Assembly: GCF_024721305.1 (NCBI RefSeq)
Contig: NZ_JAMXOD010000016.1
Span: 1-64,000 of the forward strand
Length of the DNA: 64,000 nt
Origin: Aequitasia blattaphilus
Lineage (GTDB): Bacteria > Bacillota > Clostridia > Lachnospirales > Lachnospiraceae
Direction: 5' to 3'
Shown here: positions 1 through 64,000 of the stretch, one piece after another
Position numbering within the stretch: the stretch's first letter is position 1
Layout of the letters: each line of letters begins with the position of its first letter
The notes under the pieces: generated by a model
Told to the model about the DNA's origin: nothing
Database searches by the model: none
Seen by the model: only the letters and a program-made list of their open reading frames with translations
Program-made: the position numbers and the translations under genes

Positions 1-749
1 TTTTTCATTGCCGACAGGCAAGTAAATCAATTCATCTCACTCCCTATAGAGGAAGGAGAATTCTTGATGTTTTTGTTAAAGACCTCTCTTTCGCTGTGAA
101 TCGAGGTGAAACATTCGCTCTTGTGGGGGCTTCCGGCAGCGGAAAGACCACAATCGCCAGTCTTCTGGCACGATTTTGGGATATATCCAAGGGAGAAATC
201 ACCATCAATGGTATGGACATCCGTCGGCTTCCCATGGACACCTTAATGGCACAAATCAGTATGGTCTTTCAGAAAGTCTATCTATTTGAAGACACGATTT
301 ATAATAACATTGCCATGGGCAGAAAAGATGCTGAGGCAGAAGAAATTTATGAGGCAGCTAAAAAAGCTTGCTGTTATGATTTCATCATGAATCTGCCTTA
401 TGGTTTTGATACTTATGTAGGGGCCGGTGGTGCAACACTCTCCGGTGGTGAGGCACAACGGATTTCCATTGCCAGATGTCTGTTAAAGGATGCTCCTATT
501 GTTATATTGGATGAGGCTACTGCAAGCATTGATGCCGATAACGAAAGCCAGATTCAAGCTGCTTTAAGTAATCTATGCCAAAACAAAACCACAATCGTGA
601 TTGCTCACCGACTCAATACCATCCGGAATGCAGATCGTATTCTCCTTTTAGACAAGGGATACGTCAAGGAATCCGGAACCCACGAGGAACTGCTTCTGGA
701 AGGTGGCCTTTATTCTAAGATGGTTGGTGCAGGAGGTGATGCTGCATGA
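1..749 (+). CDS. ABC exporter, C-terminal ATPase domain (5' partial, possibly damaged)
   Basis: This is the nucleotide-binding end of a fused permease-ATPase ABC exporter, most like the IrtA/IrtB-type group (family resemblance only). Walker A (GASGSGKTT) lies at about 120-150, the signature LSGGEAQR at about 440, and Walker B VILDEATAS and the switch His (IAHR) follow, so the ATPase core is intact. The permease lies left of the window. Just before the ATPase, the frame that reads KDLSFAV is open to the left edge but lacks the usual strand resembling FENVSFSY. A different frame at 1-60 reads ADRQVNQFISLP, which resembles the permease-ATPase linker. A small deletion or frameshift near 60-70 is therefore possible. 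The GTG at 96 is not a credible start because it lies inside the domain. Confidence 0.75.
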   Translation, partial: FHCRQASKSIHLTPYRGRRILDVFVKDLSFAVNRGETFALVGASGSGKTTIASLLARFWDISKGEITINGMDIRRLPMDTLMAQISMVFQKVYLFEDTIYNNIAMGRKDAEAEEIYEAAKKACCYDFIMNLPYGFDTYVGAGGATLSGGEAQRISIARCLLKDAPIVILDEATASIDADNESQIQAALSNLCQNKTTIVIAHRLNTIRNADRILLLDKGYVKESGTHEELLLEGGLYSKMVGAGGDAA

Positions 750-928
750 GTAATACCTTCTATAAAATGCTCGGTCTTTTTTGCTTGATCTTAAGCATTT
801 TCTTCCTTCTAGGCGCCCTCTTCCTTGGTCCTGCAGTTGTACCTGCCTTTGTTCCAATACTTTGTTGGGTTGTTGGACTTTTATTATTGATGGCTGGAAT
901 TTTCTTTTATCAGATTTTCAAGAAATAA
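746..928 (+). CDS. small two-helix membrane protein
   Basis: The 60-residue protein has two hydrophobic segments (about residues 8-30 and 34-56) separated by a Pro/Val turn, and ends in a lysine-rich tail. It starts inside the last codons of the ABC ATPase gene (ATGA overlap), so the two are translationally coupled and probably functionally linked. I do not recognise the family. A role as an accessory subunit or stabiliser of the exporter is only an inference from the coupling. A hairpin follows 20 bases after the stop. Confidence 0.55.
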   Translation: MSNTFYKMLGLFCLILSIFFLLGALFLGPAVVPAFVPILCWVVGLLLLMAGIFFYQIFKK

Positions 929-948
929 ATCATCGACTTAAAAATTTA

Positions 949-974
949 GGGTGACAGGTATTTCCCTGTCACCC
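949..974. terminator. hairpin between convergent genes
   Basis: Perfect 10-bp stem GGGTGACAGG / CCTGTCACCC with a 6-base loop. On the minus strand it is followed by a T-rich run, so it suits the end of the isochorismatase-family gene; on the plus strand the following bases are only AT-rich. It probably serves both convergent units. Confidence 0.75.
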
Positions 975-990
975 TACTATATATCTGCTT

Positions 991-1533
991 CTATTTAATC
1001 AATTTAGATATTTGTTTGAAGGTATCTCCCTTCGCTTCTCTAAGCAGCTCGAAAAGAATACTTTCTGTCGTTGTTAATACTGCCCCTTCCTTTTCCATTC
1101 TGCGGAATGCGGTTTCAGAGCTTTCCCATTTCCTTGAAGTAACACAGTCTGCTGCAATCATTACGTTATAACCTGCTGCTAAAAGATCAATTGCTGTCTG
1201 CTGTACACAAATATGGGTTTCCATTCCAAAAAGAATGACATTCTTTTTTTGCAAAGCATCTATTCGTTCAACCACCTCTTCGCTGTCATAGGCACTAAAC
1301 GTTGTCTTATCACTTGGCTCATAATCACCCAGCGCCTCTGCTATTTCCGGAACGTAATCTCCCAAACCCTTGGGGTATTGACGAAGGGGAATAATCGGAA
1401 CATCCAGCATCTTAAGACCTTGAATCAAACGAACCGACTCTTTGATTGTCTCTTCCTTGTATTCCATTACCGGAGCTAATCGTTCCTGCACATCAATTAA
1501 TATTGCCATTGTATCCTCTTTTAAAAATCTCAT
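991..1533 (-). CDS. isochorismatase-family cysteine hydrolase
   Basis: A 180-residue cytoplasmic hydrolase of the isochorismatase-like superfamily (ycaC/nicotinamidase type). The catalytic triad is visible: Asp in AILIDVQ near the N terminus, Lys in the KTTFSAY segment, and Cys in METHICVQQTA. The start at 1533 is chosen because AAGGAGG lies about 10 bases upstream and the length then matches the family. A longer reading to 1635 would add 34 residues of poor quality and overlap the next gene. Members hydrolyse amides or vinyl ethers; the substrate cannot be told here. It sits 49 bases downstream of the GGDEF pair and may be co-transcribed with it. Confidence 0.85.
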   Translation of the reverse strand: MRFLKEDTMAILIDVQERLAPVMEYKEETIKESVRLIQGLKMLDVPIIPLRQYPKGLGDYVPEIAEALGDYEPSDKTTFSAYDSEEVVERIDALQKKNVILFGMETHICVQQTAIDLLAAGYNVMIAADCVTSRKWESSETAFRRMEKEGAVLTTTESILFELLREAKGDTFKQISKLIK

Positions 1534-1582
1534 CTTTATAAATCCTCCTTTAATGCCCACCAAAGGGCAGAATATATCTGTA

Positions 1583-3034
1583 TTAATTATATCTCTTTGC
1601 AGAATATTTACAATAATATTTTTGTTTATCCCCATACATCATCTGATCCGCTTGTTTTATCGTACATTCCAAATCTGTACTTTCATCATTCAGAGCCATA
1701 CCTAAAGACATCGAAAGTTCAAAAGCGTATTGCTCCTGATTTCTCTCTAAAAATGAACGTATATCCTGCACAATATCCTTACAGTGCTTCTCTGTTGTCT
1801 CTGGAACAACAACCATAAACTCATCTCCACCCATACGACACTGTATAGAATCTGGAGGGGAACCACATATGATGGCCTCTCCCATGATTCTTAGAAGCAC
1901 ATCTCCCATCTCATGCCCCAACTCATCATTTACCCTTTTCAGACCATTTACATCACCAATAATTATACCTATTGGAAATCGCCCTTTTGCCCTCATTTCC
2001 TCTATTCTCAAGTCACACGACCGACGATTTGTAAGTCCTGTCAAAGCATCCATACCAGATACCTTATCCAGCTCTTCCACTAATCTTCGGTTTGTTGTTT
2101 TATTCGTCACATAGACACAACATCCAATTGGGGATCCTTCCTTATCCAAAATGTCTCTGTGCCGCAAATTATAAACCTCTCCATCTATAAGAGAGTAATC
2201 CGTACCCTCATCTTCATTGTCACAGCACTCTATATGTGTGGCTTTTTGAACCAATTCCTTTTCAATTTCTCCAAAAGAGCTATGTGTCCCACATATATCC
2301 TGAGATTCAAGCCACTTTAATGCAGCACCATTCATCGTCACCACCTGCTGTTTGTTATCTAAGAAAAACATAATCCGGTCAATGCAGTTAAATGCATTCT
2401 TCTGTGAAAGAAGATAGGCTTCCAGTTCCTTATGCCGATTCATTGCCACATATAAAAATACTACCGTGATTGTTCTTCCTATTATCATAATATCCAACCG
2501 TGGTGCAAGTACTAATACCATCCCATTTGTTATAATATTTACTATAGCACCAATAAGAAGTAAAGCAGAAGGTACTCGATATCTCTGATCCATTTTTTGA
2601 AATTGAATTAAAGCAATTATAAATACACTGACAGGAAGAATGTTGCAGTAAAAAACGTGTGCTCCAAACCAAGGAACCTGTACCTCTTTTGTAAATGCCA
2701 AGAATGGCGTGAATGCTACAAAGGCGGTAACCAGAGGCGGAACTAAAAGAGCGTAGACAACCTGTTTCGACAAATAGCTTCCTAATCCAAAAAAGTGAAT
2801 CCCATAACAAAAACAGCCCAAAGAACTTAGTGCAATAAACGGCAGCTTATAATCTTGTGCCCCACCAAAGAGCTCATATATCAGACACAACACCCAGCAA
2901 ATCATCATTGCTGTCGTAAAAATAAACCATTTTTCTAACTTCCCTTTTTCCTTATTTTTTGCCGTTTTAATCACCGTAAAAAGCAAAGCAATTGTAATTC
3001 CAAGATAAATACAAGTCAGCATCAAATTATCCAC
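1583..3034 (-). CDS. membrane-anchored diguanylate cyclase (GGDEF)
   Basis: A 483-residue protein with about seven N-terminal membrane helices (roughly residues 1-210), a short PAS-like linker, and a C-terminal GGDEF domain. The active-site motif GGDEF is intact at about residues 402-406, preceded by the conserved DVNGLKRVNDELGHEMGD segment, so it should make cyclic di-GMP from two GTP. No RxxD inhibitory site is seen at the usual place before GGDEF, so product inhibition may be absent. Its start overlaps the stop of the upstream GGDEF gene by 8 bases. The two form a coupled tandem; the sensed signal is unknown. Confidence 0.88.
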   Translation of the reverse strand: MDNLMLTCIYLGITIALLFTVIKTAKNKEKGKLEKWFIFTTAMMICWVLCLIYELFGGAQDYKLPFIALSSLGCFCYGIHFFGLGSYLSKQVVYALLVPPLVTAFVAFTPFLAFTKEVQVPWFGAHVFYCNILPVSVFIIALIQFQKMDQRYRVPSALLLIGAIVNIITNGMVLVLAPRLDIMIIGRTITVVFLYVAMNRHKELEAYLLSQKNAFNCIDRIMFFLDNKQQVVTMNGAALKWLESQDICGTHSSFGEIEKELVQKATHIECCDNEDEGTDYSLIDGEVYNLRHRDILDKEGSPIGCCVYVTNKTTNRRLVEELDKVSGMDALTGLTNRRSCDLRIEEMRAKGRFPIGIIIGDVNGLKRVNDELGHEMGDVLLRIMGEAIICGSPPDSIQCRMGGDEFMVVVPETTEKHCKDIVQDIRSFLERNQEQYAFELSMSLGMALNDESTDLECTIKQADQMMYGDKQKYYCKYSAKRYN

Positions 3035-4565
3035 GCCCTTCTACACTTCCTTTCCTTTTCATCGTATACATATTTGCATCCGCTTTATTAATACTAGAAT
3101 ATATGTTTTCTTCACAATCTGTTTTTGTCGCCGCTCCCAAGGCAATCGAAAGCCGGAAATCTGTATAAGACTTGCATCCAATTGCATGCTCGTATTCTCG
3201 AATGACTTCCTTCACTTGATTTGTATTACATTTCTTTAAAATCACCACAAACTCGTCTCCACCTGCCCTGGCAACAAAACCATCCTTTGGTGTGTGATTG
3301 CGAAAGATGGATGCCGCCTCCTTAATCAGTTCATCTCCCTTATCATGACCTAAACGGTCATTCACCTGTTTCAAGCCATTCACATCTCCAACAATCACTG
3401 AAATTGGAAGATTATCCAATCGATCTACCTCTCTCAAATATTGATTTAAGCCATAACGGTTTGGAATACCTGTTAATCCGTCAACTCCTGCCGAATCTCT
3501 TAAACGCTCAATCAATAATCGATTCTTTGTAACATCCGTAAATACCAAGTACCGTCCCTGCATTTTCTCATCTACAGCTCTCTCGTAGTAATCCATTCTA
3601 TAGACCGTCGGATAATTATTATTCAGTATATATAAATCTTCACTGACCACGTTCCTATCCTCATCATACAGCGTCCGTACTTCTGCTTTTCTCGTCGTAT
3701 TAATAAACTCCCAAAACTCTTCCAACTCAACAACCTTTTTCTCTATGCCAAAATGGGAAAGCAGTGCTTTAGCTGCCTTGTTTACAGAAACGATCTTATT
3801 CTCTTCATCTAAAACTAAAACCGGGTCAACAAAATAATTAAACGCACTATGCTTCCATTTTGACAAATAATCACCTCTTCCACTGCTGTAAATTGCAATG
3901 GAAAAAATAAAACAACACAGTACAATTGAAAAAATATTAAAATCAACTGCTCGGATTGTTGATTGTTTAAAACAGAAGAATTCCAAAATATATCCTGCCC
4001 CATAGAGAACTAAAACAAGTAACAGGATTCGTCCCATTCCACGATAGTTTGATGGCAGCTTCTTATTGGTCTTAATAACAAAAATAAATACCATGATAAT
4101 AAGGATAAAAGAATGAGCAATTGACAGATAGTAACCAACACCATTATTTGCGGTTACAAGAGTGAGCTCTCCAACCTCGACCTGCACATGATTCCGGAAT
4201 ATATTATAGAAAAAATTACCAAAGGCAAACAGCATTAATAATGCTGGAATCGCACTTGCTATTACCTTGATTCTTTTGGATACTTTATTCTCATAATGAA
4301 AGCACCCAATTATCAAGAAAAATATAGTTGTTGAAACCGCAGTCAGGAATGCAAATTTAGCACTATATATATAGCAGATTAAAGCCTTGCTCGTGACAGA
4401 ATATCTTACAATTTCCATTGCAATCCAACCAATCATTAAGAATGAAATCGAAATATAGTGATAATCAACGTATGTTTTTCTTTTTTTAACAATAGCCGGA
4501 CTGACTAGAATAGCCAGCATAACTATATACGCCGAATATAATAGAACTATAAAACTGTTATTCAT
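3027..4565 (-). CDS. membrane-anchored diguanylate cyclase with PAS-like linker (GGDEF)
   Basis: A 512-residue protein that is the first gene of the tandem. About seven membrane helices (residues about 1-220, histidine-kinase-like 7TM input) are followed by a PAS-like region starting around FVDPVLVLDEENKIV, then a GGDEF domain with intact GGDEF at about 435-439. No RxxD site is seen before it. The ribosome site GGAGGGG lies 5 bases before the ATG. The architecture matches its neighbour but the sequences have diverged clearly, so the duplication is old or the pair is a designed tandem. Product: cyclic di-GMP at the membrane. Confidence 0.88.
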   Translation of the reverse strand: MNNSFIVLLYSAYIVMLAILVSPAIVKKRKTYVDYHYISISFLMIGWIAMEIVRYSVTSKALICYIYSAKFAFLTAVSTTIFFLIIGCFHYENKVSKRIKVIASAIPALLMLFAFGNFFYNIFRNHVQVEVGELTLVTANNGVGYYLSIAHSFILIIMVFIFVIKTNKKLPSNYRGMGRILLLVLVLYGAGYILEFFCFKQSTIRAVDFNIFSIVLCCFIFSIAIYSSGRGDYLSKWKHSAFNYFVDPVLVLDEENKIVSVNKAAKALLSHFGIEKKVVELEEFWEFINTTRKAEVRTLYDEDRNVVSEDLYILNNNYPTVYRMDYYERAVDEKMQGRYLVFTDVTKNRLLIERLRDSAGVDGLTGIPNRYGLNQYLREVDRLDNLPISVIVGDVNGLKQVNDRLGHDKGDELIKEAASIFRNHTPKDGFVARAGGDEFVVILKKCNTNQVKEVIREYEHAIGCKSYTDFRLSIALGAATKTDCEENIYSSINKADANMYTMKRKGSVEGRG

Positions 4566-4712
4566 ACAACCCCTCCAAACGATTCTGTCGTTAATATTAT
4601 GTTATCACATCCTCTTAAAACTGTTTCATAAATATTTCGTAAAATAATATATATTATATTAAATATCCTAAACAAAAGTTTATAGGTAAGGCTCTTCTAT
4701 TCTTGCCCATCA

Positions 4713-4744
4713 AAAAAGAGATATAGTCGCCTATATCTCTTTTT
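4713..4744 (-). terminator. intrinsic terminator of the MFS/amidohydrolase operon
   Basis: The stem AAAAGAGATATAG / CTATATCTCTTTT has a 4-base loop and a T-run on the minus strand side. It lies just after the stop of the MFS gene. Confidence 0.85.
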
Positions 4745-4755
4745 AAATGCTATAT

Positions 4756-6006
4756 TTATATATTCCCCTGGTACTTTCTGGAAGAACCATAAGCCGAAAT
4801 CCAGGTAAGAAGTGTAAGTCCCGAACAAACAATCATCAAAATCCATGCAATCGTATATGCCCCTGTTAAATCGTAAATCCCTGCTACAATAAGAGAGCCC
4901 AGTGATAATCCAATCTGAGATGCACTATTTGCAATTCCATAGGCTTCTCCATACTTCTCTTTTCCATAAATCGATCCCACAATAAGAGGTGGAGATACTG
5001 TTCCAATTGCATTTCCCAAACCGAAGGAGAATGCCATAATATACAGCACTGACGCATTGCTTCCCATTAGCATAAGTACAAATGCCAATGCAAAGGTCAC
5101 ACATCCAAAGACACTACTTGCTATCACACCGAATCGGTCATTAATCCAACCAAGAATAATCTTTCCGAAGATACCGATTAAAGAATACAACGAAATTATA
5201 GTTGCTTGTACTGCCGGTCCATGCATCTCTTCAATTGCTGGCGGAAACTGCCCTAATGCACCCGTATTAATGATTCCATTCAAAAACATTCCCATTAACA
5301 TCAAAAAGAAAAATGTTTTCTTTTTGGATTCACTTACGCTAAGAGTAATACCTCCTGCACTTTCAGCCTCTTTGCTTGAAGCCGTCTCACTGACTTCTTC
5401 AGCACCATACGCTGTTAACCCCATGTCTTCCGGTTTTTTACGTAGAATAAACAAGGACGTCGGAAGTGGAACCAGCAAGACCAGAACCGCCATAATACGA
5501 TATGTCCAACGCCAGCCATAGGAGCCTATCAGCCACGTAACTACTGGGCTAAATAAAAAGCCACCAAGTCCAATTCCTGCCATTGCTAAACTCATTGCCA
5601 GCCCACGTTTTTTTACAAACCAGTTTGTAATCATCATACTCACCGGTATTAAGGTAGAATTCAAATAGAAAAATCCAAGCACAACTGCGGATATATATAA
5701 ATGATATACATTCTGTGCCAGAGAATAAGATGCATATGCTAAAGCAAATCCCACAATGCATATACTCTGAATCTTTTTCATGTTTCCCTTTGCCAAACGT
5801 TTTGCCACCATAGGTGACAAGAGAATTCCCAGTGCTTGCACGATTGTATTCACCAATGTGAAGGCACTTCTTGAGATTCCCATATCCGTTGTAATCGAAA
5901 TCAAAAATTTATTCGATAAAGCCATAATTAATGGTACCATCGTACAGGTAATCAGGATACATCCAATTACGATAAACCAACCATAAAATATCTTCTTCTC
6001 TTTCAT
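4756..6006 (-). CDS. MFS transporter (monocarboxylate/OxlT-like)
   Basis: A 416-residue major facilitator protein with about 12 membrane helices. The N-terminal KKIFYGWFIV opening is typical of the oxalate/formate and monocarboxylate carrier group. The central cytoplasmic loop (around residues 190-215) is polar and rich in Ser/Glu, as expected between the two six-helix bundles. The start at 6006 places the first helix directly after a short basic tail; the open frame further upstream lacks membrane character. It lies 19 bases downstream of the M20 amidohydrolase gene and shares its promoter, so it probably carries the substrate or product of that enzyme, an acylated amino acid or a related carboxylate (inference). 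Confidence 0.85.
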   Translation of the reverse strand: MKEKKIFYGWFIVIGCILITCTMVPLIMALSNKFLISITTDMGISRSAFTLVNTIVQALGILLSPMVAKRLAKGNMKKIQSICIVGFALAYASYSLAQNVYHLYISAVVLGFFYLNSTLIPVSMMITNWFVKKRGLAMSLAMAGIGLGGFLFSPVVTWLIGSYGWRWTYRIMAVLVLLVPLPTSLFILRKKPEDMGLTAYGAEEVSETASSKEAESAGGITLSVSESKKKTFFFLMLMGMFLNGIINTGALGQFPPAIEEMHGPAVQATIISLYSLIGIFGKIILGWINDRFGVIASSVFGCVTFALAFVLMLMGSNASVLYIMAFSFGLGNAIGTVSPPLIVGSIYGKEKYGEAYGIANSASQIGLSLGSLIVAGIYDLTGAYTIAWILMIVCSGLTLLTWISAYGSSRKYQGNI

Positions 6007-6025
6007 CTTCTCTTTTCCCCCGGTT

Positions 6026-7201
6026 CTATTGGTTATCAGCCAGCCATCTAAACGCACACTGTGCAAAGATAGCAGATCCGATTGGTAAACAGTCCTCATT
6101 AAATATTACATTTGAATTATGATTTGGATAATACAATTCATCTTCGTAAGGTCTTGCTCCTAATGCAATAAAGGTGCTAGGCACTAACTCAGAAACTCTT
6201 GCAAAATCATCCGATGCGGTAAACAGGTATTCCTCATCCTTCTTTAAATCAAGTCCCATCTCATCAATATATCCCATGCAGTTTGCTAACAGCTCTTTAT
6301 CCACTGCGATAGACGGTACATCCGAAAAAACTTCGACTTTTGCCGTAGCTCCAAAGGCTTTCGCAATATGCTCCGTCATCTCATGTATTCTGCCAACTAA
6401 ATAAGCTCGTAAATCACGATCATAGCAACGTAATGTTCCTTGCATAACTGCTTCCTCTGGAATGATATTAGATGTTGTTCCCGCAACAAACTGTCCAATC
6501 GTTAATACCGCAATCTTGCTTGGCTGTGTCTCTCTGGCAATCAACTGCTGTAATGCAGTATGTAAATGTGCTGCTGTTGCAATTGGATCAATTCCATTAT
6601 GAGGTTGTGCACCGTGACATGCCTTTCCTGTCACGGTAATCTTAAATCCATCACAAGATGCTGTAACAAATCCTGACCGGTTCGTAATCGTACCTACAGG
6701 TATCTCTGACATTACATGCATGTCCATTGCTGCATCTACCTTCGGATTCTCCATCAATCCACCTTTAAGCATTGCTTCTGCACCACTAAATATTTCTTCT
6801 GCTGGCTGAAACATTAGCTTCACTCTTCCACATAATTCATCCTTTTTCTCCACTAACATTTTCGCTGCTGTCAAAAGCATTGCTGTATGTAAATCATGAC
6901 CACATGTGTGTGAATTTTCCTCGGTTGAACGGAATGACAGATCTGCCAGCTCCTCCATTGGCAACCCATCCATATCTGCACGCAAAATCAATGTTTTTCC
7001 TGGTTTTTTCCCTTCGATTACTGCCGTCACCCCACTCTTGCAGATTTCTTTCGGTTCCAACCCCAATTCTTTTAGTTTCTCCATTACATACTTTGTTGTT
7101 CTGGGCAAATCAAGACCCAACTCTGGAATCTGATGTAACTCCCTCCTCATTTCAATTGTTTCAGATGACAGTTCTTTGGCTCTTACTGCAAACTCATTCA
7201 T
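6026..7201 (-). CDS. M20-family amidohydrolase (N-acyl-amino-acid/hippurate type)
   Basis: A 391-residue metallo-amidohydrolase of the M20D group (hippurate hydrolase, N-acetyldiaminopimelate deacetylase, indole-acetyl amino acid hydrolase relatives). Metal and catalytic motifs are seen: RADMDGLPMEE at about 74-85, HTCGHDLHTA at about 98-107, and a downstream dimerisation domain with a conserved GTTSNIIPEEA segment. It should split an acyl-amino-acid amide bond in the cytoplasm. The start at 7201 has AAGGAG upstream; a longer frame upstream overlaps the promoter. It is first in an operon with the MFS carrier and divergent from the regulator at 7443. Confidence 0.87.
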   Translation of the reverse strand: MNEFAVRAKELSSETIEMRRELHQIPELGLDLPRTTKYVMEKLKELGLEPKEICKSGVTAVIEGKKPGKTLILRADMDGLPMEELADLSFRSTEENSHTCGHDLHTAMLLTAAKMLVEKKDELCGRVKLMFQPAEEIFSGAEAMLKGGLMENPKVDAAMDMHVMSEIPVGTITNRSGFVTASCDGFKITVTGKACHGAQPHNGIDPIATAAHLHTALQQLIARETQPSKIAVLTIGQFVAGTTSNIIPEEAVMQGTLRCYDRDLRAYLVGRIHEMTEHIAKAFGATAKVEVFSDVPSIAVDKELLANCMGYIDEMGLDLKKDEEYLFTASDDFARVSELVPSTFIALGARPYEDELYYPNHNSNVIFNEDCLPIGSAIFAQCAFRWLADNQ

Positions 7202-7274
7202 AAATAGTAATTCTCCTTTCCTACTCGTTGACATCGACTTAAAGACAATAAAAAGACTTATCTGTATTTTAAAT

Positions 7275-7303
7275 ATGTTACCACTATTTATTTGTGAAAT
7301 CAA
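7275..7303 (-). promoter_or_regulatory. predicted sigma-A promoter of the amidohydrolase/MFS operon
   Basis: On the minus strand TTGATT (7298-7303) and TAACAT (7275-7280) are separated by 17 bp, about 75 bp before the amidohydrolase start. Each hexamer matches the consensus at four of six positions. Confidence 0.5.
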
Positions 7304-7398
7304 TAGCAATTGAACACAATGTATATTTTTGTAGGTTTTTAACAGTTTTGTTTGTGCACTGTGACATTCTCTTCTTCTCATATTCTTTTTCTTAATCT

Positions 7399-7409
7399 TA
7401 TGCTATAAT
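7399..7409 (+). promoter_or_regulatory. extended -10 promoter of the divergent regulator
   Basis: TATGCTATAAT is an extended -10 element (TGnTATAAT) 33 bases before the GTG start at 7443. No good -35 is seen, which fits the extended -10 class. Confidence 0.6.
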
Positions 7410-7442
7410 AAGTCCAAAACCCGAAATTATGAGGTGATTTAG

Positions 7443-8744
7443 GTGAAAACAGAACTTGCAATAATCTCCACAGAGTATTTATACGACTTTTTCTCGGAGG
7501 TATTAAAGGATGTACAACTTGATATAGACTATACAATTTACACATATTCTGACTTTGACAATTTGGCTGAGGTCTACCGGTCAATACCCAAACGAATTAA
7601 GGGTGTCATCACCAGCGGTATCTTTCCTACCCGAATTCTTCAGGAATCATTTCCCAATACTCATCGTGTCATTGCAACCTTTGGAAATGATGATGCTGGA
7701 ATTTACCGGTTGTTTCTACAATTGTTAAACCAAAACCGTGAGCTGGATATTAATCGGGTATATGCGGATGTAATCGACCTTGCTGGCCTGAATCTGGAGG
7801 AATATCTCTTTGGTGACGTCGGCTCACGAAATGCTGATCTGCTAAATAATACCATTCGAGGCATGTCTCTTAAGGATTTAATTGCAGCTGAAAAGAAGCA
7901 TATGAACAAGCATCTGGAACTGTGGCAAAGAGGCCAGATTGACATTTCCGTCACTCGTTTTAGTAGTATTGCAGATACATTAACTGCACAAGGTTTGAAT
8001 GTATATTTCCCATATCCAAGTAAAGAGTATATTCAAACGGTATGTTTCCAGACCATTCAGGAAATGCACATCAAAGAATTTCGTTCCAACCAGCCTGGAG
8101 CCATAATTGTTTCGTCCAAAGACTCTTTGTCTCCTGAACTACTTCGGCGAACTCTTCTGAGACTGAACACAGACTATCAGCTAAATGCCTCTATTCAACC
8201 AGCTCTACAGGGATTTGAGTTGTTAACAAATCGCAGTACTATTGAGAGTATTACAGAAACTTTTACCACTTGTCGAATTCAAAGCTTCTTTCAAAAACGG
8301 GATATCACACCTATTTATGTAGGATATGGCATTGGAACAGATCTCCATCAAACCCGTATCAACGCCATTGATGCGAATCGGGAGGCGAGGCAGCTTGCTG
8401 GTGGTGCCAGCAGCTTGATTAATGAACAAAGTGAATTGATTTCACCGCTGCACAAAGGGGAGGCTCTTGTGATTCCACGTCTCACAACTGAACCCATCAA
8501 TCATGCAGCCCATTTGTCGGGACTCTCTAAGTTAACCATACAAAAGGTCATAACCGCCTTGGAGACCACAGCAGATAATCGAATTACTTCTCAGGAATTG
8601 GCTCGTCTGCTGTCCATTACCCAACGCAGCGCCAATCGCTATTTAAGTGCCTTACAACAGGGAGGATTTGCCACCGTAGTGGATCAAAACAAAGGAAATA
8701 CAATGGGACGGCCTGAAAGAGTCTATTGCGTTACAATAAAATAA
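7443..8744 (+). CDS. transcriptional regulator with PrpR-like sensor and C-terminal winged helix
   Basis: This 433-residue cytoplasmic protein starts at GTG, supported by GAGGTG seven bases upstream. The N-terminal part (about 1-190) has the style of PrpR-N sensor modules: an alternating beta/alpha fold that includes KGVITSGIFPTRIL. The middle resembles a second alpha/beta domain. The C terminus (about 365-430) reads as a winged helix, with SQELARLLSITQRSANRYL as the likely recognition region. It lacks the AAA+ and Fis domains of true PrpR proteins. It is divergent from the amidohydrolase/MFS operon across a 241-bp gap and probably controls it. The family assignment is tentative. Confidence 0.65.
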   Translation: MKTELAIISTEYLYDFFSEVLKDVQLDIDYTIYTYSDFDNLAEVYRSIPKRIKGVITSGIFPTRILQESFPNTHRVIATFGNDDAGIYRLFLQLLNQNRELDINRVYADVIDLAGLNLEEYLFGDVGSRNADLLNNTIRGMSLKDLIAAEKKHMNKHLELWQRGQIDISVTRFSSIADTLTAQGLNVYFPYPSKEYIQTVCFQTIQEMHIKEFRSNQPGAIIVSSKDSLSPELLRRTLLRLNTDYQLNASIQPALQGFELLTNRSTIESITETFTTCRIQSFFQKRDITPIYVGYGIGTDLHQTRINAIDANREARQLAGGASSLINEQSELISPLHKGEALVIPRLTTEPINHAAHLSGLSKLTIQKVITALETTADNRITSQELARLLSITQRSANRYLSALQQGGFATVVDQNKGNTMGRPERVYCVTIK

Positions 8745-8785
8745 GAACGAAAATTGCATTATACAATTTTCGTTCTTATTTTATT
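8735..8785. terminator. bidirectional intrinsic terminator
   Basis: A perfect 22-bp stem, starting AATAAAATAAGAACG on the left arm with a 7-base loop (8757-8763), gives T-rich tails on both strands. It separates the convergent regulator and TetR genes. Confidence 0.9.
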
Positions 8786-8803
8786 ATAGTATTACTCGCT
8801 TCT

Positions 8804-9382
8804 TTAAAGATATTCTTCTTCCCGGCTGGCTTTTATTCCACAGAATAATAGATCCAATGCATATTCATAGCTGCTCTCTACACTGGAAGGATACGTAAAA
8901 CCATCATGGCTTTCCACGCTTGCAAACCCATGAGCCAGACTTCGAACCGTACGTATAATATGAGCTGCTTCAAGCTCACTCACCCCTAATTCTCCGGCCA
9001 TATCACAGATTAAATCCATGACTCCCGAAAAAATCGCTTCACTTTGCTCCTCTGTACCCACATTCATCCACTGTATTATTTCATACAATCTGCCATGTTC
9101 TCGGGCAAAACGAATATAGTACCGCCCCATTTCCTTTAATGCCTCTACTCCATTTTGTCCCATTGATGCCTTCACCATACCATCCCGTACCTGTTCCATT
9201 ACATAGCTGGATACCAGCTCTTTCAACTCTGACAAACTGCCAACATGGTTGTATAAGGAAGGGGATTTGATTCCCAGACGCTCACTGACCTCCTTTATTG
9301 TTAGTCTGTCAAAGCCCTTCTCATCCGTAAGCTCTGTTGCGGTTTTTACAATTGTTTCTATCTCTAAGCCTTTTCGTGACAT
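8804..9382 (-). CDS. TetR/AcrR-family repressor
   Basis: A 192-residue regulator with a classic N-terminal TetR helix-turn-helix (about residues 8-52; LTIKEVSERLGIKSPSLYNH) and a helical ligand domain that resembles the WHG-type C-terminal domain. The start at 9382 has AGGAGA 6 bases upstream. The promoter region carries a perfect palindrome (9411-9425) just downstream of the -10 box, so self-repression is likely. Its neighbours upstream are the rhamnose mutarotase and UroD-like genes on the same strand; whether it controls them cannot be seen, since their own promoter has been lost. Confidence 0.88.
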   Translation of the reverse strand: MSRKGLEIETIVKTATELTDEKGFDRLTIKEVSERLGIKSPSLYNHVGSLSELKELVSSYVMEQVRDGMVKASMGQNGVEALKEMGRYYIRFAREHGRLYEIIQWMNVGTEEQSEAIFSGVMDLICDMAGELGVSELEAAHIIRTVRSLAHGFASVESHDGFTYPSSVESSYEYALDLLFCGIKASREEEYL

Positions 9383-9410
9383 GTGATTTCTCCTAATCAT
9401 TTTTACTCAA

Positions 9411-9425
9411 ACTAATTCGATTAGT
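9411..9425. promoter_or_regulatory. probable TetR operator
   Basis: ACTAAT-TCG-ATTAGT is a perfect 6-bp inverted repeat around a 3-base centre. It lies directly downstream of the tetR -10 box, where a bound repressor would block initiation. Confidence 0.65.
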
Positions 9426-9454
9426 ATCGTAATACACATATTGCATCTTGTCAA
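9426..9454 (-). promoter_or_regulatory. tetR promoter
   Basis: Consensus TTGACA (complement at 9449-9454), 17-bp spacer, and TACGAT (complement at 9426-9431). The predicted start point falls within or beside the palindrome at 9411-9425. Confidence 0.65.
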
Positions 9455-9479
9455 TATATACTTTACATGTCACCAAAAT

Positions 9480-9806
9480 CTAATCCAAATGATAAACCTC
9501 TTCCATCCCAGACCAGAATTCTCCTTCATCCCGGTCTTCCAAAGGTTCCATTAATGGCTTTACCAAGTCCCACCAATCTTGAGTTATTGGATTTTCTGCC
9601 ATCTTCTTCATATCACTCTGGAAATCTTCTCCTACATATTCATAGTAGGCGAACATATAATCCCCTCGTTGGTAAATTGAATAATTTGCAATATTACTTT
9701 CCTTAATTACCTCGTTTACCCCTGGCGTAGGGTTGGCATGGTATTCCTTATATTTTTGTAAGCCTTCTGGCTTAATCTTAATCATCTCACCTATACGTTT
9801 TATCAT
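9480..9806 (-). CDS. rhaM: L-rhamnose mutarotase
   Basis: A 108-residue protein of the RhaM/RhaU family, which interconverts the alpha and beta anomers of L-rhamnose and related sugars. The family hallmarks are present: the YHANPTPGV region with the catalytic His near residue 23, the NYSIYQRGDYMFAYYEYVG core, the double Trp in QDWWDLV, and an EEVYHLD ending that mirrors the E. coli protein. AGGAGA precedes the ATG at 9806. It lies 10 bases after the UroD-like gene in one unit. No other rhamnose catabolic gene is in the window, so the true substrate may be a different sugar. Confidence 0.85.
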   Translation of the reverse strand: MIKRIGEMIKIKPEGLQKYKEYHANPTPGVNEVIKESNIANYSIYQRGDYMFAYYEYVGEDFQSDMKKMAENPITQDWWDLVKPLMEPLEDRDEGEFWSGMEEVYHLD

Positions 9807-9816
9807 AGCAAATCTC

Positions 9817-10511
9817 CTAATAGATTTCTGTAGCTTCATCAAAGAGAGCCTTGATATTTGCCGGAGGTACATCTGGCATAATTGCTTCATGACTTGGGGA
9901 AATAATTAATCCAGTCGGAAAAATTGTCCGCAGCTCTTTCACCTTTGCTTTTACTTCCTCTGTCGTGCCATTCACCAAAAGGTCTTGGGTGTCTACTCCA
10001 CCACAGAAAGATACTTGATCACCAAATTCAGCCTTCAATTCCTGAGGCTCCATTCCTGCTGCCAATGCCTGAATGGGATGAACAATATCTACTCCCGCCT
10101 CAATTAAATCCGGGATAACATCACGGATAGATCCACAAGAGTGATAAATTACCTTCAATCCATACTCATGAGCCTGAGCCACTAATTTTTTGGCTCCTGG
10201 GATAATAAACTGACGCACCATTTCTGGTGAGAGCATTAATCCTCTCTGGCTTCCCATATCATTCCCAATCAATACCGCATCCAATTCACCTTTCGTTGCC
10301 TCATAAAAAATCTTATTCGCCTTTAGGTAAAAGTCCATTACCTTTTCATCTACTGCTTCATAAATCTCTGGATTTGCAATCATGTTCATCAACGCTGTTT
10401 CCATTCCAAAAGCTGCACAAGTGTCTTGAAAATGTGCGGACCACATCATACCTAGACGCACCTTATCCTTTGGTGCATTTGCAACCAACTCCTTGCAGGC
10501 TTCCACATTAT
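9817..10511 (-). pseudogene. UroD-family protein, 5' end removed at an insertion sequence
   Basis: About 230 C-terminal residues of a uroporphyrinogen decarboxylase-family protein; in Clostridia such proteins are often corrinoid-dependent methyltransferases rather than heme enzymes. Recognisable parts are KVIYHSCGSI, the VDIVHPIQ segment and a VSFCGGVDTQ stretch close to the C-terminal (beta/alpha) strands. The family is normally 340 or more residues, so roughly a third is missing. The frame runs straight into the insertion sequence boundary at 10512, and the GTG at 10506 is not a plausible native start. The missing 5' part is not found beyond the other end of the element. Confidence 0.8.
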
Positions 10512-10527
10512 AGGCGTTTGCGAAACG
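10512..10527 (+). repeat. left terminal inverted repeat of the insertion sequence
   Basis: AGGCGTTTGCGAAACG matches the complement of the right end at the outer AGG and the inner TTGCGAAACG. The repeat overlaps a small palindrome, GGCGTTT-GCG-AAACGCC. Confidence 0.7.
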
Positions 10528-10652
10528 CCAAAACCCGCGTTATTGCGGTGTTTTTCATTTTAAATAATAAAACAACTCCTCAACAGTTTATGGTAAAATT
10601 GAATTGTCCAAAAACAATCAACCATCCACCTGAAAGGAGTTGCTATAGTATT

Positions 10653-12110
10653 ATGATACCACACAAACAGCTTTCTTTAGCAGATATTTTTACCGATTGC
10701 CAAAATAAATTTGATAACGATAAATATGAGTTCCTCGAACTTCTCGATCAAACCATTGACCTTGACGAAATTGTCCCGGTGTCTTTTGTTTCTCATTTTC
10801 ACGCTGCTACCGGAAGACCTCGTAAGCATCAACTGTATCCTATGCTTAAGGCGCTTTTATTACAGCGTATCTTTTCCATCCCTACTGATTCCCTTTTAAT
10901 TCTTTTCCTCAAATATTCTCAGGAGTTACGGGAATTCTGTGGGTTTGATGTTGTTCCTGATGCCTCTAAATTCACCCGCTTTAAACAGGACTTCCTTCCG
11001 GACTTACAATCTATGTTCGACCAAATGGTTGATCTGACCGAACCGATCTGCCAAACCATCAATCCTTCCCTTGCATCCATGACCATTTTTGATACTTCCG
11101 GCATTGAAGCCTGGGTGACTGAAAACAATCCCAAATATCTCAATCGTCTAATTAAACAGCTCAAGGTATTTAAACACTCTCATGGTCTGGATGATTCTTA
11201 TGACCCCTATAAAGCCGCCTACGCTTCCATGTCTCCCCACGCTGCTACCAATCCTGCCATTCAGCAAATGTATATCAATGGCCATTTCTGTTACTCTTAC
11301 AAGTTTGGCCTAGTGACAAATGGTCTTGGCATCGTTCGGGATATTACATTTTATAATCAGGATTTCTTAAAAGCTCATCCCAATATCGTGGTGCAAAAGA
11401 AATCGGATTCTCCAGACGAAGATAAGTCCCTCGCTGACTCAAAGGCACTCATTCCTGTCCTGACGGACTTTTTTAACAAGCATCCCCTGATTCATCCCAA
11501 AACCTTCCTTGGTGATTCGGCTTTTGATACCATCGAGATTTACCATAACCTTTTTCATACACTGCATTTCGAAAAGGCCTTTATTCCTTTGAATGGAAGA
11601 CTTTCTCTTCCAAACTCGGACTGTCCTCTTAATGAATACGGGATTCCCTGCTGCCCCAAAGATCCAAAACTTCCAATGACGCGAGAAGGAAGTAAAACGC
11701 ATCTGCGTTGTGGGTTACCTACCATGAAGTTTGTATGTCCGAAAATGAAGTGGAAGTGGAATAGCTCAACGAGAAAAAGCAAGCGGATCTGTGAATGTGA
11801 AGACCCTTGCACCTCCTCATCCTGCGGCAGAATGTTTTATGTCTATCCCAAAAAGAATCTCCGTGCTTATCCGGGAACTGCCCGGGGTACCGAGGAGTGG
11901 GATACTACTTATAAGATCCGGGTAAATGTTGAGAAATCCATCAATCACTTTAAAGACAGTTTCTGCGTAGCTGGCCGTAAAACTCAAAATGAGAAAACAT
12001 CTCATGCTGATTTACTGCTTGCAGGTATCGCTCAGCTTGTAACAGTTATGGTGGCTGATAAAATCCATAAGCATCAATATATTCGAAGTCTGAAGCCATT
12101 GATTGCTTGA
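10653..12110 (+). CDS. DDE transposase (IS1182-like)
   Basis: A 485-residue transposase that cuts and joins the element's ends. Candidate DDE residues are Asp147 (FDTSG), Asp288 (GDSAFD) and Glu427 (VNVEKSINHFKD). The N-terminal region with TGRPRKHQLYPMLKALLLQ resembles the DUF772-type domain. A Cys-rich insertion between Asp288 and the final Glu (about residues 324-391, at least ten Cys) suggests a metal-binding knuckle. AAAGGAG lies 13 bases before the ATG. The frame stays open further upstream to about 10227 but that part crosses the element's left end and is not coding. Confidence 0.85.
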   Translation: MIPHKQLSLADIFTDCQNKFDNDKYEFLELLDQTIDLDEIVPVSFVSHFHAATGRPRKHQLYPMLKALLLQRIFSIPTDSLLILFLKYSQELREFCGFDVVPDASKFTRFKQDFLPDLQSMFDQMVDLTEPICQTINPSLASMTIFDTSGIEAWVTENNPKYLNRLIKQLKVFKHSHGLDDSYDPYKAAYASMSPHAATNPAIQQMYINGHFCYSYKFGLVTNGLGIVRDITFYNQDFLKAHPNIVVQKKSDSPDEDKSLADSKALIPVLTDFFNKHPLIHPKTFLGDSAFDTIEIYHNLFHTLHFEKAFIPLNGRLSLPNSDCPLNEYGIPCCPKDPKLPMTREGSKTHLRCGLPTMKFVCPKMKWKWNSSTRKSKRICECEDPCTSSSCGRMFYVYPKKNLRAYPGTARGTEEWDTTYKIRVNVEKSINHFKDSFCVAGRKTQNEKTSHADLLLAGIAQLVTVMVADKIHKHQYIRSLKPLIA

Positions 12111-12133
12111 GCGAGGCAATTTCATACATTTTA

Positions 12134-12159
12134 TAAGACGGGTGTTCACAGCCGTCTTA
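12134..12159 (+). terminator. hairpin after the transposase gene
   Basis: Stem TAAGACGG / CCGTCTTA with a 10-base loop, 24 bases after the transposase stop and inside the element. The following T-run is weak. Confidence 0.45.
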
Positions 12160-12239
12160 ATGCTATGCTTGAAAATGATGCCTTTATCTAAAATCTAGAT
12201 ATATCACCACTTTTTTCTGTTGAAGTCAATTATTCACCT

Positions 12240-12255
12240 CGTTTCGCAATTACCT
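12240..12255 (-). repeat. right terminal inverted repeat of the insertion sequence
   Basis: CGTTTCGCAATTACCT is the complement of AGGTAATTGCGAAACG, the counterpart of the left end at 10512-10527. Confidence 0.7.
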
Positions 12256-12269
12256 ATTTCTGCAATCAC

Positions 12270-13016
12270 TTATACTTCTTCCATGGTTATTATTCCCTTG
12301 CTTTCTTCAAGTATTTCCAGTATTTCGGAATGATAATCTTTCACCGGTAATAGAATATGCAGATTTACACTGACTACTTTTTTTAATGCTATTTCTTCTT
12401 TTTCCACTTTATTCTGAAAGCCTATATCATCATTTAGATCAATATATTCCAAAGAAATGATACTACAGTCATGGCTCGTTATCTCGCTTATAAAATGATT
12501 CAGATTTTTCGCTCCGTCAAAGGACACATCCAACTCCATCACACGGCTCTTGCGAACAAAATGATGCTCCACATCAATAAACTTTGTAAATATTACCAAA
12601 ACCAAGACACAGGTAACAATACCACCAATGTAAAAGCCACCGCCAATTGCCAAACCAATGCAGGCACTTGCCCACAATCCTGCTGCCGTCGTCAATCCTC
12701 TCACGCGGTTTTGGCGATCTGTTAGAATTGTTCCTGCACCTAAAAAGCCAATCCCGCTAATCACTTGCGCACCCATTCTGGTGGGATCACCGGAACCATA
12801 AGCCATGATAAGCTGCTCATTCGTTACCATGACTAAGGCCGAGGCAACACAAACCAACGTATGCGTTCGTAATCCTGCTGGCCGGTGTCTCCGACCACGT
12901 TCCATACCAATTAGCGCCCCCAAAAGAGCAGCCAGTAAAATTCGGACAATCCCAGTCACTATCTGTTGATAGTCACTAATTCCAATCATTCCAATATATT
13001 CCAAAAATTCTCTCAT
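12270..13016 (-). CDS. MgtC/SapB-family membrane protein
   Basis: A 248-residue protein. Four or five membrane helices in the first 140 residues carry the MgtC signature: GALIGMERGRRHRPAGLRTH, the GAQVISGIGFLGAGTI glycine-rich stretch and RGLTTAAGLW. A roughly 90-residue ACT-like cytoplasmic tail (from about residue 150) ends in an acidic segment. In pathogens MgtC affects Mg2+ adaptation and the F-type ATPase; in commensals the role is unclear. It lies 70 bases downstream of the FHA-ABC pair on the same strand and could be co-transcribed. Its stop is only 15 bases from the insertion sequence. Confidence 0.85.
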   Translation of the reverse strand: MREFLEYIGMIGISDYQQIVTGIVRILLAALLGALIGMERGRRHRPAGLRTHTLVCVASALVMVTNEQLIMAYGSGDPTRMGAQVISGIGFLGAGTILTDRQNRVRGLTTAAGLWASACIGLAIGGGFYIGGIVTCVLVLVIFTKFIDVEHHFVRKSRVMELDVSFDGAKNLNHFISEITSHDCSIISLEYIDLNDDIGFQNKVEKEEIALKKVVSVNLHILLPVKDYHSEILEILEESKGIITMEEV

Positions 13017-13086
13017 TATGCCATACCTTTACTTCATCGTAAGAAGCCCTTCCATAATAATATGTACCCACGCAAGGGAACCCCGT

Positions 13087-14022
13087 CTATCTTTTATCAC
13101 GGTCAATAAACTCCAGACTTATCACACAAATCAATGCATAGAATGCTGCAAATAAGGCCAGATATCCCCATCTCTTCCACACCAGCTCTCCTTTATAATC
13201 GTAAATCTTACGGTATGTATACTTATGTAAAAACGACTGCAATTGTTCATCCAGTGCATCATCAAAGGACTTTACAACCTTATCCGGCAACAGTTCTTTA
13301 GCCTCCTGGACCACCTCAATCTCATTGAGCATTTCCTTCTGAGAATCCAGCAGCTCTGAGGGCAGTTCATTCAGATTCGCCTCAATGCAGAGCACTCTTT
13401 GCCCCCACTTTGTAATCGTTAAATTCGAAATTTGCTTTGCAACTCCTGAAAGCGGGAAGATAGAGCCTGAAAATACAAGCATGATAATCAGCAAAAATGG
13501 CATCACCGTCATCGCAGCTGTCGTAGTTTTCACAATTGAAGATATTGCCAATCCCAGGACATCCGCCGAATACAACACAAGAAAAAAAGTAATACCCAAA
13601 TCCACGTGGAAAGATCCGCTGATTAATCCTTCCTTGGGAAATTCAGTGAAAATAGAATAAATCAGCACCATTAAAATGGCCTGTATTACACAAAGTACTG
13701 CCTGACAGATTAAGTGTGCCGCCACGTAAGATGTGATGTGTAATCCTGTCCGATGTTCCCGTTTAATAATCTGACGTTCCCGGCAAATCAACTGTATTGA
13801 ATTAAAGATTCCAATCCATGTGCAGGCTGAGACAATAGCAAAAAATGCAATACGCGTGGTTTCTTTAATCTGAAATAGTTTGTCTCCAAAAACTGCTGCC
13901 AATATTCCGGAAATAACTACTGCAAAAACAAGAGTTTTCCAATCTTTTTCATTGAAAAAAATGCGGACAAACTTCTCCACATATATTTTCGTCTGTCCAA
14001 TCCTTCCCGTCCTCTCATTCAT
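13087..14022 (-). CDS. ABC-2-type permease partner of the FHA-ABC ATPase
   Basis: A 311-residue membrane protein with about six helices: the first at about 35-55, a cluster at about 75-215, and the last near the C terminus. A large soluble loop (about 225-285) sits between helices 5 and 6, the layout of the ABCG/ABC-2 permease group. The start at 14022 lies in an 8-base overlap with the ATPase gene and is preceded by GGAGG, showing tight coupling. Together they should form a membrane exporter; the cargo is unknown. Confidence 0.8.
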   Translation of the reverse strand: MNERTGRIGQTKIYVEKFVRIFFNEKDWKTLVFAVVISGILAAVFGDKLFQIKETTRIAFFAIVSACTWIGIFNSIQLICRERQIIKREHRTGLHITSYVAAHLICQAVLCVIQAILMVLIYSIFTEFPKEGLISGSFHVDLGITFFLVLYSADVLGLAISSIVKTTTAAMTVMPFLLIIMLVFSGSIFPLSGVAKQISNLTITKWGQRVLCIEANLNELPSELLDSQKEMLNEIEVVQEAKELLPDKVVKSFDDALDEQLQSFLHKYTYRKIYDYKGELVWKRWGYLALFAAFYALICVISLEFIDRDKR

Positions 14023-15523
14023 GCTCCTTTTCCTCCACTTGTCTGTACTTTTCGATATACATATCCGCAAATCCTTCTCCACCTTCATCTTCTCGATTAA
14101 GCTTGCGGATAATTTGTTCCAAAGAATCGGTCTCGAAGAACCGGTGTGCCTCTTCTATTGTTCCATAAAATGCCATACGACCAACATTATCTTTGCTTCC
14201 CTTCGCCAGCACAATCACCTTATCAAACAAATCTGCTGCACGATCCGGACTATGGGTAATAACCAGTACCATCTTCTGCTGATCTGATATCCCTCGCAAA
14301 TCCTCCATCAACGAACGTGCCATCACTCCATCCAGACCGGAATCTGGCTCATCTAAGAAAAATAAGCTGGGATCTGCAATAAACTCCATCGCAATGCTCA
14401 AGCGTTTTCTCTGTCCTCCTGAAAGCTTTCCTGCCAGAGATGCCTTTTCTCTCTCCAAGCCAAACAATTCTAATACTTCCTCAATCCGTTTTTTCTTCTC
14501 CTCCTCCGAAGTCACTTTAGGAAGCTTCATCTCTGCCGCATTCTGCAGAATATCATATACCCGCTCCTCTAATCTCAGAAGATCCTGCTGAGGCACGAAC
14601 CCAATGTCGTACTTCATCTTATTATAATTTTCATAAATATCAATATCACCTTCCATGATTCGGCCCTTTGCCTTCTCATATCCCGTGACCGCATTGATAA
14701 ACGTGGTTTTACCAGTACCGGATCCTCCCAGAATCAATACCATCTCTCCCGGTAAAATTGACAAATCAATATTCTCCAGCAGAATCTGTCTGCGGAATAG
14801 ATTCCATACGCTTCGCTCTTCAATGTGTATGACCAGACGGTTCTTGTCAGATTCCTCATGATTATAGCAGATACCTTCCGGCTGATATAGGAACAGCGTA
14901 TTTCCAATACTGATTACATCCATCGGATAAAGCTGTTGTTTTTCTTCTACCTTCTGATGATTCACGTAAACGCCAAACTTCGTATTGTAATCCTGTACAT
15001 ACCAATTATTGTCCTCAAGCACGAGCATTGCATGCCTCTTTGGGAGCTCTGCTAATTCTTCTCTCACTTCTTCACTTCCCTCATCCATCACCTCATGCCG
15101 GCTAATGTACAGGCGATTTTTCCCTGTAAGGGACAGAGTTCTCCACTTGGTATTCTCTTTATAATGACAATAAAAAATAAACGTTACCCTTTCTTCACCT
15201 CTCATACCGATTACATCCTGATTATGTAATGGCAGGCTTACCTTCACCTCTTGGTCACCCTCACTCAACGCACTGCCATTGTAGTAAATATGATTAAGCT
15301 TACCAGCCGCCTCCAAAACGTAACCATTGTCCTCTTTTCTTATGGAAAATCCAATCTGATTCATCAGCTCTGAAGGAATTTCAATCACCTCACCCTGATT
15401 CCGATCCTCAGATTTTCTCCCCACTACATACCATTCTTTCTCCAGGCGGATTTTTTGCATTTCATGCTTCTGCACACAATATACAAGCATCTCACCATTA
15501 TATGCTTTCTTCTTCTCTTCCAT
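14015..15523 (-). CDS. ABCG-like ATPase with two N-terminal FHA-type domains
   Basis: A 502-residue protein. Residues about 12-115 and 125-215 look like two FHA-type phosphothreonine-reading modules; the first carries YVVGRKSED and the second has KRHAML and a conserved-looking TKFGVYVNHQ turn. The ABC ATPase follows: Walker A GGSGTGKT at 266-273, a Q-loop VPQQDLL, LSGGQRKRLS, Walker B LFFLDEPDSGLDG, and His in ITHS. The order FHA then ABCG-type ATPase recalls mycobacterial Rv1747, where the permease is fused; here it is a separate gene. FHA modules imply control by Ser/Thr kinase phosphorylation (inference); no kinase gene is in the window. Confidence 0.85.
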   Translation of the reverse strand: MEEKKKAYNGEMLVYCVQKHEMQKIRLEKEWYVVGRKSEDRNQGEVIEIPSELMNQIGFSIRKEDNGYVLEAAGKLNHIYYNGSALSEGDQEVKVSLPLHNQDVIGMRGEERVTFIFYCHYKENTKWRTLSLTGKNRLYISRHEVMDEGSEEVREELAELPKRHAMLVLEDNNWYVQDYNTKFGVYVNHQKVEEKQQLYPMDVISIGNTLFLYQPEGICYNHEESDKNRLVIHIEERSVWNLFRRQILLENIDLSILPGEMVLILGGSGTGKTTFINAVTGYEKAKGRIMEGDIDIYENYNKMKYDIGFVPQQDLLRLEERVYDILQNAAEMKLPKVTSEEEKKKRIEEVLELFGLEREKASLAGKLSGGQRKRLSIAMEFIADPSLFFLDEPDSGLDGVMARSLMEDLRGISDQQKMVLVITHSPDRAADLFDKVIVLAKGSKDNVGRMAFYGTIEEAHRFFETDSLEQIIRKLNREDEGGEGFADMYIEKYRQVEEKEHE

Positions 15524-15644
15524 ATATCTTGCCGCTCTCTTTCCATTACATGTTTAAAATGAGTGAAAATACCTTTTAATCATATCCTAACCTGCTCACA
15601 TTTTCAACGTTTTACACAAATGAAGCGAAGAATATGAACAGTAA

Positions 15645-15695
15645 AAATCTCCCCTCTGCATTATACTTTTTCAGTATACCACAGGTGGGAGATTT
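15645..15695 (-). terminator. terminator of the SpaA adhesin gene
   Basis: Outer stem AAATCTCCC / GGGAGATTT with a weaker inner stem TATAC / GTATA, followed by a T-run on the minus strand. It lies 42 bases after the adhesin stop. Confidence 0.7.
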
Positions 15696-15736
15696 ATCAG
15701 ACTCTCATATGCTTATTTTGCACATATCCACTTTAT

Positions 15737-18457
15737 TTATCTTTTTTGTCTTCTGCGAATTACTACAACTCCTGCCAGCATTACTGCAGCTAATAATACA
15801 ACGAAATAGAAGTATACCTGTGTATCATCTCCTGTTCTTGGAGTGCTGGAAGTTTTGCTCACACCTTTTGTATTGCTATTTGATGTATCTTTCGGTGTAT
15901 CTTTTGTTGTGTCCTTTGGTGTGTCCTTCGGTGTATCTTTCGGCGTGTCCTTTGGTGTGTCCTTCGGTGCGTCTTCACCGGTGATTATTTCCGGCTTAAA
16001 GTTCTTCACTTTTCCATAATCAACTACTGCCTCTGCACTTGTAAGCTTATCGGTTAGTTCAAACGCAAACTTATTCTCTGCATCCTTTGGCAATTCATAT
16101 CCTGCTGGAGCCTTCGTTTCCTTGAAGTAATAGCTTCCTGCTGGCAAACGCATAACTTGTAAGTTCCCCTCAGCATCTGTAACGAATGTCTTATCATCTG
16201 CTGTATCTCCTGTATAGACAAGATACGTTACTCCATTTAGCTCTTCCTCTTTAAATCCAGTCAGTTTTTTATCACCATTGCTTCCAACCTGATACAACTC
16301 GAACTCAGCATCTGCTAATTTCTTATTGCTATCTCCATCAACCTTTGTTAATTTCACACCTCTTGCTGTGTTGTTAATCACTTCGTACAGGGCTTTCGAG
16401 CTATCTACTGTAAAATCCAGCTCTTTTTCTTCTTGGTAATACCCTGTCGCAGTAGCAATCTCTTTAATTGTATATGTTGTTCCACTTTGCAATCCAGATA
16501 AAATAAGGCTGCCTTCGGGATTTGTACTGATAAAAGTATCTCCGCTGGCATTATCAAGGACATACTTATCTGTATTTGTATCGATTGTAAATTTAAGGGC
16601 TGTACTGCTGCCTTTTTCAAATACGTTAAACTTTACATCTGCAATGGCTGCATTTCCTAAGGTTACACTGGATGACGTCTCACCTTCTGCATATCCAGCG
16701 AGAGAATCTGCCTTGTATATCTCTACCTCCCCTTTCTTTGCATTGGCTTCAATAGTTGCACCCCATTTATTTGCAAATGTAGCTTCATCACTTTCACTAA
16801 CCGTTCCACATGTAGCCGTAAATGAATTCCCTACTTCATCAGCATGATATGCATCCAGATTATCCATATCAATCGTTGTACGAATCGTAAGGTCAAACAT
16901 GTAAATAAATGGCTTGTCTTGATAGTAGGCTATCGTATCGGTATAAATCTGTTGAAAGCTTTCCCATTGTGCTTTTGTGTACTTAGGTTCAGCGGTATCC
17001 TCTGAAGCTTTTATCATCTCATCAGAACCCGCGGTTGAATTTTCCGTCAGCACCTTTTTGCAATAATCCTTCTCATCTTGAAACCACTTAATTACTGTGG
17101 CCATATCTTCATCGCTATATATATCGGAATAACGTAATCCCGTACTTCCAGGTGCTCCAAAGTTTATAATCATACGTTCACGCTGCTTTGACGAGTCACT
17201 TGGATCTGTTTCCTTCACAACAGTATAGGTCTTTGCATTACTTTTTACATAAGCTTCTGCTGCTGCATTATTCCCATATGTAGAGGCATCTACGTACTCC
17301 ATACCTAATGTTTGTGTCGATGGTTTCGTTGACTGTACGTCTCTGTTTGCACTAATACCCTTTTTGTCTGAATAGACAATAATCTTCGGTTCCACATCAG
17401 CCCCTGTAGGATTAGCATGCTCATCTGAACAAAGTAAAAGAGGGAAATTCATGCCAAACCATACACCTGCATCATTTTTATTTTCGTCAATCAAGAAAAA
17501 GCTTTGATTACTATCCACTGTTTCTTCAATGATTACATTACTATAATTTCCCCATCCATTTGATTGATATTCCTGCATATGGGTAAGAGCTAAGGGGTCA
17601 AATCTAATCACCCAATTTAAGCGATCATACTGTGGGGAATAGGCTCTTCCTTCCTTGGATGCTGAAATCGGGGTTTTGGGTGACATGCCAGGTCCAAAGG
17701 GTCCCTTTTCTTCACTTGAAGGAGGATCCTGCTTCGTGTATGTAGCAACAGCATTCCCGCCTGCATTAACGGTAATATTTTCATCTTTTGCCAGACCAGT
17801 AATATCTGCATATCCCGTCAATGTGCCCTTCACATCTTTTTTGTCTTTTACTCCCTCTGTAAAAGTAATAACATACTTTATCTTTGCGGTTCTTCCAGTA
17901 CCTTCACCGGATACCTCTGAAACCAGCTTTCCTTTTGCTAAAAGTGTGTTTTTGTCTTTTGGATCCTGATAGAGATCTTTCTCACCACTCATGATACTCC
18001 ACACTCCAGCAGCACTTCCTGTAAATTCACAAAGTTCAAACTCCAGCGTATCTCCCGGGTTGATTATAGGAGAAGCACTGGTTTGTTCAAATGATAAATT
18101 AAACTCTATTCTTGGAACACTTGTTACATTGCCTCCATCTACAGTTGATCCAGGCGTATCTTTATCGTAAATTGTCTGTGTTCCCGCCTTAATCACCAAT
18201 GTCTTCAACTGAAATATCCCATTTACGCTCTTTGATTCTTCCGCATAATTTATACCTCTGGTCTCAGGCATTTGAAAATCTTCTTCTTCTGTTTCTTTCA
18301 CTTCCTCTGTTTCCTCGTCTACTACTTCCACTGTTTCCGGATTTTCAACAGTCTGAGTATTGACGTCCTCAGCTTGTATGCTCATAGGTGTTGACATCGC
18401 CATAAAGGCAATAAGCATCCATGCCAGTGCTTTCCAAGGGGCACTTTTTTTCTTCAT
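15737..18457 (-). CDS. SpaA-type, isopeptide-domain, LPXTG-like wall-anchored surface protein
   Basis: A 906-residue cell surface protein. It has a signal peptide (KKK start, hydrophobic core about 9-25, cut near SIQA-ED), an acidic Glu/Val/Thr stretch, and a large N-terminal adhesin-like region. At least two SpaA/Cna-B domains follow, ending in the typical Glu motifs YTIKEIATATGYY and YYFKETKAPAGYEL, which form internal Lys-Asn isopeptide bonds. Then come a DTPK repeat spacer, a TPRTG sorting signal near 872-876, a membrane helix and the RRRQKR tail. A sortase should couple it to peptidoglycan; none is in the window. AAGGAG precedes the ATG. It may be a pilin-like subunit or a single adhesin. 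Confidence 0.88.
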   Translation of the reverse strand: MKKKSAPWKALAWMLIAFMAMSTPMSIQAEDVNTQTVENPETVEVVDEETEEVKETEEEDFQMPETRGINYAEESKSVNGIFQLKTLVIKAGTQTIYDKDTPGSTVDGGNVTSVPRIEFNLSFEQTSASPIINPGDTLEFELCEFTGSAAGVWSIMSGEKDLYQDPKDKNTLLAKGKLVSEVSGEGTGRTAKIKYVITFTEGVKDKKDVKGTLTGYADITGLAKDENITVNAGGNAVATYTKQDPPSSEEKGPFGPGMSPKTPISASKEGRAYSPQYDRLNWVIRFDPLALTHMQEYQSNGWGNYSNVIIEETVDSNQSFFLIDENKNDAGVWFGMNFPLLLCSDEHANPTGADVEPKIIVYSDKKGISANRDVQSTKPSTQTLGMEYVDASTYGNNAAAEAYVKSNAKTYTVVKETDPSDSSKQRERMIINFGAPGSTGLRYSDIYSDEDMATVIKWFQDEKDYCKKVLTENSTAGSDEMIKASEDTAEPKYTKAQWESFQQIYTDTIAYYQDKPFIYMFDLTIRTTIDMDNLDAYHADEVGNSFTATCGTVSESDEATFANKWGATIEANAKKGEVEIYKADSLAGYAEGETSSSVTLGNAAIADVKFNVFEKGSSTALKFTIDTNTDKYVLDNASGDTFISTNPEGSLILSGLQSGTTYTIKEIATATGYYQEEKELDFTVDSSKALYEVINNTARGVKLTKVDGDSNKKLADAEFELYQVGSNGDKKLTGFKEEELNGVTYLVYTGDTADDKTFVTDAEGNLQVMRLPAGSYYFKETKAPAGYELPKDAENKFAFELTDKLTSAEAVVDYGKVKNFKPEIITGEDAPKDTPKDTPKDTPKDTPKDTTKDTPKDTSNSNTKGVSKTSSTPRTGDDTQVYFYFVVLLAAVMLAGVVVIRRRQKR
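15884..15974 (-). repeat. 12-bp tandem repeat encoding DTPK units
   Basis: Seven to eight copies of a 12-base unit code for Asp-Thr-Pro-Lys with single variants (DAPK, DTTK, DTSN). They form the wall-spanning spacer before the sorting signal of the surface protein. Base-level divergence between copies is small, as in repeats that change number by slippage. Confidence 0.85.
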
Positions 18458-18788
18458 TCTTTTCTCTCCTTCTCTTTAACTAAATTTAATTTATTAAATT
18501 AGTTTATTATATCTCTTTTGTGTGCCTTTTTCCACACTTTTCGCATAATTTGTTCTTTTTAGACAATTTTGTAAATTTAGACCATCCCCGTAAAAAATAT
18601 GGAGCACATGATAAAAGACCGTATTTTTTGTCTCTATACTAAATGTTGAGGTGGATGATTTATAAAAAATGCACTTATAACACAAAACTGCTAAAATGTT
18701 GTTGTCTAAACAAGCAATAAAGTAGCTTTGGTATAAGTGCATTCTAATTCTATTAGTAAATAATTAAATTTATTGCTTATGGCTTACG
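18458..18788. other. 331-bp non-coding gap between adhesin and Enzyme I genes
   Basis: No convincing gene is seen. On the minus strand a TATAAT -10 box (complement at 18506-18511) lies in front of the adhesin, beside an AT-rich near-palindrome (18480-18502). Further out are two inverted repeats: AAAAAATATGG (18592-18602) with CCGTATTTTTT (18619-18629), and a perfect 12-bp AATGCACTTATA (18668-18679) with TATAAGTGCATT (18732-18743). An 82-residue open frame here is Cys/Ile-rich with no start context and spans the repeats. Confidence 0.6.
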
Positions 18789-20401
18789 CTAATCCATGTC
18801 CCGAATAATCTCCCGTATGGGAAGAATGAAGGATGGAGATACGGAGAGTTCATCAACTCCCATTTCCACAAATCTCTCGGTAAGAGCGGTATCCGCTCCC
18901 AATTCTCCACAGATGCCGACCCATGCCCCACCTTTATGACCGTTTTCTATCGTTGTTTCGATCATCTTAAGAATGCCGGATGATGGGGGTCGTAAAACTC
19001 ATCCAGCTTGGGGTTTTGCCTGTCAATTGCAAGGGTGTACTGTGTCAGATCATTGGTGCCGATACTAAAGAAATCCACTTCCTTTGCCAGTTCTTCGCTT
19101 ACAATAACCGCAGCTGGTGTTTCAATCATAATACCAAGCTCCACATCCTCATGTGCAATTTCCTGGGCTTTTAATTCAGCTTTTACTTCTTCGAAAATCT
19201 CTTTTACCTTTCGTATCTCCTCAACCGATATAATCATCGGCACCATAATCGAGATATTCCCGAATGCACTGGCTCTTAAAATGGCACGGAGCTGGGTCTT
19301 AAAGATATCCGGTCTTGTCAGACAGATACGTACGGCACGATATCCAAGAGCAGGATTTTCTTCCTTCTCCAGTTCAAAGTAATCCACTTGCTTATCTGCT
19401 CCGATGTCAAGAGTACGGATAATAACCTTTTTCCCACCCATATTTTGAGCGACTGTCTTATATGCAGCAAATTGCTCATTCTCCGTTGGATAGTCTTTCG
19501 TTTCCAGATAAAGGAATTCGCTGCGGAAAAGCCCGATTCCCTCTGCATCATTTGCAAGGGCCCCTATCGTATCGGATACACTGCCGATATTTGCATAAAG
19601 ATTAACTTTTTTTCCGGATTTTGTTATGGATTCTTTTCCTTTTAATGAAATTAAAAGTTCCTGCTTTTTCTTCTCTTCTTCCACAACCTCTCGTGCACTC
19701 TTAAGTGTTTCTTCATCAGGATCAATAATAATTTCACCCTTATACCCATCCACAATAATCCTTTGATTATTCCATTCTTTTTGAATGGGAACTCCAATTA
19801 CAGCAGGGATGTTCATCGTTCTTGCCAAGATGGCTGTATGGGAGTTCGTAGATCCCAGTTCTGTTACAAATCCAAGAAGCTTCGTTTTATCCATTTGCAC
19901 TGTTTCGCTGGGGGCTAAGTCCTTCGCAAGTAAAATACAAGGTTCTTTTGGCTCGCTGGCGCTGGTTTCTTTGTTGCTTAAGATTCGTATGACCCGTTCG
20001 GATATATCCTTTATGTCTGCCGATCGTTCCTTCATATACGCATCTTCCATACCGGCAAACATAGCAGCAAAGTTATCACCCGTTACACCTACGGCATATT
20101 CTGCATTTACTTCCTGACTTTTGATGATGTTTACAATAGAATCACAGAAATCATCATCTTCTAAAAGCATTTGGTGAACTTCGAAGATAGCCGCTCCTTC
20201 TTCACCCACTTCTTTTAATGCCTTCTGGTAAAGCTCTCCAAGCTGGAGAACTGCTTTTGCTTTTCCTTCTTCAAAGCGGGTAAGTTCTTTTTCAATATCC
20301 TGTATCTTCTCCCTCTTCACCTGAGAGTCTTCTTTCTCATAGAAGTAAGCTTTTCCGATTGCAATTTTTTTCAGTACCGACTTCCCCGTGTATCTCTCCA
20401 T
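18789..20401 (-). pseudogene. ptsI: PTS Enzyme I with an apparent 1-base frameshift
   Basis: Phosphoenolpyruvate-protein phosphotransferase: it takes phosphate from PEP and passes it to HPr. The phospho-His loop is present ([10 protein letters not shown]), as is the PEP-binding barrel ([38 protein letters not shown]). After the segment DPHHPA the frame hits TGA at 18962-18964. Another frame continues exactly where Enzyme I should, through WVGICGELGADTA, VDELSVSPS and ILPIREIIRDMD, ending at 18789. One missing base at about 18971-18976 (GCATT where GCAATT would fit) explains it. The lost 58 residues include the catalytic Cys in GICGE. Restored, it has 538 residues, normal for the family. The ATG at 20401 has GAGGTG upstream. 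Confidence 0.85.
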
Positions 20402-20420
20402 CACTTTTCACCTCATTCCT

Positions 20421-20678
20421 CTACAGGTTATCTTTAAAAAAGGTTTCCATTGCCTTTGCTGCCTCTTCCTCATCTTCTCCTTCAATCGTCACAGTAACTT
20501 CTGCGCCCTTTTTTACCGCCATTCCCATGAGCATCATCAGCTGTGTTGCCTGTACTTCTTTTTCCTCTTTTTTTACCATAATCTTGCTGCTAAACTTTTT
20601 TGCTTCTTTCACTAATAATCCTGCCGGTCTTGCATGAAGACCTAATTCGTCATTTATTACATATTCAAATGATTTCAT
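20421..20678 (-). CDS. ptsH: HPr phosphocarrier with Gln at the Ser46 position
   Basis: An 85-residue phosphocarrier between Enzyme I and the PTS IIA domains. His15 lies in the normal GLHARPAG context. The regulatory Ser46 of Gram-positive HPr is Gln here (VQATQLMMLMGMAV), so HPr kinase could not phosphorylate it and it should not act as a CcpA co-repressor. It starts inside the end of the HAD gene (14-base overlap) with GGGAGG before the ATG, and is followed by Enzyme I 19 bases later. It looks like a dedicated HPr for the ascorbate-type PTS of this operon rather than the housekeeping copy. Confidence 0.9.
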   Translation of the reverse strand: MKSFEYVINDELGLHARPAGLLVKEAKKFSSKIMVKKEEKEVQATQLMMLMGMAVKKGAEVTVTIEGEDEEEAAKAMETFFKDNL

Positions 20679-21354
20679 TTCTTCCTCCCTTTAAACACTC
20701 TTTGAAATTTTCGATTGTCTCATATTGGCTACTCTGGTTCGCTGGCTTATACCAGATTCCACGAAGTCCTGATTCAATCGATCCCTTAACATCTCGTTCT
20801 AAATTGTCACCTATAAAAACACATTCACAGGGTTTACATCCCAACTTTTTCACACACAGTTCAAAAAATTTTTCACTCGGTTTCTCTATTCCTGCTTCTT
20901 CACTGGTCAGTATCATATCCATATCCTCTAATACGCCTAGCTTTTCCAGTTTTCGATACTGAATATATGCCGTCATGTCCGTTCCCACACCTACGAGGAT
21001 GCCCTGACTTTTCAGCTCTTTAATAAAATCTAAGAGTCCCGGCTCCGGCTTCATATCCTCAATCAATGTATCCCAGTAAATTTGATACATGGTAAGAGCC
21101 ATAGAAAAAGATGACCGGTTGAGAAGTTCCAATAAGCATTGAAATCTCAATAGCCGGTTGTGACTGGCTGCGTATTGGATTCCTGTTCGCTCCTCAACCA
21201 TTTCCTGAGCTCTTTTTATCTTTTCATAAAAATCTCTTTCCGATAGTCCAATCTTCTCTTTGCAGTATCGACTTACCTTCTGAAGTGCAATTTCATTTCC
21301 ACCATCATAATCGTACATCGTATTATCAATATCAAAAACTACTGCTTTTATCAT
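20665..21354 (-). CDS. HAD-superfamily phosphatase
   Basis: A 229-residue Mg2+-dependent phosphatase of the YjjG/phosphoglycolate-like group. Motif I is DIDNTMYDYDG at the N terminus, motif II is the VGVGTD threonine near residue 120, Lys of motif III is in GIEKPSEKFF, and motif IV is VFIGDNLERD. The helical cap lies between motifs I and II. It should remove phosphate from a small sugar phosphate or similar metabolite; perhaps it clears dead-end phosphates in this pathway (inference). It follows the epimerase by 5 bases and overlaps the HPr gene. Confidence 0.82.
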   Translation of the reverse strand: MIKAVVFDIDNTMYDYDGGNEIALQKVSRYCKEKIGLSERDFYEKIKRAQEMVEERTGIQYAASHNRLLRFQCLLELLNRSSFSMALTMYQIYWDTLIEDMKPEPGLLDFIKELKSQGILVGVGTDMTAYIQYRKLEKLGVLEDMDMILTSEEAGIEKPSEKFFELCVKKLGCKPCECVFIGDNLERDVKGSIESGLRGIWYKPANQSSQYETIENFKECLKGGRNEII

Positions 21355-21359
21355 GAGAA

Positions 21360-22046
21360 TTACTCCTGTCCGTAATATGCATTTTCTCCGTGTTTTCTGT
21401 AATAATGCTTATCCAATAATTCTTTAGGTGCCTCTGTTGCTCTGGGATTAATCATCTCTGTACAGGCCGCCATTTTTGCTACTTCCTCTAAAACAACAGC
21501 ATTGTGTACGGCTTCATAAGCATCCTTACCCCAGGTAAAAGGACCATGATTTTTACAAAGCACACAAGGCACTGCCTCTATATCACGGTTTTGAAAATGC
21601 TCCACAATGAGCCTTCCTGTATTTGCCTCATAATCCTCTAATTCTTCCTTCGTCAGATTCCTTACGCAAGGCACCTCTCCATAAATATAATCTGCATGTG
21701 TCGTTCCATAGCAAGGAATCCCCCGTCCGCTTTGTGCCCAGCTGCTCGCCCAGGAGGAATGGGTATGTACGATTCCTCCGATTTGCGGAAATGCTTTATA
21801 AAGCTCACAGTGTGTTGCTGTGTCGGAGGAAGGATTGTACCTTCCTTCAATCTTATTCATATTCAGATCCATAACAACCATGTCTTCCGGCTTTAGCTGA
21901 TTATAGTCTACTCCACTTGGTTTTATGACAAAATAACCACTTTCTCGGTCCATGGCACTTACATTACCCCAGGTAAATGTAACCAGCCCATATTTGGGCA
22001 GTTCCATATTTGCCTCATATACCACCTGCTTTAATTCTTCTAACAT
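21360..22046 (-). CDS. ulaF: L-ribulose-5-phosphate 4-epimerase
   Basis: A 228-residue class II aldolase-fold epimerase that converts L-ribulose 5-phosphate to D-xylulose 5-phosphate, the last step of ascorbate breakdown. Zinc ligands are seen: the two His of VHTHSSWASSW and the His of CKNHGPFTWG. Conserved family stretches include LVTFTWGNVS, KPSGVDY and EGRYNPSSDTATH. Length fits AraD/UlaF/SgbE; the ula setting favours the UlaF role over arabinose use. The start is 1 base after the stop of the beta-propeller-like gene, with GAGGAG upstream. Confidence 0.88.
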   Translation of the reverse strand: MLEELKQVVYEANMELPKYGLVTFTWGNVSAMDRESGYFVIKPSGVDYNQLKPEDMVVMDLNMNKIEGRYNPSSDTATHCELYKAFPQIGGIVHTHSSWASSWAQSGRGIPCYGTTHADYIYGEVPCVRNLTKEELEDYEANTGRLIVEHFQNRDIEAVPCVLCKNHGPFTWGKDAYEAVHNAVVLEEVAKMAACTEMINPRATEAPKELLDKHYYRKHGENAYYGQE

Positions 22047-22047
22047 T

Positions 22048-23100
22048 TTATTTCTCCTCGGTTAAGGTATACATTGCCACCTCATCAATCTCACGATTTG
22101 TTGCAATAATCTTATCCACACCGTCTAAAACGTAATGATATACATTCGCCGGTCCACATCCTTTATCAATAACTTCTACATGATAGGTTTCCTTTTCTCT
22201 ATCATAGGCAAATGCTAATAACTCCTGTTCTCCTTCCCGGTTTCCGATTAGAAGAGTTGGTCTTTTACATACTTCACTGCCGTATATTGCATGGCTGAAA
22301 GGAAGTGGTTTTGTGTATTCATAATCTTTCTGGAATTGACCTTCCTGCTTTTTATAAATTCGTATTGTCTCTCCATGAAATGGTGCTATAACCGCCAGCT
22401 CCTTTTCTCCATCCTGATCCAGGTCAAGAAGCAGCGCATCACTACAGGGTTCATCCAGTATCTTCTCGGTGGACCAATTTTCTTCCTCTTTCACCGGAGG
22501 TGTAAATAGATAAACTCCATTTTCTGCCGATACAAGGGCAGACACTGTATCTTCTTCTATACGATAGTATCCATGGTTCTTTAGAAGATTATCCATTAAT
22601 ACCTGAAGCTCCAACTGATTTCCTTCATGAAATTCACTTAAGTCTTTGGGAAGCTTTGCTCCGTATACTTTCCCCGGCTTACTCCAATCTCCCTTAAAAT
22701 CGTTTCCAGATTTTATCGTACATGCAATCAAATAATTCTCACCCTTTTGGGTTAGTATATCGAATCTGTGAACGTAAGGAAGATTTACCAATGTTTTCAC
22801 TTCCCACTTCCCTTTTCCTCTCGGAGTAACGAGAACAATTTTTGCATCATCTGCATCGTTTGGGGAATAGAATTTCTGTGTTGCCAAAAACTCCCCATTT
22901 GAACCAGGTATCTGCACCATGCTCATGGTTCCTCCGGGTTTTTCCCAGACAACATCCTTCTGATTTCCTTTGGCATCAAAGAGCAGGCACTCATCTGTCT
23001 TTTCCGCCGCAACTAATATATTTTCTTCTCCTTCGTAAAACAAAGGAGCAATGGAGTAGCATTTCGTCAGATGAGCTAATACTTTTTTCTCTATTTTCAT
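22048..23100 (-). CDS. beta-propeller-like protein of unknown function in the ula operon
   Basis: A 350-residue soluble protein without signal peptide or membrane helix. It is mostly short beta strands with repeated patterns such as ENILVAAEKTDECLLFD, NGVYLFTPP, LLLDLDQDGEKELAVIAPFHG and PTLLIGNREGEQELLAF. The DLDQDGEKEL stretch looks like a Ca2+-binding FG-GAP/VCBS repeat, which elsewhere builds seven-bladed propellers. It is locked between ulaE (1-base overlap at 23100) and ulaF, so it is part of the pathway. I cannot name its reaction; a lactonase or hydrolase acting on a sugar acid, or a binding or regulatory role, are both possible. Confidence 0.7.
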   Translation of the reverse strand: MKIEKKVLAHLTKCYSIAPLFYEGEENILVAAEKTDECLLFDAKGNQKDVVWEKPGGTMSMVQIPGSNGEFLATQKFYSPNDADDAKIVLVTPRGKGKWEVKTLVNLPYVHRFDILTQKGENYLIACTIKSGNDFKGDWSKPGKVYGAKLPKDLSEFHEGNQLELQVLMDNLLKNHGYYRIEEDTVSALVSAENGVYLFTPPVKEEENWSTEKILDEPCSDALLLDLDQDGEKELAVIAPFHGETIRIYKKQEGQFQKDYEYTKPLPFSHAIYGSEVCKRPTLLIGNREGEQELLAFAYDREKETYHVEVIDKGCGPANVYHYVLDGVDKIIATNREIDEVAMYTLTEEK

Positions 23101-23960
23101 TACGCCACCTGCCTTTCCTTTACTTGCCGGTTTAAAATCTCACGCATCATTTGACTTGCATAAGATAAGTCATCTTTCCATGTCTCATTGCCTGTATACC
23201 AGAATTCCGTTACATACTTTCGAATTCCCAGTTCCCAGGCTTTTTTAATTCCCCTTTCGAAATCAACATGCCCTGTTCCAAAGGGTACTTCCCTAAATAC
23301 TCCGGGAATCGTTTCCTTTAAATGCATGGCAGATAAATGACCTCTTCCAGTCTCCAGGTCTTCCTCTACACTGGTTTCGTAAGTATATGCAGCATTCGTA
23401 ATATTTCCCAAATCCGGATAGACATTCAGATAGGAAGAATTAACCTGATTTACGTAATGCATTGCTTTTTCTACTGTATTCATAAATTCTGTTTCCATAG
23501 TTTCAAAGCCTAATACTACTCCGGCACCTGCTGCCATCTCTGCTGCTTTTTTTAGATTCCCGGCAAATCGTTCTTTCGTTTCTTTTGTAGATTCTTCATA
23601 ATAAACATCATAACCTGCTAATTGAATAATCCGAATTCCTAAATCTTCCGCCAATCGGATTGCCTTTTCCATAATCTCCATTCCTCTGGCCGCAATCGAA
23701 TCATCCATACTTCCGATTGGATATTTACGATGTCCGCTTAGGCACATGGTTCGTATCGGTAAGTCAATTCCATTTGTTATGCTTAATAAACCGGCTCTTT
23801 CTTCTTGTGTCATATCGAGCCGTTTCAGCTTTTCATCTGTTTCATCTATACTAATCTCAAGGAAATCAAAACCTGCTTGCTTCGTATACATGAGTTTTTC
23901 TCTCCACCCTAGGTTCGGTGGCATGGACTTCTCATAAAGTCCTAATGTATATGCTTTCAT
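23100..23960 (-). CDS. ulaE: L-ribulose/L-xylulose-5-phosphate 3-epimerase
   Basis: A 286-residue TIM-barrel epimerase that converts L-xylulose 5-phosphate to L-ribulose 5-phosphate. Metal-binding residues stand in the expected strands: Glu in LGFETME, Asp in VYPDLGN, His in SAMHLKE, and Glu in YVTEFWY. FLEISIDETDEKL and MCLSGHRKYPIGS are typical of the UlaE/SgaU/SgbU group. The start at 23960 has GGAGG just upstream; a GTTG-rich stretch further out does not code. It lies 42 bases after the DeoR gene. Confidence 0.9.
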   Translation of the reverse strand: MKAYTLGLYEKSMPPNLGWREKLMYTKQAGFDFLEISIDETDEKLKRLDMTQEERAGLLSITNGIDLPIRTMCLSGHRKYPIGSMDDSIAARGMEIMEKAIRLAEDLGIRIIQLAGYDVYYEESTKETKERFAGNLKKAAEMAAGAGVVLGFETMETEFMNTVEKAMHYVNQVNSSYLNVYPDLGNITNAAYTYETSVEEDLETGRGHLSAMHLKETIPGVFREVPFGTGHVDFERGIKKAWELGIRKYVTEFWYTGNETWKDDLSYASQMMREILNRQVKERQVA

Positions 23961-24002
23961 GCTTCCTCCAACCGGCAAAGCATATGAGTTTAAATCTACT
24001 TT

Positions 24003-24773
24003 TTAAAAATCACTTCTACGTACCTGATGGATGTGAACACCTTTCTCTCTTAATAACTCCAGCTCTTCAGGGTCTGCCTTTTCGTCTGTAATTAAATGTT
24101 GAACCATATCAATTCCACAACTTGTAAAACTGCTGTTTCTTCCAATCTTAGTGTGGTCAGCAAGAATATAAACTGCTTGCGTCGCATGGTCTATCATCAG
24201 TTGATTTACATTTACTTCATTTGCAATCTCCGTTGTCATACCTGTTAATGAGGATATCCCGGAGCATCCCACGAAAGCTTTTTTGGCAAAAATGTTCTGC
24301 AAATTTCGTACCGCAAAATCACCTACCATTGCTTCCTTTGGATACCGAAGCTCTCCCCCCGTTAAAATAATGCTGACACCATCACCTTTTTCATAGTTGA
24401 TTGCTTTTCCGTTATTGGTGATAACCGTTACATTATCCTTCTCTACATAACGAATCATTTGCAATGCATTACGACTGGTATTGATAAATATGGTATCTTC
24501 ATCTTCTACAAGGGTGGCTGCATATCTTGCTATCAGTTCCCGATATAAGCTTACTTCATCTTGAGCGTTATCCGCTTGGTCTGTTACGACCGCCCCTCCG
24601 TAAAAACGTTTTACCTGCTTATTTTCTTCCAGATACTGCAGATCTCTTCGAATCGTTATTACGGATACCCCTAATCTCTTTGCTAGTTGGTTTACGTTTG
24701 CTTCCGGGTTTTTATTTAATATTTCAACGATTTGGCTTCTTCTTCCATCCACGTATGCTTTCTCTCTCTTCAT
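24003..24773 (-). CDS. DeoR-family regulator of the ula operon
   Basis: A 256-residue repressor. An N-terminal DeoR helix-turn-helix (about 10-60; VNQLAKRLGVSVITIRRDLQYLE) is followed by a sugar-phosphate-binding DeoRC domain, with FINTSRNALQMIRYV, VITNNGKAI and ILTGGELRYPKEAMVG. UlaR of E. coli belongs to the same family and senses L-ascorbate 6-phosphate, which makes that the likely ligand here. It has its own promoter (24803-24831) within the operon. The start at 24773 is supported by GGAGG six bases upstream. Confidence 0.87.
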   Translation of the reverse strand: MKREKAYVDGRRSQIVEILNKNPEANVNQLAKRLGVSVITIRRDLQYLEENKQVKRFYGGAVVTDQADNAQDEVSLYRELIARYAATLVEDEDTIFINTSRNALQMIRYVEKDNVTVITNNGKAINYEKGDGVSIILTGGELRYPKEAMVGDFAVRNLQNIFAKKAFVGCSGISSLTGMTTEIANEVNVNQLMIDHATQAVYILADHTKIGRNSSFTSCGIDMVQHLITDEKADPEELELLREKGVHIHQVRRSDF

Positions 24774-24802
24774 AATAATCCTCCAATTCAATTATATGAT
24801 TG

Positions 24803-24831
24803 ATTATATCGTTTTTTATGAATTTTGTCAT
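24803..24831 (-). promoter_or_regulatory. internal promoter before the DeoR gene
   Basis: On the minus strand ATGACA (complement 24826-24831), a 17-bp spacer and a perfect TATAAT (complement 24803-24808), 30 bases before the DeoR start. Upstream lies TGATTTTATGA (24860-24870) facing TCATAAATCA (24880-24889), a candidate operator. Confidence 0.7.
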
Positions 24832-24890
24832 TAAAAAAGAGTAAAAAAATAAGCATAAGTGATTTTATGATTATTTCACTCATAAATCAG

Positions 24891-24935
24891 GGGAATATGG
24901 GATTATTGGAAATCTCTTTCCAATAATCCATTCCC
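24891..24935 (-). terminator. strong hairpin between ulaB and the DeoR gene
   Basis: A 13-bp perfect stem GGATTATTGGAAA / TTTCCAATAATCC with a 4-base loop is extended by GGGAAT / ATTCCC across a 3-base bulge. It starts 24 bases after the ulaB stop. No T-run follows on the minus strand, so partial termination or mRNA end protection is more likely than full termination. Confidence 0.65.
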
Positions 24936-24958
24936 TTTCTTTGCTCTGCTCTTACTTG

Positions 24959-25264
24959 TTAATCAATGATTCCATGTTCTTTCATCTTATCTTCAATTTC
25001 TTTTGGCGACATAATGTTTCTAAGTCCAATAACAGTTGTTCCTCTGGCTGCTGCATCTTTAAACATATTGCAGAAATTTTGTGCACAGAATACTACATCA
25101 TATTGAGATGCCGCACTTTTCCCTTCTGATAGTGCACAGTGATGAATCTTTCCTGGTTTTAGTCCCACTTTATCCAGCACTTTCTGCATCGTCATTTTCA
25201 TCATTAAGCTTGACCCTGCCCCGTTTGCACAACATACTAAAATACTCATGTTTTCTTTTGCCAT
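24959..25264 (-). CDS. ulaB: PTS ascorbate-type IIB component
   Basis: A 101-residue cytoplasmic phosphocarrier. The active Cys is in LVCCANGAGSSLMMKM (Cys12 by the C-x-N-G pattern), and the C-terminal VIGLRNIMSP matches UlaB closely. It accepts phosphate from the IIA protein and passes it to the sugar in IIC. AAGGAG precedes the ATG. It is 23 bases downstream of IIC. An extra Cys at position 11 and a CAQNFC motif near residue 60 are unusual but do not change the assignment. Confidence 0.9.
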   Translation of the reverse strand: MAKENMSILVCCANGAGSSLMMKMTMQKVLDKVGLKPGKIHHCALSEGKSAASQYDVVFCAQNFCNMFKDAAARGTTVIGLRNIMSPKEIEDKMKEHGIID

Positions 25265-25287
25265 TTTGCTTTCTCCTTTCAGTTCCT

Positions 25288-26772
25288 TTACTTGCTTTTT
25301 GCTTGTTTCAACTCTTTATACGCTTCATAATCTTTTGTCATTAAGAAGTAACCCTTTTTATCCATACGATATTGAATCTGAGGTATTGCAAGAAGTGCAA
25401 TTACCACAATTGCGATACCTGCATAACTCAAGAACTTCATAACCGCCGTCATTACAGGCCATACCACTGCCCAGTCCCACATTCCTAAGTATCCGCCGTA
25501 AGCTGCCATTCCTGCCCATCCGGCAATAATTGCCGATCCAAACACCTGACATATGCCGGATAAGAACGGTAATATAAGTGCCGCCTTAACACCACCTTTT
25601 TCATTTGCGAAAATCGCAATCGTAGCATTGTCAAAAAATACTGGAACGAACCCACATATAATAAGCACCGGACTCTTTAGTACGATTAAAACTGCTATCG
25701 CAATAATCTGTCCTACAAAACCTGCTAAGAATCCAATTGGAACCGCATTTGCAGAACCAAATCCGAATGCAACTGCACAATCTACTCCCGGAACAGAACC
25801 AGGTAGAAGTTTGTTTGCAATTCCCTGGAAGGATTCCGTAAGCTCTGTTACGAAGGTACGAACTCCTAATTGGAGGATTGCTAAGTATACTGCAAAGTAT
25901 AAACAAGTCTGTATAACATAGAACACCATGCTTTGTCCCTCTGCCATGAACTCTTGTTGTACAAGGTAGTCTCTTCCTAATACACATAGGATGATTCCAA
26001 AGAAGATCAGCATAAGGATTGATGTACATACCATGTTTTCATTAAAGATTGACATAAATCCCGGTAGCTCAATATCATCAAGCTTTTTCACTTTTTTTCC
26101 GTTTTTCTTCTTCCCAAATAGCTTCTCAGCCAGCCATGTATTTAATGCAATACCAAACATCTGCTGATGGGCAAGACAGAATCCGCCACCGTCTGATAAC
26201 TCCTGACAAGGTTTAATTGTAAGATTTGAACCAACTGCCCAGTAAAGACCAAGCACAAGTGCCATTACAACAATCAGACCTATATCATTTTTAATCAGAA
26301 ACGGACAGGCAAACAGGATTAGCCAATAGGCCGTTGAAGCCTGCTGTACTTGCACATGTCCTGTGGTAAACAACGCTCTCATCTTCGTGATTTTACTGAA
26401 ACGAACCAATAAGATATTTACGACAAAGGCAATCAAAAGGAGAATCATAGCATTTCCAAATCCCTTGCCAAACACTTCTTCTACTCCTGCTGTTACCGCA
26501 TTTTGTCCAAAGTACGGGTCAATAACTGTTGCATCCATGTTAAAACGATCTTTTAGTCCTACAAGTACCGGTCTAAAGTTACTAACCAGTCCACCGGAAC
26601 CAACCGTTAAAATCAAATATCCTACAATCGCTTTGATTACGCCTGCAAGTACATCATACCATGATTTCCCAAGTAAAATGTATCCAAGCATAACAATCAG
26701 ACCAATCATAAAAGCGGGTTGCTGTAAAATGTTAGTTGCAAAATACGACCAAGCACGCATTAATATATCCAT
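25288..26772 (-). CDS. ulaA: PTS ascorbate-type IIC permease
   Basis: A 494-residue membrane permease with about 11 helices. It shares the UlaA/SgaT opening (GYILLGKSWYDVLAGVIKAIVGY), VGSGGLVSNFRPV, and the TTGHVQVQQAS and PGVDCAVAFGFG loops. The family imports L-ascorbate while adding phosphate at O6. E. coli UlaA has 465 residues; the extra length is mainly a Lys-rich cytoplasmic loop (KKKNGKKVKK, about residue 230) and the C-terminal tail. It is 24 bases downstream of IIA. Confidence 0.92.
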   Translation of the reverse strand: MDILMRAWSYFATNILQQPAFMIGLIVMLGYILLGKSWYDVLAGVIKAIVGYLILTVGSGGLVSNFRPVLVGLKDRFNMDATVIDPYFGQNAVTAGVEEVFGKGFGNAMILLLIAFVVNILLVRFSKITKMRALFTTGHVQVQQASTAYWLILFACPFLIKNDIGLIVVMALVLGLYWAVGSNLTIKPCQELSDGGGFCLAHQQMFGIALNTWLAEKLFGKKKNGKKVKKLDDIELPGFMSIFNENMVCTSILMLIFFGIILCVLGRDYLVQQEFMAEGQSMVFYVIQTCLYFAVYLAILQLGVRTFVTELTESFQGIANKLLPGSVPGVDCAVAFGFGSANAVPIGFLAGFVGQIIAIAVLIVLKSPVLIICGFVPVFFDNATIAIFANEKGGVKAALILPFLSGICQVFGSAIIAGWAGMAAYGGYLGMWDWAVVWPVMTAVMKFLSYAGIAIVVIALLAIPQIQYRMDKKGYFLMTKDYEAYKELKQAKSK

Positions 26773-26796
26773 AATATTACCCTCATTCTTTCCTTT

Positions 26797-27252
26797 TTAA
26801 TCCACGTATTTCTTCTGAATCTCCAGTAAGTCTTTCGGAGTTTTCGCTTCCTTTAGTTCATTAATAATATCTTCGTTGCTAAGCAGTTCTGCCAGACCTG
26901 CCATATTCTCCAAATGCTCTTCGGGGTTACAAGATGCCAGAGTAAAAAATAAAGTAGCATCTTTCTCTTCATCTTCCGGATCAAAGCTTACTGGTTCTTC
27001 CAGCTTCATAAAAGCAATGGCTGTCTTGTGTACTCCCTTTGCACATTCCTGGGAGTGAGGCATCGCTACATCCGGCATAATCACAATATAAGGACCATAT
27101 TCCTCAATACAACGAATGATATCTTCTTTGTAATTTTCCTCTACGGTTCCGTCTTGTTCCAAGACCTCACAGCTCATGCGAACTGCCTCTTTCCAGTCAC
27201 TTGCATTTTTTGCAAATTTATAATGATTTTTTTCAACAAATTTCTTTAGCAT
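26797..27252 (-). CDS. ulaC: PTS ascorbate/mannitol-type IIA component
   Basis: A 151-residue phosphocarrier of the fructose/mannitol IIA superfamily. The phospho-His is His66 in VAMPHSQEC. LFFTLASCNPEEHLENMAGLAELL is typical of UlaC-like proteins. It takes phosphate from HPr and gives it to UlaB. The start at 27252 (GGGAGG five bases upstream) overlaps the end of ulaG, whose stop is at 27267, without conflict. The operon's own HPr and Enzyme I are the presumed donors. Confidence 0.9.
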   Translation of the reverse strand: MLKKFVEKNHYKFAKNASDWKEAVRMSCEVLEQDGTVEENYKEDIIRCIEEYGPYIVIMPDVAMPHSQECAKGVHKTAIAFMKLEEPVSFDPEDEEKDATLFFTLASCNPEEHLENMAGLAELLSNEDIINELKEAKTPKDLLEIQKKYVD

Positions 27253-27266
27253 AGTATCCTCCCTTA

Positions 27267-28370
27267 TTATAGACAAGAACGGAAAGGTATATTCTGAGGT
27301 GCTTCGAAGCAGTCTTCAAATCCTCTTCTGTGATGATACGCTTTTTTGTCTTTATCTGTTGGATATACATATTTCCCACCTACTTCCCAGAAAAATGGGT
27401 GGAATCTGTAATCTAATCGATCTTTTTTCATTTCATGGAGCACACGAATTTCGTTTACATCTGCCATAAAATTTGTCCATACATCATAATGAATCGGCAC
27501 TACTACCTTACATCTTAAAGCCTCTGCCATTCGAAGTACATCACAAGATGTCATTTTATCTGCCATTCCTACCGGATTTTCACCGTAAGAGGCAAATGCC
27601 ACATCCACATCATAATCTTTTCCATGCTTCGCAAAATAGATTGAATAGTGAGAATCTCCACTATGATATACATTTCCTCCCGGTGTTTTAATCAGGTAGT
27701 TTACTGCTTTATCGTCCATATCTGTGGGACAAACTCCGGTCAGTTCTTCTCTGTCTTCCCCCGTAGAATCTGTTGTAACCAGACAGGTTCTATCAAATGA
27801 ATCCAGTGCAACAATCTCAATATCTTTGATTTTTATTGTATCACCCGGTCTTACTGTAATACAACGTTCTTCCGGTACCCCCCATTTTTTCCACAAGTCA
27901 ACAGATTTCTCAGGACCGATAAAGGGTACAGGGATGGTTTCACCCTTTTCATTTACTGTCGTCATTTTGGATTGAATAACATGTGCCGCATACTCTGCGC
28001 TCATATGATCCTGATGATAATGAGTTGCTAAAACTGCATCTACTTGTTTGATTGCAAAAGGATCGATCACAAAAGGTACTGCTCTTAGGTTTGGCTGCAT
28101 GTTTCTTCCACCACACATATTTGCCATCTGATGGCCTACAGCCATTTTACCGTTACCATGTGTACGCTTTCCATTGCCACACCAAAGATCAACTGTTATA
28201 TTGCATCCGCCGGGAGTCTTGAACCAGATACCGGTACATCCAAGCCACCACATTGCTACTGTACCGGGCTTTACTTCCTCGGCTTCAATCTCTTCATTTA
28301 ACCAGGTTCCCCACTCAGGAAAAGTACTCATTATCCAGCTTTCTCTGGTGGTTTCATCAATCTTGCTCAT
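27267..28370 (-). CDS. ulaG: L-ascorbate-6-phosphate lactonase
   Basis: A 367-residue metallo-beta-lactamase-fold lactonase that opens L-ascorbate 6-phosphate to 3-keto-L-gulonate 6-phosphate. It is close to E. coli UlaG along its length: [51 protein letters not shown] and the metal motif THYHQDHMS. More His ligands appear in YHSGDSHYS and VVPIHYDVW. The start at 28370 has GAAGGAGG five bases upstream. It is the first gene of the ula operon, behind the repeat-rich leader. Confidence 0.95.
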
Positions 28371-28408
28371 AAATTCCTCCTTCAAACGATTCGCTCATAT
28401 AACTCGAG

Positions 28409-28482
28409 TTTATATGTTGTTTATGTTTCTTTAATCGAACTTTATCACTTTTTATGTTCTTTTACAAGCTTTTTATATGTTC
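28409..28482. promoter_or_regulatory. four TTTAT(AT)GTT repeats in the ula leader
   Basis: Copies start at 28409 (TTTATATGTT), 28420 (TTTATGTTTC), 28451 (TTTATGTTCT) and 28472 (TTTATATGTT). Start-to-start spacing is 11, 31 and 21 bp, near whole helical turns. They flank and fill the predicted promoter. DeoR-family proteins often bind such phased direct repeats, so these are likely operators for the DeoR protein at 24003. Confidence 0.55.
28439..28467 (-). promoter_or_regulatory. ulaG: predicted ula operon promoter
   Basis: TTGTAA (complement 28462-28467), 17-bp spacer, TAAAGT (complement 28439-28444), about 70 bases before ulaG. One TTTATGTTCT repeat fills the spacer. Confidence 0.5.
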
Positions 28483-28518
28483 GTTGTTTGTTTTTACGAG
28501 CGTTTTATTCTTTTTTAC

Positions 28519-28553
28519 CTATTGCATAAATATCACCTCTTCTTTTTATGCAA
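28519..28553 (-). promoter_or_regulatory. leader hairpin with ribosome site and two-codon ORF
   Basis: TTGCATAAA (28522-28530) and TTTATGCAA (28545-28553) form a perfect 9-bp inverted repeat. On the minus strand the 14-base loop carries AGAGGTG, and the ATG of the 3' arm begins the frame ATG-CAA-TAG (28527-28519). It may be a DNA operator, an RNA hairpin or both. It lies upstream of the promoter predicted at 28439-28467, so the RNA role requires an earlier start. Confidence 0.45.
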
Positions 28554-28571
28554 TTTGTATAATCCATCAAA

Positions 28572-28620
28572 AAAAGAGAGAAATACCACATCAAATTTTG
28601 ATATGACATTTCTCTCTTTT
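28572..28620 (-). terminator. terminator of the membrane protein gene at 28634
   Basis: AAAAGAGAGAAAT / ATTTCTCTCTTTT stem with an inner ATCAAA / TTTGAT stem and a T-run on the minus strand. It isolates the upstream genes from the ula operon. Confidence 0.85.
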
Positions 28621-28633
28621 ATGATATTTTAAA

Positions 28634-29281
28634 TTAATTCATTATTCTAAAACTTGCGACACGTATCAATATCAGCACCGGAATCAATAAATAAAATCCC
28701 GCCCCCACCATTCCAATAATCGCTCTGGCAAAAATCTTCATGTTTTTTCGTTTTATTATAATACTGCTGACTACAGCCGGTACTCCGCATAGAAATGCAA
28801 ATATCAGAATATATACTGCTGCCACCGGACCAATTGAAGTAATTAGAATAATCGAAGCTGGAAACGCAATGATTGCGACCCACATAGAAGCCAATGCCAG
28901 TATACCTTCCAGACTTCGTTTGCTCTGCTCTTTATTTCCTACGATCCCCATTGCCAACAGTCCATGATATGCCAGTTCGCATAGTCCCCAGGGAATCGCA
29001 AAGAACAGTCCTCCCATTACCACAAACATAACGAAAAACGTGGAAATCGGATTATCTACAAAGCTTGTGACATTTACACCATTTGCATAATATCTTGTAT
29101 TACTCGATGATGGCTCTAAAACCATTACAAATGCTACAATAGCTGAGAGCACCAAGTGTATAACACTTACAACCACCACCGCTTTTTCCGGTATCTTCTT
29201 TGTCTTTTCCCATGCAACCTGTACGATTGCCCGTACGAAAGCCATCGTCACAAATAGAAAAAATAAAACTCCCATTCTCAT
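28634..29281 (-). CDS. multi-pass membrane protein of unknown function
   Basis: About 215 residues with five or six hydrophobic segments: about 2-17, 35-57, 80-108, 125-150, 153-175 and 188-208. A short polar loop near residue 60 (PSSSNTRYYANG) may face outside. No family motif is recognised. Start choice is uncertain: AAGGAAGG precedes ATG codons at 29281 and 29275. It is followed by a strong terminator. The lipoprotein and acetyltransferase genes lie upstream on the same strand with a 121-bp gap, so co-transcription is possible. Confidence 0.65.
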   Translation of the reverse strand: MRMGVLFFLFVTMAFVRAIVQVAWEKTKKIPEKAVVVVSVIHLVLSAIVAFVMVLEPSSSNTRYYANGVNVTSFVDNPISTFFVMFVVMGGLFFAIPWGLCELAYHGLLAMGIVGNKEQSKRSLEGILALASMWVAIIAFPASIILITSIGPVAAVYILIFAFLCGVPAVVSSIIIKRKNMKIFARAIIGMVGAGFYLLIPVLILIRVASFRIMN

Positions 29282-29402
29282 CACCTTCCTTTGTGCTTAC
29301 TGTATCATGTACACAAAAAGGCGGGCAATAGGTGTAAACGGGATTTAACAAGTTAATCATACCCCCAGTTCTTTTTCCAGATCATATTCATCCTATATAA
29401 CC

Positions 29403-29888
29403 TCATTTTACTTCAAATAGAACCTCTGCATTTCCACTGCCAAGCGCATCCGTCAGGGTATCCGTATCCAAAATCCGGCCTATTGGCACGTAACCTCCGT
29501 AACTATTTTGAAAGGTCGTGTAGAAAAGAACCAGACTGTTTCCGGACCAAATATAAATCTCACCTGCTTGAATCATATCTGGCCTTTCTGTTTGAGTCTT
29601 TGGTAAATCAAAGGGAATGGATGCAACCTTTTCCTGATGGGAAAAATCTTCCATATTGAGGGTAAAAGGCATTTCATTAATGAGTGCTTTCACAGAGTCG
29701 TTATCGTAAAACTCTGCCTGAAAAGCTACCTCATCTATAATAATTCGAATTTCTTTTTTGTCTTGATGGTCTTTGGACACCTCTTTGCTCTCCTCTGGAG
29801 TATCTTGCACTGTCTCTTTTCGTATTCCACATCCCATAAGACCCAGAACCATTATCAACAGAATAATTACTTGATACCTTCTTTTCAT
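29403..29888 (-). CDS. lipoprotein with cyclophilin-like domain
   Basis: A 161-residue secreted lipoprotein. It has a KRR start, a hydrophobic core and a lipobox (GLMGC), then a Lys/Glu/Asp-rich linker. The C-terminal domain matches the cyclophilin-like fold in the pattern [22 protein letters not shown] and the Gly-rich [16 protein letters not shown]. Such domains are common in small bacterial lipoproteins and their function is not settled; isomerase activity should not be assumed. Its ATG overlaps the stop of the acetyltransferase gene (ATGA). Confidence 0.75.
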
Positions 29889-30445
29889 GACTTGATTGCC
29901 TTTGCAGGCACTCCACCCACTACTGTATCTGCCGGTATATTCTTTGTTACCACAGCTCCTGCCGCTACAATGGCATTCTTGCCAATCGTCACACCTGGAA
30001 GAATCGTCACATTTGCTCCAATCCATACATTATTTTCAATAATAATCGGCGCTGGATGCATGTCTCCTCTGTCTTCCGGTGCAAATCCATGATTTAAGGT
30101 CGCAAGCACCGCATTGTGTCCAATCAGAACATCATCGCCAATCGTAATTCCTCCCTGATCCTGAAACCTGCATCCGGAATTGATAAAAACCCTTTTTCCA
30201 ATTGTAATGTTTTTCCCGCAGTCCGTATAAAAAGGTGGAAACATCGCAAAACTTGGATCAATTTGCTTTCCGGTCAGCTCTGTCATTAATACTATAATCT
30301 CCTCTGGTGTATGGTATGTATTGTTCAGTTTTGTTGTAAGTTTTATTGCAGTCTGACTTACCTTATGCATATATTGATGCACCTCTGATCCTGCCTTAAC
30401 TACTTTCCCACTGTTTAATTCATTTAAATATTCCTGTAAGTCCAT
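29885..30445 (-). CDS. sugar O-acetyltransferase (maltose/galactoside type)
   Basis: A 186-residue left-handed beta-helix acetyltransferase of the Maa/LacA/NodL group, using acetyl-CoA. Hexapeptide repeats run from about residue 70 to the end ([43 protein letters not shown]). The catalytic His is in LATLNHG. The N-terminal [11 protein letters not shown] stretch is typical. Such enzymes acetylate excess sugars for detoxification. It is divergent from the LysR gene across a 115-bp AT-rich gap, so that regulator probably controls it. Confidence 0.88.
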
Positions 30446-30560
30446 CTTATCTCTACCTTTCTTTAATTATAATCGTTCACCTTTACTTCTATTATAGAAT
30501 CCTATATATTATATGTAAAATACCTATGTTTTATATGTATCCATGCCTAGGAGGTATATT

Positions 30561-31439
30561 ATGGAGTTGCGAGTACTACGCTATTTTCTTACTGTGGCAC
30601 AAGAGGAAAGCATTTCTGCTGCTGCCAAATATTTGCATATCACACAGCCCACTCTCTCCAGACAGTTACTCGAACTGGAGGAAGAACTTGGTGTCCAGCT
30701 GTTTATCCGTGGGAAAAGAAAAATCACATTAACGAATGAAGGACTTCTGTTCCGGAAACGGGCAGAGGAAATTACAGAACTCGTTCGCAAGACCAGAGAC
30801 GAGGTTACCTCTTCTAATGAAATTATAAGTGGTGACATTTACATTGGTGGCGGAGAGACTTTTTGCCTTCGTCCGATTGCAAAAATTATAAAGGATATGC
30901 AACAGGAATATCCCGGAATACGGGTTCATCTTTTTAGCGGAAATGCTGAAGATGTTACCGAAAGATTAGATAAAGGTTTGTTAGATTTTGGTGTATTGAT
31001 TCAACCTACTAATGTCTCAAAATACCAGTCACTACGTTTACCCGGAAAGGATACCTGGGGCGTTTTGATGCAAAAGGACCATCCCCTTGCCATCAAGGAT
31101 ACTATTGCACCAAAGGATTTATGGGATGTCCCTCTAATCAGCTCCCGGCAGCATTTTGTAAGTGGAGATATCGAAAAATGGATTAAAAAAGACTACGAGA
31201 AATTAAATCTCGTAGCCACGTATAATCTTGTTTACAACGCCTCTCTTATGGTAGAGGAAGGGGTTGGTGTTGCATTGTGTCTTGATAATCTTGTAAATAC
31301 CTCTGGAGACAGCAGCCTCTGCTTTAAGCCTTTGATGCCAAGGCTCGAAGCTTCACTTGATATTGTTTGGAAGAAATATCAGGTATTTTCAAAGGCTTCT
31401 GCACTTTTCCTTGAAAGGCTGCAGGATAAGTTATTCTAA
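30561..31439 (+). CDS. LysR-family regulator
   Basis: A 292-residue activator/repressor with an N-terminal LysR helix-turn-helix (about 1-60; SISAAAKYLHITQPTLSRQLLELEEELG) and a periplasmic-binding-like effector domain (about 90-290). The ATG at 30561 follows AGGAGG by six bases. It is divergent from the acetyltransferase/lipoprotein genes, the usual arrangement for a LysR regulator and its target. Its 3' end overlaps a decayed thioesterase gene on the other strand by 9 bases. Confidence 0.88.
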   Translation: MELRVLRYFLTVAQEESISAAAKYLHITQPTLSRQLLELEEELGVQLFIRGKRKITLTNEGLLFRKRAEEITELVRKTRDEVTSSNEIISGDIYIGGGETFCLRPIAKIIKDMQQEYPGIRVHLFSGNAEDVTERLDKGLLDFGVLIQPTNVSKYQSLRLPGKDTWGVLMQKDHPLAIKDTIAPKDLWDVPLISSRQHFVSGDIEKWIKKDYEKLNLVATYNLVYNASLMVEEGVGVALCLDNLVNTSGDSSLCFKPLMPRLEASLDIVWKKYQVFSKASALFLERLQDKLF

Positions 31440-31659
31440 TGCAAAGCAGGTAAATGTACCCTTCGCACGTTTCTTTCCCGACTCATCAAAGATATCTACT
31501 TCAGAAACACTAATTGTTTTTCCACTTTTTAAAACCTTTGCCTCTGCGTACATCTTACCGGTTCCAATCATCGGAGCAAAATAGTTCATATCAGCAGAAA
31601 CAGTAGTATTTCTTTTTCCGTTTGAAGCAATTGCCGAGGTAGCAATGGTATTTGCAAGC
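31431..31659 (-). pseudogene. 5'-truncated PaaI-like hotdog thioesterase
   Basis: A minus-strand frame without a start codon reads like the last 75 or so residues of a PaaI/hotdog-fold thioesterase: LANTIATSAIASNGKRN, VSADMNYFAPMIGTGKMYAE and SEVDIFDESGKKRAKGTF follow the family pattern. The frame meets a stop just upstream, and the beta-galactosidase gene ends there (31660), so the N-terminal half is gone. The junction suggests a deletion or insertion of the neighbouring sugar cluster. Confidence 0.65.
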
Positions 31660-33699
31660 CTACCTCTTTATTTTATATACCTTGGTTTCAAAAGCCGTCA
31701 GTTTTATCTTACCTATTTCTGCCTTCTTTGTATACATATTATAAAGCTCTGATTTAATATAAATCTCTTGTTCTGCATTGTCAAAGTTTAAGACAAATAT
31801 ATATTTTATTCCGTTTTTTTCTCTCACTCCCAGTTCACACATCTGTGGCAATTCAATGATATCTTTATACGGCGTACTTATATCTAATTTATCTAAAAAG
31901 ACTTCCGTCGTTTCTCTGGAAAATGTTCCGCCAAAGTAATACGTTTTTCCTTTTCCATATTCTTTTTCAATCAGTCCTGATTTACCTTTATAATAATTAT
32001 TAACATACGTCCCCAGACTCCTGGATTCTTCTATCGGTTCAAGAATGTCATTAAATACTGATGCCTTCACTTGTGTTCCTTTCCAGTCCACATAGGACTC
32101 CTCATCTCCCGGACCCACAAAGGTATAATCCACGACATCTGTTCCAGTCATATTCCTGAGTAGTCCCGGAGCTTTTTCCATAACACATTGTCCAGTGATG
32201 TCTTTGTATCCGCTTCTGCATCCTACAACCAATTTCCCTCCTTCATAAACGTAATCCTTTAGTAACTGAGCTCTATCTTCTGTTATAATTGTTGGATGGG
32301 GATAAAACAACACCGGGTATTTTTTAAGCTGTTCTAAGTCCGTATTTTTATTAAGATAAACATAATCCATCGGTGTATGCGTCAACTGTGCTCCTTGGAA
32401 GATACCTTTCTGACTTACTTTTTCTATTCGTTTATGCCACTCATCCAATTGGGCGTCCCAAATATTGTCATAGTCCTTTATTACCCCAAAAGATGCTTTA
32501 TACTCGGCTCCGGCTAGTTCTTTTATGGACTCAAATATCTTTGAAACTTCATTTACTTCCTGTAATCTGCGGTTATCCCGATTTGAATAATCTAAAATAC
32601 CGTGCCAATATATTTCCGTTCCTTTTGTACAGGTTCTCCATCGGAAATAGCTGATAAAATCCGCGCCATGAGCAATGCTTTGCATGGTCCATAGTGTTAA
32701 CTGCCCAGGTTTTGGTGCCGGCGCTTCCATTCTTGAGTTCCATCCGTTTGCACCGGACTGCTGTTCCATAATTCCAAATATTGGTGAAATCGAGCGCACT
32801 TCTGAAAGATTTCTGCTCCACTTGCGGTCATTCAAGTTTCTCGAACTTTTAGGATCTTCTTCCATTGCAAAAGCAAAATTGGGATATGAATCATACATAT
32901 ATACATCCAATGACTCTTTTGTCATTCTATGGTTATCCAAGTTTCCGAACATACCATTTGTTGTAACAAATATATTTTCTCCTATATTCTTTCTTAATAT
33001 GTTACTTTGCATTTTTGCAAATCTACATGCACTGTCTGAGATAAAACGAGTATAATCCAATACCTGATGAGGATTCGTAGAGTCACTTACGACTTTTCTC
33101 GGTACAAATATCTCTTCCCAATCAGAATAGGTCTGATTCCAAAAAACCGTTCCCCATGCCTGATTCAATGCGTCTAATGATTCATATTTATCCTTCAGAA
33201 AACTTCGAAATGCCTTTGTATCACTTTCAGAGTAAAATTCATTCAATTCACAGTTCAACTCATTATCAATCTGCCATCCTATAATACATTCATGATTCCC
33301 GTAGCGTGCAGACATTTTTTCTACAATCCGGCTACTCAATTCCTGATATATCTTTGAATTGTAATTGTAATGTCTTCTACATCCATGGCGATATAAGACA
33401 CCTTCTTTGGTACTGTTTAAAACTTCCGGATACTTTTCAGTAAGCCAAACCGGAGGGGTCGCTGTTGGTGTTCCCATAATCACCTTCATATTCACTTCTT
33501 TTGCAACTTCTAAAAAACTGTCAAAGAAGTCGAAATTAAAATTTCCTTCCTTAGGCTCAAATATTGTCCATGCAAACTCTGCAATCCGAACTACCTCAAT
33601 CCCATTTTCCTGCATTCTTAAAAGGTCTTCTTTCCACAAGCTTTTATCCCAGTGTTCGGGATAATAACATACTCCCATCGTTATTTTATCTATATTCAT
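31660..33699 (-). CDS. GH42 beta-galactosidase
   Basis: A 679-residue cytoplasmic glycosidase of family GH42. The opening MGVCYYPEHWDKSLWKEDL is diagnostic. The acid/base Glu is in IGWQIDNELN and the nucleophile Glu is in FGIMEQQSG. The barrel is followed by the trimerisation and C-terminal domains expected at this length. No signal peptide. It should split beta-galactosides taken up by the ABC system encoded upstream in the same operon, such as galacto-oligosaccharides from galactan. Its ATG overlaps the sensor kinase stop by 4 bases. Confidence 0.92.
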   Translation of the reverse strand: MNIDKITMGVCYYPEHWDKSLWKEDLLRMQENGIEVVRIAEFAWTIFEPKEGNFNFDFFDSFLEVAKEVNMKVIMGTPTATPPVWLTEKYPEVLNSTKEGVLYRHGCRRHYNYNSKIYQELSSRIVEKMSARYGNHECIIGWQIDNELNCELNEFYSESDTKAFRSFLKDKYESLDALNQAWGTVFWNQTYSDWEEIFVPRKVVSDSTNPHQVLDYTRFISDSACRFAKMQSNILRKNIGENIFVTTNGMFGNLDNHRMTKESLDVYMYDSYPNFAFAMEEDPKSSRNLNDRKWSRNLSEVRSISPIFGIMEQQSGANGWNSRMEAPAPKPGQLTLWTMQSIAHGADFISYFRWRTCTKGTEIYWHGILDYSNRDNRRLQEVNEVSKIFESIKELAGAEYKASFGVIKDYDNIWDAQLDEWHKRIEKVSQKGIFQGAQLTHTPMDYVYLNKNTDLEQLKKYPVLFYPHPTIITEDRAQLLKDYVYEGGKLVVGCRSGYKDITGQCVMEKAPGLLRNMTGTDVVDYTFVGPGDEESYVDWKGTQVKASVFNDILEPIEESRSLGTYVNNYYKGKSGLIEKEYGKGKTYYFGGTFSRETTEVFLDKLDISTPYKDIIELPQMCELGVREKNGIKYIFVLNFDNAEQEIYIKSELYNMYTKKAEIGKIKLTAFETKVYKIKR

Positions 33700-35417
33700 T
33701 TATGTTCTCCTACTTTCTCTAATTTATCCATCGGAATCGAAAAACAGATTCTGGAACCTTTTCCCACTTCACTACTGATGCGCAGCGTTCCTTCTTCTCC
33801 ATAATACAGTTTTAATCTCCTGTATACGTTCTTAATTCCAATACATTTTTTTGATGTTTCATGCTCACATGCATAGTAAATATTACTGATAGTTTCCTGG
33901 TTCATTCCAATTCCATCATCTACAACTCTGAAAAATAGCTGTCCTTCATGAATAAAAATCTGAACCATTAATAATCCCTTTTCTACTTTAGGCTCCAACC
34001 CGTGAATGATTGAGTTTTCTACTAACGGTTGCAAAATAAAGTTGGGAATCAGATAATCTTTAACACCCTGATCCACCTCATACTCAACTTGAATCTTGTC
34101 TCCAAAACGATATTCCTGAATGAAAACATAATTTCTCACACTCTTTAATTCTTCACCGATCGTAATCATACTCTTTTGTTTCAAATTTGATCTTAATAAA
34201 TCGCCTAACGCCATCGCAACTTCTGAAATTTCAATATGATTCTGCGTTCTTGCCATCCAACTTATCGTATCTAAGGTATTGTAAAGAAAATGTGGATTGA
34301 TCTGCATCTTAAGGAATTCTATTTCCGCCTCCTTTTTTGCAAGTTCAAGCATATATGCCTTTTCAATTAACGTTTCGATATTCTGTGCCATACTATTGTA
34401 AGTATTTCCGAGTTGGCCGATTTCATCGTCCGCGATTACTTCAACTCTTGAAGAAAAGTCCCCTTTTCCTATCTGTTTCATACTCTCTTTCAACTGCTCT
34501 AAAGGTTTAATTGATTTCTTAATTAAGCTTATTACGATTAATACTGCAATTCCCGATGCAAAAATCACAATCACACACGCAAAAATTCCTAATTTTAGCA
34601 TATCCTTGTTGATTTCATTTACCGGAACAGAAACTACTAATCGCCAACCGTTTTCTAACTCCTGATCGGTATAAACATAAGACTCTACATCATCAATAAC
34701 TATCTTTTCATCTTCCGGTTTTCCGGGCAGATATTTTCCGAGGCTATCTTTATTATTACTCGATACGATCATCTGTTCTTTATCAACAACGTAAACTCCA
34801 CTTGTATATGTCCCGGAAATATTCTGTATGATCTCGCCAAAATAAGCTTCCTTTATAATAATATTGATATAGCCGATTGGTTTCTGTGATTTGAGTCCAA
34901 AAATACCCCTTGCGATACAAATATTGTGTTCACTGTCATCCGTAATCTTCCAAAGTGTACTGCCTTTAGCCTCATATATCTCATCTTCACTAAACATTTG
35001 CTTTACTTCCCGATTTGCTGTAGTATCAATAGAAAATTCCAGTCCAGATGTTGAAAAAATGCTCATTGAAATAACATCTTTATTAAATAATGACTGTGTT
35101 CCCATCTCATTAATCATCTGCTTTCGTATTTCGATAAGCTCATACTCAGGTACTTTCTCCTGATTCACCCGAATCAATAAATTTTGTACAACCGTATTTT
35201 TTAATAGTTCAAAGGTAATGTTATCCGCCTTTCGAATGTTCTCCTCCATATTTGTAGATGTCTGTTTTGTTAAATCCCCAATAAACTGTGCAGATTTGGA
35301 TTCATAAAAGTCTGTAAAATTCCATATAGAAGCAATCAAAAATGCAGTACTTGCCAAAATAAGAACTGATGTAAATGCCAATATCAATTTTTTTCTCAAA
35401 GTCATAGAACGTTTCAC
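33696..35417 (-). CDS. YesM-type sensor histidine kinase
   Basis: A 573-residue kinase: helix at about 10-30, an extracellular dCache-like sensor (about 31-270), a second helix (about 275-300), HAMP (about 302-352), a His_kinase domain with phospho-His376 in QINPHFLYNTL, and a GHKL ATPase (DGIGMN, GIKNVYRRL). It senses an extracellular sugar or loaded binding protein and phosphorylates the adjacent AraC-type regulator, whose gene it overlaps by 4 bases. Such pairs in gut Clostridia control the linked ABC/glycosidase genes. Confidence 0.92.
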   Translation of the reverse strand: MKRSMTLRKKLILAFTSVLILASTAFLIASIWNFTDFYESKSAQFIGDLTKQTSTNMEENIRKADNITFELLKNTVVQNLLIRVNQEKVPEYELIEIRKQMINEMGTQSLFNKDVISMSIFSTSGLEFSIDTTANREVKQMFSEDEIYEAKGSTLWKITDDSEHNICIARGIFGLKSQKPIGYINIIIKEAYFGEIIQNISGTYTSGVYVVDKEQMIVSSNNKDSLGKYLPGKPEDEKIVIDDVESYVYTDQELENGWRLVVSVPVNEINKDMLKLGIFACVIVIFASGIAVLIVISLIKKSIKPLEQLKESMKQIGKGDFSSRVEVIADDEIGQLGNTYNSMAQNIETLIEKAYMLELAKKEAEIEFLKMQINPHFLYNTLDTISWMARTQNHIEISEVAMALGDLLRSNLKQKSMITIGEELKSVRNYVFIQEYRFGDKIQVEYEVDQGVKDYLIPNFILQPLVENSIIHGLEPKVEKGLLMVQIFIHEGQLFFRVVDDGIGMNQETISNIYYACEHETSKKCIGIKNVYRRLKLYYGEEGTLRISSEVGKGSRICFSIPMDKLEKVGEHK

Positions 35418-36271
35418 ATTTCTTCCTCATCTTTTATATGGCGCTTTACGGTAATAAACTCCAACATATCTGTAATTGTATCGTATCTTTTGACATTATC
35501 TTTTTTCCGATACTCACTCGGTGTACAGTCGAAGATTTTTTTGAATGCCTGACTAAAGTATCTTTGATTACTAAAACCTGTTTTCTCACAAATATCCTGA
35601 ACCTTTTCTTTTCCGTCCTCTAGCATTTTAGCCGCTCTCATCAGGCGAATCCCTGTGAGGATATCCATAAAGGAGTATCCTGTTTCTTTTTTTATGAGTC
35701 TTGACATATAGATGGCTGAAAAATGATATTTATCTGCCAGTGAATTCAAGGTAATATTATTGGGATATTCTTTTATAATTGTTGTTAAGATATCCATCAT
35801 TTGAGGGCTAACATCGTAAAAGCTGTGCAGTATTTTATCTGTTGTATCGTATCCTGCGATTTTCGTTTCATACTGAATCAAAATCTTGTTTTTTTCAACT
35901 TTATTTTTTATACTCTCAACTGCTCGCTGAGTCACACTCAAAAGTGCTTGTGGTTGAACCGGTTTAAGTAAGTACTCAAAAACCTGATGTCTAATTGCTT
36001 CTTTTGCATACTCAAATTCTCCGAATCCAGTCAGTAAAATAATTATCGTATCCCGTCCCGACGCGCGTAAATACGCTGACAGCTCCAGACCATCAAGCCC
36101 TGGCATACGAATATCACTTACTACAATATCTATCTTTTCTCTTGCCAATATCTCTTTCGCTTCCAGACCGTTTTGTGCACTCACTACTTCCTCAATTCCA
36201 ACACTTTCCCAGTCTAAAGATAACAGCCCTTCCCGAATCACTTTTTCATCATCTACAATTAATAATTTCAC
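35414..36271 (-). CDS. YesN-type response regulator with AraC DNA-binding domain
   Basis: A 285-residue regulator with a receiver domain at about 1-125 (acidic pocket DDE, phospho-Asp53 in VVSDIRMPG, Lys in LLKPVQP) and an AraC/XylS double helix-turn-helix at about 165-265 (NSLADKYHFSAIYMSRLIKKETG, ENKRYFSQ-like FSNQRYFSQAFKK). Many YesN proteins carry a long middle region; this one is short. It probably activates the promoter in front of the binding protein gene at 39399, which has a good -10 but a poor -35. Confidence 0.9.
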   Translation of the reverse strand: MKLLIVDDEKVIREGLLSLDWESVGIEEVVSAQNGLEAKEILAREKIDIVVSDIRMPGLDGLELSAYLRASGRDTIIILLTGFGEFEYAKEAIRHQVFEYLLKPVQPQALLSVTQRAVESIKNKVEKNKILIQYETKIAGYDTTDKILHSFYDVSPQMMDILTTIIKEYPNNITLNSLADKYHFSAIYMSRLIKKETGYSFMDILTGIRLMRAAKMLEDGKEKVQDICEKTGFSNQRYFSQAFKKIFDCTPSEYRKKDNVKRYDTITDMLEFITVKRHIKDEEEM

Positions 36272-36293
36272 AAGACACTCCTTTGCAAACTAG

Positions 36294-37130
36294 CTAGCCT
36301 TTGACAGCTCCTGCAACCATTCCTTCCATAATATTCTTATGAAGGACAATATATATAATTACACTTGGTATTACTGTTAACACAACTGCCGCAATCATGG
36401 AAACATAATCCGTGGAATACATTCCTTTAAAGGAATTTAGTCCCACTGGCAAAGTCATTTTTGTGGCATCTGTTAGGAATATCTGAGGCATAAGCAGATC
36501 ATTCCAAACCCCAATAAAAACAACCACTGCAACCGTTACAACAGAAGGTTTTGAAATTGGCATAATGATTCGAAAAAAGATTCGAAAAATACTGCATCCA
36601 TCCATAACTGCTGCTTCCTCAATGTCTCTGGGAATCGTTTGAAAAAATCCTGTAAGAATAAAAATTGCCATAGGAAATCCAAACGCAATATGAGGAATAA
36701 TAACGGATAAATGGGTATTTAGTATTCCGATTCTGTTAAAAATTGAAAAGAGTGGAATTATCGTTGCATAAACTGGAATCATCATGCCTAAAAGAAATAC
36801 ATTTAGCATCACTTTTGAGTATTTCCATTCCATTCTTGAAATTGCATAGGATGCCATGCTGCTTAATACTACTGTTACCAATACCGCTGATACTGCTATT
36901 ATAACGGAATTAATAAAATATGTTCCAATATTTCCCTCTGTAATCGCTACAATATAATTTTTAATATCAAAGGATTTTGGGAGACCCCATGGATTTTCAA
37001 ATAGCTGGTCATTTGTTTTAAATGAATTCAATACCAGCCATATAAGGGGATAAATACAAGTAATAGCAAATATTACCAGTATAATAAATTTTATAATGAA
37101 ACCTGTTTTCTCTCTTGTTGATGTACGCAT
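36294..37130 (-). CDS. sugar ABC permease (MalG/LacG-like)
   Basis: A 278-residue inner membrane subunit with six helices. The EAA loop that docks the ATPase is present (EEAAVMDGCSIFRIFFRIIMPISKP, about 190-215), and the protein ends in AGAVKG, typical of CUT1 MalG-like subunits. AGGAGG precedes the ATG at 37130. No ATPase gene is in this operon, so a shared MsmX-type ATPase encoded elsewhere is expected, as is common for CUT1 systems in Bacillota. Confidence 0.9.
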   Translation of the reverse strand: MRTSTREKTGFIIKFIILVIFAITCIYPLIWLVLNSFKTNDQLFENPWGLPKSFDIKNYIVAITEGNIGTYFINSVIIAVSAVLVTVVLSSMASYAISRMEWKYSKVMLNVFLLGMMIPVYATIIPLFSIFNRIGILNTHLSVIIPHIAFGFPMAIFILTGFFQTIPRDIEEAAVMDGCSIFRIFFRIIMPISKPSVVTVAVVVFIGVWNDLLMPQIFLTDATKMTLPVGLNSFKGMYSTDYVSMIAAVVLTVIPSVIIYIVLHKNIMEGMVAGAVKG

Positions 37131-37140
37131 TTTACTCCTC

Positions 37141-38022
37141 CTAATACTCGATTGGTTCTGATTTAAAGATACGGTTTGACAGCCATACTGCACATACGCA
37201 AAGGAGTAAAAGAATCACGCCTATTGCAGCAGAATACCCGTATTTCAGTGTGCGAAATCCCTGATAATACATGTAGGTCGACATAAGCTCCGTGCTGTGG
37301 TTTGGACCTCCGCCTGTCATAACTGCTACTAAATCATAATATTTTAATGAACCTGTAATAATCAAAACTGCATCGATTTTTAGGATGTGCTTAATCAGGG
37401 GAAATGTAATGGATCTAAATTGTACCCACTTGCTCGCTCCATCTATTTTAGCCGCTTCGTATAAGGAATCCGGTATATTCTTCATTGCCGCTAGTTGTAT
37501 GACCATATGATATCCTACAAACTGCCACATCACAACAATAATAATACAAAAGAGTGCAATCTCTTTATTGGATAACCACACTTGTTGTAAATCTCCTAAT
37601 CCAATAACTTCCAATATGCGGTTGAGCAAACCAAACTCTGAATTGTATACAAAAGTCCAAATCATACCTACTGCTACACCACAGATTACACTAGGTAAAA
37701 AGAATACCGTCTGAAAGAAATGGCTGCCTTTGATCTTCTGAAACAGTATATTCCCCAGAAAAAGCGCAACTGGAAGATGGGCAATTAGAGATCCAATTAC
37801 CATAAATACGTTATTTTTCAACGCCTTTAAAAAAGTCCCGTCTTTAAATAAATTAACGTAATTCTGAAATCCCACAAATTTTCCCGGACTCATTAAATCC
37901 GTCTGAAACAAACTAATATAAAAGTTGTATGCAATTGGTACTAACGCAAATATAAAATAAATGATAAATGCAGGCAGTACAAATAATGCAATGTTTTTCT
38001 TATTTCCAAATATTTTATTCAA
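37141..38022 (-). CDS. sugar ABC permease (MalF/UgpA-like)
   Basis: A 293-residue CUT1 permease with six helices and an EAA loop (YEAAKIDGASKWVQFRSITFPL, about 185-210). It pairs with the permease 10 bases downstream and receives sugar from the binding protein encoded upstream. The short N terminus (KKNIALFVLPAFI) places it in the UgpA/LacF group rather than the larger MalF type. Confidence 0.9.
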   Translation of the reverse strand: MNKIFGNKKNIALFVLPAFIIYFIFALVPIAYNFYISLFQTDLMSPGKFVGFQNYVNLFKDGTFLKALKNNVFMVIGSLIAHLPVALFLGNILFQKIKGSHFFQTVFFLPSVICGVAVGMIWTFVYNSEFGLLNRILEVIGLGDLQQVWLSNKEIALFCIIIVVMWQFVGYHMVIQLAAMKNIPDSLYEAAKIDGASKWVQFRSITFPLIKHILKIDAVLIITGSLKYYDLVAVMTGGGPNHSTELMSTYMYYQGFRTLKYGYSAAIGVILLLLCVCAVWLSNRIFKSEPIEY

Positions 38023-38059
38023 TACTCTACTCCTTTTTAAACTTCGTTATAAAATTACT

Positions 38060-38081
38060 CCCCGGCCGATTAAAGCCGAGG
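38060..38081 (-). other. small hairpin between binding protein and permease genes
   Basis: CCCCGGC / GCCGAGG pair with one wobble, loop 8 bases. Hairpins here commonly allow the binding protein mRNA to outnumber the permease mRNA; no T-run follows. Confidence 0.5.
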
Positions 38082-38088
38082 AATAATA

Positions 38089-39399
38089 TTATCTGTCTGC
38101 ATTATTTTCTGCAAAACTTTCCAAATCATCAAACGCTGTTTGAACATCATCTCCGCCAAAGATTGCCAAGCTCTGGTTATTAAACTCAACACCTTCACCT
38201 GCTCCGAATACTCTATCCCACCAAGGAGTCATTCCCTTGGCATTTTTTGATACTTCCATCACATCAATTACGAGTGGTTTTAACTTACTTTCATCAAATT
38301 CCATTTTGATGGAAGGCAGTCTACCCTGATCATAAACTAATTTCTCCTGCGCAGGAACTGATGTGTAGTATTTTAAGAAGGCTATTGCTGCTTCCTTATT
38401 TTTACATGTTTCCGCAATTGCATAGCTGCTATCAACTGAACCTACTATAATGCCATCATTTTCAGGATTCTTTGCAGGCATATTAAATACACCAATATCA
38501 CTTGAAACAGGTGTTGTCTCTTCATTGATAAATGTTGATACTTCCCATGCACCCATGTAATACATTGCCGCTTTTCCCTGTTGGAAAAGTGCTTTTGCTT
38601 CATCTTCGCTCATTCCCAGCATTCCATCTTGGAAATACCCCTTGTCTATCATATTCTGTACTTCTTTTCCTGCTTCAATATGAGCTTCATCATTCCACTT
38701 TTTACTGCCGTCTACGATACCATTATACAAATCCATTCCACCAATTCCATCGGCAAGCTGTTGCACAAATTCTGCCGGAACCCATGCAGTAGTAGCCGCA
38801 AGTGTCATTGGTGTTACGTCGTTATTCTTCAGCGTTTCACAAACCTCTAAAAATTCTTCGTACGTTTCTGGAACTTCCACGCCATTGTCTTCAAAAATCT
38901 GTTTATTATAATACATAGTCGCAAGTGTTGACTGTGTTGGAATAGCGTAAACCTTTCCGTCATATGTAAGAGGATCTAATGTACCTTCAATAAAGCTGTC
39001 TTTCCATTCTGTATCTCCGTCAAGCTCACCGGTGAGCTCATAGACTTTTCCACCGTCTACAAAGGGTTTTAAGTAATCCAATTCCCATGTAAAGAAAATA
39101 TCCGGCACTGAATTCGAAGCCATTAACGTTGTTAATTTTGTTTTGAATTGTTCTCTTTCATAAAATTCATACTTTACCTCGACGCCAAACTCATTATCCT
39201 TTGAGAAATCATCCGCTATCTCCTGATAGGTTTCTCGATACGTATCTGATGCCGTACCGGGACACATAACCGTCAATACCTCTTTTCCGTCACTACCTGA
39301 TTCTGCTTTTGCATCATCACCTTTTTGTCCACATCCAACTAACATGGATCCTACCATTGCACCTACTAAAAGGATACTGGCAATTTTTCTTCTTTTCAT
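38089..39399 (-). CDS. sugar-binding lipoprotein of an ABC importer
   Basis: A 436-residue extracellular binding protein (CUT1, SBP family 1). Signal peptide with lipobox (MLVGC) and Cys near residue 23, then two-lobed binding fold with conserved pieces PDIFFTWELDYLKPFV, GKVYAIPTQSTLATMYYNKQIFEDNG and GKAAMYYMGAWEV. It is first in an operon with two permeases, a two-component system and GH42, so the ligand is probably a beta-galactoside oligomer (inference). AGGAGG precedes the ATG. Confidence 0.92.
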   Translation of the reverse strand: MKRRKIASILLVGAMVGSMLVGCGQKGDDAKAESGSDGKEVLTVMCPGTASDTYRETYQEIADDFSKDNEFGVEVKYEFYEREQFKTKLTTLMASNSVPDIFFTWELDYLKPFVDGGKVYELTGELDGDTEWKDSFIEGTLDPLTYDGKVYAIPTQSTLATMYYNKQIFEDNGVEVPETYEEFLEVCETLKNNDVTPMTLAATTAWVPAEFVQQLADGIGGMDLYNGIVDGSKKWNDEAHIEAGKEVQNMIDKGYFQDGMLGMSEDEAKALFQQGKAAMYYMGAWEVSTFINEETTPVSSDIGVFNMPAKNPENDGIIVGSVDSSYAIAETCKNKEAAIAFLKYYTSVPAQEKLVYDQGRLPSIKMEFDESKLKPLVIDVMEVSKNAKGMTPWWDRVFGAGEGVEFNNQSLAIFGGDDVQTAFDDLESFAENNADR

Positions 39400-39452
39400 T
39401 CTTACTTCCTCCTGATTTCCGATGTATCTGCTACACCGTTCTTCTATTTCTG

Positions 39453-39458
39453 ATTATA
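39453..39458 (-). promoter_or_regulatory. -10 box of the sugar ABC/GH42 operon
   Basis: Perfect TATAAT on the minus strand about 55 bases before the binding protein start. No -35 match lies 16-18 bp upstream, as expected for a promoter that needs an activator such as the AraC-type regulator of this operon. Confidence 0.5.
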
Positions 39459-39531
39459 GTATATCGGAAGGATAGTAATCTACATAGTAGGTTCCATAAC
39501 CAAAAATGTTCGATTTTTTGCAAGCATAAAG

Positions 39532-39577
39532 AAAGGGCTGAAGAGAAATGACTTTCATCACTTCAGTCCAGCCCTTT
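39532..39577 (-). terminator. terminator of the MATE/EamA/ybaK operon
   Basis: AAAGGGCTG / CAGCCCTTT outer stem with an inner GAAG / CTTC stem, ten bases after the ybaK stop and T-rich downstream on the minus strand. Confidence 0.75.
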
Positions 39578-39586
39578 TTTCACTTT

Positions 39587-40060
39587 TTACTTCTCTGATA
39601 CATCAATCCACTCTTTGCATCCACATACCTCATATAAATCCGATGGTCTTATTCCAATTGCACTGTTTAACGTTCCTCCCGATGTATATACATAATCATT
39701 CATATACGGCTTTAGAGAAATATCCAGAAAAATTTTTGCTTTCTTATACGTAATTGCAATCGGAGAAACGGCTCCCGGAACATATCCTGTAAATTCCATT
39801 AAGTCCTCTTCATCCAAACGAAATGTATCTACTCTGAACTTTTTCTTATACTTTTCCCGGTTCAATCTGGTCTCTCCTGACAAAACAATGACTGCTATAC
39901 CAATGGGCAGCTTAAAGGCAAGAGTTTTTGCGATATGACCCATGTCAATGCCCATAAGTTCTGCTGCGTGTACCGAATCAATGAAGTCACAGGGATACTC
40001 CTTTACTTCATACTGAACATTCTTATTATCCAATGCTTTTATCACCCGTTTTGCTGCCAT
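39587..40060 (-). CDS. ybaK: YbaK-type Cys-tRNA(Pro) deacylase
   Basis: A 157-residue trans-editing protein that removes Cys mistakenly loaded on tRNA-Pro. The INS-superfamily residues are seen: the Lys of HIAKTLAFK, GAVSPIAI and the TSGGTLNSAIGI loop. Length and order match YbaK/EbsC. It is 3 bases downstream of the EamA gene, the last gene of a three-gene unit. Confidence 0.88.
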   Translation of the reverse strand: MAAKRVIKALDNKNVQYEVKEYPCDFIDSVHAAELMGIDMGHIAKTLAFKLPIGIAVIVLSGETRLNREKYKKKFRVDTFRLDEEDLMEFTGYVPGAVSPIAITYKKAKIFLDISLKPYMNDYVYTSGGTLNSAIGIRPSDLYEVCGCKEWIDVSEK

Positions 40061-40063
40061 ATG

Positions 40064-40996
40064 CTACACTTTCCTCCTGCTTTTTAATAAATCGTTATTA
40101 ATAACGATAGAACTTAAGACACATAGGATTCCCAGTATATGAAAAAATCCAACGGATTCTCCAAAAAGTAAAAATCCAAAAATGTTCGCCAGAACCAGCT
40201 CTATCGAAGTAATAATTGAAACTTTACTGCTTTCTTTGATTTTCCCTAATCCATTATAGTAAATCAGATAACCGATTGTCGTAGGAATTAAAGCATACAA
40301 AAAGCCGATTCCCATAATTTCTTTGTTAAAAGAGGACGCCGTCAAATTCCAGGGTTTTGTGATGAATGCTACCGTAATGGTAGCAAATAAAAAATTATAG
40401 GTAGCAACTGCAAAAGGGGACCCCTCATCTGTTGCAAGGCGTCCAAATACAGGTTGCAGACCGAAGCAGAATCCAGTACCGATTCCCGCAAGTATTCCGG
40501 TGAAGGCAAGGTTCGTACTACTTAGGTTCCCTCCCGTTGCCGTTAGAATACATCCGAAAATATTAATAAACAGAGCAACCATCTTCCGTTTGTTTAGCTT
40601 TTCTTTAAAAAGCAAAACGGAAGCTATACAGGTGAAAACCGGAGCTGTATATAAAAGAACAGAGGCTATAGACATTCCATTCTTACTAACAGACGTACTA
40701 AAGAGAATATTATAAATCCCCTGACAGATAGTCCCTAAAAGAATACAGGAAATCAATGTTTTTCGGCTGATTTTAAATCCCTTTGGACCTTCTTTAATCA
40801 GGGTCACAATTGCAAGCAAAAGAGTCGCCAAAGAAACTCTGACGAAGCTGGTAACAGCTGCAGTAGAGCCATAGCTTTCCATAAGTTTGACAAATATTCC
40901 AAGAGTACCCCAGATGGATCCAGTGATAAATACATTTAAGTAACCAATATTTTCTTTCTTCATAGTATTAGAATACTGTAAAATCATTGGTTTCAC
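40064..40996 (-). CDS. EamA/DMT-family transporter
   Basis: A 310-residue carrier with about ten helices in two EamA repeats. GSIWGTLGIFVKLMESYG opens the first; the second repeat contains GFLYALIPTTIGYLIYYNGLGK and ends in LLFGESVGFFHILG, both typical. Substrates of the family are metabolites such as amino acids; none can be named. The start is uncertain: ATG at 40996 or at 40963 (KKENIGYLN), neither with a strong ribosome site. It lies 2 bases downstream of the MATE gene. Confidence 0.85.
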   Translation of the reverse strand: MKPMILQYSNTMKKENIGYLNVFITGSIWGTLGIFVKLMESYGSTAAVTSFVRVSLATLLLAIVTLIKEGPKGFKISRKTLISCILLGTICQGIYNILFSTSVSKNGMSIASVLLYTAPVFTCIASVLLFKEKLNKRKMVALFINIFGCILTATGGNLSSTNLAFTGILAGIGTGFCFGLQPVFGRLATDEGSPFAVATYNFLFATITVAFITKPWNLTASSFNKEIMGIGFLYALIPTTIGYLIYYNGLGKIKESSKVSIITSIELVLANIFGFLLFGESVGFFHILGILCVLSSIVINNDLLKSRRKV

Positions 40997-40998
40997 AA

Positions 40999-42333
40999 TT
41001 ATTTTCTTTCATTCCAAGTCTTAAATTGTTTCTTGAAAAAGAAAACGGATATTGAAATACTAAGAATCTCCGCAATAGGAACCGCCAGCCAGATTCCGTT
41101 TACTTCCCAAACGTAAGGTAAAAACAAAATACCCAGAGCAATGAAAACGAAGGTTCTCATCAGAGATAAAAACGCTGAAACCTTTCCATTTGACAGTGCT
41201 GTAAATAGAGAAGAAGCAAATATGTTGACTCCCTTAAAAAGAAGGGAGATTCCATATAAGCGGAAGCCATGAACTGCAAGCATGTAAACATCCGATCCCT
41301 CCGGAACAAATACACGAACCATTTGCCCTGTAAAAATCATTACAACAAAAAAACCAATTATAGAACTTGCAATCAGAAAAGCCATACTAATACGAAATAA
41401 CCGCTTTAGCATTGGCACATTATTTTCCCCGTAATTAAAACTGATAATTGGCGCAATCCCCGAAGAATATCCCAGATAAATAGCTGTAAGTATGAATTCC
41501 TCATAAAGAACGACCGTAATCGCTGCGATTCCGTCTTCTCCCAGATAACGGGCCATCATAATATTAAAAAGTAATGTGATAATAGCCCCTGCAAGATTTG
41601 TCACCATTTCAGAAGATCCGTTTGTAAAGGTTTCAAATAAAACTCTCTTGTTGCGTACCGGTTTTACAAAGTGGAGAACCTTTTTTTGAGAAACAGAAAA
41701 CCAAATCAGACCTGTGATTGCCGGTATCGTATACCCGATTCCCGTTGCCCATGCTACTCCTGCGACTCCCATATGAAACTTTGCAATAAACAAATAATCC
41801 AATACAATATTAGCCAATCCTCCAAGGATTGTTACTGCAAGTCCCAAATCTGGCTTACCTGCTGCCACAAAGAAACTTTGAAATACCATCTGAAGAACTG
41901 CAAAGACTGTAAAACCCAGAAGTACTGTGATGTATTCCACACAGAGCTGATACGTGGCATCATTTGCCCCAAGGAAGAGTAAAATTGGTTTCAAAAACAA
42001 AAGCCCGGCTACTGTAATCATAATACCAATCAGTACACCAACCATTACAATTCTTGTAAAATCCTGACACGCTTCTTTATGCTTTTTCTCACCCATTTTT
42101 CGTGCCACAACAGCACTGCCGCCAGTCCCTAACATGACCCCTACTGCAATTACGATGCTTACAATAGGAAATACAATATTAACTGCTGCAAGTGCTGTTG
42201 TTCCAATCAACCATGTCACAAACATTCCATCTACAATCATATAGAGAGATGTAAACACCATCATTATAATCGTTGGCAGTGAAAATTTGAGCAATGATAG
42301 AAAGCCATAATTTCTCCCTAATCTATTTTCCAT
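40999..42333 (-). CDS. MATE-family efflux pump
   Basis: A 444-residue sodium- or proton-driven exporter with 12 helices. Typical MATE features are the TSLYMIVDGMFVTWLIG opening, VMLGTGGSAVVARKMGE, AAGKPDLGLAVTILGGLANIVLDYLFI and the second-half counterpart GYSSGIAPIISFNYGE. It is first in a unit with EamA and ybaK. The substrate is not predictable. Confidence 0.88.
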   Translation of the reverse strand: MENRLGRNYGFLSLLKFSLPTIIMMVFTSLYMIVDGMFVTWLIGTTALAAVNIVFPIVSIVIAVGVMLGTGGSAVVARKMGEKKHKEACQDFTRIVMVGVLIGIMITVAGLLFLKPILLFLGANDATYQLCVEYITVLLGFTVFAVLQMVFQSFFVAAGKPDLGLAVTILGGLANIVLDYLFIAKFHMGVAGVAWATGIGYTIPAITGLIWFSVSQKKVLHFVKPVRNKRVLFETFTNGSSEMVTNLAGAIITLLFNIMMARYLGEDGIAAITVVLYEEFILTAIYLGYSSGIAPIISFNYGENNVPMLKRLFRISMAFLIASSIIGFFVVMIFTGQMVRVFVPEGSDVYMLAVHGFRLYGISLLFKGVNIFASSLFTALSNGKVSAFLSLMRTFVFIALGILFLPYVWEVNGIWLAVPIAEILSISISVFFFKKQFKTWNERK

Positions 42334-42407
42334 TTCAAGACACTCCTTTAATTCTTATACTCAACGAAACATAATATCCTATATTGCTTCAATGAGTCAA
42401 GGAATTT

Positions 42408-44020
42408 CTACTGAAGTCCCATCATTCTGGAAACGGTCTTCATCGACAAACGGTAGATTATCATTTGATAGAGTGCAATCATGACGGCAATACCAATGAA
42501 TAAAGGAATCTGCCTTACTTCACCTGTTGTTATGATTCGGTCATTCATATAGAAAATCAAAAACTGAAACAAGGTCATAATCGTAATCCCCACAATTGTA
42601 GGTAGCACATAGACTTTTCGAATCATCTTCCCTAAAAGTTTCTTCAGATATTGATTGTCTGCACCTAATTTCCGAATGTCCATAAACACCTGCTGGTTTG
42701 TAATGCCTACGCTCTGACTTCTCGTATAGGAAATGATTCCCACTGCTGCCAGACAGATAACCGCTACATAAAGAAAAAGAAGGTAAAATATTGCAAACCG
42801 CAGTGCAAGATTCCCCTGCATAAGAGATATGAGAACCGGCTCGTATTTCCAGTCTACATCCATTGCTGAATTGTCCGGATTATAGACAGCCTTATAGTCT
42901 TCCGGATTATCACCTTTTCTTTTGATGGAATTAAAATCATAAATTCCCATTACATCCATCTCTTCTGACATACGAAGTGCAAACTCTTTGTATAGTTTTG
43001 TGCCAAATGCGATTTCGTCATCACTTTTTCCTTCTGTATTAAAGAGTACCTGACATACTATTTTATTCGGGGTAAGTCCTGTTCTCAGCCTCTCATAATC
43101 CTGGTCATTTATCACGTATCTTGCATCTGAATCAAACCCATATCCCGTTGTTAAAACACGGCTCTTTGCAATTCCCTTATAGGACATCGGAAGATAATCC
43201 TCCTCTGATGAGCAGTAGAGATAATCCATATTGTCAAAGCGGTTATAAAGATTTTCGGTTGCATCAGGTGTATGAATCAGGTAATAGCTTCCCTCTTCCA
43301 CTACTAACTTTTCCCCTGTTAATGCTTCATAAGAACCTGCGCTGATGCATTCATATTCTATAAAATCCTTATAATATTCTTCTATCAGGTTATTGTCCTC
43401 ATCAAAGTCTTCCCGCTCTGTTCCGCTTCCGGTTACTTTAATCAGTTCCCCTTCCCTGTAGTCTGTTATCGTAACATTATTTTCTTTTGCAAGCTTTTTT
43501 GCATCCTCCTGTGATATCTCGTCCGCATCCATCAGATAGTGGTAAGAATACTCTGCCTCATACTTATTTAATGTATCTCCTGCACCCAATAGATTAACCG
43601 GCGTATAGAACACTGCAAATAATCCGGCTGCTAAAAGAAGTGTGATGACCATCATATTCTTTACAATAGATGCACCCTGAAATTTCAACATTCCATAGGA
43701 AATCAGATTGTTGTAATACTTCTGGGGACCCCTCCCTCTTCGATGACATGCAACGGAATAAACCATAATATGATACAGACCGATTAACACAAGTGCATAG
43801 AATAAATTCGTCCATCCTCCAAGACTATGATGAAATACATTCATAGATATACTTGGGATAATCATCCCTCCTAAAACACCAACCAAAATTGACACAAATC
43901 CAATTATCAGGTATCTGGGCGTTACCATCTTTTTCAAAGGTTCCTGCTTTCTCTGTTCATTTATAATATCCATGATATTACTGCGACGCATAAAACGTTT
44001 TGCTAAAAGCATTATTGCGT
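42408..44020 (-). pseudogene. FtsX-like ABC permease, 5' half missing
   Basis: About 535 residues that match the central and C-terminal part of a BceB/YxdM-like FtsX permease: helices at about 38-60, 75-95 and 125-145, a large extracellular domain (about 155-410), then three final helices. Complete members begin with a helix and about 250 more residues; here the readable part starts at LLAKRFMRRSNIMDI, an internal motif. Upstream the frame turns polar and hits a stop. The likely break is at about 44015-44025, where the truncated kinase gene begins on the other strand. No partner ATPase is nearby, so it is probably non-functional. Confidence 0.65.
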
Positions 44021-45207
44021 ACAAACAAAGGGTTACAGATTCTTGCTTATATTTTTGTTTTCTTTGCTACAAATTCCATGATTTATGCAGGAGATGTGAT
44101 AAATATCTTCGGATCTCTTCTGGCATTTTTCATTTACGTGATGTGCTTTTTTTCGGATTCTCTTTTAAAGAAGCTCTCTGTAGTCATTGTCCTTCACCCG
44201 GCTATTATATCCACCAACTTTCTTTTTTATGACTTCGGATTAAGCATCTACTTGGCTCATCAGGATATGTCTGTGCTGAATCAAAATATTATGCGTGCTT
44301 TTTTCCTTCTCCTTCAGTGTTTACTTTGGTTTATTATTTTTAAATTATCCGGCAAATGGAACTGGGAAATCCAGAATCTCACTCCTAAGATGTGGTTAAT
44401 CATTGATCTTCTCAGTCTTTCTTCTTTTGTAGGAATTCTGACAATACTTTCGATTACTCCTGTCCGAAAAAGCTATCTTTCATACCCCGGGGTTCTGGCC
44501 TGTCTTTTAACCAGTGTTGGAAGTCTCTATCTGACTGCCTATATTTCAAAATCCATAAAGGCAGAAGAGGAAAAGAAAAACCTGATGTATCAGCAATCCT
44601 ATTACCTGGAGCTGGAACAAAATCAAAGGAGCATCCGGAAGCTTCGTCATGATATGAACAATCATCTAAACGTAATTGGTTCTTTTATCAGGGACAGAAA
44701 TCTTGAGGATGCATCTGCCTATTTTTCCCAGTTATCTGACACTCTTGAAGGGGTAAACCAAGGCAATAAAGTTTTTTGTAACAACAGTATTTTAAATGCT
44801 CTTCTAAATGCCAAATATGCTCTTGCCCTGGAAAAGGAAATTGATACCTTTGTCAACATCTCCATCGACGGACTGATTGGAATTGATGACATAAGTCTTT
44901 GTTCTCTTTTTGCCAACACCTTAGACAATGCCATTGAAGCAAATCAGCAGATTGAAGACAGAAAAAAGCGGACCCTCTCTTTAAAGGCCGCTATGATAAA
45001 GGGAATTTCAGTTTTCAATTATCCAATGCAAAAGCAAATGACATATTAACGAAGAATAACCGTTTTCTTACCACAAAAAAAGATAAGACGTCTCATGGAA
45101 TTGGTCTTGAAAATATAAAAGAGATTGTGAATAAATACAATGGAAATTTAGATATTACACACACGGAGACTGATTTTACCATTACTATTTTTATCGGAAA
45201 TCTTTAG
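44000..45207 (+). pseudogene. GHKL (AgrC-like) sensor kinase, frameshifted
   Basis: N-terminal part: about six helices (residues about 12-190), then LRHDMNNHLNVIGSFI, the phospho-His segment of AgrC/CitS-like GHKL kinases, and the N-box NTLDNAIEA. At 45001-45003 the frame is lost: the original frame ends at 45049 in unrelated sequence, while another frame from GGG at 45001 gives the expected end, FSFQLSNAKAN, SHGIGLENIKEIV and an ITIFIGNL tail to the stop at 45205-45207. One missing G explains it. The 5' end abuts the broken FtsX gene and may also be short. No response regulator is beside it. Confidence 0.75.
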
Positions 45208-45212
45208 CATAA

Positions 45213-46109
45213 TTAATATAAATTTTCCTTATACTTACCATCAATTACGTCTTTAATATATTGACCATATTGGTTCTTTTTGAGTACTTCATATTCTTTT
45301 AGCAGTTCATCCTTATCAATCCAACCGTTTAAATATGCAATCTCTTCAATACATGCAATCTTTCTGTGCTGATGTTCTTCTATCGTTTTCACAAAGTTAG
45401 TAGCTTCTGCCAGACTTTCATGGGTTCCGGTATCAAGCCATGTAAATCCCTGTCCAAGGAGTTCTACATTTAAATCTCCTTCTTCCAGAAAAATCCGGTT
45501 AATATCCGTGATTTCCAGTTCGCCTCTTGGTCCGGGTTTTAGATTCTTCGCATATTCAACCACCCGGTTATCATAAAAGTATAGTCCCGTTACACAGTAA
45601 TTACTCTTAGGTTTCTCCGGCTTTTCTTCGATTGAAATTGCTTTTCCGTGATTGTCAAACTCTACAATTCCGAAACGCTCCGGATCATCCACATAGTAAC
45701 CAAATACAGTTGCTTTTTTTAATTCTTCTGCATTCTTACATGCTTGTGCAAGACGTTTCTTTAGGCCATGTCCTGCGAAAATATTATCTCCTAAAACCAT
45801 TGCTACCGAATCTGTACCAATAAAATCTGCACCTATGACGAATGCCTGTGCCAGACCATCCGGACTTGGCTGCACTGCGTATTCAAGCTGGATGCCAAAC
45901 TGATGTCCGTCTCCCAGAAGTTCTTCAAACCTTGGCAAGTCCTGAGGTGTTGAAATAATCAAAATCTCACGAATACCTGCATTCATCAGAACAGATAAGG
46001 GATAATAAATCATTGGTTTATCGTATATCGGTAATAATTGCTTGGACGTTACCATGGTAAGGGGATACAAACGTGTCCCACTTCCTCCTGCCAAAATAAT
46101 ACCTTTCAT
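45213..46109 (-). CDS. rmlA: glucose-1-phosphate thymidylyltransferase
   Basis: A 298-residue nucleotidyltransferase that joins dTTP and glucose 1-phosphate to give dTDP-glucose, the first step to dTDP-L-rhamnose. The signature [16 protein letters not shown] opens the protein, with [28 protein letters not shown] and the [20 protein letters not shown] block. Length and order match RmlA/RfbA. RmlB, C and D are not in the window. It has its own promoter inside the end of the upstream GH36 gene, so it is a separate unit. Confidence 0.95.
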
Positions 46110-46143
46110 TTTCGTAATCCTTCTACGTCTTTAACTTCAGAGG

Positions 46144-46172
46144 ATTATACTACTTGATTGGGTTTTATTCAA
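46144..46172 (-). promoter_or_regulatory. rmlA: rmlA promoter
   Basis: TTGAAT (complement 46167-46172), 17-bp spacer, perfect TATAAT (complement 46144-46149). The -35 overlaps the last codons of the GH36 gene. Confidence 0.75.
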
Positions 46173-48360
46173 GGCAAGGTGAAATTCGTTTAAAGTAGAA
46201 TCTTTTTGTTGCATAGTCTCCAAAGAGATTCGGATCAATATAAAACCCAAGATTCATCAATTCATCTCCTGCTGCCGTCATCTCCTCTGATTCATATATC
46301 CACTCCTCTTTTAAGCCAGACAGTTGGAGATGAACGAGAGGATAGGATGCCTCTGCAAGAACACGATAATAAAACACCATGGCTTCACTTTGATCTTCTG
46401 CTACAAACATCCATGCCACATCGTTTTCTTCAAAAGGACTTCTAAGGCGGATAAATCGGCCAAACTGCATTAATCTCCTGTGCTCTTTGTAAAAAGCAAC
46501 TTGTTCTTTTATTTCTTTCTTCTCTTCTTCCTTTAACTGGGTGATGTCCAATTCATATCCGAACACTCCTGCCATCGCTGCATTTCCCCGAATGTCCATA
46601 CTGGTATTGCGCCCAGTCTGATGGTTCGGAACTGCTGAAACGTGTGCTCCCATGGAAGAAATCGGATAAATCATGCTGGTTCCGTACTGAATCTTCAGGC
46701 GCGCAATCGCATCTGTATTATCACTGGTCCAGGTCTGAGGCATATAATAAAGCATACCTGCATCAAAGCGGCCGCCACCACCGGAGCAGCTCTCAAACAG
46801 TATGTTGGGGAATTCTTCAACTAAGTTTTCTAAAAACTCATAAAGTCCCAGAATATATCGGTGAAATACCTCACCTTGCTGATCCGAAGGAAGAATTGCA
46901 GAGTAGACATCCGTCATGTTTCGATTAAGATCCCACTTTATATAATCAATCTCGACTTCATTTAGTAGCTCTTTCATCTGTCGATAGATATTCTCCCGCA
47001 CATCTTTTCTGGAGAAGTCAAGGACATACTGACTTCTGCTAGGTGAGCGTTCTCTTCCCGGAACGGACAATGCCCAATCCGGATGTTGACGAAATAGATT
47101 GCTATCCTCTGAAATCATCTCCGGTTCATACCAGATTCCAAATTTCATTCCCCTGCTATGTACCTGATTAGCCAGCTGACTCAATCCATTTTTAATCTTT
47201 CCCCGGTTTTCGAACCAATCGCCCAGAGAAGAGTCATCATTTTCCCGCTTTCCAAACCATCCGTCATCCAGGACAAACATCTCAATCCCTAAGTCTTTCG
47301 CTTCATCAATAATATTCAAAAGCTTCTCTTCGTCAAAGTCAAAATAAGTAGCTTCCCAGTTGTTGATAAGGGTCGGACGTTCTTTCCCTTTGAAATCACC
47401 CCGAATCAGATGATAATTAAAAAAGTCATGAGTGACCGCTGATAACTTGTTTAATCCGGAGGAGCTGTAGCTTAATACGACTTCCGGTGTTTGGAACATT
47501 TCATTTGGATTTAACTGCCAGTCAAAGTTAAAGGAATTAATCCCCATTATAATCCTTGTTTGTTTATAAGGATCTTTTTGTATCACCATTTCATGGTTTC
47601 CACTGTAAATCAGACAAAAGCTAAAGGCTTCCCCTTGAAACTCTGTAGTTTGTGGCTGGGCTAGTATCAGACACGGGTTTTGCTGATGGCTACTGGATCC
47701 ACGCTTACTATCCAATACCTTTGTGCCATACTCTATTTTTTCTCGGACGATTTGACACTCTCTTCCCCACGTTCCATTCAAATGAAGGAGGTCTAAATCT
47801 TGATTTGGAAAATCAATAGACTGGCTGGCAAGTTTTTTAATCTTTGTCTTCGTCTCGCCATTGTTTATGATTCTGGCCGATTTCGTAAGCGCAGCGTATT
47901 CCTGGAAAATCGTATAAGACAGTTCCAGCAACAGACCTTTTTCTTTGTCCTCTAATTGAATCACAAGTGTCTCAGCTTCTTCCTCGTTTCCATACGTAGC
48001 AGGCAAACCGAAAAGTTTTTCCTTTCCTTTTTGGATTCTGTGACTCTTATAACGAAAATCCGTAATTGTACTTCCATCACCATGCTTTAGGTTATATGCC
48101 GATTCTCTGAAATCACCAAATCCATTTCCCGGATACTCCATCATTAATGTATCCAGAGAAAACAATCGGTCTTTCGCATTTGGCAGATTAGGTGAAAAGG
48201 AGCGATCCATGCGGGGATATTTGAAATTTCCGCTATAATCATTTACTTTTTTTCCAAAATATAAATGAGCAAGATACCCCCCTTCTTCTATCTCCATTAT
48301 ATAACTGATGTATTTATTACTAATGTGAAAAACTTGCGTTTCCGGTTTAAACAGAATCAT
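46165..48360 (-). CDS. GH36 alpha-galactosidase
   Basis: A 731-residue cytoplasmic alpha-galactosidase of the AgaA/RafA type. It has the N-terminal beta-supersandwich domain, the barrel with FVLDDGWFGKRENDDSSLGDW, the nucleophile Asp in DYIKWDLNRNMT, the CSGGGGRFD loop and the acid/base Asp in WTSDNTDA. It removes alpha-1,6-galactose from raffinose-family or galactomannan fragments. It is the last gene of the GH127-AKR-GH13-AKR-GH36 operon, 43 bases after the reductase. Confidence 0.93.
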   Translation of the reverse strand: MILFKPETQVFHISNKYISYIMEIEEGGYLAHLYFGKKVNDYSGNFKYPRMDRSFSPNLPNAKDRLFSLDTLMMEYPGNGFGDFRESAYNLKHGDGSTITDFRYKSHRIQKGKEKLFGLPATYGNEEEAETLVIQLEDKEKGLLLELSYTIFQEYAALTKSARIINNGETKTKIKKLASQSIDFPNQDLDLLHLNGTWGRECQIVREKIEYGTKVLDSKRGSSSHQQNPCLILAQPQTTEFQGEAFSFCLIYSGNHEMVIQKDPYKQTRIIMGINSFNFDWQLNPNEMFQTPEVVLSYSSSGLNKLSAVTHDFFNYHLIRGDFKGKERPTLINNWEATYFDFDEEKLLNIIDEAKDLGIEMFVLDDGWFGKRENDDSSLGDWFENRGKIKNGLSQLANQVHSRGMKFGIWYEPEMISEDSNLFRQHPDWALSVPGRERSPSRSQYVLDFSRKDVRENIYRQMKELLNEVEIDYIKWDLNRNMTDVYSAILPSDQQGEVFHRYILGLYEFLENLVEEFPNILFESCSGGGGRFDAGMLYYMPQTWTSDNTDAIARLKIQYGTSMIYPISSMGAHVSAVPNHQTGRNTSMDIRGNAAMAGVFGYELDITQLKEEEKKEIKEQVAFYKEHRRLMQFGRFIRLRSPFEENDVAWMFVAEDQSEAMVFYYRVLAEASYPLVHLQLSGLKEEWIYESEEMTAAGDELMNLGFYIDPNLFGDYATKRFYFKRISPCLE

Positions 48361-48403
48361 AAAATCTTTTCTCCCTTTTATTTTTTATATATTCCATATC
48401 GCC

Positions 48404-49324
48404 TTAGGGCAGAATATTTCCTGCAGCCACGTATAGTTCATACCAGTCTTCTCTTGACATCTGGATTTCGGTAGCCTTACAAATATCTGTAAACCGCTTC
48501 TGTGTCATTGTTCCCGAAATCACCTGCATATTTGCCGGATGTCTTAAAAGCCATGCAACTGCAATTGTTGTGTTTGTTACATCATATTTTTGAGCCATCT
48601 CATCTATCTTCTGATTCAATACAGGGAATTTATCACTTCCAAGGAATGGACCTTCAATAGAACCATACTGGAATGGTGACCATGCTTGTATGGTCATGTC
48701 GTGCAGGCGGGAATAATCTAAGATACTGCCATCTCTACAGATTGCCCGATCCGTTAACATGTTCATTTCTACCCCGTTGCTAATCATTCCGGAATGCGCA
48801 AGACTCACCTGTAACTGGTTTGCTACAAGCGGTTGTCTTACGAACTTCTTTAATAACTCGATTTGCATCGGATTTTGATTCGATACTCCAAAATACTTTA
48901 CTTTTCCTGATTCGTACAACTCATCAAAGGCTTCCGCTACCTCTTCCGGTTCTACTAAGGCATCCGGTCTGTGAAGAAGAAGCACATCGAGATACTCTGT
49001 GTTTAGTCTTTTTAATGATCCTTCTACTGACTTTAGGATGTGTTTTTTCGAGAAGTCATGCATCACACCAGGTACAATTCCACATTTTGACTGCAGGATT
49101 AAGTCTTCTCTTTTAATATCCGTAAGTGCCAATGCTTTTTGAAATGTACTTTCACATTCCCCTGCATCATAAATATCTGCATGATCAAAGTAATTCACCT
49201 GATTTTCTACTGCTAATTCAATTAGCTTTGCTGCTTCATTTACCTCAATACTATTGATTCTCATGCATCCTACTGTAATTGCAGATACCTGCATTCCTGT
49301 TTTTCCCAACTCAACAAATTTCAT
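48404..49324 (-). CDS. aldo/keto reductase (YdhF-like)
   Basis: A 306-residue NAD(P)H-dependent reductase with the AKR tetrad: Asp and Tyr in YFDHADIYDAGE, Lys in LILQSKCGI and His in VLLLHRPDALV. The ADIYDAGECE and YFGVSNQNPMQIELL segments are typical of the YdhF group. Substrate unknown; the operon context suggests a sugar or sugar-derived carbonyl. It is 14 bases after the GH13 gene and does not resemble the second reductase closely. Confidence 0.88.
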   Translation of the reverse strand: MKFVELGKTGMQVSAITVGCMRINSIEVNEAAKLIELAVENQVNYFDHADIYDAGECESTFQKALALTDIKREDLILQSKCGIVPGVMHDFSKKHILKSVEGSLKRLNTEYLDVLLLHRPDALVEPEEVAEAFDELYESGKVKYFGVSNQNPMQIELLKKFVRQPLVANQLQVSLAHSGMISNGVEMNMLTDRAICRDGSILDYSRLHDMTIQAWSPFQYGSIEGPFLGSDKFPVLNQKIDEMAQKYDVTNTTIAVAWLLRHPANMQVISGTMTQKRFTDICKATEIQMSREDWYELYVAAGNILP

Positions 49325-49338
49325 TTTTCTCTTTCCTC

Positions 49339-50982
49339 CTAAATGTTCTTTTCATACAATACAGCTCTCGCTTCATAAGGCTTTAAAATACCCTTTTTGT
49401 GTGTCTTGTAATTTGATATTAATCGTTTTCCGCCTGCTCTCTCCTCAAATAAGCCGCATTTCGTTTCATGCTCGGTAAAATTACATACCACAATCAGTTC
49501 CTGATCACCGGATACGCGTTTATATGCATAGATATCCTTACGGGATTCTAATAAGGGTTCAAATACACCATGCACAATAATCGGATGTTTTTTACGAAGA
49601 GCAATCAACTCCTTGTAGTAATAAAAGATACTGTCTTTTTCTTTCAGTGCATCTTTGGCATTAATCCCAAGGTAGTTCGGATTTACGGAAATCCAAGGGG
49701 TTCCTGTGGTAAATCCGGCATGTTTGGTCTTATCCCATTGCATTGGTGTTCTGGCATTATCCCTACCGATGGTTTTAATGCAATTCATCATGTCTTCTTC
49801 GGTAATCAGACCGTTCTCTATGTATTCTCTATATGCGTTTATAGTCTCAATATCTTTGTAGTCTTCGATGTGATCGAAGTATGCATTCGTCATTCCCAGC
49901 TCTTCTCCTTGATAGATATAAGGAGTACCCTTCATCATGTGAATACAGGTTGCAAGCATTTTAGCAGAAACCACACGGTACATAGGACTGTCATTCCCGT
50001 ATCTTGAGACTGCCCTTGGGCGATCATGATTGTCAAGATAAAGACTATTCCATGCCTTACCCTCCAGCTCAAGCTGCCACTTATTTAGGCAAGAGCGTAA
50101 CTCCGGTAGAGGGATTGGCTTATCGGTCCATTTCCCGATAATCTTCTCTCCGATTTCCTCTACGTGCTCAAACTGGAACACCATGTTGAGTTCATTCGTA
50201 TCTTCTCCTGCATACTTTTTCGCCTCTTCTATAGTTGTTCCAATTGCTTCACCGACTGTCATAATGTCATACTTCGATAAGACCTTCTCATTCATTTCCT
50301 TTAGAAACTCATGTACTCTTGGTCCGTTGCAGACGAAGGGCTGATGATCACCATAAAGTCCGTTTAATTCTCCGTCCGGGAAGTTTTGATCCTTTGATAT
50401 CATGCTGATGACATCCATTCGAAAGCCATCAATTCCTTTGTCCAACCACCAAGTCATCATCTCATAAATTTCATTTCGCAACGCTTCATTTTCCCAGTTT
50501 AAATCTGGCTGTTTTGGTGAGAAACAGTGAAGATAATACTGATCCATCTTTTCATCATACGACCATGCAGGTCCGCCGAAATTCGATCCCCAATTATTTG
50601 GTTCTTTTCCATCCTTTGCATCTTTCCATATATAATACTCCGGGTGTTCCTTAAACCATTTATGTTCATCTGATGTGTGATTTACCACCAAATCCATAAC
50701 GATTTTTATATCTCTTTTATGGGCTTCTAAAAGCATGCGGTCAAACTCTTCCATCGTTCCGTATTCTTTGTAAATCTTTTGGTAATCTGATATATCATAA
50801 CCGTTATCATCCTGTGGTGATTCATATACGGGAGAAAGCCAGATGACGTCGATTCCAAGTTCTTTTAAATAATCTAAGTGCTCTGTAATTCCCACAATAT
50901 CTCCGATACCGTCTCCATTACTGTCTGCAAAACTTTTAGGATAGATTTGATAGACCACGCTTTCTTTCCACCATTGTTTCAT
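49339..50982 (-). CDS. GH13 alpha-glucosidase (oligo-1,6-glucosidase type)
   Basis: A 547-residue cytoplasmic GH13 enzyme of the MalL/DexB subgroup. Conserved regions are WKESVVYQIYPKSFADSNGDG, VVNHTSDEHKWF, the nucleophile Asp in GFRMDVI, the acid/base Glu in TVGEAIG, and NHDRPR. It should release glucose from alpha-1,6- or alpha-1,4-linked ends of isomalto- or malto-oligosaccharides. The active site is complete. Its ATG follows the reductase stop directly at 50983. Confidence 0.93.
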   Translation of the reverse strand: MKQWWKESVVYQIYPKSFADSNGDGIGDIVGITEHLDYLKELGIDVIWLSPVYESPQDDNGYDISDYQKIYKEYGTMEEFDRMLLEAHKRDIKIVMDLVVNHTSDEHKWFKEHPEYYIWKDAKDGKEPNNWGSNFGGPAWSYDEKMDQYYLHCFSPKQPDLNWENEALRNEIYEMMTWWLDKGIDGFRMDVISMISKDQNFPDGELNGLYGDHQPFVCNGPRVHEFLKEMNEKVLSKYDIMTVGEAIGTTIEEAKKYAGEDTNELNMVFQFEHVEEIGEKIIGKWTDKPIPLPELRSCLNKWQLELEGKAWNSLYLDNHDRPRAVSRYGNDSPMYRVVSAKMLATCIHMMKGTPYIYQGEELGMTNAYFDHIEDYKDIETINAYREYIENGLITEEDMMNCIKTIGRDNARTPMQWDKTKHAGFTTGTPWISVNPNYLGINAKDALKEKDSIFYYYKELIALRKKHPIIVHGVFEPLLESRKDIYAYKRVSGDQELIVVCNFTEHETKCGLFEERAGGKRLISNYKTHKKGILKPYEARAVLYEKNI

Positions 50983-51930
50983 CTAAAATTCCTCCTTTGG
51001 CATTTCAATTTCACTGGCACGGATAAAATCCGGTAATTGTTCCAGCTTCGAAACCGAGACAATGGGAAATACTTGAAAAGGTTGATTTAAAAGCCATGCA
51101 ATGGAAAGACTAAACACGGATTCATTCTTCTCTTTTGAAAGTTCCTTTAGTTTCTTGAAGTTTTCATCATTTATCTCATTATCGTAAGCATCTCTTAATT
51201 TTTCTGTCATGGCTATTCCTTTATCCCGCTTTTGGAAATATCCGTTTCCACTGGAAGAATAGGGAATGATCGGCATCTTACTTTCCTTGTGCCACTGGTA
51301 GTAATCTTCATTCATAAGTACCAGACTTTTATCACTATTTAAATTACTCCCCGGATTTACTTTTGCCATGCTCCATTGATTGGACACTGCCGAGAATCCT
51401 TGTATCCCTTTTTCTTTTGCATATGCTTTTGCTTCCTTCATTCTTTCAAGGGAATAATTAGACGCTCCATAATAACGGATTTTTCCTTTTGACTTCAAAT
51501 CTTCCATAATATCTATAATTTCGCCAATCGGTTTATTTTCGTCATCACGATGAAGCCAGTAAAAGTCGATATGGTCTAATCCAAGGGATGTCAGGCTTTC
51601 TTCCAAATCTTCCAGAATGCCTTTCTTATTTACTCTGGAAATACCAGGGGCATTAAAATCGTAATGTCCGCCTTTTGTTGCAATCACAACTTTATGGTAG
51701 GCATTTCTTTCTTTCAGCCATTTCCCAATGTATTGTTCACTGCAATTTGACAGCCCCGGCACCCATTTGCAATATACGTTTGCTGTATCAATAAAGTTTC
51801 CTCCTGCCAAGACAAAGGCGTCCAAAACAGCAAAGCTCTCCTCTTCTGAAAGTTTTTCTCCAAAGTTTCCGGTGCCATAGCAAACATTGCTTAGTTCTAA
51901 ATCTGTGTTTTGCAGTATAACTCTTTTCAT
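50983..51930 (-). CDS. aldo/keto reductase
   Basis: A 315-residue AKR with the tetrad Asp/Tyr in NFIDTANVYCKW, Lys in VIATKGGHYD and His in FYWLHRDDE. It belongs to the group annotated as YajO/IolS-like reductases. The GTG-rich upstream reading is less likely; ATG at 51930 shares ATGA with the GH127 stop and has AGGAG upstream. Function in this operon is unknown; it may reduce or oxidise a sugar made by the glycosidases. Confidence 0.87.
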   Translation of the reverse strand: MKRVILQNTDLELSNVCYGTGNFGEKLSEEESFAVLDAFVLAGGNFIDTANVYCKWVPGLSNCSEQYIGKWLKERNAYHKVVIATKGGHYDFNAPGISRVNKKGILEDLEESLTSLGLDHIDFYWLHRDDENKPIGEIIDIMEDLKSKGKIRYYGASNYSLERMKEAKAYAKEKGIQGFSAVSNQWSMAKVNPGSNLNSDKSLVLMNEDYYQWHKESKMPIIPYSSSGNGYFQKRDKGIAMTEKLRDAYDNEINDENFKKLKELSKEKNESVFSLSIAWLLNQPFQVFPIVSVSKLEQLPDFIRASEIEMPKEEF

Positions 51931-53891
51931 CTTCCGCTCCTCATCCAAACCAACATTTCACCATCACTTCGGTTATTCCACAAAAAGTAGGGAACCGCAG
52001 TGAGCTTTACCTCTTCTTCTCCTTCTTGATAAAGGGCGTATAATTCCCTTTCATCTCCCGGTTTTTTTCGATATCCTTTCGTCTGAATAACAACAACATC
52101 CTGCCAGTCCTTAGAAGGAATCTCTTCTGGTTTTGCCTTTGTATCAATCGTCAGCTGATTTAAGTACTTCCCGTTATCATATTCCTCAAGACAGTATACA
52201 ATTGGTCCTCTCGTAATCGCTATACGTCCGGCATTGTAGTGAACTTTTTGATTCGCCTCCATAAGTCTTGGTGTCATATCCAATTGAAGCTTTACTTTTC
52301 TTCCTTTCGACCAATCCCCTTTTACGATAACGTACCCAGACTCATTCTTTGGTGTTGAAACTTCCTCACCATCCAATTCGAGGGTATATGTAGAGCTCCA
52401 GGAAGGAATACGGAATGCAACAGAAGCTTCTTTCTCCTTCGTTGACTTGATATCAAAATGAATGGTATCACCCCATGGATAGCTGGTTTCCTGGTGAATT
52501 TCCAATTCATTCCCTGAGAGTTCTATTTTTCCCTTACCTCCAATATAGAGATGTACGAAAACACTATCTTCATTTGCCGTATAAATATACTGCCACAACC
52601 CTCCGATGGTTCTTGCAATGTTCGGAGGACAGCATGCACAGGAAAACCATTTCTGGCGTGTTGGTTTGACATGATTTCTCTCTGTATTTCCAGAACAGGT
52701 TTCCGGCACGACTTCCAGAGGATTCACATAGAAGAATCGGTTCCCTTCATAATTCATTCCTCCAAGAATCGTATTATAGAGCGCGCGTTCCATCGTATCG
52801 CCATAGGTATTATCCACTTCTGTTTTCAGCATTTTTTGTGCAAAGAATAATAATCCAATGGAAGCACAGGTCTCTGCATAGTTTGTATCGTTTGGCAGAT
52901 CATAGTCGGTTGTGAAGGCTTCCCCTGAATGGGTAGAGCCGACTCCGCCTGTAATATACATTTGCCTTGTCACAATGTTGTTCCAGATTTTCCTGCATGC
53001 ACAAAACAATTCCTGGTCTTTTGTACGCGCCGCAAGATCTGCCATAGCAGTATACATATAGAGTCCTCTTACCGCATGGCCCACCGGCTCTTCCTGCTCT
53101 CTTACCGGTAGATGAAACTGATTATAGTACGTATATGGGAATTGGTTATACCACCGGTTTGGGTACTCTACCTCACAGTTTGTCCACTGACAGATTCGAT
53201 TCCTCTTTTCAAATTCCTCTTCGAAAAACTGATTCGTTCCTCTCGTATCTATAAAGTATTTTGAAAGCTCTAAGTATCTCTTTTCACCGGAGACATCATA
53301 AAGCTTTAATAAGGCAATTTCAATTTCCTGGTGTCCCGGGTATCCGTGAAGCTTTTTTTCTTCCGGACCAAACACATCACAGATGTGATCTGCCAGTCTT
53401 AATGCAATCTTATATACTTTTTCTTTCCCGGTTGCTAAATAATACGAGATTGCGCCTTCAATAAAATGGCCTGCACAATATAATTCATGGCATTCCAATA
53501 CATTTGTCCACTTTTTCTCTGGAGCCTCGATACTAAAGTATGTATTTAAATATCCATCTGGTTCCTGGGCTCTTTCGATAATTGCAATCGCTTCGTCTGC
53601 CTTAGCCTCAAGATCTTCGTCTCTTTTCAGCATTAAAATATTTCCCACAGCTTCCAGCCATTTTGCCACATCGCTGTCTTGGAAAACTTCTCCGTAGAAG
53701 TTTCCATCCATATCTTTTGCCGCTATCCTAAAGTTATCAATCCCGTGACTCGGTTCGGAATCCGGTATACGATCGTTTAAAATTTCCCACTGATAAGGGA
53801 TTACCGTCTCTCGCACCAACTTGGTATAATAATTCCAAAAATGATCATCTATATCCCATTCCTGCTTCTTAAGTAATCGATATTGTTTCAT
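51927..53891 (-). CDS. GH127 beta-L-arabinofuranosidase
   Basis: A 654-residue (alpha/alpha)6-barrel hydrolase of family GH127 (HypBA1-like), which releases L-arabinose from beta-linked arabinofuranosides such as hydroxyproline-linked or arabinan side chains. The Zn/Cys site is seen in WFSCACCPPNIAR (around residue 405), with the acid/base Glu region in FTTDYDLPNDTNYAETCAS. YAGHFIEGA and GGVGSTHSGEAFT are family features. No signal peptide, so it acts on imported oligomers. AAGGAGAGG precedes the ATG. It is first in the five-gene operon. Confidence 0.9.
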   Translation of the reverse strand: MKQYRLLKKQEWDIDDHFWNYYTKLVRETVIPYQWEILNDRIPDSEPSHGIDNFRIAAKDMDGNFYGEVFQDSDVAKWLEAVGNILMLKRDEDLEAKADEAIAIIERAQEPDGYLNTYFSIEAPEKKWTNVLECHELYCAGHFIEGAISYYLATGKEKVYKIALRLADHICDVFGPEEKKLHGYPGHQEIEIALLKLYDVSGEKRYLELSKYFIDTRGTNQFFEEEFEKRNRICQWTNCEVEYPNRWYNQFPYTYYNQFHLPVREQEEPVGHAVRGLYMYTAMADLAARTKDQELFCACRKIWNNIVTRQMYITGGVGSTHSGEAFTTDYDLPNDTNYAETCASIGLLFFAQKMLKTEVDNTYGDTMERALYNTILGGMNYEGNRFFYVNPLEVVPETCSGNTERNHVKPTRQKWFSCACCPPNIARTIGGLWQYIYTANEDSVFVHLYIGGKGKIELSGNELEIHQETSYPWGDTIHFDIKSTKEKEASVAFRIPSWSSTYTLELDGEEVSTPKNESGYVIVKGDWSKGRKVKLQLDMTPRLMEANQKVHYNAGRIAITRGPIVYCLEEYDNGKYLNQLTIDTKAKPEEIPSKDWQDVVVIQTKGYRKKPGDERELYALYQEGEEEVKLTAVPYFLWNNRSDGEMLVWMRSGR

Positions 53892-53902
53892 GCTACCTCT
53901 CC

Positions 53903-53931
53903 TTGCTATTTCCAAACACTTTTAGTATAAT
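53903..53931 (+). promoter_or_regulatory. predicted promoter of the YesL gene
   Basis: TTGCTA (53903-53908), 17-bp spacer, perfect TATAAT (53926-53931), 28 bases before the ATG at 53959. A TATACT on the other strand overlaps it and may serve the GH127 operon. Confidence 0.55.
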
Positions 53932-53958
53932 GACACAAAATGAAAGCGAGGAACCCAA

Positions 53959-54597
53959 ATGAGTTTTTTTAATATCGACGGACCACTTTTTAGTTTTCTC
54001 AATAAAATGGCCGATCTGGTCATACTGAATATCCTGTTTCTAATCTGTTGTCTTCCCATTGTAACCATCGGGGCATCCACCACAGCCTTATATTATGTTT
54101 CACTAAGAATGGTTCGAAACCACGAAGGTTATATTGCCCGTAACTTCTGGAAATCCTTTAAAGAGAACTTTCGCCAGGCAACGTTCATCTGGATTCCCGC
54201 ACTGCTTATGATTATCGTTTTAGTATTAGATATCCGGATTTTTAATCCTTCTGACTCCAATACTTCCTTAAATCCACTGCTAATCGGAGCCTATACTTTG
54301 TTAATACTATTGATTTTTGGTCTTTCCTTTGTTTTCCCTGTTTTATCACGTTTTTCAAATACGATAAAACAGACCGTTAAAAATACTCTTCTTATGGCCA
54401 TTGGAAATCTGCCTTTTGCCTTGTGCATTCTTTTAATCTGGGCTCTTCCGGTTGTATTAACACTCGTTCTTCCCCTTCGCTATGGATTCGTATACATCCT
54501 CTGGCTTCTTTTTGGATTTGCATTCTTAGCATATATTAGTTCTTTTCTGTTCGAATATAAGATTTTCAAAAAATATCTGCCTAAAGATCAACCGTAA
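53959..54597 (+). CDS. YesL-family (DUF624) membrane protein
   Basis: A 212-residue membrane protein with five helices. The opening FNIDGPLFSFLNKMADLVILN and CLPIVTIGASTTALYY are typical of DUF624/YesL proteins, found next to polysaccharide ABC and YesMN genes in many Bacillota. Its function is not known. It is divergent from the GH127 operon across 67 bp and converges on the GH31 gene with a 17-base overlap. Confidence 0.88.
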   Translation: MSFFNIDGPLFSFLNKMADLVILNILFLICCLPIVTIGASTTALYYVSLRMVRNHEGYIARNFWKSFKENFRQATFIWIPALLMIIVLVLDIRIFNPSDSNTSLNPLLIGAYTLLILLIFGLSFVFPVLSRFSNTIKQTVKNTLLMAIGNLPFALCILLIWALPVVLTLVLPLRYGFVYILWLLFGFAFLAYISSFLFEYKIFKKYLPKDQP

Positions 54598-56902
54598 CTT
54601 CTTCTGTTTCCGGTGTGATTACAATGTCTTCTGATTTATTTATATTTTTCAATACATATTTTATGCCTTTTGTCAGAGTATTACTGGTAATTGTGATTCT
54701 GTTTCCGCTCTTAACCGCCTCAGTTTTCAGAACCACATTTCCCTTTACATCTGTGACTTCGCACATAGCTTTTCTGTCTTCAACAAGATTATAAATCTGT
54801 ATCTCCACTCCCTCTGCAAAGTCATAGTCTGTCTTATCTTCTACAGCACCTATTGGAAGCAGGGTATTTTCCCGTACATAAAGAGGCAATGAGAAATAAT
54901 CATATTGATCTCTATACCATTTCCCACCTGCTCTTTCCTCCCCGGTCAGTAAATGAGTCCAGTTCCCTTCCGGCAGGTAATAATCTACTTCTTTCGTTTC
55001 TGAAAATACCGGGGCTACTAAAATACTGTCTCCTAACATATATTGCATATCCAGATATCTGGTTGCCATATCCTCTTCAAATTCCATAACCATAGAGCGC
55101 ATTACAGGAATTCCCTTGTGATTAGATTCAACTGCTGCCCGATAAATATAAGGCATTAGCTTTGCCTTTAGTATTGTGAATCTGCGACATACCTCACTGG
55201 CTTCATCATCAAACAGCCAGGGAACGCGGTAACTCTTAGATCCGTGAAGACGGCTATGAGTAGACAATAAACCAAACTGCATCCATCTCTTATACAGATC
55301 CGGCGTTGCCGTTAATTCAAACCCTCCGATATCATGACTCCAGTAGGAAAATCCTGACATGGTAAAGGAAAGTCCACCTCTTAGGCTTTCTGCCATAGAA
55401 ATGTAGGTTGCCGAACAATCTCCTCCCCAATGTACTGGGAATTGCTGTCCTCCAACCGTAGCACTTCGTGCAAAAAGCACCGCTTCACCTTCTCCCTTTT
55501 CTTCCAGAAGAACCTCAAAAACACATCGGTTATAGAGATTTGTGTAATAATTATGCATACTCTTTGGATCCGCACCGTTATAATAAGTCACATCAATTGG
55601 AATCCTCTCACCAAAGTCCGTCTTAAAGCAGTCCACTCCCATATGAATCAATGCTCGAAGCTTATTTTGGTACCATAAAACTGCTTTGGGGTTCGTAAAG
55701 TCAACTAGCCCCATTCCCGGTTGCCAGTTATCCAGTTGCTTCACTCCCATTTTGTCCCTGCGCATCAGTAAATATCCATTTTCTTTACATTCTCTAAAGG
55801 CATTAGTTCCTTGGGCTATGTATGGATTTATCCAGACACAAATCTTTAATCCTCTTTCTTTATAGCGCTTTAGCATACCTTCTACATCCGGGAACACTCT
55901 GTCATCCCATTCAAAATCACACCAGTGCAAATCCTTCATCCAAAAGCAGTCAAAATGAAATACACTCAGAGGAATGTTCCGGTCTTCCATTCCCTGAATG
56001 AATGAACTCGTCGTCTCTTCATCATAGTTTGTTGTAAAAGAAGTCGAGAGCCAAAGACCAAAGGACCATGCAGGAGGCAGGGCTGGCTTTCCGGTAAAAT
56101 CTGTATACGTTTCAATCACGTCTTTCATTGAAGGACCATAAATCACATGATACCTTATCTCTTCCCCGGGAACTGAAATTCCTACATTTTCAACCTTTTC
56201 ACTTCCCACTTCGTAAGATACATTATCACTGTGATCAACATAGACGCCATAATGATTGCTTGTCACATAAAAGGGGATATTTTTATAAGCCATCTGGGAA
56301 GCTGTCCCCCCGTCTTCATTCCAGATATCTACAACTTGCCCGTTCTTTACAAAAGGTGTAAACCGTTCTCCAAGACCGTATACACACTCTCCCGGGCTTA
56401 AAGAAAGCTCCGTTACCATATACGGAGTATATTCTCCGTTCATATAATTATCTTCCGGAAATTTCGTCATTACTGTACGGTCATACTGCATGTATCCTAA
56501 ATTCCGAAATCCACATCCTGTCAGATGACGTCCGTCTCCTTCAAAAGAAAATGCAAAATCCTCCCGATTTATCCGAACTTTCATTTTTCCTACAGTCATT
56601 ACTGCTTCTTCATCACTTATCTCTACATGGACATTTTGAGGCTCCTCAAATAGTTCAAATCTGGGTTCTCTTTTTTCATATCCTTCGAAATGGTAACTCC
56701 TGACACTGATTACATTCTCTCTGTTCGCAGTAAATTCTGTTGTAATTGTAGATACATCAAGTGCCCCTGCCCGATCGGTTATTTTACGTACAGGAGCTAC
56801 CATACGCATGCCGCCGGGTATCTTTTCAATACTATATGCCTGACTCGCATAAATTGCGTTGGCACGTTCATTACGCTCCCAATAACCCTCTGTAAACTTC
56901 AT
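54581..56902 (-). CDS. GH31 alpha-xylosidase (YicI-like)
   Basis: A 773-residue alpha-xylosidase that releases alpha-linked xylose from the ends of xyloglucan oligosaccharides such as isoprimeverose. The nucleophile Asp is in DCFKTDFGERIP, exactly the YicI pattern, with acid/base in HWGGDCSATY and FHFDCFWMKDLHWCDFEWD upstream. Length is near that of E. coli YicI (772). The start at 56902 has GAAGGAGG upstream. It is the last gene of the ABC operon, downstream of the binding protein, so the importer probably brings xyloglucan fragments. Confidence 0.93.
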   Translation of the reverse strand: MKFTEGYWERNERANAIYASQAYSIEKIPGGMRMVAPVRKITDRAGALDVSTITTEFTANRENVISVRSYHFEGYEKREPRFELFEEPQNVHVEISDEEAVMTVGKMKVRINREDFAFSFEGDGRHLTGCGFRNLGYMQYDRTVMTKFPEDNYMNGEYTPYMVTELSLSPGECVYGLGERFTPFVKNGQVVDIWNEDGGTASQMAYKNIPFYVTSNHYGVYVDHSDNVSYEVGSEKVENVGISVPGEEIRYHVIYGPSMKDVIETYTDFTGKPALPPAWSFGLWLSTSFTTNYDEETTSSFIQGMEDRNIPLSVFHFDCFWMKDLHWCDFEWDDRVFPDVEGMLKRYKERGLKICVWINPYIAQGTNAFRECKENGYLLMRRDKMGVKQLDNWQPGMGLVDFTNPKAVLWYQNKLRALIHMGVDCFKTDFGERIPIDVTYYNGADPKSMHNYYTNLYNRCVFEVLLEEKGEGEAVLFARSATVGGQQFPVHWGGDCSATYISMAESLRGGLSFTMSGFSYWSHDIGGFELTATPDLYKRWMQFGLLSTHSRLHGSKSYRVPWLFDDEASEVCRRFTILKAKLMPYIYRAAVESNHKGIPVMRSMVMEFEEDMATRYLDMQYMLGDSILVAPVFSETKEVDYYLPEGNWTHLLTGEERAGGKWYRDQYDYFSLPLYVRENTLLPIGAVEDKTDYDFAEGVEIQIYNLVEDRKAMCEVTDVKGNVVLKTEAVKSGNRITITSNTLTKGIKYVLKNINKSEDIVITPETEEVTVDL

Positions 56903-56938
56903 AATTTTAATGCCTCCTTCAATGAAAATTTCTTTTTT

Positions 56939-56965
56939 AAAAGGGCTGCAAATCACAGCCCTTTT
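56939..56965 (-). terminator. hairpin between binding protein and GH31 genes
   Basis: 10-bp stem AAAAGGGCTG / CAGCCCTTTT with a 7-base loop, 12 bases after the binding protein stop. The T-run is short, so read-through to GH31 is likely. Confidence 0.6.
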
Positions 56966-56976
56966 ATATTAATTGA

Positions 56977-58263
56977 TTATTCGGTTGTTGAACCGTCAAT
57001 CTCAACCCATTTCGTTTCGATTGTTGAAATCGTATCTTCTTTTGAAGCGCTTCCTTCAACGTATGCCTGCATAGCCTCTCCAAATGCTGTGTGGAAACTG
57101 TCTGTTGAATAGATTACTCCAAGTGCTCCGCTTCCTTTTTCTGCAACCAATTCATTTCCTTGTTTGATTACTTCAAAGTCAGACTCTGCTGTTGTCTCTA
57201 CCGGAGGAACAACTCCTGCTACATCTGTAAACCAGGAAATTCCATAGTCAGATGTATACCACCAGTTGATGAAGTCAAGAACTGCATCTTTGTTCTTAGA
57301 ATCTTTATTGATTCTAAGAGCCTGGTCAGCACCAGTTATAACTTTTGCATCTTCCGGGTCATCTGATACCGGGTATCCTGTAAATCCAATTTTAAGATCT
57401 GGATTAATTTTTAATACGTCAGCTTCTACCCATGCGCCTTGTCCTGCCATAATTGCTGCTTTACCTGAACCAAATGCTGCAACCTCTGCACTTAAATCAG
57501 CTTCTAATGGTTTAGCATCTCCATTTTCTTTTACAAGGTCAACAAAATCAAAGAAGTTGTCTTTCATTAATGGATAGTTGTTTAATGAATCTTCTCCACT
57601 TTCCATCGCTGCAACAAAAGACTGATAATCTTCTACTGCTGCTCCTGCATAATGTTGAAAGAGATGTTTAAATACCCACCATTCAGCAAATCCACCAGTG
57701 AACGGTGTGATTCCTGCATCTTTTAATTTCTTTACAGCATTTGTAAGTTCTTCAACTGTTTCAGGTGCTTTGTCAATTCCTGCCTGCTCAAATAAATCTT
57801 TGTTGTAAAGAAGTCCAAAGAAATTTCCTTTAATAGCAATACCATAAGTTCCTTCACCATTTGCATCTTTCATAGTATCCTGGACTGCCGGAAGCATTGT
57901 TTCCATAAGTGGCTGATCAGATAAGTCCAAAGAATACTCTTTGTATACTTCAATCTCTTTTCCTGCTGTAGAAGAAAAGATATCCGGTGCATCACCTGAA
58001 TTTAACTTAGCCTTCAAAAGTGTTGGATAGTCATTTTGTGTTGTTTCATAATTGATTGTTACGTCAGGTTCCACATTTTTGTACTCGTCAATTAACTCAT
58101 TAATTGCATCCGCGTACTCTGGCTGGGAAATAAACATGTAAATCTCATTTCCTCCACCCCCTGAAGCTTCTTTGTCAGAGTCATCACTTTTTCCTCCGCA
58201 CCCAACAAGCATCGTTGCTACCATTGCTACACATAATAATACGCTTACCAGTTTCTTTTTCAT
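56977..58263 (-). CDS. sugar-binding lipoprotein of the GH31 operon
   Basis: A 428-residue CUT1 binding protein with lipobox (MLVGC, Cys near 22) and a Ser/Asp/Gly linker. Folding marks include PDIFSSTAGKEIEVY, NFFGLLYNKDLFEQAG and GKAAIMAGQGAWV. It delivers an oligosaccharide to the two permeases encoded upstream. The place after the permeases is less common than being first. The ligand is probably a xyloglucan oligomer, from the linked alpha-xylosidase (inference). Confidence 0.9.
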   Translation of the reverse strand: MKKKLVSVLLCVAMVATMLVGCGGKSDDSDKEASGGGGNEIYMFISQPEYADAINELIDEYKNVEPDVTINYETTQNDYPTLLKAKLNSGDAPDIFSSTAGKEIEVYKEYSLDLSDQPLMETMLPAVQDTMKDANGEGTYGIAIKGNFFGLLYNKDLFEQAGIDKAPETVEELTNAVKKLKDAGITPFTGGFAEWWVFKHLFQHYAGAAVEDYQSFVAAMESGEDSLNNYPLMKDNFFDFVDLVKENGDAKPLEADLSAEVAAFGSGKAAIMAGQGAWVEADVLKINPDLKIGFTGYPVSDDPEDAKVITGADQALRINKDSKNKDAVLDFINWWYTSDYGISWFTDVAGVVPPVETTAESDFEVIKQGNELVAEKGSGALGVIYSTDSFHTAFGEAMQAYVEGSASKEDTISTIETKWVEIDGSTTE

Positions 58264-58318
58264 ACTTTTTCTCCTTTTTTCTATTCTAATTACCTCGTAT
58301 CGGTAATTGAAAACCTTG

Positions 58319-59158
58319 TTAGCCTTTGACCGCTCCTGCCACTACTCCTTCTACAATATATTTCTGTAGTAAAATAAAGATAATAATCGAAGGCAATACT
58401 GCAAGAACCATTGCCGTCATGGCATAGTGCCACTGTGTATTGAACTGTCCTACGAAGGTATATGCTGATAAAACAAGGGTCTTTGTATCATTGGAGCTGT
58501 TTACCATCAACAGAGGTAACAAGAAATCATTCCAAATCCACATAACATCTAATACGACTACTGTAAAAGTAACGGATTTTAAAAGTGGAAATATAATAGA
58601 GCGAAAGGTTCGAAAAGTGCTTGCCCCATCGATAAATGCACTCTCGTCAATCTCCTTTGGTATGGTAGCCATAAAATTACTGTATATAAAGGCTGCCATA
58701 GGAATCCCAAATCCCCAGTACTGAATACCTAGTCCCACACGGCTTCCTGAGAGATTAATTACATTCATTACTTTTAACAGCGTAATCATAATCGTCTGAA
58801 AGGGAATCAACATTGGTGTTGTGATTAATAAATGAGCCAGTCTGGTGTACTTTGTCCTTCTTCTGCTCAGTATGTAGGAAGCCATGGATGAAAATCCGAC
58901 GATTCCCACGATTCCAATTGCAGTAATCATTACGTTATTTATAAATAATTTCCCATAGCTCATTTTATCAATTACATGTGTATAGTTCGCCCATTCCAGC
59001 TTTGTAGGCAGTGCAATAACATCTACTACCACCTCTCCGAAAGGCTTTAGTGAGTTGATAAACATAAGAAATACCGGATAAACATATACGATGGCAATAA
59101 TTCCCATTACCACGGCAAGTATTACTAATTTTAATTTTTTCTTTCCCGCTAAACTCAT
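58319..59158 (-). CDS. sugar ABC permease (MalG-like)
   Basis: A 279-residue six-helix CUT1 permease. EAA loop IDESAFIDGASTFRTFRSII (about 190-210) and the common AGAVKG ending are present. The start overlaps the upstream permease stop by one base (TAATG), with GGGAGG ten bases before. No ATPase gene is linked; a shared ATPase is expected. Confidence 0.9.
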   Translation of the reverse strand: MSLAGKKKLKLVILAVVMGIIAIVYVYPVFLMFINSLKPFGEVVVDVIALPTKLEWANYTHVIDKMSYGKLFINNVMITAIGIVGIVGFSSMASYILSRRRTKYTRLAHLLITTPMLIPFQTIMITLLKVMNVINLSGSRVGLGIQYWGFGIPMAAFIYSNFMATIPKEIDESAFIDGASTFRTFRSIIFPLLKSVTFTVVVLDVMWIWNDFLLPLLMVNSSNDTKTLVLSAYTFVGQFNTQWHYAMTAMVLAVLPSIIIFILLQKYIVEGVVAGAVKG

Positions 59159-60036
59159 TATAGGTCAACCTCCCTACTGTTCATTACCTTTAAAACAACC
59201 TGCGTAATTACCAATACGATTACAAAAAACACCAATGATTTTGCAGATCCAAGTCCATAATTGTTGTTCTGAAATGCTTCCCTGTATATATCAAGAGTCG
59301 CACTATAGGTTGATCCTCCCGGTCCTCCCTTTGTCAATGCGAGGATAATATCAAATACCTTAACAGCATTTGTCAGTGACATAAATACACAAGTCGTAAT
59401 AGATGGTCCAAGTAAGGGTAAGGTTACTCTAAAAAATCGCTTCCAGGATGTTGCGCCGTCCACTGTCGCTGCCTCTAACACATCTTTTGGCACCGCTTGT
59501 AAGCCTGCTATGTAAAGCACAATGTAGAATCCCAGGGACTGCCATACTCCTACGAATACGACTGCAAAGAACGCCAGATTTCTCTCTCCTAACCAACTCC
59601 AGTTTAAAAATTCCATACCGGTTTTTTCAAAAAGAGTGGCAAATCCTTGAGAAAAAATGAATTTCCATATAAAACCTACGATTGTCATACTCATAATATA
59701 CGGAATAAAGAACATCCCTCTCATAATATTCGCTGTCTTGATTTTTTGTACAAGAGCGACAGCAACTGCAATTGCTAATACATTCGAGAATATCATAAAC
59801 AGAACTGTATACTTCCCTGTAAATATTAGACTTTTTACAAACTCAGATGATCCGCTAAATAATGTCTTGAAATTTTCAAGTCCTATAAAGCGAGGTTCCT
59901 TTGATATCCCGTTCCACTCTGTTAACGAATAAAACCCACTCATTATGAAGGGAATGTAAATCGTAATCGTAACCATAATGATGGACGGAATAGTAAACAG
60001 CACATTTTCAAAACTTTCCTTTTTGTTCCTTCCCAT
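59158..60036 (-). CDS. sugar ABC permease (UgpA/MalF-like)
   Basis: A 292-residue CUT1 permease with six helices and an EAA loop (LEAATVDGATSWKRFFRVTLP, about 200-225). The start at 60036 (GGAGGAG upstream) is preferred over one 21 bases earlier. It is first in the operon, 61 bases from a strong promoter. Confidence 0.9.
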   Translation of the reverse strand: MGRNKKESFENVLFTIPSIIMVTITIYIPFIMSGFYSLTEWNGISKEPRFIGLENFKTLFSGSSEFVKSLIFTGKYTVLFMIFSNVLAIAVAVALVQKIKTANIMRGMFFIPYIMSMTIVGFIWKFIFSQGFATLFEKTGMEFLNWSWLGERNLAFFAVVFVGVWQSLGFYIVLYIAGLQAVPKDVLEAATVDGATSWKRFFRVTLPLLGPSITTCVFMSLTNAVKVFDIILALTKGGPGGSTYSATLDIYREAFQNNNYGLGSAKSLVFFVIVLVITQVVLKVMNSREVDL

Positions 60037-60096
60037 GGATCTCCTCCTCTTTATCACTCATAGTCAAATTGCCACAAGCTTTACCTTGTAATCCAT

Positions 60097-60125
60097 ATAA
60101 TATATTCTTTTTTGTGCAATGTCAA
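60097..60125 (-). promoter_or_regulatory. strong promoter of the ABC/GH31 operon
   Basis: Perfect TTGACA (complement 60120-60125), 17-bp spacer, TATTAT (complement 60097-60102). A palindrome CCTTTAAAGG lies at 60169-60178, and AGGTT(N8)AACCT at 60202-60219, both possible regulator sites. Confidence 0.8.
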
Positions 60126-60286
60126 CATGTTTTTGTCTGTTTTTACCTGTTGCGTGGTCGTATTTTAGCCTTTAAAGGTCTTTTTTGACTATTTTCTTTG
60201 TAGGTTTTCTACATAACCTGTTTTTTAAAAAATCCCTTTTTTTCTAGTGGTACAAGGGTCTCTTTTTCTCTTTGTGGCAAAAGAAA

Positions 60287-60329
60287 AAGGGTAAAAATCC
60301 ATTTGAAAAACTTTTGGATTTTTACCCTT
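60287..60329 (-). terminator. terminator of the LacI/GH36 operon
   Basis: Perfect 15-bp stem AAGGGTAAAAATCCA / TGGATTTTTACCCTT with a 13-base loop and a T-run on the minus strand, 5 bases after the GH36 stop. Confidence 0.9.
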
Positions 60330-60333
60330 AATT

Positions 60334-62445
60334 TTACTTTATTTTTAGAATCTCAAATAACCTCGCTCCAGGATATGTAGGAATCATAACACTCAAAATT
60401 CCCGTTTCTCTATTCCACCTGAAATCACAGTCTCCATAGGAAGGATATGCACATTTTACCCTTATTTCCCTTTCTTTTAAATGGGGAATTGGAAGGTTTA
60501 TTCTATCTTCTCCTCCCCGCCTCCAGACTGCAATATAATCTTTTTCTTTTCCTTCGAGACCAAGACTCACCCAGTCATCATGAAAGGCCGAAAAACCTAA
60601 TGGCCAATAAGGAAATGCCTCCTTAATATCATTTCTGATTTCTTTGTAATAATCGAGTGCCTCTTTTACTAACTCTATTCGTTCATCAGATAGATCCGCA
60701 ATATGTCCGCTTTGATGAACTCTCATCAACAAAGCATTCACCATGTTAAAAATCGTTTCTTCCCGGTCTCCATCATCTTTTGGATAAGACCAGATTGCAG
60801 ATTGCTCCATCGTAACACCTAAGGGAGAATTTGCCGCAATTGTGGCATAGTTTCTGTAGTCCTCCTGATCGCTTGTGGACTGGATACTATGCCTTTTCAA
60901 AAGTGCATAATCCATTCGCAATCCTCCGCTGGAGCAGTTCTCGATAATCAAATCCGGATACTTCTCAAAAATCTCGTCCAGCCATCTCAAATACGCTCTT
61001 TCGTGTTCTAAAAGACCTTCCCCGAAGCTATCCGAATCAACCTCTGTCCCAATTCCCGGCTCAATGTTATAATCCATCTTAATATAACCGACATGGTATT
61101 CTTCTACGAGACGATCTATCACCTCTGTCGCATGTTCAATCACTCTGGGGTGTCTGAAGTCAAGCTGATACCTGCTCCTGTCATAGACTCTTTTCCCATG
61201 TCTTTGAAAGAAACACTCCTCGGGCAGGCTCTTCTCCTTTTTGCATCGAATACCCATCACTTCCAGCTCCAGCCATAGTCCGGGTATCATACCTTTTTCT
61301 CTGATATAGTCCATCACTTCAAGGATTCCACCCGGAAATCGTTTCCCGGACGGCCACCACTCTCCGACTTCATCCCACCAGTATCCATCTCCATACCATC
61401 CTGCATCGATGCAATAATACTCACACCCTACCTCTGCCGCCTTGTCAATGAGAGGAAGCTCTTTTTCGGTGGTCGGATCTGCAAAAAGGCAATTCATATA
61501 GTCATTGAAAATAACGCCCAAAGACTCATTGTCTTTATTCTTTCTGCGAATATGTCTGCGGTATTTCGTCAGCTCCTCTGTCACTTTTTCAATCGATCCC
61601 ATAACTACGCCTACCGCTACTGGCACACTTTCGAATGCTTCTCCGGGTCTTAGGTTTTTAAACCAATGAGACTCATTTTCCGTCGGCCCACTCATCTGCA
61701 GATACAAATGATTTGTCTGATCACTGATTTCCCAGTGCCACGAGCCATTATTTTCAATCTGCCAAAAGAGTCTGCTTCCGGTTTCCGTATTCGTAACATT
61801 TCCCATGGGCAAATATTCTTTTGTTGACCAGTTTCCGGTATTCGAAACATGAATTGCTTTTGAGGAGCGGGTTGCAAGTTCCTGCTGACATTGCTCAATT
61901 CCAAGCTCCGGAAGGGCATATTCCTTCCATTGCAGTTCTCTGTTCCATGAATTGTGAATAATCGCTACCTTTATTTTTTCATCTCGTTTTTGTAACCCTT
62001 CTTTTGCAATGCCATTAAGGTTAAAGGAAGAAATATACTCAAGACCTACATCACTTTTTCCCTTATTCTCCACGACATTCCAGGATTTCACAACAGAAAT
62101 TTTATTGTAAAACTGAAAGTGACTTGTGACGTATACATCCGTGATTTCATCGTAGGTTGTAATTTCCAGCTTCCTGCCATCTTCGTTGTAGAAATCTATA
62201 TGATTGTCATACTTCATCCGATATCCCGGGCCCGTAACCGTATACTTCGATCCATGTCGCTCCAAAGGTCGATCCGTTCCGGACAATGCTATTTCAACGA
62301 GGCGGAATCCACTCTTCTCATATTCGCTTCGGATAAGTTCCGGCTCATAGGGAAGGGGTGAAAAATGTAAAAATCTGACATCCCCTTCTTCCGAAACCTC
62401 GAATATCATATTTATATTATTTTCACTGATTTGTATTGTTTCCAC
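60334..62445 (-). CDS. GH36-type alpha-galactosidase, second subtype
   Basis: A 703-residue cytoplasmic member of the GH36 clan. The barrel has YYCIDAGWYGDGYWW, the nucleophile Asp in GYIKMDYNIEPG, the ENCSSGGLRMD loop and the acid/base Asp in STSDQED. Start: GTG at 62445 with AAGGAG six bases upstream, since the frame further upstream overlaps the LacI gene and has no ribosome site. It differs clearly from the AgaA-like GH36 at 46165, for instance in the WDLNRN versus MDYNIE nucleophile strand, so the substrates differ. Last gene of the Gfo/Idh-cupin-LacI-GH36 unit. Confidence 0.87.
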   Translation of the reverse strand: METIQISENNINMIFEVSEEGDVRFLHFSPLPYEPELIRSEYEKSGFRLVEIALSGTDRPLERHGSKYTVTGPGYRMKYDNHIDFYNEDGRKLEITTYDEITDVYVTSHFQFYNKISVVKSWNVVENKGKSDVGLEYISSFNLNGIAKEGLQKRDEKIKVAIIHNSWNRELQWKEYALPELGIEQCQQELATRSSKAIHVSNTGNWSTKEYLPMGNVTNTETGSRLFWQIENNGSWHWEISDQTNHLYLQMSGPTENESHWFKNLRPGEAFESVPVAVGVVMGSIEKVTEELTKYRRHIRRKNKDNESLGVIFNDYMNCLFADPTTEKELPLIDKAAEVGCEYYCIDAGWYGDGYWWDEVGEWWPSGKRFPGGILEVMDYIREKGMIPGLWLELEVMGIRCKKEKSLPEECFFQRHGKRVYDRSRYQLDFRHPRVIEHATEVIDRLVEEYHVGYIKMDYNIEPGIGTEVDSDSFGEGLLEHERAYLRWLDEIFEKYPDLIIENCSSGGLRMDYALLKRHSIQSTSDQEDYRNYATIAANSPLGVTMEQSAIWSYPKDDGDREETIFNMVNALLMRVHQSGHIADLSDERIELVKEALDYYKEIRNDIKEAFPYWPLGFSAFHDDWVSLGLEGKEKDYIAVWRRGGEDRINLPIPHLKEREIRVKCAYPSYGDCDFRWNRETGILSVMIPTYPGARLFEILKIK

Positions 62446-62455
62446 ATTTGTCTCC

Positions 62456-63478
62456 TTACCGTACCAGCTTAACACTCTCACGTTCCACAAAGCTGATTTC
62501 AATTTCCCTCTGGTATTCTTCCACTTCTTTTCCCTCTACAATATCCAAAAGTATATCTGCTGCCATCTTCGCTTTCTCACTGCTGTCTACTCTAATCGTC
62601 GTAAGTCTTGGTGTTGCCAGTCTTGCGTATATATTATCATCCGTACCCACAACTGAAATCTCTTCTGGGATTTTCACTCCGGTTCTGTTAAAGTACTCAA
62701 TTGCCTCTGCTGCATTCAAATCCGTCGCAAAAAATAAAGCCGCATCTTTCCCTCTGCACTTTGCCAGCTCATCATACTGTTTCATCCGCTCTTCATACGT
62801 ATGCTCAAGAAAAACCATTTTAAGTTCTTTTTGTCTTTTAAAAAATTTACTGTAGCTGGATTTTGCTCCCTGATATCGTCTATAATCCGAACCTCTTTTG
62901 ACGTTCGCTACATAAATCACCTCTTTTGTCCCCTTCTCCAAAAGATAGTCCATCATCATTTTCCCTGCCTCGTAGTCAGGAGATGTTACGTTGTACATAT
63001 CTCCGGCGGACTTTTCACTGCTTACATCCATATCAATTGAGATAACAGGTTTTTCTGTCATTTCTTTGATTTTCTGGAAATATTTTTTCGCCATAGAAAT
63101 CGCAATGATTCCATCTACGTTCCACCCTAAGCTCATCCTCATAATCTCACTGATGTCTTTTGAAGAAAAGACAATCATGTAATAACCCCGTTCTCTCAAA
63201 AGACTTTCGAGGGTTCCGATAATGTTTCCATAGAAAGGCCTTTCATAAGGTGTTTCTTCCGCAAAATCAGGAGTACTGATTAATACTGCAATCATTCTGG
63301 ATCCTTTGCTTGTTAATGCATTTAGTCCAAACCGCGGTATATAATTATGCTCTTTTAATAATTCCTGTATCTTCTCAATCATATGAGGAGAAACCTTATT
63401 TACTTTTCCATGCAATACATTTGAGACCGTCGTTGCACTTACTCCCGCCTCATTTGCTATTTCTTTTATCGTAACCAT
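62456..63478 (-). CDS. LacI-family sugar regulator
   Basis: A 340-residue repressor with the N-terminal LacI helix-turn-helix (TIKEIANEAGVSATTVSNVLHG), the hinge helix region and a ribose-binding-like ligand domain (IGTLESLLRERGYYMIVFSS, VVGTDDNIYARLATPRLTTI). It is 10 bases upstream of the GH36 gene and probably controls this operon and the adjacent ABC/GH31 operon (inference from position). Confidence 0.92.
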   Translation of the reverse strand: MVTIKEIANEAGVSATTVSNVLHGKVNKVSPHMIEKIQELLKEHNYIPRFGLNALTSKGSRMIAVLISTPDFAEETPYERPFYGNIIGTLESLLRERGYYMIVFSSKDISEIMRMSLGWNVDGIIAISMAKKYFQKIKEMTEKPVISIDMDVSSEKSAGDMYNVTSPDYEAGKMMMDYLLEKGTKEVIYVANVKRGSDYRRYQGAKSSYSKFFKRQKELKMVFLEHTYEERMKQYDELAKCRGKDAALFFATDLNAAEAIEYFNRTGVKIPEEISVVGTDDNIYARLATPRLTTIRVDSSEKAKMAADILLDIVEGKEVEEYQREIEISFVERESVKLVR

Positions 63479-63523
63479 ATCAATCCCCCAAATTTATTTT
63501 GTTTGATTATAAGCTATTTCTTC

Positions 63524-63877
63524 TCAGGAATCAATGACTACCTCAAACACCAATAACTTCAAATCCTGATCTCCCGTGTTTTTTATCCCGTGGGTTCCAA
63601 AGGGCTGATTTATAATCACATCTCCTTTTGCCACCTCATAATCTTTTCCATCCAGATGCATCACACCGCTTCCCTCTAAAACGATATAGATTTCTTCATC
63701 ATTGCCATGAGTATGTATTCCAATCGAAGTTTTTGGAGGCAACACTGTATGGTGAAAAAAGCGAATTCCAGAAGAAAAATCTTTTTCTCCAAACAGTTCA
63801 ATGAATCCAAGCTCGCCCTCTCCGTCATGACACTTTGGGAAGCTCCCCATTTCCTGGCTCAAAAAGTTCCTAATCAT
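63524..63877 (-). CDS. small cupin-domain protein
   Basis: A 117-residue cupin_2 protein. Cupin motif 1 is SIGIHTHGNDEEIYIVLEG with the metal-binding His/His/Glu, motif 2 is DVIINQPFGTHGIKN with the last His. Such proteins are often sugar isomerases, epimerases or binding proteins; no reaction can be named. GGAGG precedes the ATG, which overlaps the end of the upstream gene by 8 bases. Confidence 0.85.
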   Translation of the reverse strand: MIRNFLSQEMGSFPKCHDGEGELGFIELFGEKDFSSGIRFFHHTVLPPKTSIGIHTHGNDEEIYIVLEGSGVMHLDGKDYEVAKGDVIINQPFGTHGIKNTGDQDLKLLVFEVVIDS

Positions 63878-64000
63878 TTACCTCCACTTCCTTTCCTTTT
63901 ATTGAAGAATCAATTGCTTCCTGAAGCCACCGAAAACATTTATAGTTATCCCGAATATCCGTCTCACCTATGCAGCTCTCCTTTCGGGCCCGTAGAAACT
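63870..64000 (-). CDS. Gfo/Idh/MocA-type oxidoreductase, C-terminal end (runs off window)
   Basis: Only the last 43 residues are in the window. The pattern ESCIGETDIRDNYKCF followed by LQEAIDSSIKGKEVEV resembles the C-terminal helix and strand of Gfo/Idh/MocA sugar oxidoreductases. The assignment rests on this short piece and on the sugar operon context. Its stop overlaps the cupin start, so the genes are coupled. Confidence 0.45.
   Translation of the reverse strand, partial: FLRARKESCIGETDIRDNYKCFRWLQEAIDSSIKGKEVEVND

Follow-up and report, generated by a model that had tools for sequence, protein, structure and literature searches.

An L-ascorbate PTS operon on the minus strand ends with a gene for an Enzyme I whose reading frame, in the sequence as read, is interrupted by a single-base shift. 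We think it somewhat probable, at roughly 0.55, that a base was lost in this strain, and only very recently, from the Enzyme I gene of the window (the whole 64,000-nucleotide stretch of DNA analyzed here). The break is a correct observation of an ordinary kind, and it looks like a recent mutation or an error in the sequence and not like a new mechanism. It is common for one member of a set of paralogues to carry a single-base frameshift, and draft assemblies contain errors; for both reasons we attach little weight to the case as a mechanism.

The long frame starts with GTG at 20404 or ATG at 20401. The N-terminal HPr-binding and mobile His domains are present within it, with Pfam matches over positions 1-121 of 121 for PF05524 and 2-72 of 72 for PF00391, but PEP-utilizers_C (PF02896) can be followed only to model position 234 of 293. 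Its remainder, from 232 to 291 of 293 (E = 3.7e-14), lies in the -1 frame, which is open from after a stop at 19001-18999. With PF02896 split over two frames, no single chain contains the PEP-binding C-terminal barrel with its Cys in GICGEL, which we take to be the catalytic residue of Enzyme I. Alignment with relatives places the shift within roughly the final twelve bases 5' of the TGA. A genome-wide search returned two adjacent partial Enzyme I matches (E = 1.2e-95 and 5.0e-13), and identity between this tail and the tails of all 80 named-genome relatives (L022-L101) ranges from 53 to 77%. The open frame of the tail is therefore not a matter of chance. The original prediction had placed the stop of the Enzyme I frame at 18962-18964, the lost C-terminal part in the neighboring frame and a single-base frameshift just 5' of the Cys-bearing end, and all of this is borne out by the frames, the Pfam remainder and the alignment.

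Features of the broken Enzyme I gene, its operon and the second broken gene in the window
Feature	Position	Strand	Remarks
Enzyme I (ptsI-type), N-terminal open frame	18962..20404	-	480 aa; TGA at 18964-18962
Enzyme I, C-terminal remainder	18789..18998	-	Cys in GICGELGAD; neighboring frame; stop 18791-18789
Overlap with both frames open	18962..18998	-	37 nt; one-base shift inside
ATGA	18962..18965	-	TGA of long frame with in-frame ATG of short frame (58 aa)
HPr	20421..20678	-	adjoins Enzyme I; His15 present, Gln in place of Ser46
HAD-type hydrolase	20665..21354	-	part of the operon
L-ribulose-5-phosphate 4-epimerase family (UlaF/AraD)	21360..22046	-	
350-aa protein	22048..23100	-	no Pfam or NCBIfam match
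L-ribulose-5-phosphate 3-epimerase family (UlaE)	23100..23978	-	
DeoR-family regulator	24003..24791	-	
PTS EIIB	24959..25264	-	best NCBIfam matches ascorbate type, below cut-off
PTS ascorbate EIIC (UlaA)	25288..26772	-	NF006919, 390.7 against cut-off 380
PTS EIIA	26797..27276	-	best NCBIfam match ascorbate type, below cut-off
L-ascorbate-6-phosphate lactonase UlaG	27267..28385	-	NF008688, 619.7 bits against cut-off 306
GHKL sensor kinase, second one-base break	44000-45207	+	HATPase domain split at 44992

As in the bacterial PTS Enzyme I (TIGR01417, PtsI), the DNA contains all the domains in their proper order. The long frame alone scores 546.3 bits against a cut-off of 341.7, and identity to intact relatives reaches 71%. 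Unlike PtsI, the protein as read stops short of the final strand and helices of the barrel and lacks the catalytic Cys.

In the 5' to 3' direction the operon encodes UlaG, EIIA, EIIC, EIIB, a DeoR regulator, UlaE, the 350-aa protein, a UlaF/AraD-type epimerase, a HAD hydrolase, HPr and Enzyme I. Its assignment as an ascorbate PTS operon, also part of the original prediction, is upheld by the lactonase and the ascorbate EIIC, both of which exceed curated cut-offs. It is like known ula/sga operons in having UlaG, EIIA, EIIC, EIIB, a DeoR regulator, UlaE and a UlaF-type epimerase, and unlike them in including the 350-aa protein and in ending with its own HPr and Enzyme I. A promoter and terminator scan of 18300-20700 gave sites no commoner than in shuffled sequences, scanning the window for Rfam families and tRNAs found nothing, and a plasmid search gave no match. 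The next large open reading frame downstream of the broken Enzyme I (15737-18457, minus strand) encodes a 906-aa surface protein with SpaA-type domains. An IS1182-type transposase with a long N-terminal extension lies at 10227-12110 on the plus strand, with 62.9 bits against a cut-off of 270.

The 350-aa protein is found in 35 of 299 genomes of the family, its own included. We fetched 35 related loci around it, from 35 of the 36 matches outside its own genome, and ulaG or ulaE lies alongside in 27 of the 35 stretches. This genomic association suggests that the protein is an undescribed companion of the ascorbate pathway or a related one.

We have asked whether the break is shared by relatives. 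The comparison covers 93 other Enzyme I loci. Named genomes supply 80 of them, taken as the best of 147 confirmed relatives listed; the same genome supplies four, two genus relatives together another four, and the surroundings of ula-type genes the remaining five. One Enzyme I-like locus (L016) in the genus relative G001 was left out. The frame past the Cys is open in all 93, and none has the break; 91 pass the motif rule, and two were accepted by eye, L056 containing unknown bases and L113 reading CGN. Judged from these alignments with ptsI of related genomes, which had been proposed as a check, the break is private to the present sequence among the Enzyme I loci examined.

Among the five loci near ula-type genes, L150 has an intact Enzyme I of 71% identity beside a nearly full operon (the HAD gene being unmatched), and in L156 an intact Enzyme I of 68% identity accompanies the 3' half of the operon up to the contig end. 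The remaining three, L154, L158 and L160, form a distant Enzyme I group of 43-46% identity. In a quick tree of the 94 Enzyme I sequences, where the forks around the window Enzyme I are weakly resolved, its nearest neighbors by path are L023, L156, L022 and L150. Of the paralogues of the same genome, those on contigs C10 and C12 share this region of the tree with it, and those on C44 and C60 lie further off. Both genus relatives, G001 and G002, have Enzyme I paralogues. The 350-aa operon protein has no match in G001, and in G002 an HPr gene lies close to a contig end, beyond which an Enzyme I would be out of sight.

The manner in which the tail has changed bears on the age of the break. Change in the tail is highest at the third codon position in nine of nine comparisons (seven relatives and two paralogues of the same genome), as it is in the long frame. 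Against L023, for example, change at the three positions is 0.21/0.10/0.69 in the tail and 0.25/0.14/0.61 in the long frame. The comparison with the C12 paralogue is unlike most of the others, with second-position change of 0.29 in the tail exceeding the 0.20 of the long frame. On this pattern of substitution, selection acted on the tail until very recently, or else the break is absent from the organism. Because the tail still changes like a selected gene, the break is either very recent or an error in the sequence. The rest of the operon exhibits no decay, its other ten genes each matching L149 or L150 over nearly the full length; like the C12 comparison, this counts against a real loss of the base.

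An error of sequencing or assembly, with an intact Enzyme I in the living strain, is a real possibility, one to which we give appreciable but lesser credence. It would be consistent with a tail that is free of clear further decay, with the intact frame of all 93 relatives and with the assembly being a draft in 60 contigs. There is a run of five C within the frame overlap, though the long frame matches the relatives 3' of that run, and the last dozen bases 5' of the stop contain no run of three or more. Another one-base break is found in the same contig, in the GHKL sensor kinase gene, where HATPase model positions 2-35 match at 44885-44992 and 36-101 at 44992-45195 in different frames; the frame at 44000-45049 is weakly like AgrC, with 48 bits against a cut-off of 500.

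Against an error stands a control with two large families. Inner stops occur in none of 144 ABC_tran matches genome-wide (150 of 205 candidates scored) and in none of 49 BPD_transp_1 matches (62 of 62 scored), and neither large family has adjacent partial-match pairs in different frames. Within the window, only one other open reading frame looked cut in a Pfam scan of 54 (together with the separate Enzyme I tail), in which three gave no match and a cut lying beyond the domains would escape. Two breaks in a 64-kb window compared with none in two families would fit either local errors or two real young pseudogenes. A scan for frame switches over the window and four paralogue stretches reported nothing but normal gene junctions, four in number, with neither of the known breaks among them, making it too weak to serve as a control. 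Since neither break site is a long homopolymer, we favor real mutation over error. The gene is like an ordinary frameshifted pseudogene in its single-base shift, the presence of paralogues and the conserved state of the tail; it is unlike one in that the break could be a sequence error.

The structural consequence was examined on the fold predicted for L022, an intact relative (mean pLDDT 86.6, pTM 0.68). The cut at residue 480 lies in the helix 476-491, before the strand 495-499 that bears the Cys. The truncated chain would thus be missing the end of the PEP-binding barrel: its final strand, with the catalytic Cys, and its final helices. Without the barrel end and the Cys, taking up phosphate from PEP would be impossible, and on this model the 480-aa product should be unable to use PEP. 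As far as PEP is concerned, the original prediction that such a protein cannot work is upheld to that extent. The N-terminal domain might at most exchange phosphate with HPr.

The EIIABC of the operon could instead be served by another Enzyme I. A search for a second full-length ptsI in the genome, suggested along with the original prediction, found four. Three of these lie in PTS clusters with an HPr, of mannose type (with family matches below cut-off), beta-glucoside type and fructose type, and the fourth, on contig C60, has no neighboring HPr. Any one of the four might supply the phosphate, which would pass to EIIABC through the operon's own HPr or another HPr.

Related loci point in the same direction. 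An Enzyme I lies within the fetched stretch in five of the 35 loci around the 350-aa protein (on the other strand in L160) and is absent from 30, several of which are cut by contig ends. Five of the loci (L149, L152, L159, L166 and L167) have near-full-length EIIA, EIIC and EIIB on the same strand and no Enzyme I in the stretch, and because of these we consider that an ascorbate operon can run on an Enzyme I from elsewhere. If the break is real, the present operon would do so too. Dependence on a housekeeping Enzyme I had been put forward as a consequence of the break; the four other full-length genes and the five EIIABC loci with no local Enzyme I render it plausible, as a deduction from gene content. 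With four other Enzymes I, and with related loci that have none, the operon need not be dead, and the broken gene should not be used to call it either dead or self-sufficient.

Could the two pieces act together? In such a scheme ribosomes would halt at the TGA and restart at the ATG, and the 58-aa tail would complete the barrel in trans. The ATGA overlap sits exactly at the junction, as in a translationally coupled pair, and the two chains together miss no aligned residue. Such ATGA pairs are discussed as translationally coupled in PMC6728339. The cut, however, falls in the middle of a helix within the barrel of the predicted fold and not between domains, no relative has a split Enzyme I, and the ribosome-binding site upstream of the ATG is weak by eye. 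Moreover the ATG is an inherited Met codon, with Met at that position in 14 of 19 aligned relatives. In favor of the scheme, trans-complementation of the N- and C-terminal domains of Enzyme I was reportedly described by Fomenkov in 1998, a work cited in PMC5537066. We regard a two-chain Enzyme I as highly improbable, and it would be at least as surprising if the loss of one base had created a coupled two-gene unit whose chains, cut inside the barrel, reassemble as a natural split Enzyme I at its birth.

A recoded site had also been considered, at which programmed -1 frameshifting would yield the full-length protein. In the -1 direction the frames do share 37 nt, and there is one in-phase heptamer, AAACCCC, at 19016-19010, but this lies outside the overlap and a -1 shift there runs into the stop at 19001-18999. 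Within the overlap there is no in-phase slippery heptamer. The downstream RNA fold has a z-score of -1.13, with 25 of 200 shuffled sequences as stable, and the arrangement occurs in none of the 93 relatives. Programmed frameshifting is consequently given almost no credence. The other suggestion, of a reversible phase-variable OFF state, can draw on nothing more than the single-base change itself and the five consecutive C that lie some 20 nt upstream, and is scarcely credible given that a tandem-repeat scan and a listing of homopolymers found no simple repeat array at the break site and that the match of the long frame to relatives 3' of the C run shows that the shift is not in that run.

The present case was not found in those parts of the literature that could be seen on frameshifted ptsI, ascorbate PTS with EI or HPr paralogues, ula with ptsI and Enzyme I domains, nor in those on HPr lacking Ser46, HPr/EI operons in Lachnospiraceae and ATGA coupling.

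A more interesting pattern is that of single PTS operons having their own HPr and Enzyme I, with an HPr that lacks Ser46 in 77 of 77 cases. In the present genome four PTS operons or clusters, on C10, C12, C44 and in the window, each have their own HPr and Enzyme I, and the C60 Enzyme I is without an HPr beside it. The 77 HPr proteins accompany Enzymes I of the window clade, a set chosen by similarity to the window Enzyme I. They comprise that of the window, those encoded in one locus with Enzyme I, as seen in 71 of the 80 named relatives, those of the three paralogue clusters of the same genome, and those of L150 and L156. His15 is kept in all of them, and Ser46 is replaced by Arg in 39, Lys in 29, Gly in five, Gln in two and Ala in two. 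Ser46 is present in an HPr encoded on contig C23 of the same genome and in the three HPr of the distant Enzyme I group (L154, L158 and L160). From these residues, dedicated HPr proteins without Ser46 may escape control by HPr kinase. A further HPr-like protein of the same genome, which we take to be Crh-like (L104, 1492-1746 on contig C29), has Asn in place of His15 and keeps Ser46.
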